A DNA stretch of 34,702 nucleotides from Brevibacterium sp. (GTDB taxonomy: Bacteria > Actinomycetota > Actinomycetes > Actinomycetales > Brevibacteriaceae), in contig JAPSIC010000016.1 of the NCBI GenBank assembly GCA_031179165.1, forward strand, positions 1 to 34,702. The letters are read 5' to 3'. A program made the position numbers and the translations under genes. This document shows, piece after piece, positions 1 through 34,702 of this stretch. Position 1 is the stretch's first letter. Each line of letters opens with the position of its first letter. The notes under the pieces are model-generated. The model made no database searches, was not told the origin of the DNA, and was given only the letters and a program-made list of their open reading frames with translations.

Positions 1-2
1 CG

Positions 3-695
3 ATGAACGTGCCCATTGACGGGGCCATCGTCTGCGACCCCCAGCCCGGGGATACCCGCATCGGCCGTTTCGCTCAAGCGCGGGTTCCCGTTGTCACCAT
101 CGGCGATGTCGATCCCGCTCAAGCGACCCGTGTCGCAGGAACAGTGAGCATCGACTTCGGCAAGGTCACCGCCGAGGTGTTCTCCCACCTCGACGAATCG
201 GGCGAGAGCGTCCGCCCCGTGCTGCTTCTCGTCGACCTGCCCGTCATTCCGATCTGGCTGCAAGAGGTGAGGGAGGCCTTCGGCAGCGAATGCCGGAAGC
301 GAGGGGTCGAAGCACGGGAGGTCAGGCTGCCGATCCGGACAGACGCCCCTGTCGCGCATGGGCGCCAGCCGCTGCTCGACACCTCACGGCTTCCCGAAAC
401 CACCTCACGCCTCATGGAGGATTCGTACACGGCGTGGCTCGTCGCCTTCCAGGGACTCGCGTCGACACTGCGGGGGTTTGCCGCAGAGCGGTCCGAGGGA
501 CGAGTCTCACCCCGCATCGTCGCACTGCCCGGCGACCCGATGAGTGATGCCCTCGATTCGCGCATTCTCAGTGTCGATTTTCGCGCACACGACTACGGCG
601 CGACTGCGGTGCACCTGCTCCATCGGGTGCTTCGGGGAGATCCGGCCCCGGTCCGACACACGACCCACCGGACCGAGCTGTACGGCGACAGCTGA
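3..695 (+). CDS. LacI-family transcriptional regulator, C-terminal part (truncated by window edge)
   Basis: About 230 residues are visible and match the periplasmic-binding-protein-like sensor domain of LacI/GalR repressors: a DGAIV strand followed by a loop, a PVVTIG strand, a VSIDFG segment, and near the end LSVDFRAHDYGATAVHLLHRVLRGDP, the usual closing helix before a short basic tail. The DNA-binding helix-turn-helix must lie upstream of the window, so the first ATG here is probably internal and the real start is off the left edge. The ligand cannot be told. It ends 10 bases before the stop of the convergent gene on the other strand, and no terminator hairpin is obvious between them. Confidence 0.72.
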   Translation: MNVPIDGAIVCDPQPGDTRIGRFAQARVPVVTIGDVDPAQATRVAGTVSIDFGKVTAEVFSHLDESGESVRPVLLLVDLPVIPIWLQEVREAFGSECRKRGVEAREVRLPIRTDAPVAHGRQPLLDTSRLPETTSRLMEDSYTAWLVAFQGLASTLRGFAAERSEGRVSPRIVALPGDPMSDALDSRILSVDFRAHDYGATAVHLLHRVLRGDPAPVRHTTHRTELYGDS

Positions 696-705
696 GACTG
701 AGGAG

Positions 706-1545
706 TCAGTCCCGACCGTCGGACTCCTGCGCGACACCGCTGTCCGAGTGCGGTTTGGGATCCGGATCGGTTCGTCCACCGTAGGCGTCGAAGTCGGTGG
801 GATCGTCGCGCTCGGAGACGTCAGAGGCTCCGGAGTCCTCCGCCGTCTCGGATCCATCGGCACCGTCATCGGGTGCGGAGTCGCTGTCGGCGGTGTCCGG
901 AATCTCGATCTCGTCGGGGGCTTCGACGTCTCTCCCGGGATCCCCGATGACGGCGGGACCGTCGTCCTCGGTCGGCTCCCCGAGCGTTCGGGCCTCTCCG
1001 GGTGGCGGGTTCTCGAGGGACGACCCGTCGGCCTCTCCCACTCCCGGCTCATCGGCCATGTGGTCACCGGTGATCACGGCGAGGTTCTCTGATTCCGAGT
1101 CGTCCGAGGGCCTGTTCGTCACGTCTTCCGCCTCCTGCGCATCATCGCGTACTCCCGCGTCACCGCCTCGCGCTCCCGCCTCGGCAGCGAAACGCTCTTG
1201 GCCTCCTGCACGAGCCTCCAGGCGTGCGTCGTCGTTCGCCTCCGCCCCTGCGGGGGTTCCCGCTGTCTCGGGTGCCTCCGCCCCTGCGGGCGCCCCAGTC
1301 CTCGCAGAGGACTGTCCCTCTCCGGACGGCTGTTCCTTCGCGGGTGTCCCCGCAGTGCCGGGCACCTGCCCGTGCTGACTGGGGCTGATCGTCTCCCAGA
1401 TCAGCAGCACCACGACCATCGTGAGACCGACGGTGGCCCCCATCAGGAGCGATCCCCACGGTCTCGGCAGCGAGAACAGACCGGTGAACTGGTTGACACC
1501 GAACAGGACTCCGACGCCGATGAGCAGAGCGACTACATAACGCAT
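706..1545 (-). CDS. Membrane protein with two N-terminal TM segments and a long acidic, Ala/Gly/Pro-rich tail
   Basis: The 279-residue product starts MRYVVALLIGVGVLFGVNQF and has two hydrophobic segments at about residues 3-20 and 32-52. A low-complexity tail of more than 200 residues follows, rich in Ala, Gly, Glu, Asp, Ser and Pro, with imperfect repeats of the type TPAGAEAPETAGTPAGAEA. The tail is strongly acidic and probably disordered. I do not recognise the family. The open frame continues far upstream antisense to prpE, but the start at 1545 is chosen because the hydrophobic N-terminus begins there and a CACAAT hexamer lies 7 nt before the ATG, mirroring the prpE promoter on the other strand. 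It is divergent from prpE with only 69 bases between starts. Confidence 0.65.
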   Translation of the reverse strand: MRYVVALLIGVGVLFGVNQFTGLFSLPRPWGSLLMGATVGLTMVVVLLIWETISPSQHGQVPGTAGTPAKEQPSGEGQSSARTGAPAGAEAPETAGTPAGAEANDDARLEARAGGQERFAAEAGARGGDAGVRDDAQEAEDVTNRPSDDSESENLAVITGDHMADEPGVGEADGSSLENPPPGEARTLGEPTEDDGPAVIGDPGRDVEAPDEIEIPDTADSDSAPDDGADGSETAEDSGASDVSERDDPTDFDAYGGRTDPDPKPHSDSGVAQESDGRD

Positions 1546-1602
1546 GCACCCTATTGTGCCTTGTCGTCCCGCCCCGCCCCAGCATGCTCCTATGCGGTGG
1601 GT

Positions 1603-1608
1603 CACAAT
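1603..1608 (+). promoter_or_regulatory. Candidate -10 element of prpE (leaderless)
   Basis: The hexamer CACAAT ends exactly 6 nt before the prpE ATG at 1615. The GGAGG that follows it is too close to the ATG (1 nt) to act as a normal ribosome site, so transcription starting at or next to the ATG is the simpler reading. No convincing -35 is seen. Confidence 0.4.
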
Positions 1609-1614
1609 GGAGGC

Positions 1615-3552
1615 ATGGATCACAGAGCAGACCCGCAGTTCTCGACCGAGGCCTATGACGACGTCATCGCGCGCGTGGCCACCGACGCGGAGGGGTTCTG
1701 GCTGGACCAGGCCGCAACCCACATCGACTGGGTCAGCGAGCCGACCCGGGCACTCGACGACTCCCGCGCCCCGATCCACCGCTGGTTTCCCGACGGTGAG
1801 CTCAACGTGTGCTACAACGCCCTCGACCGGCACGTCACGGCCGGTCGCGGCGACCAGGCCGCGATCATCTACGACTCCCCCGTCACGGACACCATCCGCA
1901 CGATCACCTACTCGCAGCTCCTCGATGAGGTCTCCCGCTTCGCCCGCGCCCTGTCCGACCGCGGGGTGGGCAAGGGCGACCGGGTCGTCATCTACCTCCC
2001 GATGATCCCCGAAGCGGCCGTAGCCATGCTCGCCTGCGCACGGATCGGCGCGATCCATTCCGTCGTCTTCGGCGGCTTCGCTCCGGCCGAACTGGCCGTG
2101 CGCATCGACGACACGCGGCCGAAGGCGGTCGTCTCGACCTCCTGCGGGGTGGAGGCGAACCGGATTCTCGAGTACAAGCCGATGCTCGATGAAGCGCTCG
2201 GACTGGCCGAGACCACACCGGACTTCACCGTCATCGTCCAGCGCGAGCAGCACCGCTGCGAACTGGGCGAGACCGACCTCGACTACGCCGAACTGCTCGC
2301 AGCCACACCCTCCGGCATCGACCCGGTCACGGTCAGGGCGACCGACGAGCTCTACGTCCTCTACACCTCGGGCACCACCGGCCGGCCGAAGGGAATCGTC
2401 CGAGACTCCGGCGGCTACGCCGTGGCACTGAGCTACTCGCTGCCGACGGTCTTCAGCCTCGAACCCGGCGACACGATGTTCACCGCCTCGGACGTCGGCT
2501 GGGTGGTCGGACATTCCTACATCGTCTACGGCCCCCTGCTCGCGGGAGTCACCTCCGTCCTGTTCGAGGGCAAGCCGATCGGCACTCCCGATGCCGGGAC
2601 CTTCTTCCGCATCATCGAAGACCACAAGGTCAACGTCCACTTCACCGCTCCCACCGCGATGCGCGTCGTCCGCAAGGAGGACCCCGAGGGGAAGCTGATC
2701 AGGAAGTACGACCTCTCGAGCCTGCGTGCGTCATTCCTCGCAGGTGAGCGCCTCGACCCTGACACCTACGAGTGGACGACGAGAGTCCTGCGCCAGGCCA
2801 CCGGGCGTGACGTTCCCGTCGTCGACAACTGGTGGCAGACCGAGACCGGGTGGCCGATCGCCGCCAATCCGCTGGGACTGACACGCTTTCCGCTCAAACC
2901 GGGCTCCCCGACCAAGCCCATCCCCGGCTACCAGGTCGAGATCGTCGATCCCTCCGGCACGCCCATGCCGGCCGGGCAGGAGGGCCTCATCGTCATCAGG
3001 CTGCCGCTGCCGCCGGGCACGATGGCGACCGTGTGGGGTGACGACTCCCGGTTCGTGTCCTCCTACCTCTCGGCCTTCGACGGCCGCTACCTCACCGGCG
3101 ACTCCGGATACATCGACGAGGACGGCTACCTCTTCGTCATGGGCCGCACCGACGATGTCATCAACGTCGCCGGCCACCGCCTGTCCACCGGCGTGATGGA
3201 AGCCGTCATCTCCTCCCACTCGGCCGTGACCGAGACCGCCGTGATCGGGGTCCACGATGAGACGAAGGGACAGATCCCGCGCGCCCTCGTCGTCCTCGGC
3301 TCCAGCGCCGAGGCGCTCGACCGGGAGGAGCTGAAAGCCGAACTGGTCGCCCTGGTCCGGCAGGAGATCGGACCCGTGGCCGCCCTCAGGCGGATCGACA
3401 TCGTCCCCGCGCTGCCGAAGACCCGGTCAGGCAAGATCCTGCGCAAGACGATGCGCGAGATCGCTGATGGGGCACCGGACCCGGCGGTGCCGTCGACGAT
3501 CGAGGATCCGACCGTCCTCGATGATCTGCACTCGGTGCTGCGGCCCGGCTGA
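1615..3552 (+). CDS. prpE: Propionyl-CoA synthetase (acetyl-CoA synthetase-like, PrpE)
   Basis: This 645-residue ANL-superfamily adenylate-forming enzyme converts propionate, ATP and CoA to propionyl-CoA, AMP and PPi in the cytosol. Visible motifs are the phosphate loop YTSGTTGRPKG (250-260) followed by IVRDSGGYAVAL, the PrpE/Acs motif DNWWQTETGWP (404-414), the hinge region YLTGDSGYIDEDGYLFVMGRTDDVINVAGHR (492-522), and the C-terminal catalytic lysine K607 in PKTRSGK. The IVRD-GG and WWQTETGWP context fits PrpE better than acetyl-CoA synthetase, although acetate activity is possible. Length is normal for the family. Start: ATG 1615, with a -10-like hexamer 6 nt upstream; an in-frame GTG at 1597 is less likely. 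No methylcitrate-cycle genes are adjacent. Confidence 0.9.
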   Translation: MDHRADPQFSTEAYDDVIARVATDAEGFWLDQAATHIDWVSEPTRALDDSRAPIHRWFPDGELNVCYNALDRHVTAGRGDQAAIIYDSPVTDTIRTITYSQLLDEVSRFARALSDRGVGKGDRVVIYLPMIPEAAVAMLACARIGAIHSVVFGGFAPAELAVRIDDTRPKAVVSTSCGVEANRILEYKPMLDEALGLAETTPDFTVIVQREQHRCELGETDLDYAELLAATPSGIDPVTVRATDELYVLYTSGTTGRPKGIVRDSGGYAVALSYSLPTVFSLEPGDTMFTASDVGWVVGHSYIVYGPLLAGVTSVLFEGKPIGTPDAGTFFRIIEDHKVNVHFTAPTAMRVVRKEDPEGKLIRKYDLSSLRASFLAGERLDPDTYEWTTRVLRQATGRDVPVVDNWWQTETGWPIAANPLGLTRFPLKPGSPTKPIPGYQVEIVDPSGTPMPAGQEGLIVIRLPLPPGTMATVWGDDSRFVSSYLSAFDGRYLTGDSGYIDEDGYLFVMGRTDDVINVAGHRLSTGVMEAVISSHSAVTETAVIGVHDETKGQIPRALVVLGSSAEALDREELKAELVALVRQEIGPVAALRRIDIVPALPKTRSGKILRKTMREIADGAPDPAVPSTIEDPTVLDDLHSVLRPG

Positions 3553-3575
3553 GGACGACCCGACTGACCGCTGCC

Positions 3576-3640
3576 CGGCTGAGCACGGGCCCCGCTCGAG
3601 TACGGGGCGGCTGAGCACGGGCCCCGCCTGAGCACGGGCC
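3576..3640 (+). repeat. Short direct repeats after the prpE stop
   Basis: A 20-base unit CGGCTGAGCACGGGCCCCGC occurs exactly at 3576-3595 and 3608-3627, and its inner part CTGAGCACGGGCC again at 3628-3640. Each copy carries the CTGA that resembles the prpE end (GGC TGA). Nothing coding is seen in this 120-base gap. Confidence 0.7.
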
Positions 3641-3673
3641 GGCTGCACCCCTGACCACCGACGGAGGAGATCC

Positions 3674-4180
3674 TTGCAGAGACGCCGCCACAGCACGGCC
3701 CGTCAGCACGGGCCTCGTCGGCGCACGGCTGGTCAGCGGAAGGACCTGCGGGAGGCGATTCAGCTCACCCTCATCTCCGGGGCATTCGTCGCCGGCGGAA
3801 TCTGGGCGCTCGTGACCGGGAGCTACGTCCTGGGCCTCGTGTGCGTTCTCTTCTTCTCGGCAGGGCTGATCTTCGGCATCACGCTGTGGGTCGGGGCCGT
3901 GCGCCCCCGACGCGAGCCGCGCCGGAGACGGTCCGGCCGGTCGGACAGGGCGTTCGGCATCATCGGGTTCCTCGCCGCGGCTCTCATGGGCCTCGCCTGC
4001 TGTGGGATCTTCCTCGCGGCCCTGGCCGGCGGGGACGCCGACCTGTTCAGCGCCCGCTACCCGCGACCGTTCATGCTGGTGGTCGGCGGAATCGGCACGC
4101 TCTTCTTCGGCGGCGGCAGTCTTGTCCTCCTGGTACAGGCCCTGATGTCATCGATGCGCAGAGCGCGCCGGGACGAGTGA
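3674..4180 (+). CDS. Small integral membrane protein, four predicted TM segments
   Basis: The product has 168 residues. A very basic N-terminus (MQRRRHSTARQHGPRRRTAGQ) precedes two TM helices at about 28-49 and 51-75, a basic loop RPRREPRRRRSGRSDRA at about 77-93, then two more TM helices at about 95-118 and 132-156, ending with a basic SMRRARRDE tail. The start is TTG at 3674, supported by GGAGGA at 3664-3669 with a 4-nt gap; no ATG is available nearby. I do not recognise a family. It is convergent with the SRPBCC gene, 59 bases away. Confidence 0.65.
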   Translation: MQRRRHSTARQHGPRRRTAGQRKDLREAIQLTLISGAFVAGGIWALVTGSYVLGLVCVLFFSAGLIFGITLWVGAVRPRREPRRRRSGRSDRAFGIIGFLAAALMGLACCGIFLAALAGGDADLFSARYPRPFMLVVGGIGTLFFGGGSLVLLVQALMSSMRRARRDE

Positions 4181-4239
4181 ATTCGCCGTCGACCCTGCGC
4201 CCGCGCTCATCGAAAGCCGCGTTCAGCGAAACCCTCGCC

Positions 4240-4788
4240 TCAGCTCTCGGCGAGTTCTTTGAGCCTTCTCATCGAGGCCAGAAGCATCTCGGGAGTCGTC
4301 GACCGCGCCCGGGGGAACCGGCGCACGTCGCGCAGCTCTGTCCAGTCATAGGTCTGACGGACGGTCGAACTCGTCTCGCCGAGAGCTTCAACCTCCCATC
4401 TCCACTTCTGACCGAACGGTTCACCGCCGACTTCGGAGGGCTTCCAGGCGATGAGCTCGCCCTCGACGAACTCGACGACGTGGTTCTCGCGCTCCACCCC
4501 TTTCGTCAGAGTGGTGATGAAGGCGACTCCGGCGCCGGTGACTCTCTGCCCCGGAGCGGACGCGGCCACATTGTCATTGCCGTCCCAATCCGCGTGCCGC
4601 GTGGGATCGGCGAGGAGTTCGAACACCTCGGCGGCGGCCGCGTTGATCGTCAGTTCCGCGGTCACGACCTTGAGGCTGTCGTCGATGGTGTCGAAGACCG
4701 ATTCGTCGATCGAATCAGGGTCGATCGAATCGGGGTCCGTCCTTTCGGGGTCGATCGTGTCAGGGTCGATCGGTGTGGATTCGGTCAT
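4240..4788 (-). CDS. SRPBCC-family (polyketide cyclase/START-like) protein with an Asp-Pro repeat N-terminus
   Basis: The 182-residue protein carries a SRPBCC fold from about residue 40: VVTAELTINAAAAEVFELLADPTRHADWDGN is the typical first strand, helix and DP-x-x-xxW segment, and WRWEVEALGETSSTVRQTYDWTEL is a late-strand pair. The family binds hydrophobic ligands or acts as a cyclase/hydrolase; substrate unknown. Residues 8-29 are an unusual tandem of IDPD, TDPD and SIDPDSID units encoded by TCGAT-rich repeated DNA, probably disordered. ATG 4788 is preceded by GAAGGGAAG as a good ribosome site. It follows the LssY_C gene on the same strand after 98 bases. Confidence 0.75.
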   Translation of the reverse strand: MTESTPIDPDTIDPERTDPDSIDPDSIDESVFDTIDDSLKVVTAELTINAAAAEVFELLADPTRHADWDGNDNVAASAPGQRVTGAGVAFITTLTKGVERENHVVEFVEGELIAWKPSEVGGEPFGQKWRWEVEALGETSSTVRQTYDWTELRDVRRFPRARSTTPEMLLASMRRLKELAES

Positions 4789-4886
4789 CGGCTTCCCTTC
4801 TCCGGCCGTCCTCGAATCTCTTCGACGAACGGCAGATGCATCGTTGTCTTCATCGTAGGCCCAGAACAGCCGCAGTCGGCCGCGAG

Positions 4887-6347
4887 TCAGTCCTCCAGTG
4901 CCCGATCCTGGCGCTCCGCCCGCGCGGCCGCGGTGCTGAACCGGGTGAAGAGTCGCGAGGAGTCGCTGGACAGGGAGAGCAGGACCGCGACCTGCATCGC
5001 GATCGTCGTCAGTGAGTACATGTTGGTCTCCAGGCTCTGATCGCCCGTGAAGAAGGTGATCATCGAGACGATGACGGACACGGTGGAGAGGGTGAGGATC
5101 CACAGCCGCGCCCGATTGCTGCCGCGGAACACGGCGGCACTCGCGACCACCTGCAGACAGCCGATGACGAGACTGATGCCGATGAGGACGCCGGCGACGA
5201 TCCGCGTCGCCACCTCATCGCTGACCGAGTCGACGTTGAAGCCGGTCACCTCACTGCGCAGATGCTCCCAATTGAGCAGCGTGCCGAGGATGTCGGCGGC
5301 CTGGAAGATGAGCAGGACGAGCACGAGTGCGGACCCCACCACGGTCGGCAGGGGGCGTCTGCTCCACAGCGCCTTCGTCAGCTCCGAGACCGAGCGCGAC
5401 TCCGCATCGATCTGAGTGGCGTCAAGGGCCAGGTCGAGGCGCTCGGGATAGTCGGAGACATCGGGAACGACGTCGTAGACCTCGAGGATCGGCAGGTCGC
5501 CGTCGGTGATGATCGCGTCTCCCCCGCCGTTGCGGGAGTGATAGCCGGTGGAGAAGTCACCGATGTGATCGACGCTGATCCGATCGTCGGCCTCCGTGAC
5601 CGAGTCGACGATGTAATCGCGTTCGACGTCCGTGTTCTCCTCGATCTTGTGGGTGAACTGCAGGGTGAACAATGACAGACCCACACTCTTGTCATAGGTG
5701 CCCGCCGCCAGCCAGTCCGCCTGATGACCGCCGGGCAGCAGCCACCCTGCCGGGCACTTCCAGAACCGGACGTGGTGGCGCTGCCCCGGGTCGCCGTCGA
5801 CCTCCTGCTGATAGGCGAAGTCCTGCCGCCTGCCGAAGAGCAGCAGCGGTGACACCGGCGCCTCGGGATAGCTGCGGCGCAGGATGGTCGAGATGAAGAG
5901 GTTCCACGCCGAGGCCGCGGTGATGTCATCGGCCAGTGTCCACCCCGCGGCCTTCATCGCGTGGTGGACCTGCGCCTCCTCACCACGGAAGGCCAGATTC
6001 ACCGGGTCACCGAGCAGACCGTCCGAGGTGCGGGTGCGGCCGATGAAGTAGTTGGGCACATAGATCTGGGAGAGGATGCGGTGCAGCCGCGGCAGTGTCA
6101 GGTACGAGAGCACGATCCAGAACACCAGCAGCGTGAGCACCTGCCACCAGCCGAGGGAGAATCCCTTGAGCAGGATGAGGAGGGCCAGCCATGTCGAGGC
6201 GGCCCCGCCGAAGAGGAAGAAGAAGTAGTCGAGAACCCCGGTGACGGTGAATCGGTGACGTCGAAACGCAAAGGGCTGCCTGTGCCGTCGTTCCTGACTC
6301 GGCTCCTGACCGGGCCGAGGGTCAGGAGCAGCCATGCGGGAGCTCAT
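4887..6347 (-). CDS. LssY C-terminal domain membrane protein
   Basis: The product has 486 residues. Two TM segments (about 36-60 and 68-85) precede a soluble domain (about 110-330) that resembles the LssY C-terminal domain: GDPVNLAFRGEEAQVHHAMKAAGW (113-136), HHVRFWKCPAGW (191-202), WLAAGTYDKSVGLS (212-225) and the HKIEENTDVERDYIVDSV stretch. Three further TM helices follow at about 336-358, 382-408 and 414-434, with a fourth at about 445-460. The biochemical role of the domain is not established; it is often fused to phosphatase or membrane modules. Start: an ATG at 6347 sits 6 nt after TACACT, so a leaderless start is preferred over TTG 6353 or the internal ATG 6335, none of which has a good ribosome site. 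Confidence 0.75.
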   Translation of the reverse strand: MSSRMAAPDPRPGQEPSQERRHRQPFAFRRHRFTVTGVLDYFFFLFGGAASTWLALLILLKGFSLGWWQVLTLLVFWIVLSYLTLPRLHRILSQIYVPNYFIGRTRTSDGLLGDPVNLAFRGEEAQVHHAMKAAGWTLADDITAASAWNLFISTILRRSYPEAPVSPLLLFGRRQDFAYQQEVDGDPGQRHHVRFWKCPAGWLLPGGHQADWLAAGTYDKSVGLSLFTLQFTHKIEENTDVERDYIVDSVTEADDRISVDHIGDFSTGYHSRNGGGDAIITDGDLPILEVYDVVPDVSDYPERLDLALDATQIDAESRSVSELTKALWSRRPLPTVVGSALVLVLLIFQAADILGTLLNWEHLRSEVTGFNVDSVSDEVATRIVAGVLIGISLVIGCLQVVASAAVFRGSNRARLWILTLSTVSVIVSMITFFTGDQSLETNMYSLTTIAMQVAVLLSLSSDSSRLFTRFSTAAARAERQDRALED

Positions 6348-6353
6348 GGTCAA

Positions 6354-6359
6354 AGTGTA
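6354..6359 (-). promoter_or_regulatory. Candidate -10 (TACACT) of the LssY_C gene
   Basis: TACACT on the minus strand is followed by six bases and then the ATG at 6347, putting the expected transcription start on the A of the start codon. The -35 region is weak. Confidence 0.45.
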
Positions 6360-6390
6360 ATGAGCCTGCTCGCCGGGCCACAGCCCTTGG

Positions 6391-7464
6391 TCAGACGGAG
6401 GCCGGACGGTCGGCCCGGCGGCGCTGCAGCACCGCCTTCGCCGTCACCGCCACCTCCGGCTCGGGGTCGACGGTGAAGTCGTCGATGAAGTCGTCGATCT
6501 CGGGACCCGGGATCTCGATCAGGACCTGCAGGACCCGGAACCGCACGGTCGCCTCGGCGGATCGTGCGAGTCGGCGCAGCTCAGCCAGGACCCGCTCGGA
6601 GGGCCCGGCATCCTCGGCTGCACCGGAGCTCGCGGCGATGACGAAGGAGGCGAGCGCCTCGGCCGCGTCGATGTCCTTCGGGCCGTCGATGGCCATCTCG
6701 AACAGGTCGGCGAGGGCGGCCGGGTCTCGCATCCGTCCGAGGATCAGCGCGGCAGTGGTGCGCACCTCCGTGTCCGTGTCGCCCAGCCCGAGGCGCATCG
6801 CCTCGGTGATCGCGGCTGCGGTGACGGCGTCCACCTGCCCGGCGGGGCTGTTGCGGCGGATCTCGTCGAGGGCTCTCACCGCGTTCCGGCGCGTCTCTGT
6901 CGAGCCTTCGCGCATCCCCTCGACCAGGTAGCGGACTGCCTCAGGGCCCGACTTCGCCAACGCCCACCGCATGGCACCGGCGGCATTGAGCACGGACTCG
7001 CCGAGGACGGCGCGGGACAGGGACTCGACCGGAACGGCCCCGTCGACTCCGCTGCCCAAGGCGGCCTTGTGGCGTTGGAATACATCGCGGGACTCGAGGG
7101 ACCGCATGAGGTCGATCGACAGCAGCAGGGCTTCACCGTCGGCGGGCCGGAGCTCCTCGATCCGCTCGAGATTCTCGAGCAGCTCCTGCTCGGCGGCGAT
7201 GCGGCCCCTCGACTGCGTGATGAGCTCGGTGATGACCGTGCGGGGGTCGAAGTCGGGATCGGCCAGGGCCGACCCGACCTCACCGAGCGTCATTCCCAGT
7301 TTGCGCAGGCCTTCGATGTGGAAGATCCGCCCGATGTCGGCGGGCGAGTACTCGCGGTACCCGTTCGAGTTCCGCTGACTGGGCTCGAGCAGGCCCAGGG
7401 ATTCGTAGTGACGCAGCATGCGAGCGCTCACGCCCGACCGTCTCGCCACCTCACCGATGCGCAT
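6391..7464 (-). CDS. MerR-family regulator with HEAT-repeat effector region
   Basis: The 357-residue protein begins with a complete MerR winged helix-turn-helix (MRIGEVARRSGVSARMLRHY, then GLLEP, NGYREYSPADIGRIFHIEGLRKLGMTLGEV; residues 1-65), followed by a coiled-coil dimerisation helix at about 75-108. From about 155 to 350 come helical repeats of HEAT type, such as ETRRNAVRALDEI, DTEVRTTAALILGRM and EATVRFRVLQVLIEI. There is no GyrI, B12 or metal-binding C-terminus. The start at 7464 has GGAGG and GAGGTGG upstream. It lies 240 bases downstream of another HEAT-repeat gene on the same strand; a MerR-type operator stands in front of that gene. It is likely an activator of its own cluster (inference). 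Confidence 0.85.
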   Translation of the reverse strand: MRIGEVARRSGVSARMLRHYESLGLLEPSQRNSNGYREYSPADIGRIFHIEGLRKLGMTLGEVGSALADPDFDPRTVITELITQSRGRIAAEQELLENLERIEELRPADGEALLLSIDLMRSLESRDVFQRHKAALGSGVDGAVPVESLSRAVLGESVLNAAGAMRWALAKSGPEAVRYLVEGMREGSTETRRNAVRALDEIRRNSPAGQVDAVTAAAITEAMRLGLGDTDTEVRTTAALILGRMRDPAALADLFEMAIDGPKDIDAAEALASFVIAASSGAAEDAGPSERVLAELRRLARSAEATVRFRVLQVLIEIPGPEIDDFIDDFTVDPEPEVAVTAKAVLQRRRADRPASV

Positions 7465-7485
7465 GACCACCTCGCCTCCGTTCCC

Positions 7486-7491
7486 ACTATA
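7486..7491 (-). promoter_or_regulatory. Candidate -10 (TATAGT) for the MerR-HEAT gene
   Basis: TATAGT on the minus strand lies 21 bases before the MerR-HEAT ATG, leaving room for the GGAGG ribosome site. The -35 is poor. The surrounding gap 7465-7704 has no convincing gene; it contains a 17-base near-repeat starting CGAGAGCCG at 7548 and 7569. Confidence 0.35.
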
Positions 7492-7704
7492 GGAGCACTT
7501 CCATGTCCGAGAACCGTCGTCGCCGGGCCGAGTGCCTTCGTCGCCCACGAGAGCCGATGTCGGCCGCCCGAGAGCCGGTGCCGGCTGATCCGGTCGCATT
7601 GCCGGAGGAAGGAGCCCGAGCAGCCGGTGGCGGTGCCGTGCGAACTTGCCCCGCCCGCACTGCACCGCCGGAGACCGGACCTTCCCATGACCGGTCCACA
7701 CCGA

Positions 7705-8388
7705 CTACTCGGACCCGAGGGCGACCACCCGCTTGGCCTCGCTCCAGGCGTGAGCGAATCCGGCGTCCGGGTCATCGAACATCTCCCGGGTCGCCATGGC
7801 GTGCGTCCGCACTGGTTCTTCCTCTGCCTGCAGACTCTCATCCAGCACTGACACGAGGTCCTCACCCAAGGACACGAGGGAGCGGCTGAGGCTCTTGCGC
7901 ATCTCGACGTCTCCGCGTCCCAGCTGGGTGACCAGGGCCCCTGCCAGCCGCATCCGCTGCTCACCGGGCACCAGGGCAACCGCGGATCGCCATGCGCTGC
8001 GCGCCACCTCGGGGTCGGGATGCGCGATCAGCGCTGTGCCGATGACGTCCGGGTCCATCGCCTCCCACCCCTCGGCGTCGCCGATCTTCGACAGCGTATG
8101 CATCGCCTGGCTCTGGGCCTGGGGGATATCCGACCTCAGCTCGCCGACCAGCCGCGGCACGGTCATCGCGGTGGGCAGGCGGGTCAGGGCCCACGTGAGC
8201 ATGTCCCGGACGAAGAAGTCCGATTCGATCCGGCAGCGCCGGATGAGGACGTCGAGGTGGCGCGCCTGGGCCACGGTTCCGATCACCAGGGCCGCCCGCA
8301 GGCGCGCCTGCGGGTCGGGTCCCGTCAGCGCGGCCACGACCGGCTCAGGAGTCGGGATGTGCGGACTGTTCTCCTGTGGTTCGATCAT
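7705..8388 (-). CDS. HEAT-repeat protein
   Basis: The 227-residue, all-helical protein is built of HEAT-like repeats: DPQARLRAALVIGTVAQARHLDVLI, DFFVRDMLTWALTRL, IPQAQSQAMHTLSKIGD and DPEVARSAWRSAVALV. It has no signal peptide or TM segment. The start MIEPQENSPH at 8388 is chosen because GGAGGTGG lies 6 nt upstream; two longer in-frame starts (ATG 8403, GTG 8412) lack such a site. It stands first in a probable two-gene unit with the MerR-HEAT regulator, behind a promoter with MerR-operator geometry. The repeats resemble those in the regulator, so the two proteins may bind each other or the same partner (inference). Confidence 0.8.
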   Translation of the reverse strand: MIEPQENSPHIPTPEPVVAALTGPDPQARLRAALVIGTVAQARHLDVLIRRCRIESDFFVRDMLTWALTRLPTAMTVPRLVGELRSDIPQAQSQAMHTLSKIGDAEGWEAMDPDVIGTALIAHPDPEVARSAWRSAVALVPGEQRMRLAGALVTQLGRGDVEMRKSLSRSLVSLGEDLVSVLDESLQAEEEPVRTHAMATREMFDDPDAGFAHAWSEAKRVVALGSE

Positions 8389-8410
8389 CGATTCCACCTC
8401 CATGGCACCC

Positions 8411-8441
8411 ACTCAAGACCTTCTCACCGTGTCAAGGTCAA
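8411..8441 (-). promoter_or_regulatory. MerR-type operator/promoter with 19-bp spacer
   Basis: On the minus strand, a -35 TTGACC (8436-8441) and a weak -10 TTGAGT (8411-8416) are separated by 19 bp. The spacer region is filled by a 21-bp dyad at 8418-8438: half-sites ACCTTGACAC and GTGAGAAGGT around a central G, 8 of 10 positions symmetric. A long 19-20 bp spacer over such a dyad is the hallmark of promoters activated by MerR-family proteins. Transcription would start near 8404, just ahead of the strong ribosome site of the HEAT gene. Confidence 0.7.
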
Positions 8442-8480
8442 GAGCTGCGACGACGTCCGCAAGATCTCCTCCCCGCGCCG

Positions 8481-8486
8481 TAGAAT
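8481..8486 (+). promoter_or_regulatory. Candidate -10 (TAGAAT) of the GyrI-like gene
   Basis: TAGAAT lies 29 bases before the ATG at 8516, with the ribosome site GGAGGG in between (8507-8512). No clear -35 is seen, and the MerR dyad is about 43 bases further upstream, so co-regulation is possible but not shown. Confidence 0.4.
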
Positions 8487-8515
8487 CGAGTCATCCCATT
8501 CACTTCGGAGGGCCC

Positions 8516-9151
8516 ATGGACAAGGTCGATCTCAAGAGGACGCTGCCGGATTTCGCGGCGAAGTCCGGGGAGTTCGCCATCCTCGACCTCCCGCCTCGGC
8601 AGTACCTGATGATCGACGGGCACGGCGACCCGAACACCTCCGAGGAGTTCCGCTCCGCCGTCGAGACCCTCTACCCGCTGGCGTACGCACTCAAGTTCCT
8701 CAGCAAGCGGGAACTCGATCGCGACTATGTCGTTCCGCCCCTCGAGGGCCTGTGGTGGGCCGAGGACATGAGCGCGTTCACGAGTGCCCGCGACAAGTCC
8801 GCCTGGGACTTCACGCTCATGCTCCTCGTCCCCGACTGGCTCGGTCGCGAACACTTCGACACCGTCGTCGACGACCTCGACCAGAAGGTCGCGGCGGGGA
8901 AGAAGCACCTCGCCCGCCTCGGCGAGGTTCGCTTCGACACCCTAGCGGAGGGCACGTGTGTGCAGACTCTGCACCTCGGGCCCTTCGACGCCGAGGCGGC
9001 CGTGCTCGAACGCCTCCATCACGACGTGATCCCGGCCTCGGGATTCGAGATGTCGGGCAAGCACCACGAGATCTACCTGAGCGATCTCCGCCGGGTGTCC
9101 GCGGACAGGCTGCGGACGATCCTGCGCCAGCCGGTGCGCCGCACCGAGTGA
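8516..9151 (+). CDS. Free-standing GyrI-like small-molecule-binding protein
   Basis: The 211-residue protein resembles the stand-alone GyrI-like family (SOUL/GyrI fold): an early ILDLPPRQYLMIDGHGDP strand-turn, then SAVETLYPLAYALKF, VVPPLEGLWW, a conserved SAWDFTLMLLVPDWL stretch, and GTCVQTLHLGPFDAEAAVLERLHHDVIPASGFEMSGKHHEIYLSD, in which acidic and aromatic residues would line the pocket. In BmrR-type regulators this domain is the C-terminal drug sensor of a MerR protein; here it is a separate gene, divergent from a MerR-HEAT cluster. ATG 8516 is preceded by GGAGGG. Its TGA abuts the stop of the next, convergent gene with no base between (TGATCA). Confidence 0.8.
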   Translation: MDKVDLKRTLPDFAAKSGEFAILDLPPRQYLMIDGHGDPNTSEEFRSAVETLYPLAYALKFLSKRELDRDYVVPPLEGLWWAEDMSAFTSARDKSAWDFTLMLLVPDWLGREHFDTVVDDLDQKVAAGKKHLARLGEVRFDTLAEGTCVQTLHLGPFDAEAAVLERLHHDVIPASGFEMSGKHHEIYLSDLRRVSADRLRTILRQPVRRTE

Positions 9152-9397
9152 TCAGCTCTGAGTCCACTCGCCGGTCACGGGCGCGGTCCCTCCCGGCGCC
9201 GTCGGCGCACTCGAACCACCGCCGGGACTGAGCTGAGGGTCCTGAACCGGCAGGTCGGCACCGAGATCGAGGGCAACGAAGAACAGGACTCCGAACAGGA
9301 TGAGCGCGATGACCCCACAGACGACGAGGGCGATGAGCGCGATGAGGCATCCGAAGGCAGGCGTTCGCGCCTGCCGGCGACGGTCGAAAAGGATCAT
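9152..9397 (-). CDS. Small single-TM membrane protein
   Basis: The 81-residue protein has a basic start MILFDRRRQARTPAFG, one strong TM helix at about residues 16-41, then a short Pro/Gly/Ser-rich tail ending APVTGEWTQS that is probably outside the membrane. No family is recognised. The ATG at 9397 has no ribosome site but lies 6 nt after TATGAT, which supports a leaderless mRNA and decides this start over upstream codons. Confidence 0.55.
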   Translation of the reverse strand: MILFDRRRQARTPAFGCLIALIALVVCGVIALILFGVLFFVALDLGADLPVQDPQLSPGGGSSAPTAPGGTAPVTGEWTQS

Positions 9398-9403
9398 GGG
9401 GTG

Positions 9404-9409
9404 ATCATA
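9404..9409 (-). promoter_or_regulatory. Candidate -10 (TATGAT) of the small membrane protein
   Basis: TATGAT on the minus strand is followed by CACCCC and then the ATG, the same 6-nt spacing as at several other genes in this window. Confidence 0.5.
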
Positions 9410-9448
9410 GGTGCGACCGCCGCAGTCCCCGGGACCTGGGATCGCTGA

Positions 9449-9500
9449 CGGAGGTGATCTCGGCGGAATCGGGCGCCCCACCTCGGTGTGAGATCCTCCG
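9449..9500. repeat. Interrupted inverted repeat between divergent genes
   Basis: CGGAGGTGATCTC (9449-9461) can pair with GAGATCCTCCG (9490-9500) if two bases bulge, with 28 bases between. The two flanking genes start in opposite directions, so a terminator is not expected; it may be an operator or chance. Nothing coding is seen in the 167-base gap. Confidence 0.35.
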
Positions 9501-9564
9501 AGACGTGCCGGCGCCCCGGCGTGGACTCACGAATCCTTCAGTTCGTTGTCTTATCGTTATATTC

Positions 9565-10152
9565 ATGCCTCACCAGTCTCGTCACCGCCAGGGCCCTCGG
9601 TCCGTGCTCCGCGGCGCCCTGATCGGCCTGGGGGCGGCAGTCACAGCGCTGCTGATTGCCGCCGTCGTCATCGTCAACGCTCCCGTGTCATTCGGCTCGA
9701 CCGCGATCAGGCAGGTGCAGATGGCCTCCGTGAATCAACTCACCAGCGAGCAGGTCGAGCATGCTCGGCTCATCATCGGCATCGGGCGCGGAGGCGGCTT
9801 CGACGACGACGCGATCCGGATCGCGCTGATGACCGCCCTGCAGGAATCCTCCCTGCGCAATCTCGAGCACGGCGACCGCGACTCCGTCGGCCTGTTCCAG
9901 CAGCGCCCGTCCCAGGGGTGGGGAGAACCCCGGGAGCTGACGGACCCCGTCTTCGCCACGAAGTCGTTCTACGGCATCAATCCCGCGGTCGAGAATCCCG
10001 GTCTCGAGCAGATCCCGGGTTGGCGGTCGATGTCACCGACCGAAGCCGCCCAGGCCGTGCAGCGCTCCGCCTTCCCCAGCGCCTACGAGCAGTGGGAGGG
10101 CCTGGCCGAGGATCTCATCCGCTCCCAGAACGACGTGGAGGCGATGCACTGA
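9565..10152 (+). CDS. Membrane-anchored lysozyme/transglycosylase-like protein
   Basis: The 195-residue protein has an uncleaved-looking signal anchor at about residues 15-37 (basic HQSRHRQGPRSVLRG, then a hydrophobic helix). The extracellular domain reads LTSEQVEHARLIIGIGRGGGFDDDAIRIALMTALQESSLRNLEHGDRDSVGLFQQRPSQGWG; the QESSLRNLEHGDRDSVGLFQQRPSQGWG stretch is typical of actinobacterial lysozyme-like domains, with the E of QESS the likely catalytic acid. It ends with PGWRSMSPTEAAQAVQRSAFPSAYEQWE, also family-typical. It probably cuts or binds peptidoglycan. No ribosome site precedes the ATG; AT-rich TTATCGTTATATTC directly upstream suggests a leaderless start. Confidence 0.75.
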   Translation: MPHQSRHRQGPRSVLRGALIGLGAAVTALLIAAVVIVNAPVSFGSTAIRQVQMASVNQLTSEQVEHARLIIGIGRGGGFDDDAIRIALMTALQESSLRNLEHGDRDSVGLFQQRPSQGWGEPRELTDPVFATKSFYGINPAVENPGLEQIPGWRSMSPTEAAQAVQRSAFPSAYEQWEGLAEDLIRSQNDVEAMH

Positions 10153-10189
10153 CCGGTGCCCGCGGCACCGGCCGACGCACGCGCGGCCA

Positions 10190-11602
10190 TCAGTCCGAGA
10201 GTCGGTCGAGAACCTCGCCGAGGCGGCGCATCGCCTCCGTGTAGCCGGCCGGATTGGGGCCGGCGAAGTTGAGACGCACAAACGGCGCGGGCGGCTCGGC
10301 GGGGAACCATTCCCCGCCTCCGGTGAGCAGCACCCCGGCCTCGGCCGCCGCCTTCACGAACCCCTCGGCGCCGACGTTGGCCGGCAGCCTCCCCCACAGG
10401 TTGAGGCCGCCGGTGGGGACATGCTCGAGCAGCAGCTCGGGAACCTCTGCCCTGATCGCGGCCGCCAGCGAGTCCCGACGCTCGCGCAGCCGATGGCCGA
10501 GGCTGCGGACATGAGTCCGCCACGCCGGGCTGGAGACGACGTCGAGGGTGGCGGTCTGCAGGATCGGACTGACGTACATCGCCTCCGCCTGCACGTCGGT
10601 GCGGATCCGCTCCCGCGCCGGGCCGCGGGCGATGACGGCGGCCACCCTGAGCGCCGGGGACACGCTCTTGGTCAGCGACCGGATGTAGACGACGTGCCCG
10701 TCGGCGTCATCGGCCACGAGCGGCTGCGAGGCGGCGTCGATTCCGAAGTCGTGCGCCCAGTCGTCTTCGACGAGGAACGCCCGGCGGGACCGCACGAGGT
10801 CGAGCACGCCTGCGCGCAGTCCCGGGCTCCAGTTCGCTCCGGTGGGATTGGCGAAGTTCGGCTGCGCGTAGAAGGCCGTGGCTCCCGAACGTGCGAATGC
10901 CTCCTCGAGCACCTCGGGATCGGGCCCGGCGATTCCCGAGGGCACCGGGACCAGACGCACCCGGGCATGGCGCGCGGCGGCGATGAGGCCCCAATAGGTC
11001 GGGGACTCGACGATCAGGGACCGGCCCGGCCCGACCACGGCGCGCAGGATCGACGCCAGACCGCTCTGGCTGCCGGGGACGATCGTGACGTCGGCCGGAT
11101 TCGGTTCGGACATGTGCCGTGAGGCGCCGTCGGCGAGTTCGGTGGCGAACCACTGCTGCAGATCAGCATCGCCGGTGGAGGGCGCCCGCCGCTGGCGGCT
11201 CTCGGACCGGGCCACCCTGCCCAGCGCTGCCCTGACCAGATCCCCGGGCAGGAGACCGGGCTCGGGATAGCCGCTGTGCAGGGCGAAGGCATCATGGCTC
11301 GCCACCTGCAGGGCCGACATCGACGAGGTGACCGCGGGCTCCCCGTGCCCCAGGGCCGCCGTCTGCCAGCTGAGGTCGGGAGGGGCGATCGAACGGGCGG
11401 CACGGACGAAGGTTCCGACCCCCGGCCGCGATTCGACGAGGCCCCGGCGCCCCAATGTGCTCAGTGCCTTCTGCACCGTCACCGGGGAGGCACCGAAGCG
11501 CGCGACCAGAGCCCTGGTCGAGGGCAGCCTCTCCCCCGGAGCCGCGGTGTCGATCCACCGGGCGAGTTCCGCGACGATCCTCGCACTGCTATCGTGATGC
11601 AT
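10190..11602 (-). CDS. MocR-type (GntR HTH + aminotransferase) transcriptional regulator
   Basis: The 470-residue protein has an N-terminal GntR winged helix (GERLPSTRALVARFGASPVTVQKALSTLGRRGLVESRPGVGTFV; about 23-66) joined to a fold-type I aminotransferase-like domain (about 100-470). The PLP site is kept: NFANPTG (249-255), VEDDW (278-282) and K312 in SLTKSVSPALR. MocR proteins use PLP or its adducts as signals and usually control a neighbouring gene, here most likely the divergent DMT exporter whose start codon overlaps its own. ATG 11602 has no ribosome site; TATTAT lies 8 nt upstream, so the mRNA may be leaderless. Confidence 0.88.
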   Translation of the reverse strand: MHHDSSARIVAELARWIDTAAPGERLPSTRALVARFGASPVTVQKALSTLGRRGLVESRPGVGTFVRAARSIAPPDLSWQTAALGHGEPAVTSSMSALQVASHDAFALHSGYPEPGLLPGDLVRAALGRVARSESRQRRAPSTGDADLQQWFATELADGASRHMSEPNPADVTIVPGSQSGLASILRAVVGPGRSLIVESPTYWGLIAAARHARVRLVPVPSGIAGPDPEVLEEAFARSGATAFYAQPNFANPTGANWSPGLRAGVLDLVRSRRAFLVEDDWAHDFGIDAASQPLVADDADGHVVYIRSLTKSVSPALRVAAVIARGPARERIRTDVQAEAMYVSPILQTATLDVVSSPAWRTHVRSLGHRLRERRDSLAAAIRAEVPELLLEHVPTGGLNLWGRLPANVGAEGFVKAAAEAGVLLTGGGEWFPAEPPAPFVRLNFAGPNPAGYTEAMRRLGEVLDRLSD

Positions 11603-11616
11603 GAAGATCAATAATA
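11590..11616. promoter_or_regulatory. Overlapping divergent start codons and promoters (MocR regulator / DMT exporter)
   Basis: The minus-strand ATG (11602-11600) and the plus-strand ATG (11601-11603) share two base pairs within GCATGA. A TATTAT -10-like hexamer for the regulator lies at 11611-11616 and a weaker TATCGT for the exporter at 11590-11595. Each promoter element therefore lies close to, or inside, the other gene's coding sequence. The octamer TAGCGCTA nearby is a perfect palindrome. Confidence 0.5.
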
Positions 11617-12554
11617 GCGCTACTCGAACTGATTCCACTCCGCTACTCAAGGCATCGACCCGGGCCGGGCTGTGGTGGGGCCTCCTCGGCGTCCTCGCGT
11701 TCTCCTTCACCGTTCCCCTCACCCGCATCGCCGCCGAGTCCGGCACGATGTCCCCGCTCTTCCTCGGTGCCGGCCGAGCCGCCGTCGCCTCGGTGCCGGC
11801 CGGGCTCGTCCTCATCGTCGTCGCTCGACGAGCCGGTGGACCGAGGGCACTTCACCTCCCCAACCGGACACAGTGCCTTCGCCTTCTCCTCGTGGCCGGC
11901 GGGATCGTCCTCGGCTTTCCGCTCCTGACCTCATTCGCACTCGCCCACACCTCGGCGTCCCATGGAGCCGTCGTCATCGCGCTCCTGCCCGCGGCCACCG
12001 CCGCGGCCGCGGTGATCCGCACCAAGGAACCGACCGGTCGGTCCTTCTGGCTGATGGCGGGGCTGAGCGCCGTCGTCGCGGTGGTGTTCGCCCTGATCCA
12101 CGGCCAGGGGTTCGGGGTGCTCGGGATCGCGGATGTCCTGCTCTTCGCGGCCGTCATCGCCGCCGCCGTCGGCTATGCCGAGGGCGGTGTGCTGGCGCGG
12201 GAGCTGGGGTCGTGGCAGACGGTGTCGTGGGCGCTCGTCCTGTCCGCGCCGGTCACCATCGGCCTCACGCTCGCCTCGGCGGCGGCCGCTCCGCCTCGCG
12301 GGACGCTGATCGAATGGCTCGCCTTCGGGTATCTGGCGTTGATCAGCATGTTCCTGGGATTCTTCGCCTGGTATCGCGGGTTGGCGATCGGTCCGATGGC
12401 GCGGGTGTCGCAGGTCCAGCTCAGCCAACCGGTGATGACCCTCGCCTGGGCGGCGGTGCTGCTGGGTGAGTCGCTCGACTGGGAGACCGCCGTCTGCGGC
12501 ATCGCGGTCATCGGCTGCGCTGCGCTGACCGTGCGCACGCGGCTGCGCTCATGA
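11601..12554 (+). CDS. EamA/DMT-superfamily transporter
   Basis: The 317-residue protein has ten predicted TM helices, in two EamA repeats of five: the first from GLWWGLLGVLAFSFTVPLTRIAA to about residue 150, the second from FGVLGIADVLLFAAVIAAAVGYAEGGVLARELG to the end (WAAVLLGESLDWETAVCGIAVIGCAALTVRTR). The family moves amino acids, amines or related metabolites, most often outward. Its divergent MocR regulator suggests a PLP-linked or amino compound as substrate or signal (inference). The start ATG 11601 is the only one compatible with a full first helix. Confidence 0.85.
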   Translation: MKINNSATRTDSTPLLKASTRAGLWWGLLGVLAFSFTVPLTRIAAESGTMSPLFLGAGRAAVASVPAGLVLIVVARRAGGPRALHLPNRTQCLRLLLVAGGIVLGFPLLTSFALAHTSASHGAVVIALLPAATAAAAVIRTKEPTGRSFWLMAGLSAVVAVVFALIHGQGFGVLGIADVLLFAAVIAAAVGYAEGGVLARELGSWQTVSWALVLSAPVTIGLTLASAAAAPPRGTLIEWLAFGYLALISMFLGFFAWYRGLAIGPMARVSQVQLSQPVMTLAWAAVLLGESLDWETAVCGIAVIGCAALTVRTRLRS

Positions 12555-12589
12555 GCGTCGAGGTCGTCCTCCTCGACCCCCGGGTCCGG

Positions 12590-12595
12590 TAATCT
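12590..12595 (+). promoter_or_regulatory. Candidate -10 (TAATCT) of the ArsR gene
   Basis: TAATCT is followed by CTACCC and then the ATG at 12602; no ribosome site is present, so a leaderless transcript is likely. I see no inverted repeat that would be an obvious self-operator. Confidence 0.5.
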
Positions 12596-12601
12596 CTACC
12601 C

Positions 12602-12961
12602 ATGGCCTCCACTCAAGATCCCGTCCCGGTCAGTGCCGATGTCGAAGCCCTGCTGCGCAACCCCGAGGACAACCTCGAGGCCATCTCCGAGACGGCGGAT
12701 CTGTTCAAGGCCCTCGCGACTCCCTCGCGGCTGAAGATGCTGCTGGTCCTCGCCCATGGCGAGGCGACCGTGACCCACATCGTCGAGTCGACCGGACTGT
12801 CCCAGCCCCTGGTGTCCCAGCATCTGAAGTTCCTGCGCGGCCTCCACCTGGTCGGGGTCAACCGCATCGGGCGTGAGGCCTACTACTCGCTCAAGGACGA
12901 TCACGTCGCCCACATCATCCTCGACGCCCTGGCCCACACGGTCGAAGCCCACGAGCACTGA
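12602..12961 (+). CDS. ArsR/SmtB-family metal-sensing repressor with an alpha-5 zinc site
   Basis: The 119-residue winged-helix protein has a central HTH (ATVTHIVESTGLSQPLVSQHLKFLRGLHLVGVNRIGREAYYSL; about 55-97). The last helix carries D99, H101, H112 and E115, which match in spacing the Asp-x-His-(10)-His-x-x-Glu alpha-5 site of SmtB/CzrA zinc sensors; two more His (117, 119) end the chain. There is no ELCVCD-type alpha-3 cysteine site, so arsenic or cadmium sensing is unlikely. By family knowledge it should leave DNA when Zn (or Co/Ni) binds the dimer interface. No metal pump is adjacent; the nearest is the CDF exporter about 10 kb away. Confidence 0.85.
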   Translation: MASTQDPVPVSADVEALLRNPEDNLEAISETADLFKALATPSRLKMLLVLAHGEATVTHIVESTGLSQPLVSQHLKFLRGLHLVGVNRIGREAYYSLKDDHVAHIILDALAHTVEAHEH

Positions 12962-13020
12962 CCCTCGCTCCACCGCCTCGGGCCTGCGCTCAGCGCTCGC
13001 GCCGGAGCCACCGCCTCGGC

Positions 13021-13962
13021 TCAGCCCTGCCAGCGCCGCCTTCGCAGAGCCTCCGGGCCGCCGCCGACGACCCACACGATTCCCGCCACGAGCCCCGCGC
13101 CGATCCACTGCGCCGGCTGCAGCCGTTCCCCTGCGACCAGGGATCCCAGCACGACCGCGGACAGCGGCTGCAGCAGCATGAGCGCTGCCGTGCGCGAGAC
13201 CGGGATCCGCGGACTGCAGATGCTCAGCAGCACCCACGACAGGGCCTGCCCGAAGACGGCCAGCACCACCATCCACGCCCACCCGTCGAGGCCCAGGTCG
13301 AAGTCGAGTCCGCCGAGGGCGAAACCGGCGATCGCCGTCACCACCCCGGCCGCGACGGTGCCCACGGCCACGGGGGTCACGACGAACTTCGGCGCCAGCC
13401 TGCGACAGTGGTGGATGCCGAAGATGTAGACGCCGTAGAGGACTCCGGACAGGACCCCGAAGATCGCGCCGCGGGTCGGATTCTCCGCCGTCTCGTCGAC
13501 GCCGAGGACGCCTCCAGTCAGCAGCATGCCGATGATCATCACCGGGATGCAGCCGATGAAGAGCCACCCCGGCCGGGACCCGCCGAAGGCCCAGACGAGG
13601 GCGGGGAAGACGATGACCTGGACGCTGATGAGGACCGTCGACACCCCCACCCCGGCGTCGAGCACGCTCTGCGCCCACAGCACGTAGTCGAGGCCGAGGG
13701 CGGCTCCCGCACAGGCCGCGACGACCGTCGCCCGCTGCGGCAGCCGGCCCCGCTTCCGCAGCTCCCCGACGACCAGCGGGGCCAGGGCGAGGACGGCGAT
13801 CCAGCAGCGGAGGAAGGCCGCGGTCGGGGCGGTGGCATCGGCGAGGATGACGAACAGGCCGGAGGCGCCGAGGAAGATCGCCGAGGCGATGATTCCCAGG
13901 GTGGCCGGTCCTGGGGAGATCGACCCGGACCCCGGCCGGGGCGCTCTCGGACCCGGGGTCAT
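13021..13962 (-). CDS. EamA/DMT-superfamily transporter
   Basis: The 313-residue protein has ten predicted TM helices in two EamA repeats, from LGIIASAIFLGASGLFVILADATAPTAAFLRCWIAVLALAPL to PLSAVVLGSLVAGERLQPAQWIGAGLVAGIVWVV. It shows only the general EamA pattern in common with the other DMT protein, so it is a paralogue rather than a recent copy. Its ATG overlaps the stop of the upstream aminotransferase gene in an ATGA, so the two are translationally coupled and probably act on related compounds, for example production or exchange of an amino acid and its export (inference). It is convergent with the ArsR gene, 59 bases away; the word CCACCGCCTCGG occurs twice in that gap. Confidence 0.85.
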   Translation of the reverse strand: MTPGPRAPRPGSGSISPGPATLGIIASAIFLGASGLFVILADATAPTAAFLRCWIAVLALAPLVVGELRKRGRLPQRATVVAACAGAALGLDYVLWAQSVLDAGVGVSTVLISVQVIVFPALVWAFGGSRPGWLFIGCIPVMIIGMLLTGGVLGVDETAENPTRGAIFGVLSGVLYGVYIFGIHHCRRLAPKFVVTPVAVGTVAAGVVTAIAGFALGGLDFDLGLDGWAWMVVLAVFGQALSWVLLSICSPRIPVSRTAALMLLQPLSAVVLGSLVAGERLQPAQWIGAGLVAGIVWVVGGGPEALRRRRWQG

Positions 13963-15167
13963 CGGAGGAAGTCGAGGATCCGCGCGAGCGCCTCGGCGGT
14001 CTTCTCCGCACCCACCGCCAGGGACAGGCGCACGGACTGGGGCCCGTGCACGGTGTCGAAGTCGTCGCCCGGGGCCAGCGCCACCCCGGTCGCCTCGAGC
14101 AGCGCCTGGCACCAGTGGGCGGACGTCGCCAGATCCGAGCGCTCCAGGATGTCGTCGATGCGGGCGTACATGTAGAAGGCCCCATCGGGCGGTGCCATGT
14201 CGGTGAACCCGAGTTCGGCCGTGGCGTCGAGGACGTGGTCGCGAGCGCGGGCGAAGGAGGCGACGGCGGCTTCGCACTCGGCGTAGGACTCGGGCTCGAA
14301 GGCCGCGACCGCCGCATGCTGGGCGGGAACCGGCGCGCACAGAGCAAGGTTGCCGGCGACGTTCTGCGCCGGTGAGCGCAGCCCCTCCGGCAGGATCGCC
14401 CAGCCCAGGCGCCACCCGGTCATCGCCCAGTACTTCGAGAACGAGGAGATGACGATGGCGTCGTCGTCGTGCCTGATCGCCGTCTCCCCGCGGGTGCCGA
14501 TGTAGCTGATGCCGTGGTAGATCTCGTCGGAGATCACCTGCACATCGTGCTCGTGGCACCAGTCGATGAGCTCGCCGAGGTGATCGCCGGTGATCATCGT
14601 CCCCGTCGGGTTCGCGGGAGATGCGAGCATCAGGCCCTTCAGCGGGGCGTGGGCATGCGCCTGCTCGAGGAGTTCGACGGTGGGCTGGAAGCCCGACTCG
14701 GAGCCGCAGTCGAGCTCGACGACCTCGCAGTCGAGAGCGGTCAGGATGTTCTTGTACGCCCCGTAGCCCGGGCGGGCGAGCGCCACCCGGTCCCCGGCAT
14801 CGAAGCAGGTGAGGAACGCGATCTGGAATGCGCCGGAGGACCCGGTGGTGATGGCGACGCGCTCGGCGGGGATGTCCACGTCGTACCAGTCGCGGTAGTG
14901 GGCGGCGATGGCCGCGCGCAGTTCCGGGATGCCGAAGATCGCCGAGTAGCCGAGGTCGGTCCCGTCGGAGAGGATCTCGGCGGCGCGTCTGCGCACGGGT
15001 GCGGGCGCGCCCTGGGTCGGCTCGCCCAAGCACATCGCGATCGTGTCGTGGCCCTGGCTGCGCATCTGCTGCACGCGGGCCACAATGTTCATCGCCGCAA
15101 ACGGTTCGACGAGTCCGGCACGGGAGGAGACGCGGGAACCCCGCCGAGAGGCATCGGAAGTGTGCAT
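13959..15167 (-). CDS. Class I/II PLP-dependent aminotransferase
   Basis: The 402-residue fold-type I aminotransferase contains the expected set: CLGEPTQGAP (46-55), a TTGSSGAFQIAF cofactor-phosphate loop (107-118), SPANPTGT with N186, SDEIYHGI with D214 and Y217, the Schiff-base lysine K245 in SSFSKYWAMTGWRLGW with R253, and a C-terminal R in VRLSLAVG. The order resembles aspartate/aromatic-type class I enzymes; the amino acid used cannot be told. The start ATG 15167 is preceded by CACAGT at 6 nt, so it may be leaderless; an upstream GTG at 15185 is possible. It is coupled to a DMT transporter. Confidence 0.88.
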   Translation of the reverse strand: MHTSDASRRGSRVSSRAGLVEPFAAMNIVARVQQMRSQGHDTIAMCLGEPTQGAPAPVRRRAAEILSDGTDLGYSAIFGIPELRAAIAAHYRDWYDVDIPAERVAITTGSSGAFQIAFLTCFDAGDRVALARPGYGAYKNILTALDCEVVELDCGSESGFQPTVELLEQAHAHAPLKGLMLASPANPTGTMITGDHLGELIDWCHEHDVQVISDEIYHGISYIGTRGETAIRHDDDAIVISSFSKYWAMTGWRLGWAILPEGLRSPAQNVAGNLALCAPVPAQHAAVAAFEPESYAECEAAVASFARARDHVLDATAELGFTDMAPPDGAFYMYARIDDILERSDLATSAHWCQALLEATGVALAPGDDFDTVHGPQSVRLSLAVGAEKTAEALARILDFLR

Positions 15168-15210
15168 GCTGTCACTGTGCCACACGAGGCCGAGGGGCGC
15201 ATACTGGCTC

Positions 15211-15795
15211 TCACTCCTTCTTCTCCCGTGGGAGCCGTCCCATCAGGTAGAACTCGGGATTGGGCATGATTCCGCCGAGGTGCGCCAGCCGATTCGAGAG
15301 ACCGAAGAAGCCGGTGATCGCCCCGATGTCCCAGGCGTCCTCATCGTCGAAGCCGTGCTCGGCCAGCGTCGCGAAGTCGTCGTCGTCGAGGGCCCACGGC
15401 TGCTCGCAGACCTTCAGCGCGAAGTCGAGCATCGCCTTCTGCCGCGGCGGGATCTCGGCCTGCCGGTGGTTGATCGCCACCTGATCGGCGATCACGGGAT
15501 TCCTCTCGTAGATGCGCAGCAGGGCACCATGGGCGACGACGCAGTAGAGGCAGTTGTTGACCGCCGAGGTGGCGGTGACGATCATCTCCCGGTCGGCCGT
15601 CGTCAGTGTCCCGGTCTCCTTCTCCATCAGCGCCTCGTAGTAGGCGAAGAAGGCGCGGAACTCGGCCGGTCGGCGAGCCAGGGAGAGGAACACGTTGGGG
15701 ACGAACCCCGACTTCTCGGACACGGCCAGGATGTGCTCGCGGATGTCGTCCTCGACGTCGGCGATGTCTTTCAGTGGATACCGCATGATGTCCAT
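15211..15795 (-). CDS. AhpD-like (carboxymuconolactone decarboxylase family) peroxidase-related protein
   Basis: The 194-residue, mostly helical protein carries the redox motif NNCLYCVVAHGALLR with C82, C85 and H89 and a preceding acidic TTADREMIV (E70), as in AhpD-like peroxidase-related proteins. The N-terminal FVPNVFLSLARRPAEFRAFFAYYEALM and C-terminal AITGFFGLSNRLAHLGGIMPNPEFYLMG are typical of this subfamily. Predicted role: thiol-based peroxide or nitrosothiol reduction in the cytosol; partner unknown. Start at ATG 15795; ATG 15786 is also possible, and ribosome sites are weak. It is divergent from the cupin/MBL operon, with 72 bases between. Confidence 0.82.
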   Translation of the reverse strand: MDIMRYPLKDIADVEDDIREHILAVSEKSGFVPNVFLSLARRPAEFRAFFAYYEALMEKETGTLTTADREMIVTATSAVNNCLYCVVAHGALLRIYERNPVIADQVAINHRQAEIPPRQKAMLDFALKVCEQPWALDDDDFATLAEHGFDDEDAWDIGAITGFFGLSNRLAHLGGIMPNPEFYLMGRLPREKKE

Positions 15796-15867
15796 GCTAT
15801 GTCCCGGGCCCTCCACCGACGGCTATGGTGGGAATGCACAGGCGCAGCATCGAAGGAGATCCGAAGA

Positions 15868-16167
15868 GTGAATGCAGGCGATCCGGGGTCCACGGCGGAG
15901 GTCCAGCTCGACAACGGGGTGTTCCGGGTGACGAAATGGACGATCGAGCCCGGCGGGGTCATTCCCATGCACCGCCACGACCACGAATATGTCGTCGTGC
16001 CCCTGGTCACCGATTCGATGCTGGTGCGCAACGCCGACGGCACCGAGATCACCGCCGAGCTCGAGGCGGGAGTCAGCTACACCCGCCCGGCGGGGAGCGA
16101 GCACGAGGTGTCCAACCCCGGCGGCGACGCGCCGGTGGTCTTCATCGAGGTCGAGCGGCTCTCATGA
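15868..16167 (+). CDS. Single-domain cupin
   Basis: The 99-residue protein has the conserved cupin motifs: PGGVIPMHRHDHEYVVVPLV holds motif 1 (three His and a Glu, the likely metal ligands), and RPAGSEHEVSNPGG holds motif 2 with its His. The start is GTG 15868, chosen because GGAG lies 9 nt upstream and the first residues fit the fold; a TATGGT hexamer at 15824-15829 may be its -10. Its stop overlaps the ATG of the MBL gene (ATGA), so the two are made together. Substrate unknown. Confidence 0.8.
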   Translation: MNAGDPGSTAEVQLDNGVFRVTKWTIEPGGVIPMHRHDHEYVVVPLVTDSMLVRNADGTEITAELEAGVSYTRPAGSEHEVSNPGGDAPVVFIEVERLS

Positions 16168-17039
16168 GCGAGCATTCTGCCGACGAGTCTCGCCCCGGCG
16201 CGGGTGGTGGGGCTGGGGCCCCGATCGTCCAGTGCGCGGTCTGCGGCGTCGAGCGCGACGCTGATGATCTGCCGGAGGTCTGCCCGATCTGCGCCGACGA
16301 GCGTCAGTATCAGGCCGCGGACCGACATCAGAAGTGGGTGCGGTGGGAGGACTTCTCGGGTCGCCTCGAGCTCGTCGAACGGGAGCCGGGACTGTGGGGC
16401 ATCGACGTCGTCGGCGGGGTCGGCATCGGCCAGCAGGCGAAGATCGTCGTCACCGAGGCCGGCACCGTCATGGTCGATGTTCCCGCCGCGATCACCGCCG
16501 AGGCGGTCGCCGCGGTCCGCGCGCTCGGGCCGATGCGCGCCATCATCCCCACCCATCCGCACATGTTCGGAGTCCAGTCCCTCTGGTCGCAGGCGCTCGA
16601 CGGCGTCGACGTGTTCGTCTCCGCGGCCGACGCCGGGTGGCTGGGACACCGCCCCGAACTGGTCCTCGAGTGGTCGGGCACGATCGAACCCGTGCCGGGG
16701 ATACGAGCCTCACAGCCAGGCGGGCACTTCCCCGGCAGCAGTGTCGTCCACTGGACGGGAGCCGACGGGGCAGGAGTGCTCCTGGCGGGGGACACGATGC
16801 TCGTCAACCCGGACCGGGAGACGGTGTCGTTCATGCGCTCCTACCCGAACCGGATCCCCCTCTCGGGAGCGGTGGCGGAGAGGATCGCCGCTCATGTCTC
16901 GCGCTATGACTTCGACCGGCTCTACTCCAACTTCGTCCCCTTCCTCGCCGGCGACGCCCGGCAGAAGGTCAACGCCTCCGCGACTCGGCACGCCGCCTGG
17001 ACGCGGGGGGACTGCGACCACCTCACCGGCGAGGGCTGA
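16164..17039 (+). CDS. Zinc-ribbon + metallo-beta-lactamase-fold hydrolase with an altered metal motif
   Basis: The 291-residue protein has an N-terminal four-cysteine knuckle (C24-AV-C27 and C40-PI-C43, rubredoxin/zinc-ribbon-like) and then an MBL fold. The usual HxHxDH metal motif is replaced by H131-P-H133-M-F-G, so the Asp and third His are missing; H188 (GGHFPGS), H196 and D210 (LLAGDTM) remain. The family can therefore bind one metal at most, or the site is remodelled. It is translationally coupled to the cupin gene. Function is unknown; the pair may act on the same small molecule (inference). Confidence 0.78.
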   Translation: MSEHSADESRPGAGGGAGAPIVQCAVCGVERDADDLPEVCPICADERQYQAADRHQKWVRWEDFSGRLELVEREPGLWGIDVVGGVGIGQQAKIVVTEAGTVMVDVPAAITAEAVAAVRALGPMRAIIPTHPHMFGVQSLWSQALDGVDVFVSAADAGWLGHRPELVLEWSGTIEPVPGIRASQPGGHFPGSSVVHWTGADGAGVLLAGDTMLVNPDRETVSFMRSYPNRIPLSGAVAERIAAHVSRYDFDRLYSNFVPFLAGDARQKVNASATRHAAWTRGDCDHLTGEG

Positions 17040-17099
17040 GGTCCCAGCGCCGAACCGGCGAGGGTTGAGCGCTCGGCCTCCGGCCCGGCGAGGGCTGAG
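17026..17099 (+). repeat. Three direct repeats spanning and following the MBL stop codon
   Basis: The 15-base unit CCGGCGAGGGCTGAG occurs at 17026-17040 (where its TGA is the real stop), 17055-17069 (one change) and 17085-17099, with spacings of 29 and 30 bases. The 60-base gap to the next gene holds nothing else. Confidence 0.75.
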
Positions 17100-17102
17100 C
17101 CC

Positions 17103-18581
17103 TCAGGCCCTGACGTCCCAGGTGTGGACGGGTCGGCCCGCGGCCTGGTTCTCCAGGTACCTGTCCATCATCCGCTTCAGTCCCTCGCGGCGCTCCGGGG
17201 AGTCGGGGGCGCTGCCGGGGGCCAGCAGGTCGAGCATCCGCAGTTGCCAGGTCGCTCCGTTGGCCCGGCCCTTGGCCCGGCCGTCGATGATCGACAGGTA
17301 CTCCTCGATGAGGTCCTTGTCGATGCCGAGCCGGTTCAGGCCCCGCCGGGCCTGCGGGATGAGGACGTCGATGACGAGGTCGGCGACGTCGATGTAGCCG
17401 ATCTTCGGCCACTTCACCCGGGCCAGGATCCCGTCCTTGGCGGTGGCGAAGAAGTTCTCCTCCGCCTCGGCGAAGGACATCCGCGACCACACGGGGCGGT
17501 TCTCCCCGACGAGGAACTCCGCGAGCCCGTAGTAGAACGCGGCATCGGCGACCATGTCGACGGGGGTCGGCCCGGCCGGGAGCAGACGGTTCTCCACCCG
17601 GATGTGGGCGCCGCTGTCGCTGGAGTTGTAGATCGGCCGGTTCCACCGCCACACGGTCCCGTTGTGCAGCACGAGCTCGAACAGCTTGGGCGCGTCGGCC
17701 TCGCTGAACTCGACGAAGTCCTTGGTCTCGGGCAGCAGCGGCGGGAAGTACCGCACGTTCTCCTCGAACAGGTCGAACACGGAGGTGATCCACCGCTCGC
17801 CGAACCACACCCGGGGCCTCACACCCTGATTGACCAGCTCGGGGGTCCGGGTGTCGATGGCCTGGGTGAAGACCGGGATCCGGGATTCGTGCCACAGCCG
17901 ACGGCCGAGGAACAGCGGCGAGTTCGCGCTCATCGCGACCTGGGCGGAGGCGATCGCCTGCGAGGCGTTCCAGGCCTCGGCGAATCTGTTGGGAGGGACC
18001 TGCAGGTGCAGCTGCATCGAGGTGCAGGAGGATTCCGGGGCGATGTCGGAGAACTCCTGCCGGTAGGTCTCGTCCCCGTCGAGTTCGATCTGGACGTATT
18101 CGCCGCGGGCGTCGATGACCGAGTTGCTCAGCGCCGCATAGCGGTTCTCCTCGGTCATCCACCGCTCGGAGGTGAGGAACTCGGTGGTCAGGGTGGGCAG
18201 GGTGCCGATCGCGGCGATCTTGAGCCCCTCCGCCTCGGCGGCCGCCTGCGCCCGCTGCAGCCGCTCGGCGACTCCCCTCTCCAGGGTCTTCAGGCCCTGG
18301 CCGGCGACCTGGAGGACCGGATGGTTGAGTTCGAGGTTGAACGCCCCGATCTCCGTCTGGTATTCGTCGTCGAGGTGCGCGAGCACCTCGGTGTTGCCCA
18401 GGCTGGGCTGATTGTCCGCGTCGATGAGGTTGAGCTCGAGCTCGAGCCCGATCGTGCCCGCGGACTTGAACTCCGCGTGGCGCAGATACGTGTCGAAGAG
18501 CTCGAGATTCTCCGCCAGCTTCTCACGGTACTGTGTGCGTTCCTCCGGCGTGTACCGCTTCGAGTTCACTGCTTCACCCAT
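17103..18581 (-). CDS. GCS2-family glutamate-cysteine ligase-like (carboxylate-amine ligase)
   Basis: The 492-residue protein matches the GCS2 branch of glutamate-cysteine ligases: GTIGLELELNLID (43-55) and TEIGAFNLELNHP (76-88) supply the acidic metal/ATP ligands, and AQVAMSANSPLFLGRRLWHESR plus RVWFGERWITSVFDLFEENVRYFPPLLPE are typical active-site stretches. ATP-dependent ligation of glutamate to an amine such as cysteine is the family reaction. Actinobacteria mostly use mycothiol, so the product may instead serve ergothioneine-type metabolism or be another gamma-glutamyl compound. The start is ATG 18581; no strong ribosome site is seen. It is divergent from the M20 peptidase gene. Confidence 0.82.
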   Translation of the reverse strand: MGEAVNSKRYTPEERTQYREKLAENLELFDTYLRHAEFKSAGTIGLELELNLIDADNQPSLGNTEVLAHLDDEYQTEIGAFNLELNHPVLQVAGQGLKTLERGVAERLQRAQAAAEAEGLKIAAIGTLPTLTTEFLTSERWMTEENRYAALSNSVIDARGEYVQIELDGDETYRQEFSDIAPESSCTSMQLHLQVPPNRFAEAWNASQAIASAQVAMSANSPLFLGRRLWHESRIPVFTQAIDTRTPELVNQGVRPRVWFGERWITSVFDLFEENVRYFPPLLPETKDFVEFSEADAPKLFELVLHNGTVWRWNRPIYNSSDSGAHIRVENRLLPAGPTPVDMVADAAFYYGLAEFLVGENRPVWSRMSFAEAEENFFATAKDGILARVKWPKIGYIDVADLVIDVLIPQARRGLNRLGIDKDLIEEYLSIIDGRAKGRANGATWQLRMLDLLAPGSAPDSPERREGLKRMMDRYLENQAAGRPVHTWDVRA

Positions 18582-18617
18582 GGTCCAAGCAAACCACAGA
18601 CCGGTGGCCCTGAGCGA

Positions 18618-18623
18618 TAGGAT
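18618..18623 (+). promoter_or_regulatory. Candidate -10 (TAGGAT) of the M20 gene
   Basis: TAGGAT is followed by TCCATC and the ATG at 18630: again a 6-nt spacing and no ribosome site, consistent with a leaderless mRNA. Confidence 0.45.
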
Positions 18624-18629
18624 TCCATC

Positions 18630-19802
18630 ATGTCGACCTCACTGATCCCAGACCTCGCGACCGCCGACCTCGTCGCTGCGGCAGCCGCTCGTCTCCCCCA
18701 GATGCTCGCCGACCTCGAGCGCGTCATCTCCGTCGAGACTCCATCCCATGACAAGGAGGCCGTGGCCCGCGGCGCCGCGGACTTCGCGGCCCTGCTCCGC
18801 GAGCGCCTCGGCGCGCAGGCGGAGCTCATCACGGTGGAGGGCACGACCCATGTCCGGCTCCACTTCGGTGAGGGCCCGGCCCGGGTCGTCCTCGTCAACC
18901 ACCAGGACACCGTCTGGCCGCACGGCACCCTCGACCGGATCCCGTTCTCCACCGCCGACGGCATCGTGCGGGGGCCGGGCAGCTTCGACATGCTCACCGG
19001 CGCGATCATGAGCGTGCACGCGACCGCGATCCTGCGCGAGCGCCTCGGCGAGGGCGCCCTCGAGGGCCTGTCGATCCTCGTCACCGGTGATGAGGAGATC
19101 GGGTCCGTGACCTCCTCGGACCTCATCCGCGCCGAGGCGGCCGAGGCGAAGGCCGTGTACGTGCTCGAGGCCAGCGCCGCCGGTGCCCTCAAGCTCGAGC
19201 GCAAGGGCACGTCGATGTACACGCTCGTCTTCCGCGGCAGGGCCTCCCACGCCGGGCTGGAGCCGGAGAAGGGGATCAACGCGGGCATGGCCCTGGCCCT
19301 GCACCTGCCCCTGATCGCCGACCTCGCCGACGCTGTCGCCGGCACCACCGTGGTGCCGACCGTGATCAGCGCCGGGACGACGACGAACACGGTCCCCGCC
19401 GAGGCGCGCGTCGACATCGATGTGCGCGCCCGGACCGCGGCGGAGCTCGAACGCGTCGACACTGCGATGCGGGAGCTGGCCCTGCAGCCGCAGCTGCCGG
19501 GTTCGCGCATCGAGGTGCTCGGCGGGATCAACCGGCCCCCGTTCGAGAGGGAGCGCTCGGCGCACCTCTTCGATCGTGCGCAGGCGCTGGCCGCCGATCT
19601 CGGAATCGCAGCACCCACGGGAGTCGCCGTCGGCGGTGCCTCGGACGGCAACTTCACCGCCGGCGACGGGATCGCCACCCTGGACGGCCTGGGCGCCGTC
19701 GGCGACGGTGCCCACGCCGAGCACGAGCACGCCGTCATCGACGAGATCGCACCGCGCACCGCGCTGCTGGCCGCCCTCATCGCCGACCAGCTGCGGGCCT
19801 GA
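18630..19802 (+). CDS. M20-family metallopeptidase / aminoacylase-like
   Basis: The 390-residue cytosolic enzyme has the two-zinc M20 layout: H91-x-D93 (VNHQDTVWP), bridging D120 (GPGSFDM), catalytic E155 with E156 (TGDEEIGS), E180, the dimerisation-domain H207 (ASHAGLEPEKG) and a C-terminal His in GDGAHAEHEHA. It most resembles carboxypeptidase G2-like members that cut C-terminal glutamate from folates or N-acyl amino acids. The exact substrate is not predictable. An enolase-superfamily OSBS/NSAR enzyme lies 1.3 kb downstream on the same strand, a pairing that would fit N-acylamino-acid metabolism, although the FkbM gene sits between on the other strand. Confidence 0.85.
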   Translation: MSTSLIPDLATADLVAAAAARLPQMLADLERVISVETPSHDKEAVARGAADFAALLRERLGAQAELITVEGTTHVRLHFGEGPARVVLVNHQDTVWPHGTLDRIPFSTADGIVRGPGSFDMLTGAIMSVHATAILRERLGEGALEGLSILVTGDEEIGSVTSSDLIRAEAAEAKAVYVLEASAAGALKLERKGTSMYTLVFRGRASHAGLEPEKGINAGMALALHLPLIADLADAVAGTTVVPTVISAGTTTNTVPAEARVDIDVRARTAAELERVDTAMRELALQPQLPGSRIEVLGGINRPPFERERSAHLFDRAQALAADLGIAAPTGVAVGGASDGNFTAGDGIATLDGLGAVGDGAHAEHEHAVIDEIAPRTALLAALIADQLRA

Positions 19803-19844
19803 GACTGCCCGGGTGCGGGCAGGGGCGGGGGCGGACCCTGGGCG

Positions 19845-19924
19845 CTGAGATTCTCAGGGACGGAATGGTCGAGATCCGGCTCTGAAATCGATCATCGCCT
19901 CCCTGGAAATCATCGCCTCCCTGG
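19845..19924. repeat. Palindrome and tandem repeat in the M20/FkbM convergent gap
   Basis: CTGAGATTCTCAG (19845-19857) is a perfect palindrome around one base. The 16-base word ATCATCGCCTCCCTGG occurs at 19891-19906 and 19909-19924 (period 18), starting 12 bases beyond the FkbM stop. The palindrome may end transcription from either side. Confidence 0.5.
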
Positions 19925-19935
19925 GAACCTGGGGC

Positions 19936-20880
19936 TCAGTCGACGGGGTAGCCGGCGGCGCGGAGCTCGTCGGGGCTCTTCGTCGTGAACAGCCAATCGC
20001 GCAGCTCCGGGTCGGGGACGATCCGGTCACGGGCGTGCAGCCGGTCGCGTCCGACCAGGAAGCAGTGGTAGCCGAAACGGTTGAGGACACCCATCAGCTC
20101 GAGCGGACGGGCGCGATCGGCCAGGACTTCGCAGAGGATGTCGGGGCGCAGGGTGTCGAGGAACTCCAGGCCGTGGTCGAGGACATCGTTCTCGGCCCCC
20201 TCGACGTCGATCTTCACGGTCACCCGCGGGCGCCCCTCCGGCAGGTCGGGAAGCAGTTCGTCGAGTGAGGTGAAGCGCACCTCGGCGCCGGATCCGAAGT
20301 CCATGCCCGCCGAGTAGAAGGACGGCAGCGCCGATCCTCCGTCCCCCGTCGGCACCTGCATCCTGGTGCCCGGCTTGCCGACCCCGGTCGGGTGGACGGT
20401 GACCCGGTCGCCGAGACCGTTGCGGGCGACGTTCTTCTCCAGACCCTCCACCACGGCGGGGATGATCTCGAACGAATGCGCGACGGCGGCGAGGTTGTTG
20501 GCGAGGACGGCCATGGTGAATACGCCGGTGTAGGCGCCGATGTCGACGAACACCTCGGCGTCGCGGCTGAGGTCGACCATGAGCTCGAGCGCGAACGCGT
20601 CCTCCTCCTCGGTGCGCCGGCCCTTGCCCCAGTAGACCTCCTTGGCGATCTCGCAGCGGAAGGGATCGACGAGGTGGAAGTCGGCGTTCCCGGCCCGGCC
20701 GCGGACCTCGGTGAGTCCGATCGGGGCGGGGAGCCTGCCGATCTTGATGCCTCTGACCCGGGGCGCGACCGCGCGCAGGACGGGGTGGAGGAACGGTTGG
20801 GCGAGCGCGGCCTTGACCGGCAGCTTGAGCCCGAACCACGACTTCTTACGGGCTTTGAGCGTGCGCAGATAGTCGTTCAC
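19936..20880 (-). CDS. FkbM-family SAM-dependent methyltransferase
   Basis: The 314-residue protein has a Rossmann methyltransferase core: motif I VFVDIGAYTGVFTMAVLA (110-127), acidic E138 in SFEIIP, and the FkbM signature RVTVKIDVEGAENDVLDHGLEFL, followed by a DILCEVL strand. FkbM enzymes methylate hydroxyl or phosphate groups, often on sugars of surface polymers or antibiotics; the substrate here is unknown. The start is GTG 20880 because GAAGGGA lies 5 nt upstream and no ATG is placed correctly. TACTGT at 20915-20920 (minus) is a candidate -10. It is divergent from the OSBS/NSAR-type gene. Confidence 0.85.
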   Translation of the reverse strand: MNDYLRTLKARKKSWFGLKLPVKAALAQPFLHPVLRAVAPRVRGIKIGRLPAPIGLTEVRGRAGNADFHLVDPFRCEIAKEVYWGKGRRTEEEDAFALELMVDLSRDAEVFVDIGAYTGVFTMAVLANNLAAVAHSFEIIPAVVEGLEKNVARNGLGDRVTVHPTGVGKPGTRMQVPTGDGGSALPSFYSAGMDFGSGAEVRFTSLDELLPDLPEGRPRVTVKIDVEGAENDVLDHGLEFLDTLRPDILCEVLADRARPLELMGVLNRFGYHCFLVGRDRLHARDRIVPDPELRDWLFTTKSPDELRAAGYPVD

Positions 20881-21092
20881 GAATGTCCCTTCGGTGGCAC
20901 GGACCCTTTTCCCCACAGTACCAACGACATCGCGTTCACGGTCCGCGCCGCCTGCCCCTCCGCGGGGCCCAGACGGCTCGCCGGCGCCGCGTCCCGAGGG
21001 CGGACGCGGGCGACCCTCGTCACCCTGCACCCCGGGCGGGGTAATAGGCTGGGCTCAAGCACCGTCGCTCAACCCGAAGAAGGACCTGTCGT

Positions 21093-22217
21093 ATGAAGCT
21101 GAAGTCACTCACCCTGCATCAGGTGTCGATTCCCCTGGTCACCCCCTTCGAGACCTCGTTCATGCGAGAGACGGAGAAGGACTGCTACCTCGTCGAGGCA
21201 CGATTCGAGACCCCCGACGGTGAGATCGCCGGTTGGGGCGAATCCGTGGCGATGGTCTCCCCGCTCTACTCCCCCGAGTACGTGGCGTCCGGAATCGACG
21301 TCACCCGCAGATGGCTGGCTCCGATCCTCTTCGACGTCGAGGACCTCACGGCCGAGACCGTGTCCTGGCATCTGCGGCATGTGGTCGGGCATCCGATGGC
21401 GAAGTCGGCGCTGGAGATGGCCGTCCTCGAAGCCCAGCTCAAGCTGCATGGACAGTCATTCAAGGAATACCTCGGCGGGGTCGTCGACACAGTCCCCTCG
21501 GGCGTGTCGGTGGGCATCCAGGACTCCGTCGAGGAGACGGTCAGGGTCATCGGCGGCTATCTCGACGAGGGCTACGCGCGGATCAAGCTCAAGATCAAGC
21601 CGGGCAAGGACATCGCCGAGGTGGCCGCCGTGCGCAAGGCCTTCGGGGATGACTTCGGGTTCCAGGTGGATGCGAACGCCGCCTACACCCTTGTCGACGC
21701 CTCGCACCTGAGACGCCTCGACGACTACGGCCTCCTCCTCATCGAGCAGCCCCTGGGCGAAGCCGACATCCGCCAGCACAGCGAACTCGCGAAGCTGATG
21801 GAGACCCCGATGTGCCTCGACGAGTCGATCGTGTCCGCGGAAGCGGCCGCCGACGCGATCTCCCTGGGCGCGGCTGCCGTCATCAACATCAAACCGGGCC
21901 GGGTGGGCGGCTACCTCGAGGCGAAGAAGATCCATGACCTGGCCGCCGCCCATGGGGTCGCCGTCTGGCACGGCGGAATGGTCGAGACCGGCCTGGCCCG
22001 GGCGGCGAACGCCGCCATGGCGTCCCTGCCCGGCTTCTCCCTGCCCGGCGACATCTCGGGATCGAGTCGCTTCTTCCACGAGGACATCACCGAGGAGATC
22101 GTCATGCACGACGGAGTGGTCGACGTGCCCACCGGCATCGGATTCGGCGTCTTCATCGACCCGGACAGGCTCGAGAGGTTTCGGACGGACACCGTGGAGA
22201 TCCGGCCCGAACGCTGA
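21093..22217 (+). CDS. menC: o-Succinylbenzoate synthase / N-acylamino acid racemase (enolase superfamily)
   Basis: The 374-residue protein is a muconate-lactonizing-type enolase-superfamily member of the OSBS/NSAR group. Catalytic K165-x-K167 (RIKLKIKPG), metal ligands D193 (QVDANAAY), E218 (LLIEQPL) and D243 (CLDES), and the opposite K267 ([18 protein letters not shown]) are all present; [22 protein letters not shown] closes the barrel. It could make o-succinylbenzoate for menaquinone or racemise N-acylamino acids, and many members do both. No other men gene is visible. The ribosome site AAGGA lies 8 nt before ATG 21093. A stable hairpin follows the stop. Confidence 0.82.
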
Positions 22218-22238
22218 CGCGGCACAGGCACGCACCTC

Positions 22239-22262
22239 GCCGGCGGTCCCCACCCCGCCGGC
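22239..22262 (+). terminator. GC hairpin after the OSBS/NSAR gene
   Basis: GCCGGCGG (22239-22246) pairs perfectly with CCGCCGGC (22255-22262) around an 8-base loop, 21 bases beyond the stop. There is no T-run, as is common for actinobacterial terminators. Confidence 0.55.
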
Positions 22263-22304
22263 CTTGGCGTTCCGCACTCCCGCCCTCCTCGCCGTTCCGC
22301 ACCG

Positions 22305-22361
22305 ATCGAGGACGAAATGGTCAGACGCAGCGGCTTCGAACCAGACCATTTCGACCTCGAT
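22305..22361 (+). terminator. Second long hairpin before the dehydrogenase remnant
   Basis: An 18-base arm at 22305-22322 (ATCGAGG...AAATGGTC) pairs with 22344-22361 (GACCATTT...CCTCGAT) with a single mismatch and a 21-base loop. It ends immediately where the recognisable dehydrogenase fragment begins. It could be a terminator or the trace of a rearrangement joint. Confidence 0.5.
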
Positions 22362-22362
22362 C

Positions 22363-22659
22363 TTCGGGCGCGCGAACCTCAACCCAGAGAGGCGCTTCCC
22401 CTCGCTGTTCGAACCCGTGCACGGCTCTGCTCCGGATATCGCCGGTCAGGGAATCTCGAACCCGATCGGCGCGATCTCATCAGCCGCACTGATGCTCGAT
22501 CACCTCGGGCTGGGCGAACAAGCCGACCGAATCCGTCGGGCCATTGAAAACGTCACAGGCGCCCGCATCCTGCCCCGCGACCTCGGCGGGGATTCCAACA
22601 CGATCGAGTTGACGGAGGCGATCGTGGCTCAGCTCGAATCCATCCACGCGCAGGCCTGA
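22363..22659 (+). pseudogene. C-terminal remnant of a tartrate/D-malate or 3-isopropylmalate-type dehydrogenase
   Basis: In one frame about 98 codons read [18 protein letters not shown], then [17 protein letters not shown], then a TxxLGG-like [16 protein letters not shown] end. This is the conserved C-terminus of beta-decarboxylating dehydrogenases (LeuB/TtuC/DmlA group), including the [11 protein letters not shown] nucleotide-site motif. The first 250 or so residues, with the metal and substrate sites, are absent: upstream is a hairpin and the end of the OSBS/NSAR gene. No start codon or ribosome site is appropriate, so it is read as a decayed fragment. It ends 42 bases before the stop of the CDF gene. 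Confidence 0.8.
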
Positions 22660-22701
22660 TCCTCCCGCTGTCAGGTCTCTGCCCGTCCGAGTCGCCCCCA
22701 C

Positions 22702-23610
22702 TCAACTGTGGGTGTGCGACTCCTGGGCGGCGTCGCTCGCGCGGTCGAACTGGAACGTCGAGTGCTCGATCGCGATCTCGAAGTGCTCCGCCAGGCACTC
22801 CTGCAGCGAGCCCAGGATCCTCGGCGCGTGACCGTCGTAGAAGCACTCGTCGGCGAGGACGACGTGGGCCGTGAGAACGGGGAGGTTGGAGTCGATCCTC
22901 GTCACGTGCAGGTCATGGACCTCCTGCACGTGGTCGACGCCTTCGATGTGCGCTCGGACGCTGACGAGGTCGAGTTCCCGGGGAGCGACCTCGAGCAGGA
23001 TCGATCCGGTCTCCCTGATGATGGCGAAGGCCCGGGGCACGATCAGGGCGGCGATGAACAGCGCGGCGACCGCGTCGGCGCGGTTCCAGTCGAAGAGCCA
23101 GATCGACAGCGCCGCCAGCACCACGGCGACCGACCCGAGGGCATCGGCGATGACCTCGAGGAACGCCGCTTTGAGGTTGAGTGAGTCCTCCTTCGACGAG
23201 GCGAGCAGGCCGATCGACACGATGTTGCCGACGAGGCCGACCGCTCCGAAGATCATCAGCCCAGGTCCCGGCACCTCGGGAGGGACGAGGAATCGTCGGA
23301 TGCCCTCGAACAGGCTGTAGACGCCCAGCCCCAGCAGCAGAGTCGCCTGAGCGCCGGCGGCGAGCACTTCCGCGCGGCGGAACCCCCAGGTCTTCTGCCC
23401 CCGGGGCGGCTTCTGCACGAGGGTGGCGGCGAACAGGGCGATGCCGATGCCGATGAGGTCGACCGAGTTGTGACCGGTGTCGACCAGCAGGGCCAGGCTT
23501 CCCGTCCAGATCGAACCGATGACCTGGAAGACGAAGATCGCCGCGACGATGACGAAGACGGCGGCCAACCTGCGGCGTGAGCCGGTGGCGTGGGAATGGT
23601 CGTGTGCCAT
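22702..23610 (-). CDS. Cation diffusion facilitator (Zn/Co-type metal exporter)
   Basis: The 302-residue protein has a His-containing start (MAHDHSHATG), six TM helices and a C-terminal cytoplasmic domain, ending ESHTHS. The TM2 metal site is LVDTGHNSVD (H47-x-x-x-D51); in TM5 the usual HxxxD is E152-V-I-A-D156, so the first ligand is Glu instead of His, which may change metal choice. By family it exchanges cytosolic divalent metal for protons. ATG 23610 has an excellent ribosome site, GGAGGAG. The promoter lies in the 60-base gap to the flotillin stop and overlaps a large AT-rich inverted repeat, a likely metal-repressor operator. Confidence 0.87.
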   Translation of the reverse strand: MAHDHSHATGSRRRLAAVFVIVAAIFVFQVIGSIWTGSLALLVDTGHNSVDLIGIGIALFAATLVQKPPRGQKTWGFRRAEVLAAGAQATLLLGLGVYSLFEGIRRFLVPPEVPGPGLMIFGAVGLVGNIVSIGLLASSKEDSLNLKAAFLEVIADALGSVAVVLAALSIWLFDWNRADAVAALFIAALIVPRAFAIIRETGSILLEVAPRELDLVSVRAHIEGVDHVQEVHDLHVTRIDSNLPVLTAHVVLADECFYDGHAPRILGSLQECLAEHFEIAIEHSTFQFDRASDAAQESHTHS

Positions 23611-23627
23611 GGAATCTCCTCCGCCCA

Positions 23628-23657
23628 ATATATTAACATATACGCATGTTTTTATAT
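23628..23657. promoter_or_regulatory. AT-rich 12-6-12 inverted repeat, candidate metal-repressor operator of the CDF gene
   Basis: ATATATTAACAT and ATGTTTTTATAT flank ATACGC; 10 of 12 arm positions are symmetric, with a perfect AACAT/ATGTT core. The 30 bp stand out in a genome of very high GC, and cover TATATT, a candidate minus-strand -10 for the CDF gene. The size and base content recall operators of ArsR/SmtB-type repressors. Confidence 0.6.
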
Positions 23658-23670
23658 AGGGCGGGCGGAT

Positions 23671-25446
23671 TCACTTCCGGCCCGGGCCACCGCCTGCGGA
23701 ACCGTCCGGGTCCTGGCGATCATCGGGGTCGTCCCGGTCCTCGCGACGGCGGAGCGCCTCGGCGATGTAGGCCTGGACGTCGATTCCGGTGGCCTTCTTC
23801 ACCTCGTCCCCGATGTGGTGGAGGTCGAGATCCCCGTTCGGATCGAAGAAGTCCTGCGGATCGAACGTCGGGCCCTGCGGTCTGCGGCGCGAGGAGCCCT
23901 GTGCTCCGGCGTCGGGTGCGCCGGCGTCATCGCCCCTGACGATCTCGCCACCGCTGGTCGACGGTCCGCCGGAGTTCCCGAAGCCGCCGGAGCCCCCGAA
24001 GCCGCCCGAGCCTCCGGGCCCGCCGGAGCCCCCGGGGTCTCCCGATTCGTCGGAGCCGGAGTCTCCCCTGTCGCGGCCACTCGTGGTCTTCGCTCCGCCC
24101 TGGTTCGCCGCCTTGCCGACGAGATCGGACAGGTCGATGCCGGTGGTCCCGCGAACGACCTCGAGGACCTGGGCCAGATTGTTCGACACCGAGTTCGCGA
24201 GCTTCGACTCGCCATCGGTCGACACGATCGAGAGGTCCTTGATGTTGGCGTAGGGGGCGACGAGCTCGCCGGCGATGGTCGGCAGGACCTCGAGGACCTT
24301 CGACAGGACGGCGGCGTCGTTGAACTTCTTGTAGGCCTCGGCCTGAGCCTGCAGGGCCTCGGCCTCCGCTTCGCCCCGGGCCCTGATCGCGTCGGCCTGT
24401 GCCTCACCCTCGAGCCGGATCGCCTCGGCTTCCTTCGATCGCCGGTGCAGCTCGGCGGCCGCCTCGGCGCGCCCCTGCGCCTCGATCTCGTAGGCCCGAG
24501 CATCCGCCTCCGCCTGCTGGCGGTACTTCTCGGCATCCGCGGGACGCCTGACCTCGGCATCGAGCTGCTCGGTCCGCAGCTCCGCGGCCTCCTTCGCGAC
24601 CACCCGGTCGCGTTCGAGCAGCTTCTGCTTCTCGGCCGCCGCGGCCAGGGGCCCGGCGTTGTCGGCACTCGCCTGCCGCTGGTCGGCCTCCTCCTTCAGT
24701 GCCGCCCGGCGCAGCGCGAGCTGCTGCTGCTGTTCGGCGATGGCCTGATCGGTCAGAGCCTGCTGCTTCTGGGTCTCCTCGGTCTGCAGAGCCTCTTCGA
24801 CGGCGGCGGCGCGGGAGGCGTTCGCCTCGGCGATGGCGGCGTTCTTCGCGACCTCTGCGGCCTGGGGACGACCCCAGTCGCGCAGGTAGCTGCCCTCGTC
24901 CTCGACCGCGGAGATCTGGAACGTGTCGATGACCAGGCCCTGGTTGTTCATCGAGTGCGCGGATTCCTCCTGCACCTGAGCCGCGAACGAGGCGCGGTCC
25001 TGGATGATCTGCTCGACGGTCAGGGTGCCGACCACGGCGCGCAGGGTGCCGGAGAGGATCTCCTTACTGTAGTGGTCGATCTGGTCCTGCTGATCGAGGA
25101 AGCGCTGGGCGGCCTTCCGGACGTCGTCCTCGGTGCCGCCGACCTTGACCTGGGCGACGCCGCGCAGCCGCAGGGGGATGCCGTTGATGGAGATGCCGTC
25201 GATCTCGACGGAGATCTGCCGGGACGACAGGGAGAGGATGAATGCCTTCTGCACGATCGGGTAGACGACCGCGCGGCCGCCGATGACGATGCGGCCGCTG
25301 CCGCTGGCTCCCGACATGTTCCGCCCGGTGATGATGAGGGCTTCGGAGGGGGAGGCGATTCTGTAGGACCGCAGCATGACGAACAGTGCGATCAGGACGA
25401 TTATGACAATGGCGCCGATGCCGCCGGCGCCCAGAATGAAGTCCAT
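23671..25446 (-). CDS. Flotillin-like SPFH/band 7 protein
   Basis: The 591-residue protein starts with a single TM helix (about 4-24), then an SPFH domain (YRIASPSEALIITGRN ... RQISVEIDGISINGIPLRLRGVAQVKVGGTEDDVRKAAQRFL ... SGTLRAVVGTLTVEQIIQDRASFA). A long Ala/Glu/Gln coiled coil with EA repeats follows at about 215-385, then a Gly/Ser-rich linker with GGSGGFGGSGG units and an extra acidic tail. The tail motif ATGIDVQAYIAEALRRR echoes TTGIDLSDLVGKAA before the linker. Flotillins scaffold membrane microdomains. ATG 25446 has GGAAGG 7 nt upstream. No NfeD partner is seen; the CDF exporter follows on the same strand. Confidence 0.88.
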   Translation of the reverse strand: MDFILGAGGIGAIVIIVLIALFVMLRSYRIASPSEALIITGRNMSGASGSGRIVIGGRAVVYPIVQKAFILSLSSRQISVEIDGISINGIPLRLRGVAQVKVGGTEDDVRKAAQRFLDQQDQIDHYSKEILSGTLRAVVGTLTVEQIIQDRASFAAQVQEESAHSMNNQGLVIDTFQISAVEDEGSYLRDWGRPQAAEVAKNAAIAEANASRAAAVEEALQTEETQKQQALTDQAIAEQQQQLALRRAALKEEADQRQASADNAGPLAAAAEKQKLLERDRVVAKEAAELRTEQLDAEVRRPADAEKYRQQAEADARAYEIEAQGRAEAAAELHRRSKEAEAIRLEGEAQADAIRARGEAEAEALQAQAEAYKKFNDAAVLSKVLEVLPTIAGELVAPYANIKDLSIVSTDGESKLANSVSNNLAQVLEVVRGTTGIDLSDLVGKAANQGGAKTTSGRDRGDSGSDESGDPGGSGGPGGSGGFGGSGGFGNSGGPSTSGGEIVRGDDAGAPDAGAQGSSRRRPQGPTFDPQDFFDPNGDLDLHHIGDEVKKATGIDVQAYIAEALRRREDRDDPDDRQDPDGSAGGGPGRK

Positions 25447-25582
25447 CAGTGGGCCTTCCATCGCTCGAGGGTGCGGCCGATATGCCATCAGCCGTTGTGT
25501 TCATCCTAGGCGAGCGGCCCACAACTGCCCAGGTCGCCGAGGTGTCGGCTGAGCATCCGGCAAGGATCGCCGAGGCGCTGCC

Positions 25583-26035
25583 TCAGCTCCCGGGAGGACC
25601 GACGATCAGCAGGCCGGTGAAGACGACGATGACGACGAGCAGCCCGATGCCGGCCGCGAGCCACGGGGAGCGGATCGCCCAGGCGCACAGCTTCTCGAGC
25701 GGATTGCGCGGTGCGCGGCCGCCGGGACCAAGGCCCCAGGATCCGTCGAGGGCTCCGGCACGCGCGGTGACGATCTCGAAGGGAACCGTGGCGAACGGGA
25801 TCACCGCCGAGACCAGCCCCATACCGATCCGTCCCGCGTGCCACTTCTGGGACACACCGACGAGGATCACGGTGCCGACGAAGCAGAGGAAGACGAATCC
25901 GTGGACGCCGCCGCCGATCCTCACTCCGAGTTCCGTGGTCTTGGTCCCGTATTTGAGGATCATTCCGCCGATGAGCATCGCCCAGGTGATGGCTTCGGCC
26001 ACGGCGAAGAGATTGAAGAATCGTTTGGGAGTCAC
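25583..26035 (-). CDS. DUF3817 family integral membrane protein
   Basis: The 150-residue protein opens with TPKRFFNLFAVAEAITWAMLIGGMILKY and GVRIGGGVHGFVFLCFVGTVILVG, the usual DUF3817 pattern of Glu and His in TM helices. There are four predicted TM segments, the last at the C-terminus (about 125-147) after a polar loop rich in Gly and Arg. Function is unknown. The start is GTG 26035, the point where family similarity begins; CAGAAT lies 8 nt upstream and no ATG fits, so it may be leaderless. It is preceded on this strand by the aminopeptidase terminator and followed by flotillin after 136 bases with no gene. Confidence 0.75.
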   Translation of the reverse strand: MTPKRFFNLFAVAEAITWAMLIGGMILKYGTKTTELGVRIGGGVHGFVFLCFVGTVILVGVSQKWHAGRIGMGLVSAVIPFATVPFEIVTARAGALDGSWGLGPGGRAPRNPLEKLCAWAIRSPWLAAGIGLLVVIVVFTGLLIVGPPGS

Positions 26036-26172
26036 GGGAGACCATTCTGCCCGGTCAACTTGTCCGAGCGCTGAGTCACCACGAGCTGAGAGCAGCGGTC
26101 TCACACCGGCAGGACGATCTGCTGGAGAAGTCGCTGCCGCGAAGACGGCGCAGAGGCGGCAGCGATGCGAAA

Positions 26173-26211
26173 GGCGGGCCGGTGGACTTCAGAGAAGTCC
26201 ACCGGCCCGCC
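26173..26211 (-). terminator. Perfect 18-bp hairpin terminator after the M28 aminopeptidase
   Basis: The arm at 26173-26190 (GGCGGGCC...GGACTTC) pairs fully with 26194-26211 around a 3-base loop. On the minus strand it is followed by TTTCGC. It lies 56 bases beyond the aminopeptidase stop and separates it from the DUF3817 gene. Confidence 0.8.
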
Positions 26212-26222
26212 CATCTCACCGG

Positions 26223-26257
26223 GGTGAGCCGGCCGAGCCGATCATGCCCGGCTCACC
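26223..26257 (-). terminator. Second hairpin in tandem
   Basis: GGTGAGCCGG (26223-26232) pairs with CCGGCTCACC (26248-26257), with a 15-base loop, between the M28 stop and the longer hairpin. It may add to termination. Confidence 0.5.
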
Positions 26258-26266
26258 ATGGTCCGG

Positions 26267-28282
26267 TCATCCCCTGCGGCGACGTGCTCCCATGGTCATG
26301 ATCACACCGAGGGCGATGAGCGCTCCGGCCGAGATCACCAGCGGCAGGGCCTCGTCACCGGTCCGCGGCAGGGTGCCTCCGGCATTCGGGTTCTCACCGT
26401 CGTCGGCGACGACCTCGAACGAGCCCTTGAGCGCACCGCCTCCCTTGCACTTGACCTTGACGTCGTAGCTGCCGATGTAGGTCTCGGCCTCGGCCTTGTC
26501 GAGTCCCCGGACGCTGAACCGGGCCACGCCCTCGGAGTCCGCCTCGGCGGTCTGCTCGAACTTCTTGATCGCCCCGCTCTTCGCCTTCACCGTCATGGTG
26601 GCCGTGGTGCCCGGAACGCAGCCGGTGGCGGTCACCTGCACGCCCTTGTCCGAGACGAAGTCGTCGACGTCGATGGTCTTCGGCTCGATGCTCAGGGTCC
26701 GCTCGGCAGGGTCCTCACCCGGGTCGTCGGTCGGCTTGTCGGTCGGGTCATCCGTGGGGTCATCTGTCGGATCGTCGGTCGGATCATCGGTCGGCGGGTC
26801 CGTCGGCACCTCGCTCAGCTCATAGGCCAGGGCGTGCACCGAGTAGGCGATGGCCGGGGCGAAGATGTCGACCGATTCCCTGCTGACGTTCTCGATCGTG
26901 TCCGTCGGCTTGTGGTAGTTCGTGTCGTGCGGCTGGCCGACCGTTCCGCCGAACCATTCGGCTTCCTGCTCGGTCTTGATGCCGTCGGCACCGGAGAACA
27001 GACCGCTGGCGGGAATGCCCGCGTCCATGAACGCCTTGTAGTCCGAACGTCCGGAGAAGTCCGTCCCGACGTGCTTCTGGTCGATGCCGTCGAAGTAGTC
27101 GGTGTAGATCTTCTCCAGCTCGGCCGAGCCTTCGGGCACCTCGACGTCGCCGGGGATCGGGACATCGCTGCCGTCGGAGTCGAGGGTGCCGACGACGTAG
27201 TTGTCGGAGCCGATCATGTCGAAGTTGAGGTAGGCCTTGATCTTCGACACCTCGGCCTCGCTGAGACCGGCCACGTACTCGGTCGACCCCACGAGTCCGA
27301 CCTCCTCGGCGCCCCACCAGCCGAAGCGGACGGCGTTGTCGACCTCTGTCGGCTGTTCGGCGAGCGCCTCGGCGCCGGCGAGCAGAGCCGCGGAGCCCGA
27401 GGCGTTGTCATTGACCCCCGGGCCCTCGGGCACACCGTCGAGGTGAGCGCCGAACATCTGGACGTTGTCATGGTCGCCGGCCTTGGTCTCGGCGATGACG
27501 TTCCACGTCGTCGTGGTGACGAATTCGGTCTCCAGAGTGAAGTCGGTCAGCGGAGCCTCGCCCTCCGGGGCCTGCTCCACGGCATCGGACAGGTCCTGCC
27601 CGGCGTTGTAGCTGACGGTGACCGTCGGTGCGCCGTTCTCGATCCTCTCGCCGAGGGTGGCGCTGAGGTTCTCATCGGGGGCGGTGGTGTCGTTGTTGTA
27701 GATGATGACGGCGGCCGCACCCGCGTCGGTGGCGGCCTGGGCCTTCTGGCCGAAGGCACACTCCCCTCGGGTCACGAGCACCACGGCACCCTGGGCGCTG
27801 TCGTCGAAGTCGCTGGCCTCGCAGCCGAGCTGGCCGCCGGCGAGATCCGAGTAGTCGTCGTCGACGGGCAGGACCAGCGGCAGATCGGCCAGGGGCTCTT
27901 CGGTGCCCTCGGTGTAGCTGGCCGGGTTGACCTCGAGGCTCTCCCCGTCGACGCTCACGGCCACCTCGCCGAAGGTCTGGTCCTCGACCTCGAACGCCTG
28001 GCGCTCGACGTCGAAGGCGCCGGTGGCCTCGAGCGTCTGCTCGACGTACTCGACGGCCTCCTCGTAGCCGGGGGAACCCAACGAACGGAAGCCGTGGTCG
28101 GCGTGCTTGTTCGAGATGTCGGAGAGCTCCTGCAGATGCTTCATCACATCGCCGCCGGTGACACCCATGTCGGTGTGCTCGGTCGGGCCGGCCGTACCTG
28201 CGGCCGTCGCCGGGGAGACTCCGCTGAGGACCAGCCCGGCCGAGGCGGTGACCGCCAGCCACGCCTTGGTGCGCAACTTCAT
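26267..28282 (-). CDS. Sortase-anchored M28 aminopeptidase with PA domain
   Basis: The 671-residue secreted enzyme has a signal peptide cut near residue 28 (PATAA). A PA domain sits at about 130-235, and the M28 zinc peptidase has H280, D292, E326/E327, D355 and H457; the spacings of the first four match Streptomyces griseus aminopeptidase. Then follow a TDDP repeat linker (about 494-521), an Ig-like domain, and a C-terminal sorting signal: LPRTG (638-642), hydrophobic helix, RRRRG tail. It should be fixed to peptidoglycan by a sortase and release N-terminal amino acids from peptides outside the cell. ATG 28282 has AAAGGAA upstream; the frame is open to 28522, but the signal peptide fixes the start. 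Confidence 0.9.
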   Translation of the reverse strand: MKLRTKAWLAVTASAGLVLSGVSPATAAGTAGPTEHTDMGVTGGDVMKHLQELSDISNKHADHGFRSLGSPGYEEAVEYVEQTLEATGAFDVERQAFEVEDQTFGEVAVSVDGESLEVNPASYTEGTEEPLADLPLVLPVDDDYSDLAGGQLGCEASDFDDSAQGAVVLVTRGECAFGQKAQAATDAGAAAVIIYNNDTTAPDENLSATLGERIENGAPTVTVSYNAGQDLSDAVEQAPEGEAPLTDFTLETEFVTTTTWNVIAETKAGDHDNVQMFGAHLDGVPEGPGVNDNASGSAALLAGAEALAEQPTEVDNAVRFGWWGAEEVGLVGSTEYVAGLSEAEVSKIKAYLNFDMIGSDNYVVGTLDSDGSDVPIPGDVEVPEGSAELEKIYTDYFDGIDQKHVGTDFSGRSDYKAFMDAGIPASGLFSGADGIKTEQEAEWFGGTVGQPHDTNYHKPTDTIENVSRESVDIFAPAIAYSVHALAYELSEVPTDPPTDDPTDDPTDDPTDDPTDKPTDDPGEDPAERTLSIEPKTIDVDDFVSDKGVQVTATGCVPGTTATMTVKAKSGAIKKFEQTAEADSEGVARFSVRGLDKAEAETYIGSYDVKVKCKGGGALKGSFEVVADDGENPNAGGTLPRTGDEALPLVISAGALIALGVIMTMGARRRRG

Positions 28283-28502
28283 ATGATTCCTTTCCCACTC
28301 GTGCGCCACACGGCTCCGCAGTCCGGACAGCGGATGATCGACCTCGATCGATCCGCTGCGCCTTCGAACGCAGGCCGAGGGCACCGCGTCGGGCAGCAGC
28401 TCTGGGCTGTTGCCTGACCGGCGTCTCGCACTGTGCTCAAAGGGGAAGCGAAGTCCTGTCGCCCGGTCATGTTTCATCGCATATAACGAATCACATACTT
28501 CT

Positions 28503-28593
28503 GTTACCGAACGGTGACACAACTCACAATGTGTCTTAACCTAACGCATTCCATCACCCCCTTGGTAACGAAACGGTAACGAATGACAGTTAC
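28503..28593. promoter_or_regulatory. Two GTNAC-n6-GTNAC direct-repeat boxes in a 362-base intergenic region
   Basis: The gap 28283-28644 between the divergent aminopeptidase and VIT genes has no coding sequence and is unusually AT-rich in its right half. It holds GTTAC-n6-GTGAC at 28503-28518 and GTAAC-n6-GTAAC at 28565-28580, with another GTTAC at 28589-28593. Eleven-base spacing places repeats on one DNA face, as for OmpR-type response regulators; GlnR and MtrA boxes look like this. The second box sits just upstream of the VIT -35. Confidence 0.55.
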
Positions 28594-28608
28594 GCGTTTG
28601 CGCAACTG

Positions 28609-28637
28609 TTGAACTGAGAAGTGATCTTCAGTAGTCT
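28609..28637 (+). promoter_or_regulatory. Promoter of the VIT gene (leaderless GTG)
   Basis: TTGAAC (28609-28614), a 17-base spacer and TAGTCT (28632-28637) form the clearest promoter in the window. The start of transcription would fall at or next to the GTG at 28645, 7 bases after the -10. Confidence 0.7.
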
Positions 28638-28644
28638 TCTGTCA

Positions 28645-29853
28645 GTGACGAAGAACCGATCGAACGATCCCCACGACCCCTCCGGCCCCGCCGCCCGCGA
28701 CCGACTCGAAGATGCTCGCATCGAGGGCACCGCAGATGCCCTCGAAGGCGCCTCGGGGGCCTCGTCGATCTCCGGAGATCGGCACGGACCCGACCGCCGG
28801 ACCATCCGACGGTGGCAGCGTTATCTCGCCAACGAGCGTCTCGAGGAACGCGTCTACCGGGACCTCGCCGAGCGCCGCACCGGCGAGGATCGCCAGATCC
28901 TCCTCGAACTCGCTACCGCCGAGGCCCGGCACCAGCAGCATTGGATCGACCTCCTCGGCGAGCATGCGCAGAAGAGGCGCACACCCGATCTGGTCACCCT
29001 TGGTCTCGCATTCCTCGGTCGCCTCTTCGGATCCGTCTTCATCCTCGCCCTGGCGCAGCAGTCGGAGACGAGCTCTCCGTACCAGGACGACGATGCCGCG
29101 TCCGCGGAGATGGCCGCCGACGAGAGGATCCACGCCGAGGTGGTCCGGGCCCTGGCCGCCCGCTCCCGGGCCCGCCTGTCGGGCAACTTCCGCGCCGCCG
29201 TCTTCGGTGCCAACGACGGACTCGTGTCGAACCTCGCGCTCGTCCTCGGCGTCGGCGCCGCCGGGGTCTCGAACACGGTCATCCTGCTCACCGGCATCTC
29301 CGGACTCCTGGCCGGCGCGCTGTCGATGGGAGCCGGGGAGTACATCTCGGTGCGGTCGCAGCGCGAGCTCCTCGACGCCTCGACACCGGATCCCGAGTCG
29401 CGCCATGCCCTGGCCGACCTCAACATCGACGCCAATGAACTCGCCCTCGTCTTCCGAGCCCGCGGGGAGGATCCCACCGAGGCGGCGGCGCATGCTCACC
29501 GCATCATCGCCGCGGCCAAGAGCCAGCACGCCCCCCACCTTCCCGTCCTCGACGTCGGAGTCGATCGCGACGAGCTCGGCACCGGCCTCGGTGCGGCGCT
29601 CTCGAGCTTCTGCTTCTTCTCCTCCGGCGCCCTGATCCCGATCCTGCCCTACATCTTCGGCATGTCCGGCATCCCCGCGGTCCTGCTGTCGGCCGGTCTC
29701 GTGGGCATCGCCCTCCTCTTCACCGGCAGCACCGTCGGCCTGCTCTCGGGCACCGCCCCGGGACCACGCGCACTGCGGCAGCTCGCGGTCGGCTACGGGG
29801 CGGCGGCCATCACCTACGCCCTCGGCCTGATGTTCGGGTTCAGCGGCGCCTGA
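28645..29853 (+). CDS. Ferritin-like domain + VIT1/CCC1-type metal transporter
   Basis: The 402-residue protein has a disordered first 50 residues, then a rubrerythrin/ferritin-like helical domain (about 55-170) with E68, E93-x-x-H96 and E160-x-x-H163 as likely di-iron ligands. The VIT1 domain begins at NFRAAVFGANDGLVSNLALVLGV (181-203), followed by GALSMGAGEYISVRSQRELL and three more TM helices near the end. Members move Fe or Mn out of the cytosol, and the ferritin-like part may bind or oxidise Fe. GTG 28645 is chosen for the promoter spacing; GTG 28621 is an alternative that would lie upstream of the predicted transcription start. Confidence 0.87.
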   Translation: MTKNRSNDPHDPSGPAARDRLEDARIEGTADALEGASGASSISGDRHGPDRRTIRRWQRYLANERLEERVYRDLAERRTGEDRQILLELATAEARHQQHWIDLLGEHAQKRRTPDLVTLGLAFLGRLFGSVFILALAQQSETSSPYQDDDAASAEMAADERIHAEVVRALAARSRARLSGNFRAAVFGANDGLVSNLALVLGVGAAGVSNTVILLTGISGLLAGALSMGAGEYISVRSQRELLDASTPDPESRHALADLNIDANELALVFRARGEDPTEAAAHAHRIIAAAKSQHAPHLPVLDVGVDRDELGTGLGAALSSFCFFSSGALIPILPYIFGMSGIPAVLLSAGLVGIALLFTGSTVGLLSGTAPGPRALRQLAVGYGAAAITYALGLMFGFSGA

Positions 29854-29863
29854 GCCGGAGCGC

Positions 29864-29992
29864 CTCGGCCTGATGGCCGGGTTCGGCGGCACGGCACCGC
29901 TGCTGGCGACCTGGCTCCTCGGCCGTTTCGACAACGCATGGCTGCCGATCGCCACCCGCGGCATCAGCCCCGATGAACCGGCGGGCGCCTGA
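29864..29992 (+). pseudogene. Remnant of an MFS transporter C-terminal region
   Basis: About 40 codons read LGLMAGFGGTAPLLATWLLG, then RFDNAWLPIATRGISPDEPAGA and TGA. FGGTAPLLATWLL resembles the GGTAP-ATWL stretch of metabolite:H+ symporters of the major facilitator superfamily, normally within TM11. The rest of the transporter is missing. The fragment starts right after the VIT stop and shares CTCGGCCTGATG with the end of the VIT gene 43 bases earlier, which may mark a deletion joint. A small real peptide cannot be excluded, but no ribosome site precedes the ATG. Confidence 0.55.
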
Positions 29993-30013
29993 GCTGCCCG
30001 GACTGCCGCCACA

Positions 30014-30019
30014 TAGACT
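30014..30019 (+). promoter_or_regulatory. Candidate -10 (TAGACT) of the class IV PLP gene
   Basis: TAGACT is followed by GTCCCC and the ATG at 30026, another 6-nt leaderless arrangement. No good -35 is seen. Confidence 0.45.
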
Positions 30020-30025
30020 GTCCCC

Positions 30026-30901
30026 ATGACCGACGCTCTTGTCCTCATCGATCCCAGCACGTCCACAGTCGAACCAGCGGATCTCCGCGCGCCGCAGCTG
30101 CCCGTCGACGACCTCTCCGCTCATCGCGGGGACGGGATCTTCGAAACCGTGCTCGTCCGCGTCGACGAGTCGTCCGACGAGGTCGTGGTCGTGTCCCGGG
30201 AACGCCACTTCGCGCGCTTCCGCAGCTCGGCCGCCGCGCTCGATCTTCCCGATCCGGACCCTGAGCTGTGGGACCGCGCCCTCGACGCCGTCATCGCCGA
30301 GGTGCGCGCCGCGCGTCCGGGGAGCACCGAGTTCGGAATCCGCTACACCTACTCCCGGGGCCTCGATGCCCCGCGGGGATGGGCGTTCAGCGTCCCGGTC
30401 GGTGATTCGGTCCTGCGCGCCCGGCAGGAGGGCGTCACCGCGGTCAGCCTCGACCGCGGCTACGACGCCTACCTGGGCAGCAAGGCCCCCTGGCTGCTCA
30501 TCGGCGCGAAGACCATCTCCTACGCGATCAACCAGGCCGCCGGGCGATACGCGGCCGAGCGAGGAGCCGACGACTCCCTCTTCGTCTCCCACGACGGCGT
30601 CGTCCTCGAAGGGCCGACCTCCAACCTCATCATCCGTCGCGGCGACCGCCTCCTCACCCCGGACCCGGCGGCCGGGCTGCTGTGGGGAACGACCCAGAGG
30701 CTGATCTTCGATCACGCCGAGGCGCTCGGGCTCGATGCCGAGTACGCGGACCTGCGGCTGGGCGACGTCGTCGACGCCGATGGGGCGTGGTTCGTGTCCT
30801 CGATGCGCACAGCGGTGGCGCTGACCTGTCTCGACGGCAACCCGATCAACCACGACGACGAGCTGACGCAGCAGCTGCAGAACGTGATCACCCGGGGCTG
30901 A
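30026..30901 (+). CDS. Class IV aminotransferase, aminodeoxychorismate lyase-like
   Basis: The 291-residue fold-type IV PLP enzyme has HRGDGIFETVLV near the N-terminus (33-44), R/Y residues in GIRYTYSRG, the Schiff-base lysine K162 in LIGAKTISYAIN, and the phosphate-loop motifs VVLEGPTSNLII and LLWGTTQR. The GIFETV and GPTSNL pattern fits 4-amino-4-deoxychorismate lyase (PabC, folate synthesis), but branched-chain or D-amino acid aminotransferases share it, and no pabA/B gene is adjacent. The start at ATG 30026 is decided by the hexamer 6 nt upstream. Confidence 0.78.
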   Translation: MTDALVLIDPSTSTVEPADLRAPQLPVDDLSAHRGDGIFETVLVRVDESSDEVVVVSRERHFARFRSSAAALDLPDPDPELWDRALDAVIAEVRAARPGSTEFGIRYTYSRGLDAPRGWAFSVPVGDSVLRARQEGVTAVSLDRGYDAYLGSKAPWLLIGAKTISYAINQAAGRYAAERGADDSLFVSHDGVVLEGPTSNLIIRRGDRLLTPDPAAGLLWGTTQRLIFDHAEALGLDAEYADLRLGDVVDADGAWFVSSMRTAVALTCLDGNPINHDDELTQQLQNVITRG

Positions 30902-31029
30902 GGTCGGCCACCGGCCCCGAGCACTCGTTCATCCGGGGACGGGCGATTCGGCTGCCGGAGGATGTTGAGCGAACGAGCGAGTCATCCGGGGTGGCGCTCA
31001 TCGGCCGAGCAAGTCATGCCGGATGACCC
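30902..31029. other. Convergent gap with repeats and an inverted repeat
   Basis: Between the class IV PLP gene and the small membrane gene, the word TCATCCGGGG recurs (30929-30938 and 30984-30993). CTCGTTC early in the gap can pair with GAACGAG about 40 bases later, with an inner ATCC/GGAT. It may act as a terminator for both sides. No coding is seen. Confidence 0.35.
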
Positions 31030-31263
31030 TCAGGAGCCGAGTGGATCGACGGCGCTCTGGTCCGAATCGCGGGCCGGTATGGTCACGGCCAGGATCAGGC
31101 CGACGATGCACGAGGCGCACCCCGCCACCCACAGCACCCAGAAGAGCCCGGCCAGCGCCGGGAGGAGACCGAGCAGGAAGCACACGGCACCGAGCAGGAA
31201 CAGGCCGGTGAGCAATGGGGCCTTCCATCTGATGACCATTCCGGCCTCGCCTTCTGCATCCAT
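31030..31263 (-). CDS. Small two-TM membrane protein
   Basis: The 77-residue protein has two TM helices (about 15-36 and 39-62) with Gly, Leu and Cys, and a short acidic tail ARDSDQSAVDPLGS. No family is recognised. Start uncertain: ATG 31263 gives MDAEGEAGMVIRWK; ATG 31239 (MVIRWK) has a GAGG ribosome site 5 nt upstream and would give 69 residues. TAGGTT at 31296-31301 (minus) may be the -10. Confidence 0.55.
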   Translation of the reverse strand: MDAEGEAGMVIRWKAPLLTGLFLLGAVCFLLGLLPALAGLFWVLWVAGCASCIVGLILAVTIPARDSDQSAVDPLGS

Positions 31264-31310
31264 CTATCCGCGCGGCACGCCGACCGCTTGAGACCAACCT
31301 ATCGGCAGCA

Positions 31311-31325
31311 ATATGCCTTGCATAT
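31311..31325. repeat. Perfect ATATGC-n3-GCATAT dyad
   Basis: ATATGC, CTT, GCATAT in an otherwise GC-rich 264-base gap between divergent small membrane genes. It could be an operator for the minus-strand gene, whose candidate -10 lies 10 bases away. The rest of the gap holds no recognisable gene. Confidence 0.4.
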
Positions 31326-31441
31326 CCCTCGAAAGGATGAAAACCGCCCTGACTTTCGGCTGAGGCGAGCCGATGAAGTCGCCGGCGGGGCGTCGGAGGC
31401 GGCGATCCCCGCGCCGTGTCCGCTGCCCGCGAGGTGCGCGG

Positions 31442-31469
31442 TTGCCGCGGCGGTGGCCTGCGCTACTGT
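31442..31469 (+). promoter_or_regulatory. Candidate promoter of the DUF4235 gene
   Basis: TTGCCG (31442-31447), a 16-base spacer and TACTGT (31464-31469); transcription would start near 31476, giving a leader of about 50 bases with the GAGAGGA ribosome site. Confidence 0.5.
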
Positions 31470-31527
31470 GGGGAGGGACGCGCCCGGACCGGGCGCGGCG
31501 GACACCAGCAACAGAGAGGACACGAGC

Positions 31528-31842
31528 ATGGGAAAGCTCGCTTGGCAGGTCATCGGCGTCGGAGCGCCCATCGTCGCGGCATTCGCGGCCCGTAAGGTGC
31601 TCACCTTCGCATGGGAGAAGTCGACCAAACGCCCGGCCCCGGTCAATCCCGTCGACGACGAGATCTCGATGTCCGAGGCCCTGGCCTGGACGATCGTGTC
31701 CGGAGTCGGTGTGGCTGTCGCGCAGCTCGTCGTCCAGCGCATCGCCGCGACCACGGTGCGCAACAACTTCGGCGACGAGGCACTGCCGAAGAAGTACCGC
31801 AAGCAGATGGTCGAAGGCGTCGGCTGGAATGCCGGCAAATAG
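31528..31842 (+). CDS. DUF4235 family small membrane protein
   Basis: The 104-residue protein has two TM helices (about 5-26 and 48-70) separated by a hydrophilic segment EKSTKRPAPVNPVDDEISMSEAL. The WxVxGxGAPIVAAFAARKVLTFAWEKST start and the LAWTIVSGVGVAVAQLVVQRIAA second helix are typical of DUF4235, an actinobacterial family of unknown function. ATG 31528 is supported by GAGAGGA 7 nt upstream. Confidence 0.82.
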   Translation: MGKLAWQVIGVGAPIVAAFAARKVLTFAWEKSTKRPAPVNPVDDEISMSEALAWTIVSGVGVAVAQLVVQRIAATTVRNNFGDEALPKKYRKQMVEGVGWNAGK

Positions 31843-31850
31843 ACATAACT

Positions 31851-31873
31851 CCCTGACCTAATTCGGGTCGGGG
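31851..31873 (+). terminator. Small hairpin after DUF4235
   Basis: CCCTGACC (31851-31858) pairs with GGTCGGGG (31866-31873) with one T-G wobble and a 7-base loop, 8 bases beyond the stop. Confidence 0.45.
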
Positions 31874-31913
31874 GCCCGCCGCGTTCGGCCGAGCGCCGGA
31901 ATGCCGGGAAATT

Positions 31914-31931
31914 TGAGCGAACGTTCAGTCA
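31914..31931. promoter_or_regulatory. 18-bp palindrome, candidate TetR-type operator of etfD
   Basis: TGAGCGAACGTTCAGTCA has a perfect GAACGTTC centre and TGA/TCA ends (14 of 18 bases symmetric). It lies 29 bases before TAAACT (31960-31965), a candidate -10 of etfD, so the -35 zone is close. Size and form fit TetR-family repressors, many of which control fatty-acid oxidation genes in actinobacteria (inference). Confidence 0.5.
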
Positions 31932-32036
31932 TGACATGTGATCAGGATCGCGCCGAGGGTAAACTGACCGCATTCTGTGAACCCGACGCAGCCCATTCCC
32001 GGTGAGGCGTCACCCACGATCCTGACGGAGGAAAAC

Positions 32037-34400
32037 ATGTTTGCCCTGCAGCTCTTCGCTGTGGTGATCGGACTGGCGGCAACAGCCGTCGGCTGGACAT
32101 TCTTCATCAATCGGATCATTCGCTTCGTCCGCTACTTCAAGCTGGGTGCTCCGACCATCGACGGTGAACGCACCGACGAACCCTGGACCCGGACGGTGAC
32201 CCTCCTCCGCGAGTTCCTCGGCCACACTCGGATGGCCCGGCTGCCGATCGTCGCGATCGCGCACTGGGTGACGATGGTGTCCTTCGGCGTCCTGGTGCTC
32301 ACCTTGGCCCAGGCCACCATGCAGCTGTTCAACCCCTACGCGACGCTGCCGCTCATCGGGCACTTCTTCCTCTACGAGTGGGTGACCGAGTTCTTCGCCT
32401 TCTTCGGCCTGCTCGGCATCATCTACCTGATCGTCGTCCGCCAGCTCAACAAGCCCAAGCAGAAGGGCCGGTACTCGCGGTTCTACGGCTCGACGTTCTG
32501 GGAGGCGTACTACGTCGAGTTCACCATCCTCGGCGTGGCCGCGTGCATCGCCCTGCTGCGCGGGGCGGAGTACGTCCTGCAGATGCGCACGGGAGAGCTG
32601 ACCAACGGGATCCTCCACTTCCCCTTCTTCTTCTGGATCGGCGAACTGCTCTCCGGCGCCTCGACCGGGTTCCTCGAAGCCTTCATCATCGTCGTCGCGC
32701 TCATCAAGCTGCTCATCTCCTACGCGTGGATGGTCACCGTGGGCATCACCCCGACGATGGGGGTGGCCTGGCACCGCTTCCTCGCGTTCTTCAACATCTG
32801 GTTCAAGCGCTATGCCGACGGCAAGACCAGCCTCGGGCCGCTCCAGCCCATGACCTCGAAGGGCGAGCCGATCGACTTCGAGAACATGGAGGACATGGAC
32901 GAGGACGCCTCGATGGGCGCCGGCAAGGTCGAGGACTTCACCTGGAAGGGCCTGCTCGACTTCAGCACCTGCACCGAGTGCGGTCGCTGCCAGAGCCAGT
33001 GCCCGGCCTGGAACACCGAGAAGCCGCTCAGCCCCAAGCTGATGATCATGAATCTGCGCAACCACGCCAACGCGAAGGCACCGTGGATCCAGGCCGCCCA
33101 GCAGGCCCAGGCCGAGGCCTCGCCGCCTGCCGAGCCGGGCCCCGACGCGGACAAGAAGGAGAAGAAGGCCTACGCCAAGGCCCTCGACGAGTACAACTCG
33201 ATCTCCGATCCGCACCAGAACCTCGATCTTCTCGGCACCCTCTCCGAGGCGGCCCAGACCGAGGCCGTGCGCCCGCTCGTCGGAGCGCAGGACGTCGAGG
33301 AGCTGACCGAACTGGGTGTCATCGATCCCGACGCCCTGTGGGCGTGCACGACCTGCGGCGCCTGCGTCGAACAGTGCCCCGTCGACATCGAGCACGTCGA
33401 TCACTTCGTCGACATGCGCCGCTACCAGGTGCTCATCGAATCGGCCTTCCCGAGCGAGCTCTCCGGGCTGTTCAAGAACCTCGAGAACAAGCAGAACCCG
33501 TGGGGAATGTCGCAGCGCAAGCGGATGGAATGGGCGAAGAACCTCGACTTCGAGGTCAAGCAGGTCGGTGCCGACATCGAGGATCTGGGCGAGACCGAGT
33601 ACCTGTTCTGGGTCGGCTGTGCCGGGGCCTTCGAAGACCGCGCCGTGAAGACGACTCAGGCCGTGGCCGAGCTCCTCCACATCGCGGAGGTCGATTTCGC
33701 CGTCCTCGGCGACGGAGAGTCATGCACCGGTGACCCGGCTCGCCGCGCCGGCAACGAGTTCCTGTTCCAGATGCTGGCCCAGGCCAACGTCGAGGTGCTC
33801 AACGAGATGAAGGCGCGCAAGATCGTCGTCACCTGCGCGCACTGCTTCAACACGATCGCCAATGAGTACCCGCAGCTGGGCGGGAACTTCGAGGTCGTCC
33901 ACCACACCCAGCTGCTCAACCGACTGGTGCGGGACAAGCGCCTGACTCCGGTCGCGCCGGCGGCCGGCGAGGAGGTCGCCACCCCTGTCACCTACCACGA
34001 CCCCTGCTACCTCGGGCGTCACAACGGGATCTACACTCCCCCGCGCGAACTCATCGGCTCCCTGCCGGGCGTCGAGTACCGGGAGATGGAACGCTCCAAG
34101 GAATGGTCGTTCTGCTGCGGCGCCGGCGGTGCGCGCATGTGGATGGAGGAGACCATCGGCTCGCGCATCAACATCAACCGGACCAAGGAGGCCGTCGCCA
34201 CCGGCGCGGAGCAGATCGCGATCGGCTGCCCGTTCTGTCGCGTCATGCTCTCCGACGGGCTGACCTCCGAGCAGGCCGAGGGCAACGCCTCCGACGGCAT
34301 CGAGGTCCTCGACGTGTCGCAGATGCTCCTCGCCGGTGTCCGTCGCGGACAGGGCGGGGCGGGGCCGGCCGAGCAGGAACCGGTCGACTCGACGAACTGA
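32037..34400 (+). CDS. etfD: Membrane iron-sulfur oxidoreductase, EtfD-type (ETF:menaquinone reductase)
   Basis: The 787-residue protein has six or so TM helices in the first 245 residues, similar to a nitrate-reductase gamma-type quinone/heme module with His in the helices. Two 4Fe-4S motifs follow (C312, C315, C318, C322 and C437, C440, C443, C447), separated by a charged insert (about 350-392). Two CCG domains come last (C563, C600, C603; C657, C693-C694, C731, C734), as in heterodisulfide reductase subunit B. This is the layout of M. tuberculosis Rv0338c/EtfD, which passes electrons from acyl-CoA dehydrogenases via ETF to menaquinone. ATG 32037 has GGAGG ahead; a longer frame upstream is rejected. 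Confidence 0.85.
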   Translation: MFALQLFAVVIGLAATAVGWTFFINRIIRFVRYFKLGAPTIDGERTDEPWTRTVTLLREFLGHTRMARLPIVAIAHWVTMVSFGVLVLTLAQATMQLFNPYATLPLIGHFFLYEWVTEFFAFFGLLGIIYLIVVRQLNKPKQKGRYSRFYGSTFWEAYYVEFTILGVAACIALLRGAEYVLQMRTGELTNGILHFPFFFWIGELLSGASTGFLEAFIIVVALIKLLISYAWMVTVGITPTMGVAWHRFLAFFNIWFKRYADGKTSLGPLQPMTSKGEPIDFENMEDMDEDASMGAGKVEDFTWKGLLDFSTCTECGRCQSQCPAWNTEKPLSPKLMIMNLRNHANAKAPWIQAAQQAQAEASPPAEPGPDADKKEKKAYAKALDEYNSISDPHQNLDLLGTLSEAAQTEAVRPLVGAQDVEELTELGVIDPDALWACTTCGACVEQCPVDIEHVDHFVDMRRYQVLIESAFPSELSGLFKNLENKQNPWGMSQRKRMEWAKNLDFEVKQVGADIEDLGETEYLFWVGCAGAFEDRAVKTTQAVAELLHIAEVDFAVLGDGESCTGDPARRAGNEFLFQMLAQANVEVLNEMKARKIVVTCAHCFNTIANEYPQLGGNFEVVHHTQLLNRLVRDKRLTPVAPAAGEEVATPVTYHDPCYLGRHNGIYTPPRELIGSLPGVEYREMERSKEWSFCCGAGGARMWMEETIGSRININRTKEAVATGAEQIAIGCPFCRVMLSDGLTSEQAEGNASDGIEVLDVSQMLLAGVRRGQGGAGPAEQEPVDSTN

Positions 34401-34404
34401 GCCC

Positions 34405-34460
34405 GGCATGAATGGACGCGGCCACCACGATCGATCGAGGTGGCCGCGTCCATTCATGCC
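34405..34460. terminator. Perfect 22-bp hairpin between convergent etfD and aroD
   Basis: The arm at 34405-34426 (GGCATGAATGGACGCG...) pairs without mismatch with 34439-34460 around a 12-base loop that itself contains TCGATCGA. It begins 5 bases after the etfD stop. Its symmetry lets it serve both strands; no T-run follows. Confidence 0.85.
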
Positions 34461-34461
34461 C

Positions 34462-34523
34462 CTTCAGTCATCCAGGCCGCCTCAGTCATCCAGGCCGCCT
34501 CAGCCATCCGGGCCGCCTCAGCC
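34462..34523. repeat. 18-bp tandem repeat running into the aroD stop codon
   Basis: Three full copies (34462-34479, 34480-34497, 34498-34515) of a unit like CCTCAGTCATCCAGGCCG and a partial fourth (34516-34523). Read on the minus strand in the aroD frame, every unit contains a TGA, so the gene ends with four in-frame stops. Confidence 0.85.
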
Positions 34524-34702
34524 GTAGAGACTGTCGAGGATGCTCGCCAGCTCCCTGGCGTCGATCTGGCCGGGCGCCGAGGCCAGCCCGAACTGGGCGA
34601 AGGTGGCACAGCCGCCGAAGTCGGCACCGAGGATCCGGCTCGCACGGCCGAGCTCCCCCATCGAGATTCCGAGCACGGGGCACGCCAGCCGAGCATCCGC
34701 CT
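34518..34702 (-). CDS. aroD: Type I 3-dehydroquinate dehydratase, C-terminal 61 codons (cut by window edge)
   Basis: The visible 61 codons end with CPVLGISMGELGRASRILG, then ADFGGCATFAQFGLASAPGQ and a short DARELASILDSLYG tail. This is the C-terminus of class I dehydroquinate dehydratase: the SMG-x-LGR-xSR segment with its substrate-binding Arg, the FG-x-x-TF strand and the SAPGQ loop. The enzyme makes 3-dehydroshikimate in the shikimate pathway through a Schiff-base lysine that lies outside the window. The 5' part continues beyond position 34702. It is convergent with etfD. Confidence 0.85.
   Translation of the reverse strand, partial: ADARLACPVLGISMGELGRASRILGADFGGCATFAQFGLASAPGQIDARELASILDSLYG

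Follow-up and report, generated by a model that had tools for sequence, protein, structure and literature searches.

The locus at 6391-9151 of Brevibacterium sp. contig JAPSIC010000016.1, of which the 34,702 nt analysed here form the window, is best read as a self-contained MerR-type autoregulatory operon. A free HEAT-repeat protein would be its output, and the divergent GyrI-like gene would be a mere neighbour. A probability of roughly 0.7 is assigned to this reading, which departs from the original prediction, where the GyrI-like protein was the ligand sensor split off from the DNA-binder. The features are collected in Table 1.

Table 1. Genes and predicted regulatory elements of the locus, with the basis of each assignment.
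Feature	Position	Strand	Basis
MerR-HEAT regulator gene, 357 aa	6391..7464	-	Pfam, AlphaFold2, structure matches of the HTH part
Candidate -10 (TATAGT) of a possible second promoter, for MerR-HEAT alone	7486..7491	-	Inference from Brevibacterium gaps
HEAT-repeat protein gene, 227 aa, proposed operon output	7705..8388	-	Pfam (longer frame from 8403), AlphaFold2, locus survey
Shine-Dalgarno of the HEAT gene, GGAGGTGG	8394..8401	-	Own sequence; similar in relatives
-10 element TTGAGT, TNNNNT type	8411..8416	-	Conserved first and sixth T
Predicted MerR-type dyad operator of 21 bp, centred on 8428	8418..8438	-	Overlaps the -35 end and the 19-bp spacer
-35 element TTGACC	8436..8441	-	Sequence, pattern scan, 96-operator set
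GyrI-like gene, 211 aa, Lin2189/CCH-type by residues	8516..9151	+	Pfam, PDB match 3b49, distribution

The components that had been named from the sequence were all recovered. The MerR HTH and the HEAT repeats lie in one protein, with Pfam matches to MerR_1 (E 9e-18) and HEAT_2 (E 7e-12), and the AlphaFold2 model (pLDDT 90.9) places a MerR winged HTH at about residues 1-68, a long dimerisation helix at 74-105 and a HEAT solenoid at 110-352. Both protein features of the MerR family, the N-terminal winged HTH and the long helix that follows it, are therefore present, the helix as modelled. In structure comparison, the HTH part resembles MtaN, TipA and CueR (MtaN 1jbg, TMt 0.79). The separate upstream HEAT protein matches HEAT_2 (E 3e-10, frame from 8403) and was modelled with a pLDDT of 93.9, and the divergent stand-alone gene encodes a protein with a GyrI-like match (E 2e-11). 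The HEAT gene probably starts at ATG 8388 rather than at 8403 or 8412, since the Shine-Dalgarno before this ATG is common to relatives.

The claimed promoter with a 19-bp spacer over a dyad, at 8411-8441, also stood. Read on the minus strand, the two hexamers are separated by 19 bp and overlain by the dyad ACCTT-GA-CAC-G-GTG-AG-AAGGT. A scan of the genome (3.46 Mb, 87.8% complete) with the pattern TTGACCYTNNCACNNTGNNARGG at up to two mismatches gave a single zero-mismatch site, which, being a palindrome, scores again on the opposite strand with two mismatches, and one more two-mismatch site before a MerR-GyrI gene. The reversed pattern gave 0 matches at the same threshold. Because of this single perfect site and the empty control, the dyad promoter is not regarded as a chance pattern. 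The 96 dereplicated operators were picked with at most two mismatches to the dyad pattern, so that the pattern columns are partly conserved by construction; the -10 columns and the -10 spacing are independent of it. Here, the first position is T in 95/96 and the sixth in 96/96 operators, and all 96 have the dyad within a 19-bp spacing to the -10, as in MerR-family promoters with 19-20 bp over a dyad. This supports the assignment of the dyad as having the form of a MerR-type operator.

Judged by its distribution, the combination of HEAT gene, MerR-HEAT gene and operator is a cassette conserved across Actinomycetia. The locus survey covered the best 80 of 581 loci, chosen by MerR-HEAT similarity (64 outside Brevibacterium and 16 within it, stretches up to 11 kb). 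HEAT lies upstream of MerR-HEAT in 80/80 of them, and the operator is present in 79/80, the exception being a contig that starts just before HEAT (L101). Among 118 genomes of the class, an operator site at one mismatch or fewer was found in 16/16 with an adjacent HEAT/MerR-HEAT pair versus 3/102 others (p 4e-17, a value that ignores kinship), and the reversed-pattern control gave 6 matches in 5 genomes. The three sites in pair-less genomes precede a MerR-GyrI gene by Pfam (L212) and a MerR gene of about the same length (L228), or look spurious (L215). MerR-HEAT relatives are very common, with 3768 proteins at E ≤1e-20 among 8000 scored candidates; both domains were present in 116 of 120 relatives among the matches listed.

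The operator is found almost exclusively at this operon. No second site was found in 12 of the 16 pair-bearing class genomes; the second site of the other four stands before MerR-GyrI (G087), MerR (G156) or a truncated HEAT gene (G175), or is a palindrome (G126). Across 14 named genomes, 13/15 sites stand before HEAT. Extra sites in relatives precede MerR genes of 272-278 aa at L212, L228, L232 and L233 (MerR plus GyrI by Pfam at L212 and L232) and a truncated HEAT gene at L230, and one coincides with the beginning of another MerR gene at L162. Further regulon members were rejected on the extra sites that could be assigned, which lie at MerR genes or a truncated HEAT gene or look spurious. When the ORFs of the 80 loci were clustered by a crude method, no other sense-strand cluster of at least 8 loci contained two or more members from outside Brevibacterium; since the method found MerR-HEAT itself in just 56 of 80 loci, it may have missed a neighbour, or there may be a rarer one. 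In small genomes, HEAT was seen beside a DinB-family gene (L181) or PhnB-like and DUF1801 genes (L183), with no consistent neighbour.

By analogy with the MerR family mechanism, MerR-HEAT would bind the dyad over the 19-bp spacer in the promoter of HEAT; a signal received by its HEAT half would make it untwist the DNA, whereupon RNA polymerase would read HEAT and next MerR-HEAT. Since the operator is so nearly private, the output is likely to be the free HEAT protein. This protein would act via its invariant inner-helix residues, probably through binding to a protein or some other ligand, like TipAS beside TipAL. A second promoter serving MerR-HEAT alone is possible: in 14/17 Brevibacterium gaps, one of the hexamers TATAGT, TAGAGT and (in a single gap) TACACT lies upstream of MerR-HEAT, its end 21-26 nt from the start of that gene. 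The cassette is simple, having a single main operator and a pair of HEAT proteins, and its signal and target are therefore open to direct search.

The HEAT half of MerR-HEAT is, by alignment (probability 96, E 3e-9), a diverged paralogue of the free HEAT protein. It is without the invariant R61, Q94, H97 and K101 of the latter, so that the two, unlike the TipA forms, may not bind the same ligand. The invariant residues of the HEAT protein are concentrated in the B helices (14/80 versus 2/85 in the A helices, p 0.001). HEAT occurs without an adjacent MerR-HEAT in 4/20 HEAT-bearing class genomes, which indicates a function independent of MerR-HEAT. In some Actinomycetota (named members: Euzebya, Nitriliruptoraceae and Salsipaludibacter), the same family is found fused to elongation factor Ts (EF-Ts), and free and fused members share 22 invariant columns over 16 rows. 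One fusion (P0287) carries an apparently complete EF-Ts with a CETDFVAK stretch. The two fusion-bearing genomes tested have a separate, stronger EF-Ts match besides the fusion, and the search for MerR-HEAT in them gave MerR HTH matches only. An AlkD-like glycosylase was considered because of two tryptophans on the inner HEAT helices, whose layout resembles that of AlkD. This candidate looks less likely: the proteins of the locus have no DNA_alkylation Pfam match at E ≤1, and the best 50 rows of Foldseek or VIA-align 2 hold HEAT, alphaRep and ARM solenoids and no AlkD-like chain.

These observations bear on two further readings. HEAT might mainly be a co-regulator that binds MerR-HEAT, HEAT to HEAT, and closes a feedback loop as its anti-activator or co-activator. 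The constant linkage of the two genes, their overlap or separation by at most 16 nt in 61/64 non-Brevibacterium loci (automated starts) and the homology of the HEAT halves would suit this, but we consider it unlikely, because HEAT without MerR-HEAT in the four class genomes and in the EF-Ts fusions means that regulating MerR-HEAT cannot be the only role of the family. The EF-Ts fusions are a concrete lead to HEAT function. In the more speculative and rather improbable extension of that lead, the cassette would be an inducible translation-elongation module, with MerR-HEAT sensing an EF-Tu/EF-Ts disturbance or an elongation-targeting antibiotic and HEAT binding or shielding EF-Tu; if true, the output of this MerR system would recur, as a degenerate copy, in its effector half.

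The proposed autoregulatory operon can be compared with several known systems. The dyad in promoters of the CueR/MerR metal regulators, PcopA and Pmer, is centred at about the same place as here, whereas their effector is metal-binding and that of MerR-HEAT is a HEAT solenoid. They share the 19-bp spacer, as described in PMC9909328, where such a constant spacer is a mark of MerR activators. MerR-HEAT could also simply repress its own operon, without any activation by DNA distortion, until the target of HEAT or another ligand lifts the repression; the dyad inside the spacer at all 96 sites is compatible with this, and the operator could mediate repression only, but a simple repressor needs no constant 19-bp spacer, which makes this reading very unlikely. 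TipA of Streptomyces lividans has, according to PMC7762955, a MerR N-terminus, an autoregulated locus and a free effector-domain form from the same locus. The TipAL/TipAS pair is thus alike in all three respects, autoregulation being a proposal here, and TipAL-N (2vz4) ranks with the structures nearest to the HTH part. In contrast to the C-terminal TipAS of that class, MerR-HEAT carries HEAT_2, with no TipAS (PF07739) match at E ≤1, and the free form comes from a gene of its own, which lies upstream and has diverged. The MerR-GyrI regulators BmrR, EcmrR and BrlR share the MerR HTH, and look-alike operators precede such actinobacterial genes, but MerR-HEAT has no GyrI match at E ≤1 and is not a BmrR-type fusion. 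Ccr1 of Streptomyces, the subject of the one paper retrieved that brings together MerR, HEAT repeats and transcriptional regulators in Actinobacteria (PMC11272600), was rejected as the same system, since it is another protein, about 500 aa long. Among the papers listed by one open-access library, none was found on what MerR-HEAT proteins do, in agreement with the earlier statement that no such arrangement is known, and the operon is apparently unstudied.

Of the predicted conserved neighbourhood of three genes and a dyad, the HEAT, MerR-HEAT and operator part held and the GyrI part did not. No GyrI match was found in 64/64 non-Brevibacterium and 6/16 Brevibacterium loci within the stretches of up to 11 kb. 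Presence of GyrI and operon is uncoupled across 37 Brevibacterium genomes (14/13/3/7, Fisher p 0.29, G008 counted on a GyrI fragment). In L188, GyrI is retained beside a 159-bp HEAT match, an operon remnant, with no operator site at one mismatch or fewer and no MerR-HEAT match in 3.6 kb, nor any MerR-HEAT at E 1e-25 in its genome (G005); in L205-L209, GyrI at 55-60% identity lies away from any HEAT. The protein is closest to Lin2189, a hydrolase (PDB match 3b49, E 1e-33). By hand mapping it keeps the catalytic glutamates E157 and E185 as well as W85, W99, F154 and Y187, and would thus share the active-site residue set given for the cyclopropanoid cyclopropyl hydrolases (CCH) Lin2189 and YtkR7 in PMC5684135, except that the cage residue Y46 is F. 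The gene therefore looks like a lineage-local, hydrolase-type neighbour outside the cassette.

That GyrI senses a ligand and works on MerR-HEAT by way of HEAT contacts, with a single operator in common, is rejected as highly improbable on this distribution and these residues; the same genome also encodes an intact, fused MerR-GyrI regulator elsewhere, with a look-alike operator of its own. In favour of this reading are the adjacent, divergent genes and the use of look-alike operators by MerR-GyrI regulators. The GyrI start lies 45-49 nt from the operator pattern in 9/20 Brevibacterium loci; the GyrI promoter could therefore be affected there, and in some loci the gene could be near enough to the operator for co-regulation.

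Conservation of the neighbourhood was assessed in relatives at the same place and in genome scans. The conserved unit is, as judged from sequence comparison, two genes, the free HEAT-repeat gene (HEAT) and the regulator gene (MerR-HEAT), together with the operator. Among 29 relatives fetched by place, 28 carry HEAT upstream of MerR-HEAT in the same orientation; in L060 it is 1.3 kb from MerR-HEAT, still upstream on the same strand, and the exception, L064, has only a weak HEAT match on the opposite strand. In a scan of named genomes, the best 80 of 581 loci by MerR-HEAT similarity comprised 16 from Brevibacterium and 64 others, including Streptomyces, Amycolatopsis, Rhodococcus, Tsukamurella, Micromonospora and Frankia. 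HEAT was adjacent to MerR-HEAT in all 80 and the operator (at most two mismatches) was present in 79, the remaining contig starting 20 bp ahead of the HEAT match. Since these loci were selected by MerR-HEAT, an unbiased draw of genomes was needed. Here, 20 of 118 genomes of the class contained HEAT (E<=1e-30), 16 of them with MerR-HEAT adjacent; the two genes are linked by position. The operator (at most one mismatch) occurred in 16/16 pair-bearing genomes compared with 3/102 others (p 4e-17, kinship ignored), and the reversed pattern gave a background of six matches in 5/118 genomes.

Coordinates of the features discussed (L, C and P numbers denote fetched loci, contigs and proteins)
Feature	Location	Strand	Occurrence
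LssY_C gene	4887-6353	-	window
MerR-HEAT gene	6391-7464	-	window
Possible second promoter, for MerR-HEAT alone	7486-7491		window
HEAT gene	7705-8388	-	window
Operator dyad	8418-8438	-	window
-35 / -10 of HEAT promoter	8441-8436 / 8416-8411	-	window
GyrI-like gene	8516-9151	+	window
Canonical MerR-GyrI fusion regulator	C217:767-1672 (L002, L148)		same genome as window
HEAT-EF-Ts fusions	L184:826-2088	-	some Actinomycetota
	L185:1489-2721	+	
	most of P0244-P0300		

The closest named matches to proteins of the window's genome are from Brevibacterium. The MerR, HEAT and GyrI-like domain calls of the original prediction all hold by Pfam matches. Its promoter is present on the minus strand, where 19 bp separate TTGACC from TTGAGT and the dyad ACCTT-GA-CAC-G-GTG-AG-AAGGT lies over this spacer. 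The operator was analysed in 100 loci, 99 with a site at two or fewer mismatches and 96 after dereplication, taking the best site on the HEAT strand per locus. Columns within the search pattern are partly conserved by this selection, and columns outside it serve as the test: T26 was found in 95/96, T31 in 96/96 and G32 in 90/96 dereplicated operators, with a spacing of 19 bp in every case. Mean information was 1.60 bits over positions 1-31, compared with 0.15 in the upstream flank. According to a review, MerR promoters are marked by a 19-20 bp spacer with a palindrome (PMC9909328).

By its distribution, the conserved operator is nearly private to this operon. Of the 15 sites detected in 14 named genomes, 13 precede HEAT; the longer pattern had no match in genome G070. 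Only one site is present in 12 of the 16 pair-bearing class genomes. The extra sites lie ahead of a MerR-GyrI gene in G087, ahead of a MerR gene in G156, and in G175 (L230) ahead of a truncated HEAT gene that keeps this perfect operator, another HEAT/MerR-HEAT copy being present in that genome; G126 is the fourth genome with more than one site. A weaker look-alike with two mismatches is found just upstream of the canonical MerR-GyrI gene in the window's own genome, which indicates an operator style common to other MerR regulators.

A Shine-Dalgarno resembling GGAGGTGG is common to relatives, whose gene starts lie behind it, and the HEAT start is therefore most likely 8388. HEAT and MerR-HEAT overlap or lie at most 16 nt apart in 61 of the 64 non-Brevibacterium loci. 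A -10-like hexamer (TATAGT, TAGAGT or TACACT) precedes MerR-HEAT in 14/17 Brevibacterium gaps and could give a basal regulator supply while HEAT is induced. The adjoining LssY_C gene is found at this place in most Brevibacterium loci and in 0/64 others.

We consider a MerR-type autoregulatory operon with free HEAT as output and GyrI as a neighbour probable (roughly 70 %), and not more so because of the reversed-pattern matches and the second sites. Binding, activation, a signal and the output role of HEAT are what we infer from this arrangement. The nearest working model is TipA (PMC7762955).

The alternative, a three-part system in which GyrI is the detached ligand sensor, fits the distribution poorly, and by its occurrence GyrI is not part of the conserved unit. 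No GyrI match was found in the fetched stretches of the 64 non-Brevibacterium loci or in 6/16 from Brevibacterium. Ten of the 29 relatives have a complete GyrI and two (L053, L056) a partial one; no GyrI was seen in the other 17, three of which (L061, L062 and L065) stop too close to HEAT for a verdict. In 37 Brevibacterium genomes (14 with both, 13 with MerR-HEAT only, three with GyrI only, seven with neither), no coupling of the two was detected (p 0.29). Within the genus, 26 of 57 genomes have a GyrI match (E 1e-20); two of these 26 matches are fragments only and one has an internal stop. In 20 of the 26, GyrI stands beside the operator and a HEAT match, split into two pieces in L210; five matches with 55-60% identity are located elsewhere. 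In L188, GyrI is beside a 159-bp HEAT match and an LssY gene, with no operator or MerR-HEAT match in the fetched 3.6 kb; the operon seems to have been deleted here. GyrI starts 45-234 nt from the operator pattern in the 20 loci, and at the 45-49 nt seen in nine of them a shared operator effect on GyrI is possible.

The best solved relative of GyrI is Lin2189 (E 1e-33), a cyclopropanoid hydrolase (PMC5684135). Residues were mapped by hand, anchored on the two positions that distinguish the mutant chain 5x5m from 3b49. Like Lin2189, the window's GyrI has E157, E185, W85, W99, F154 and Y187, whereas Y46 is replaced by F.

The MerR-HEAT architecture is already on record, since database entries of its relatives are named 'MerR family' or 'HEAT repeat' proteins. 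Its function is without a description in the open-access literature searched: the papers listed for MerR with HEAT repeats dealt for the most part with soybean ('Merr.') or with HEAT proteins of eukaryotes, adding Streptomyces gave no paper, a narrower query gave one unrelated paper, and the word 'heat' is absent from the text of the MerR review (PMC9909328).

In the predicted MerR-HEAT structure (pLDDT 90.9), a long helix (74-105) joins the winged helix of the MerR part to a HEAT solenoid, and the HEAT model is a 14-helix solenoid (pLDDT 93.9) with generic solenoids among the structure matches listed. The concave face of a HEAT solenoid is lined by B helices. Over 16 HEAT-family rows (HEAT with and without MerR-HEAT and EF-Ts fusions; P0270 and L185 seem identical), 22 residues are invariant, 14 of them in B helices versus two in A helices (p 0.001); in 86 MerR-HEAT-linked HEAT proteins, 36 columns conserved at >=95% are in B and 11 in A helices. 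The HEAT and MerR-HEAT families align over 187 columns, and HEAT R61, Q94, H97 and K101 correspond to A, N, R and E in the window's MerR-HEAT.

HEAT occurs without an adjacent MerR-HEAT or close operator in L175 and L181-L183; a MerR-HEAT profile search found nothing in three of these four genomes and, among the matches listed, only HTH-part matches in the fourth (G108). The L181, L182 and L183 genomes keep a free HEAT gene at a size of 1.3-1.4 Mb, with DinB as neighbour in L181 and PhnB-like and DUF1801 genes in L183. In G274 and G334, HEAT is fused to part of EF-Ts, and both genomes also contain a stronger EF-Ts match apart from the fusion. With one of the fusions as query, 60 proteins were retrieved, of which 56 are listed as carrying an EF_TS domain. 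The CETDFVAK stretch is important for EF-Tu exchange; it is contained in P0287, where the EF_TS match covers positions 1-203 of 204 (E 7e-46). Gene fusion suggests a shared pathway of HEAT and EF-Ts, contact not being implied.
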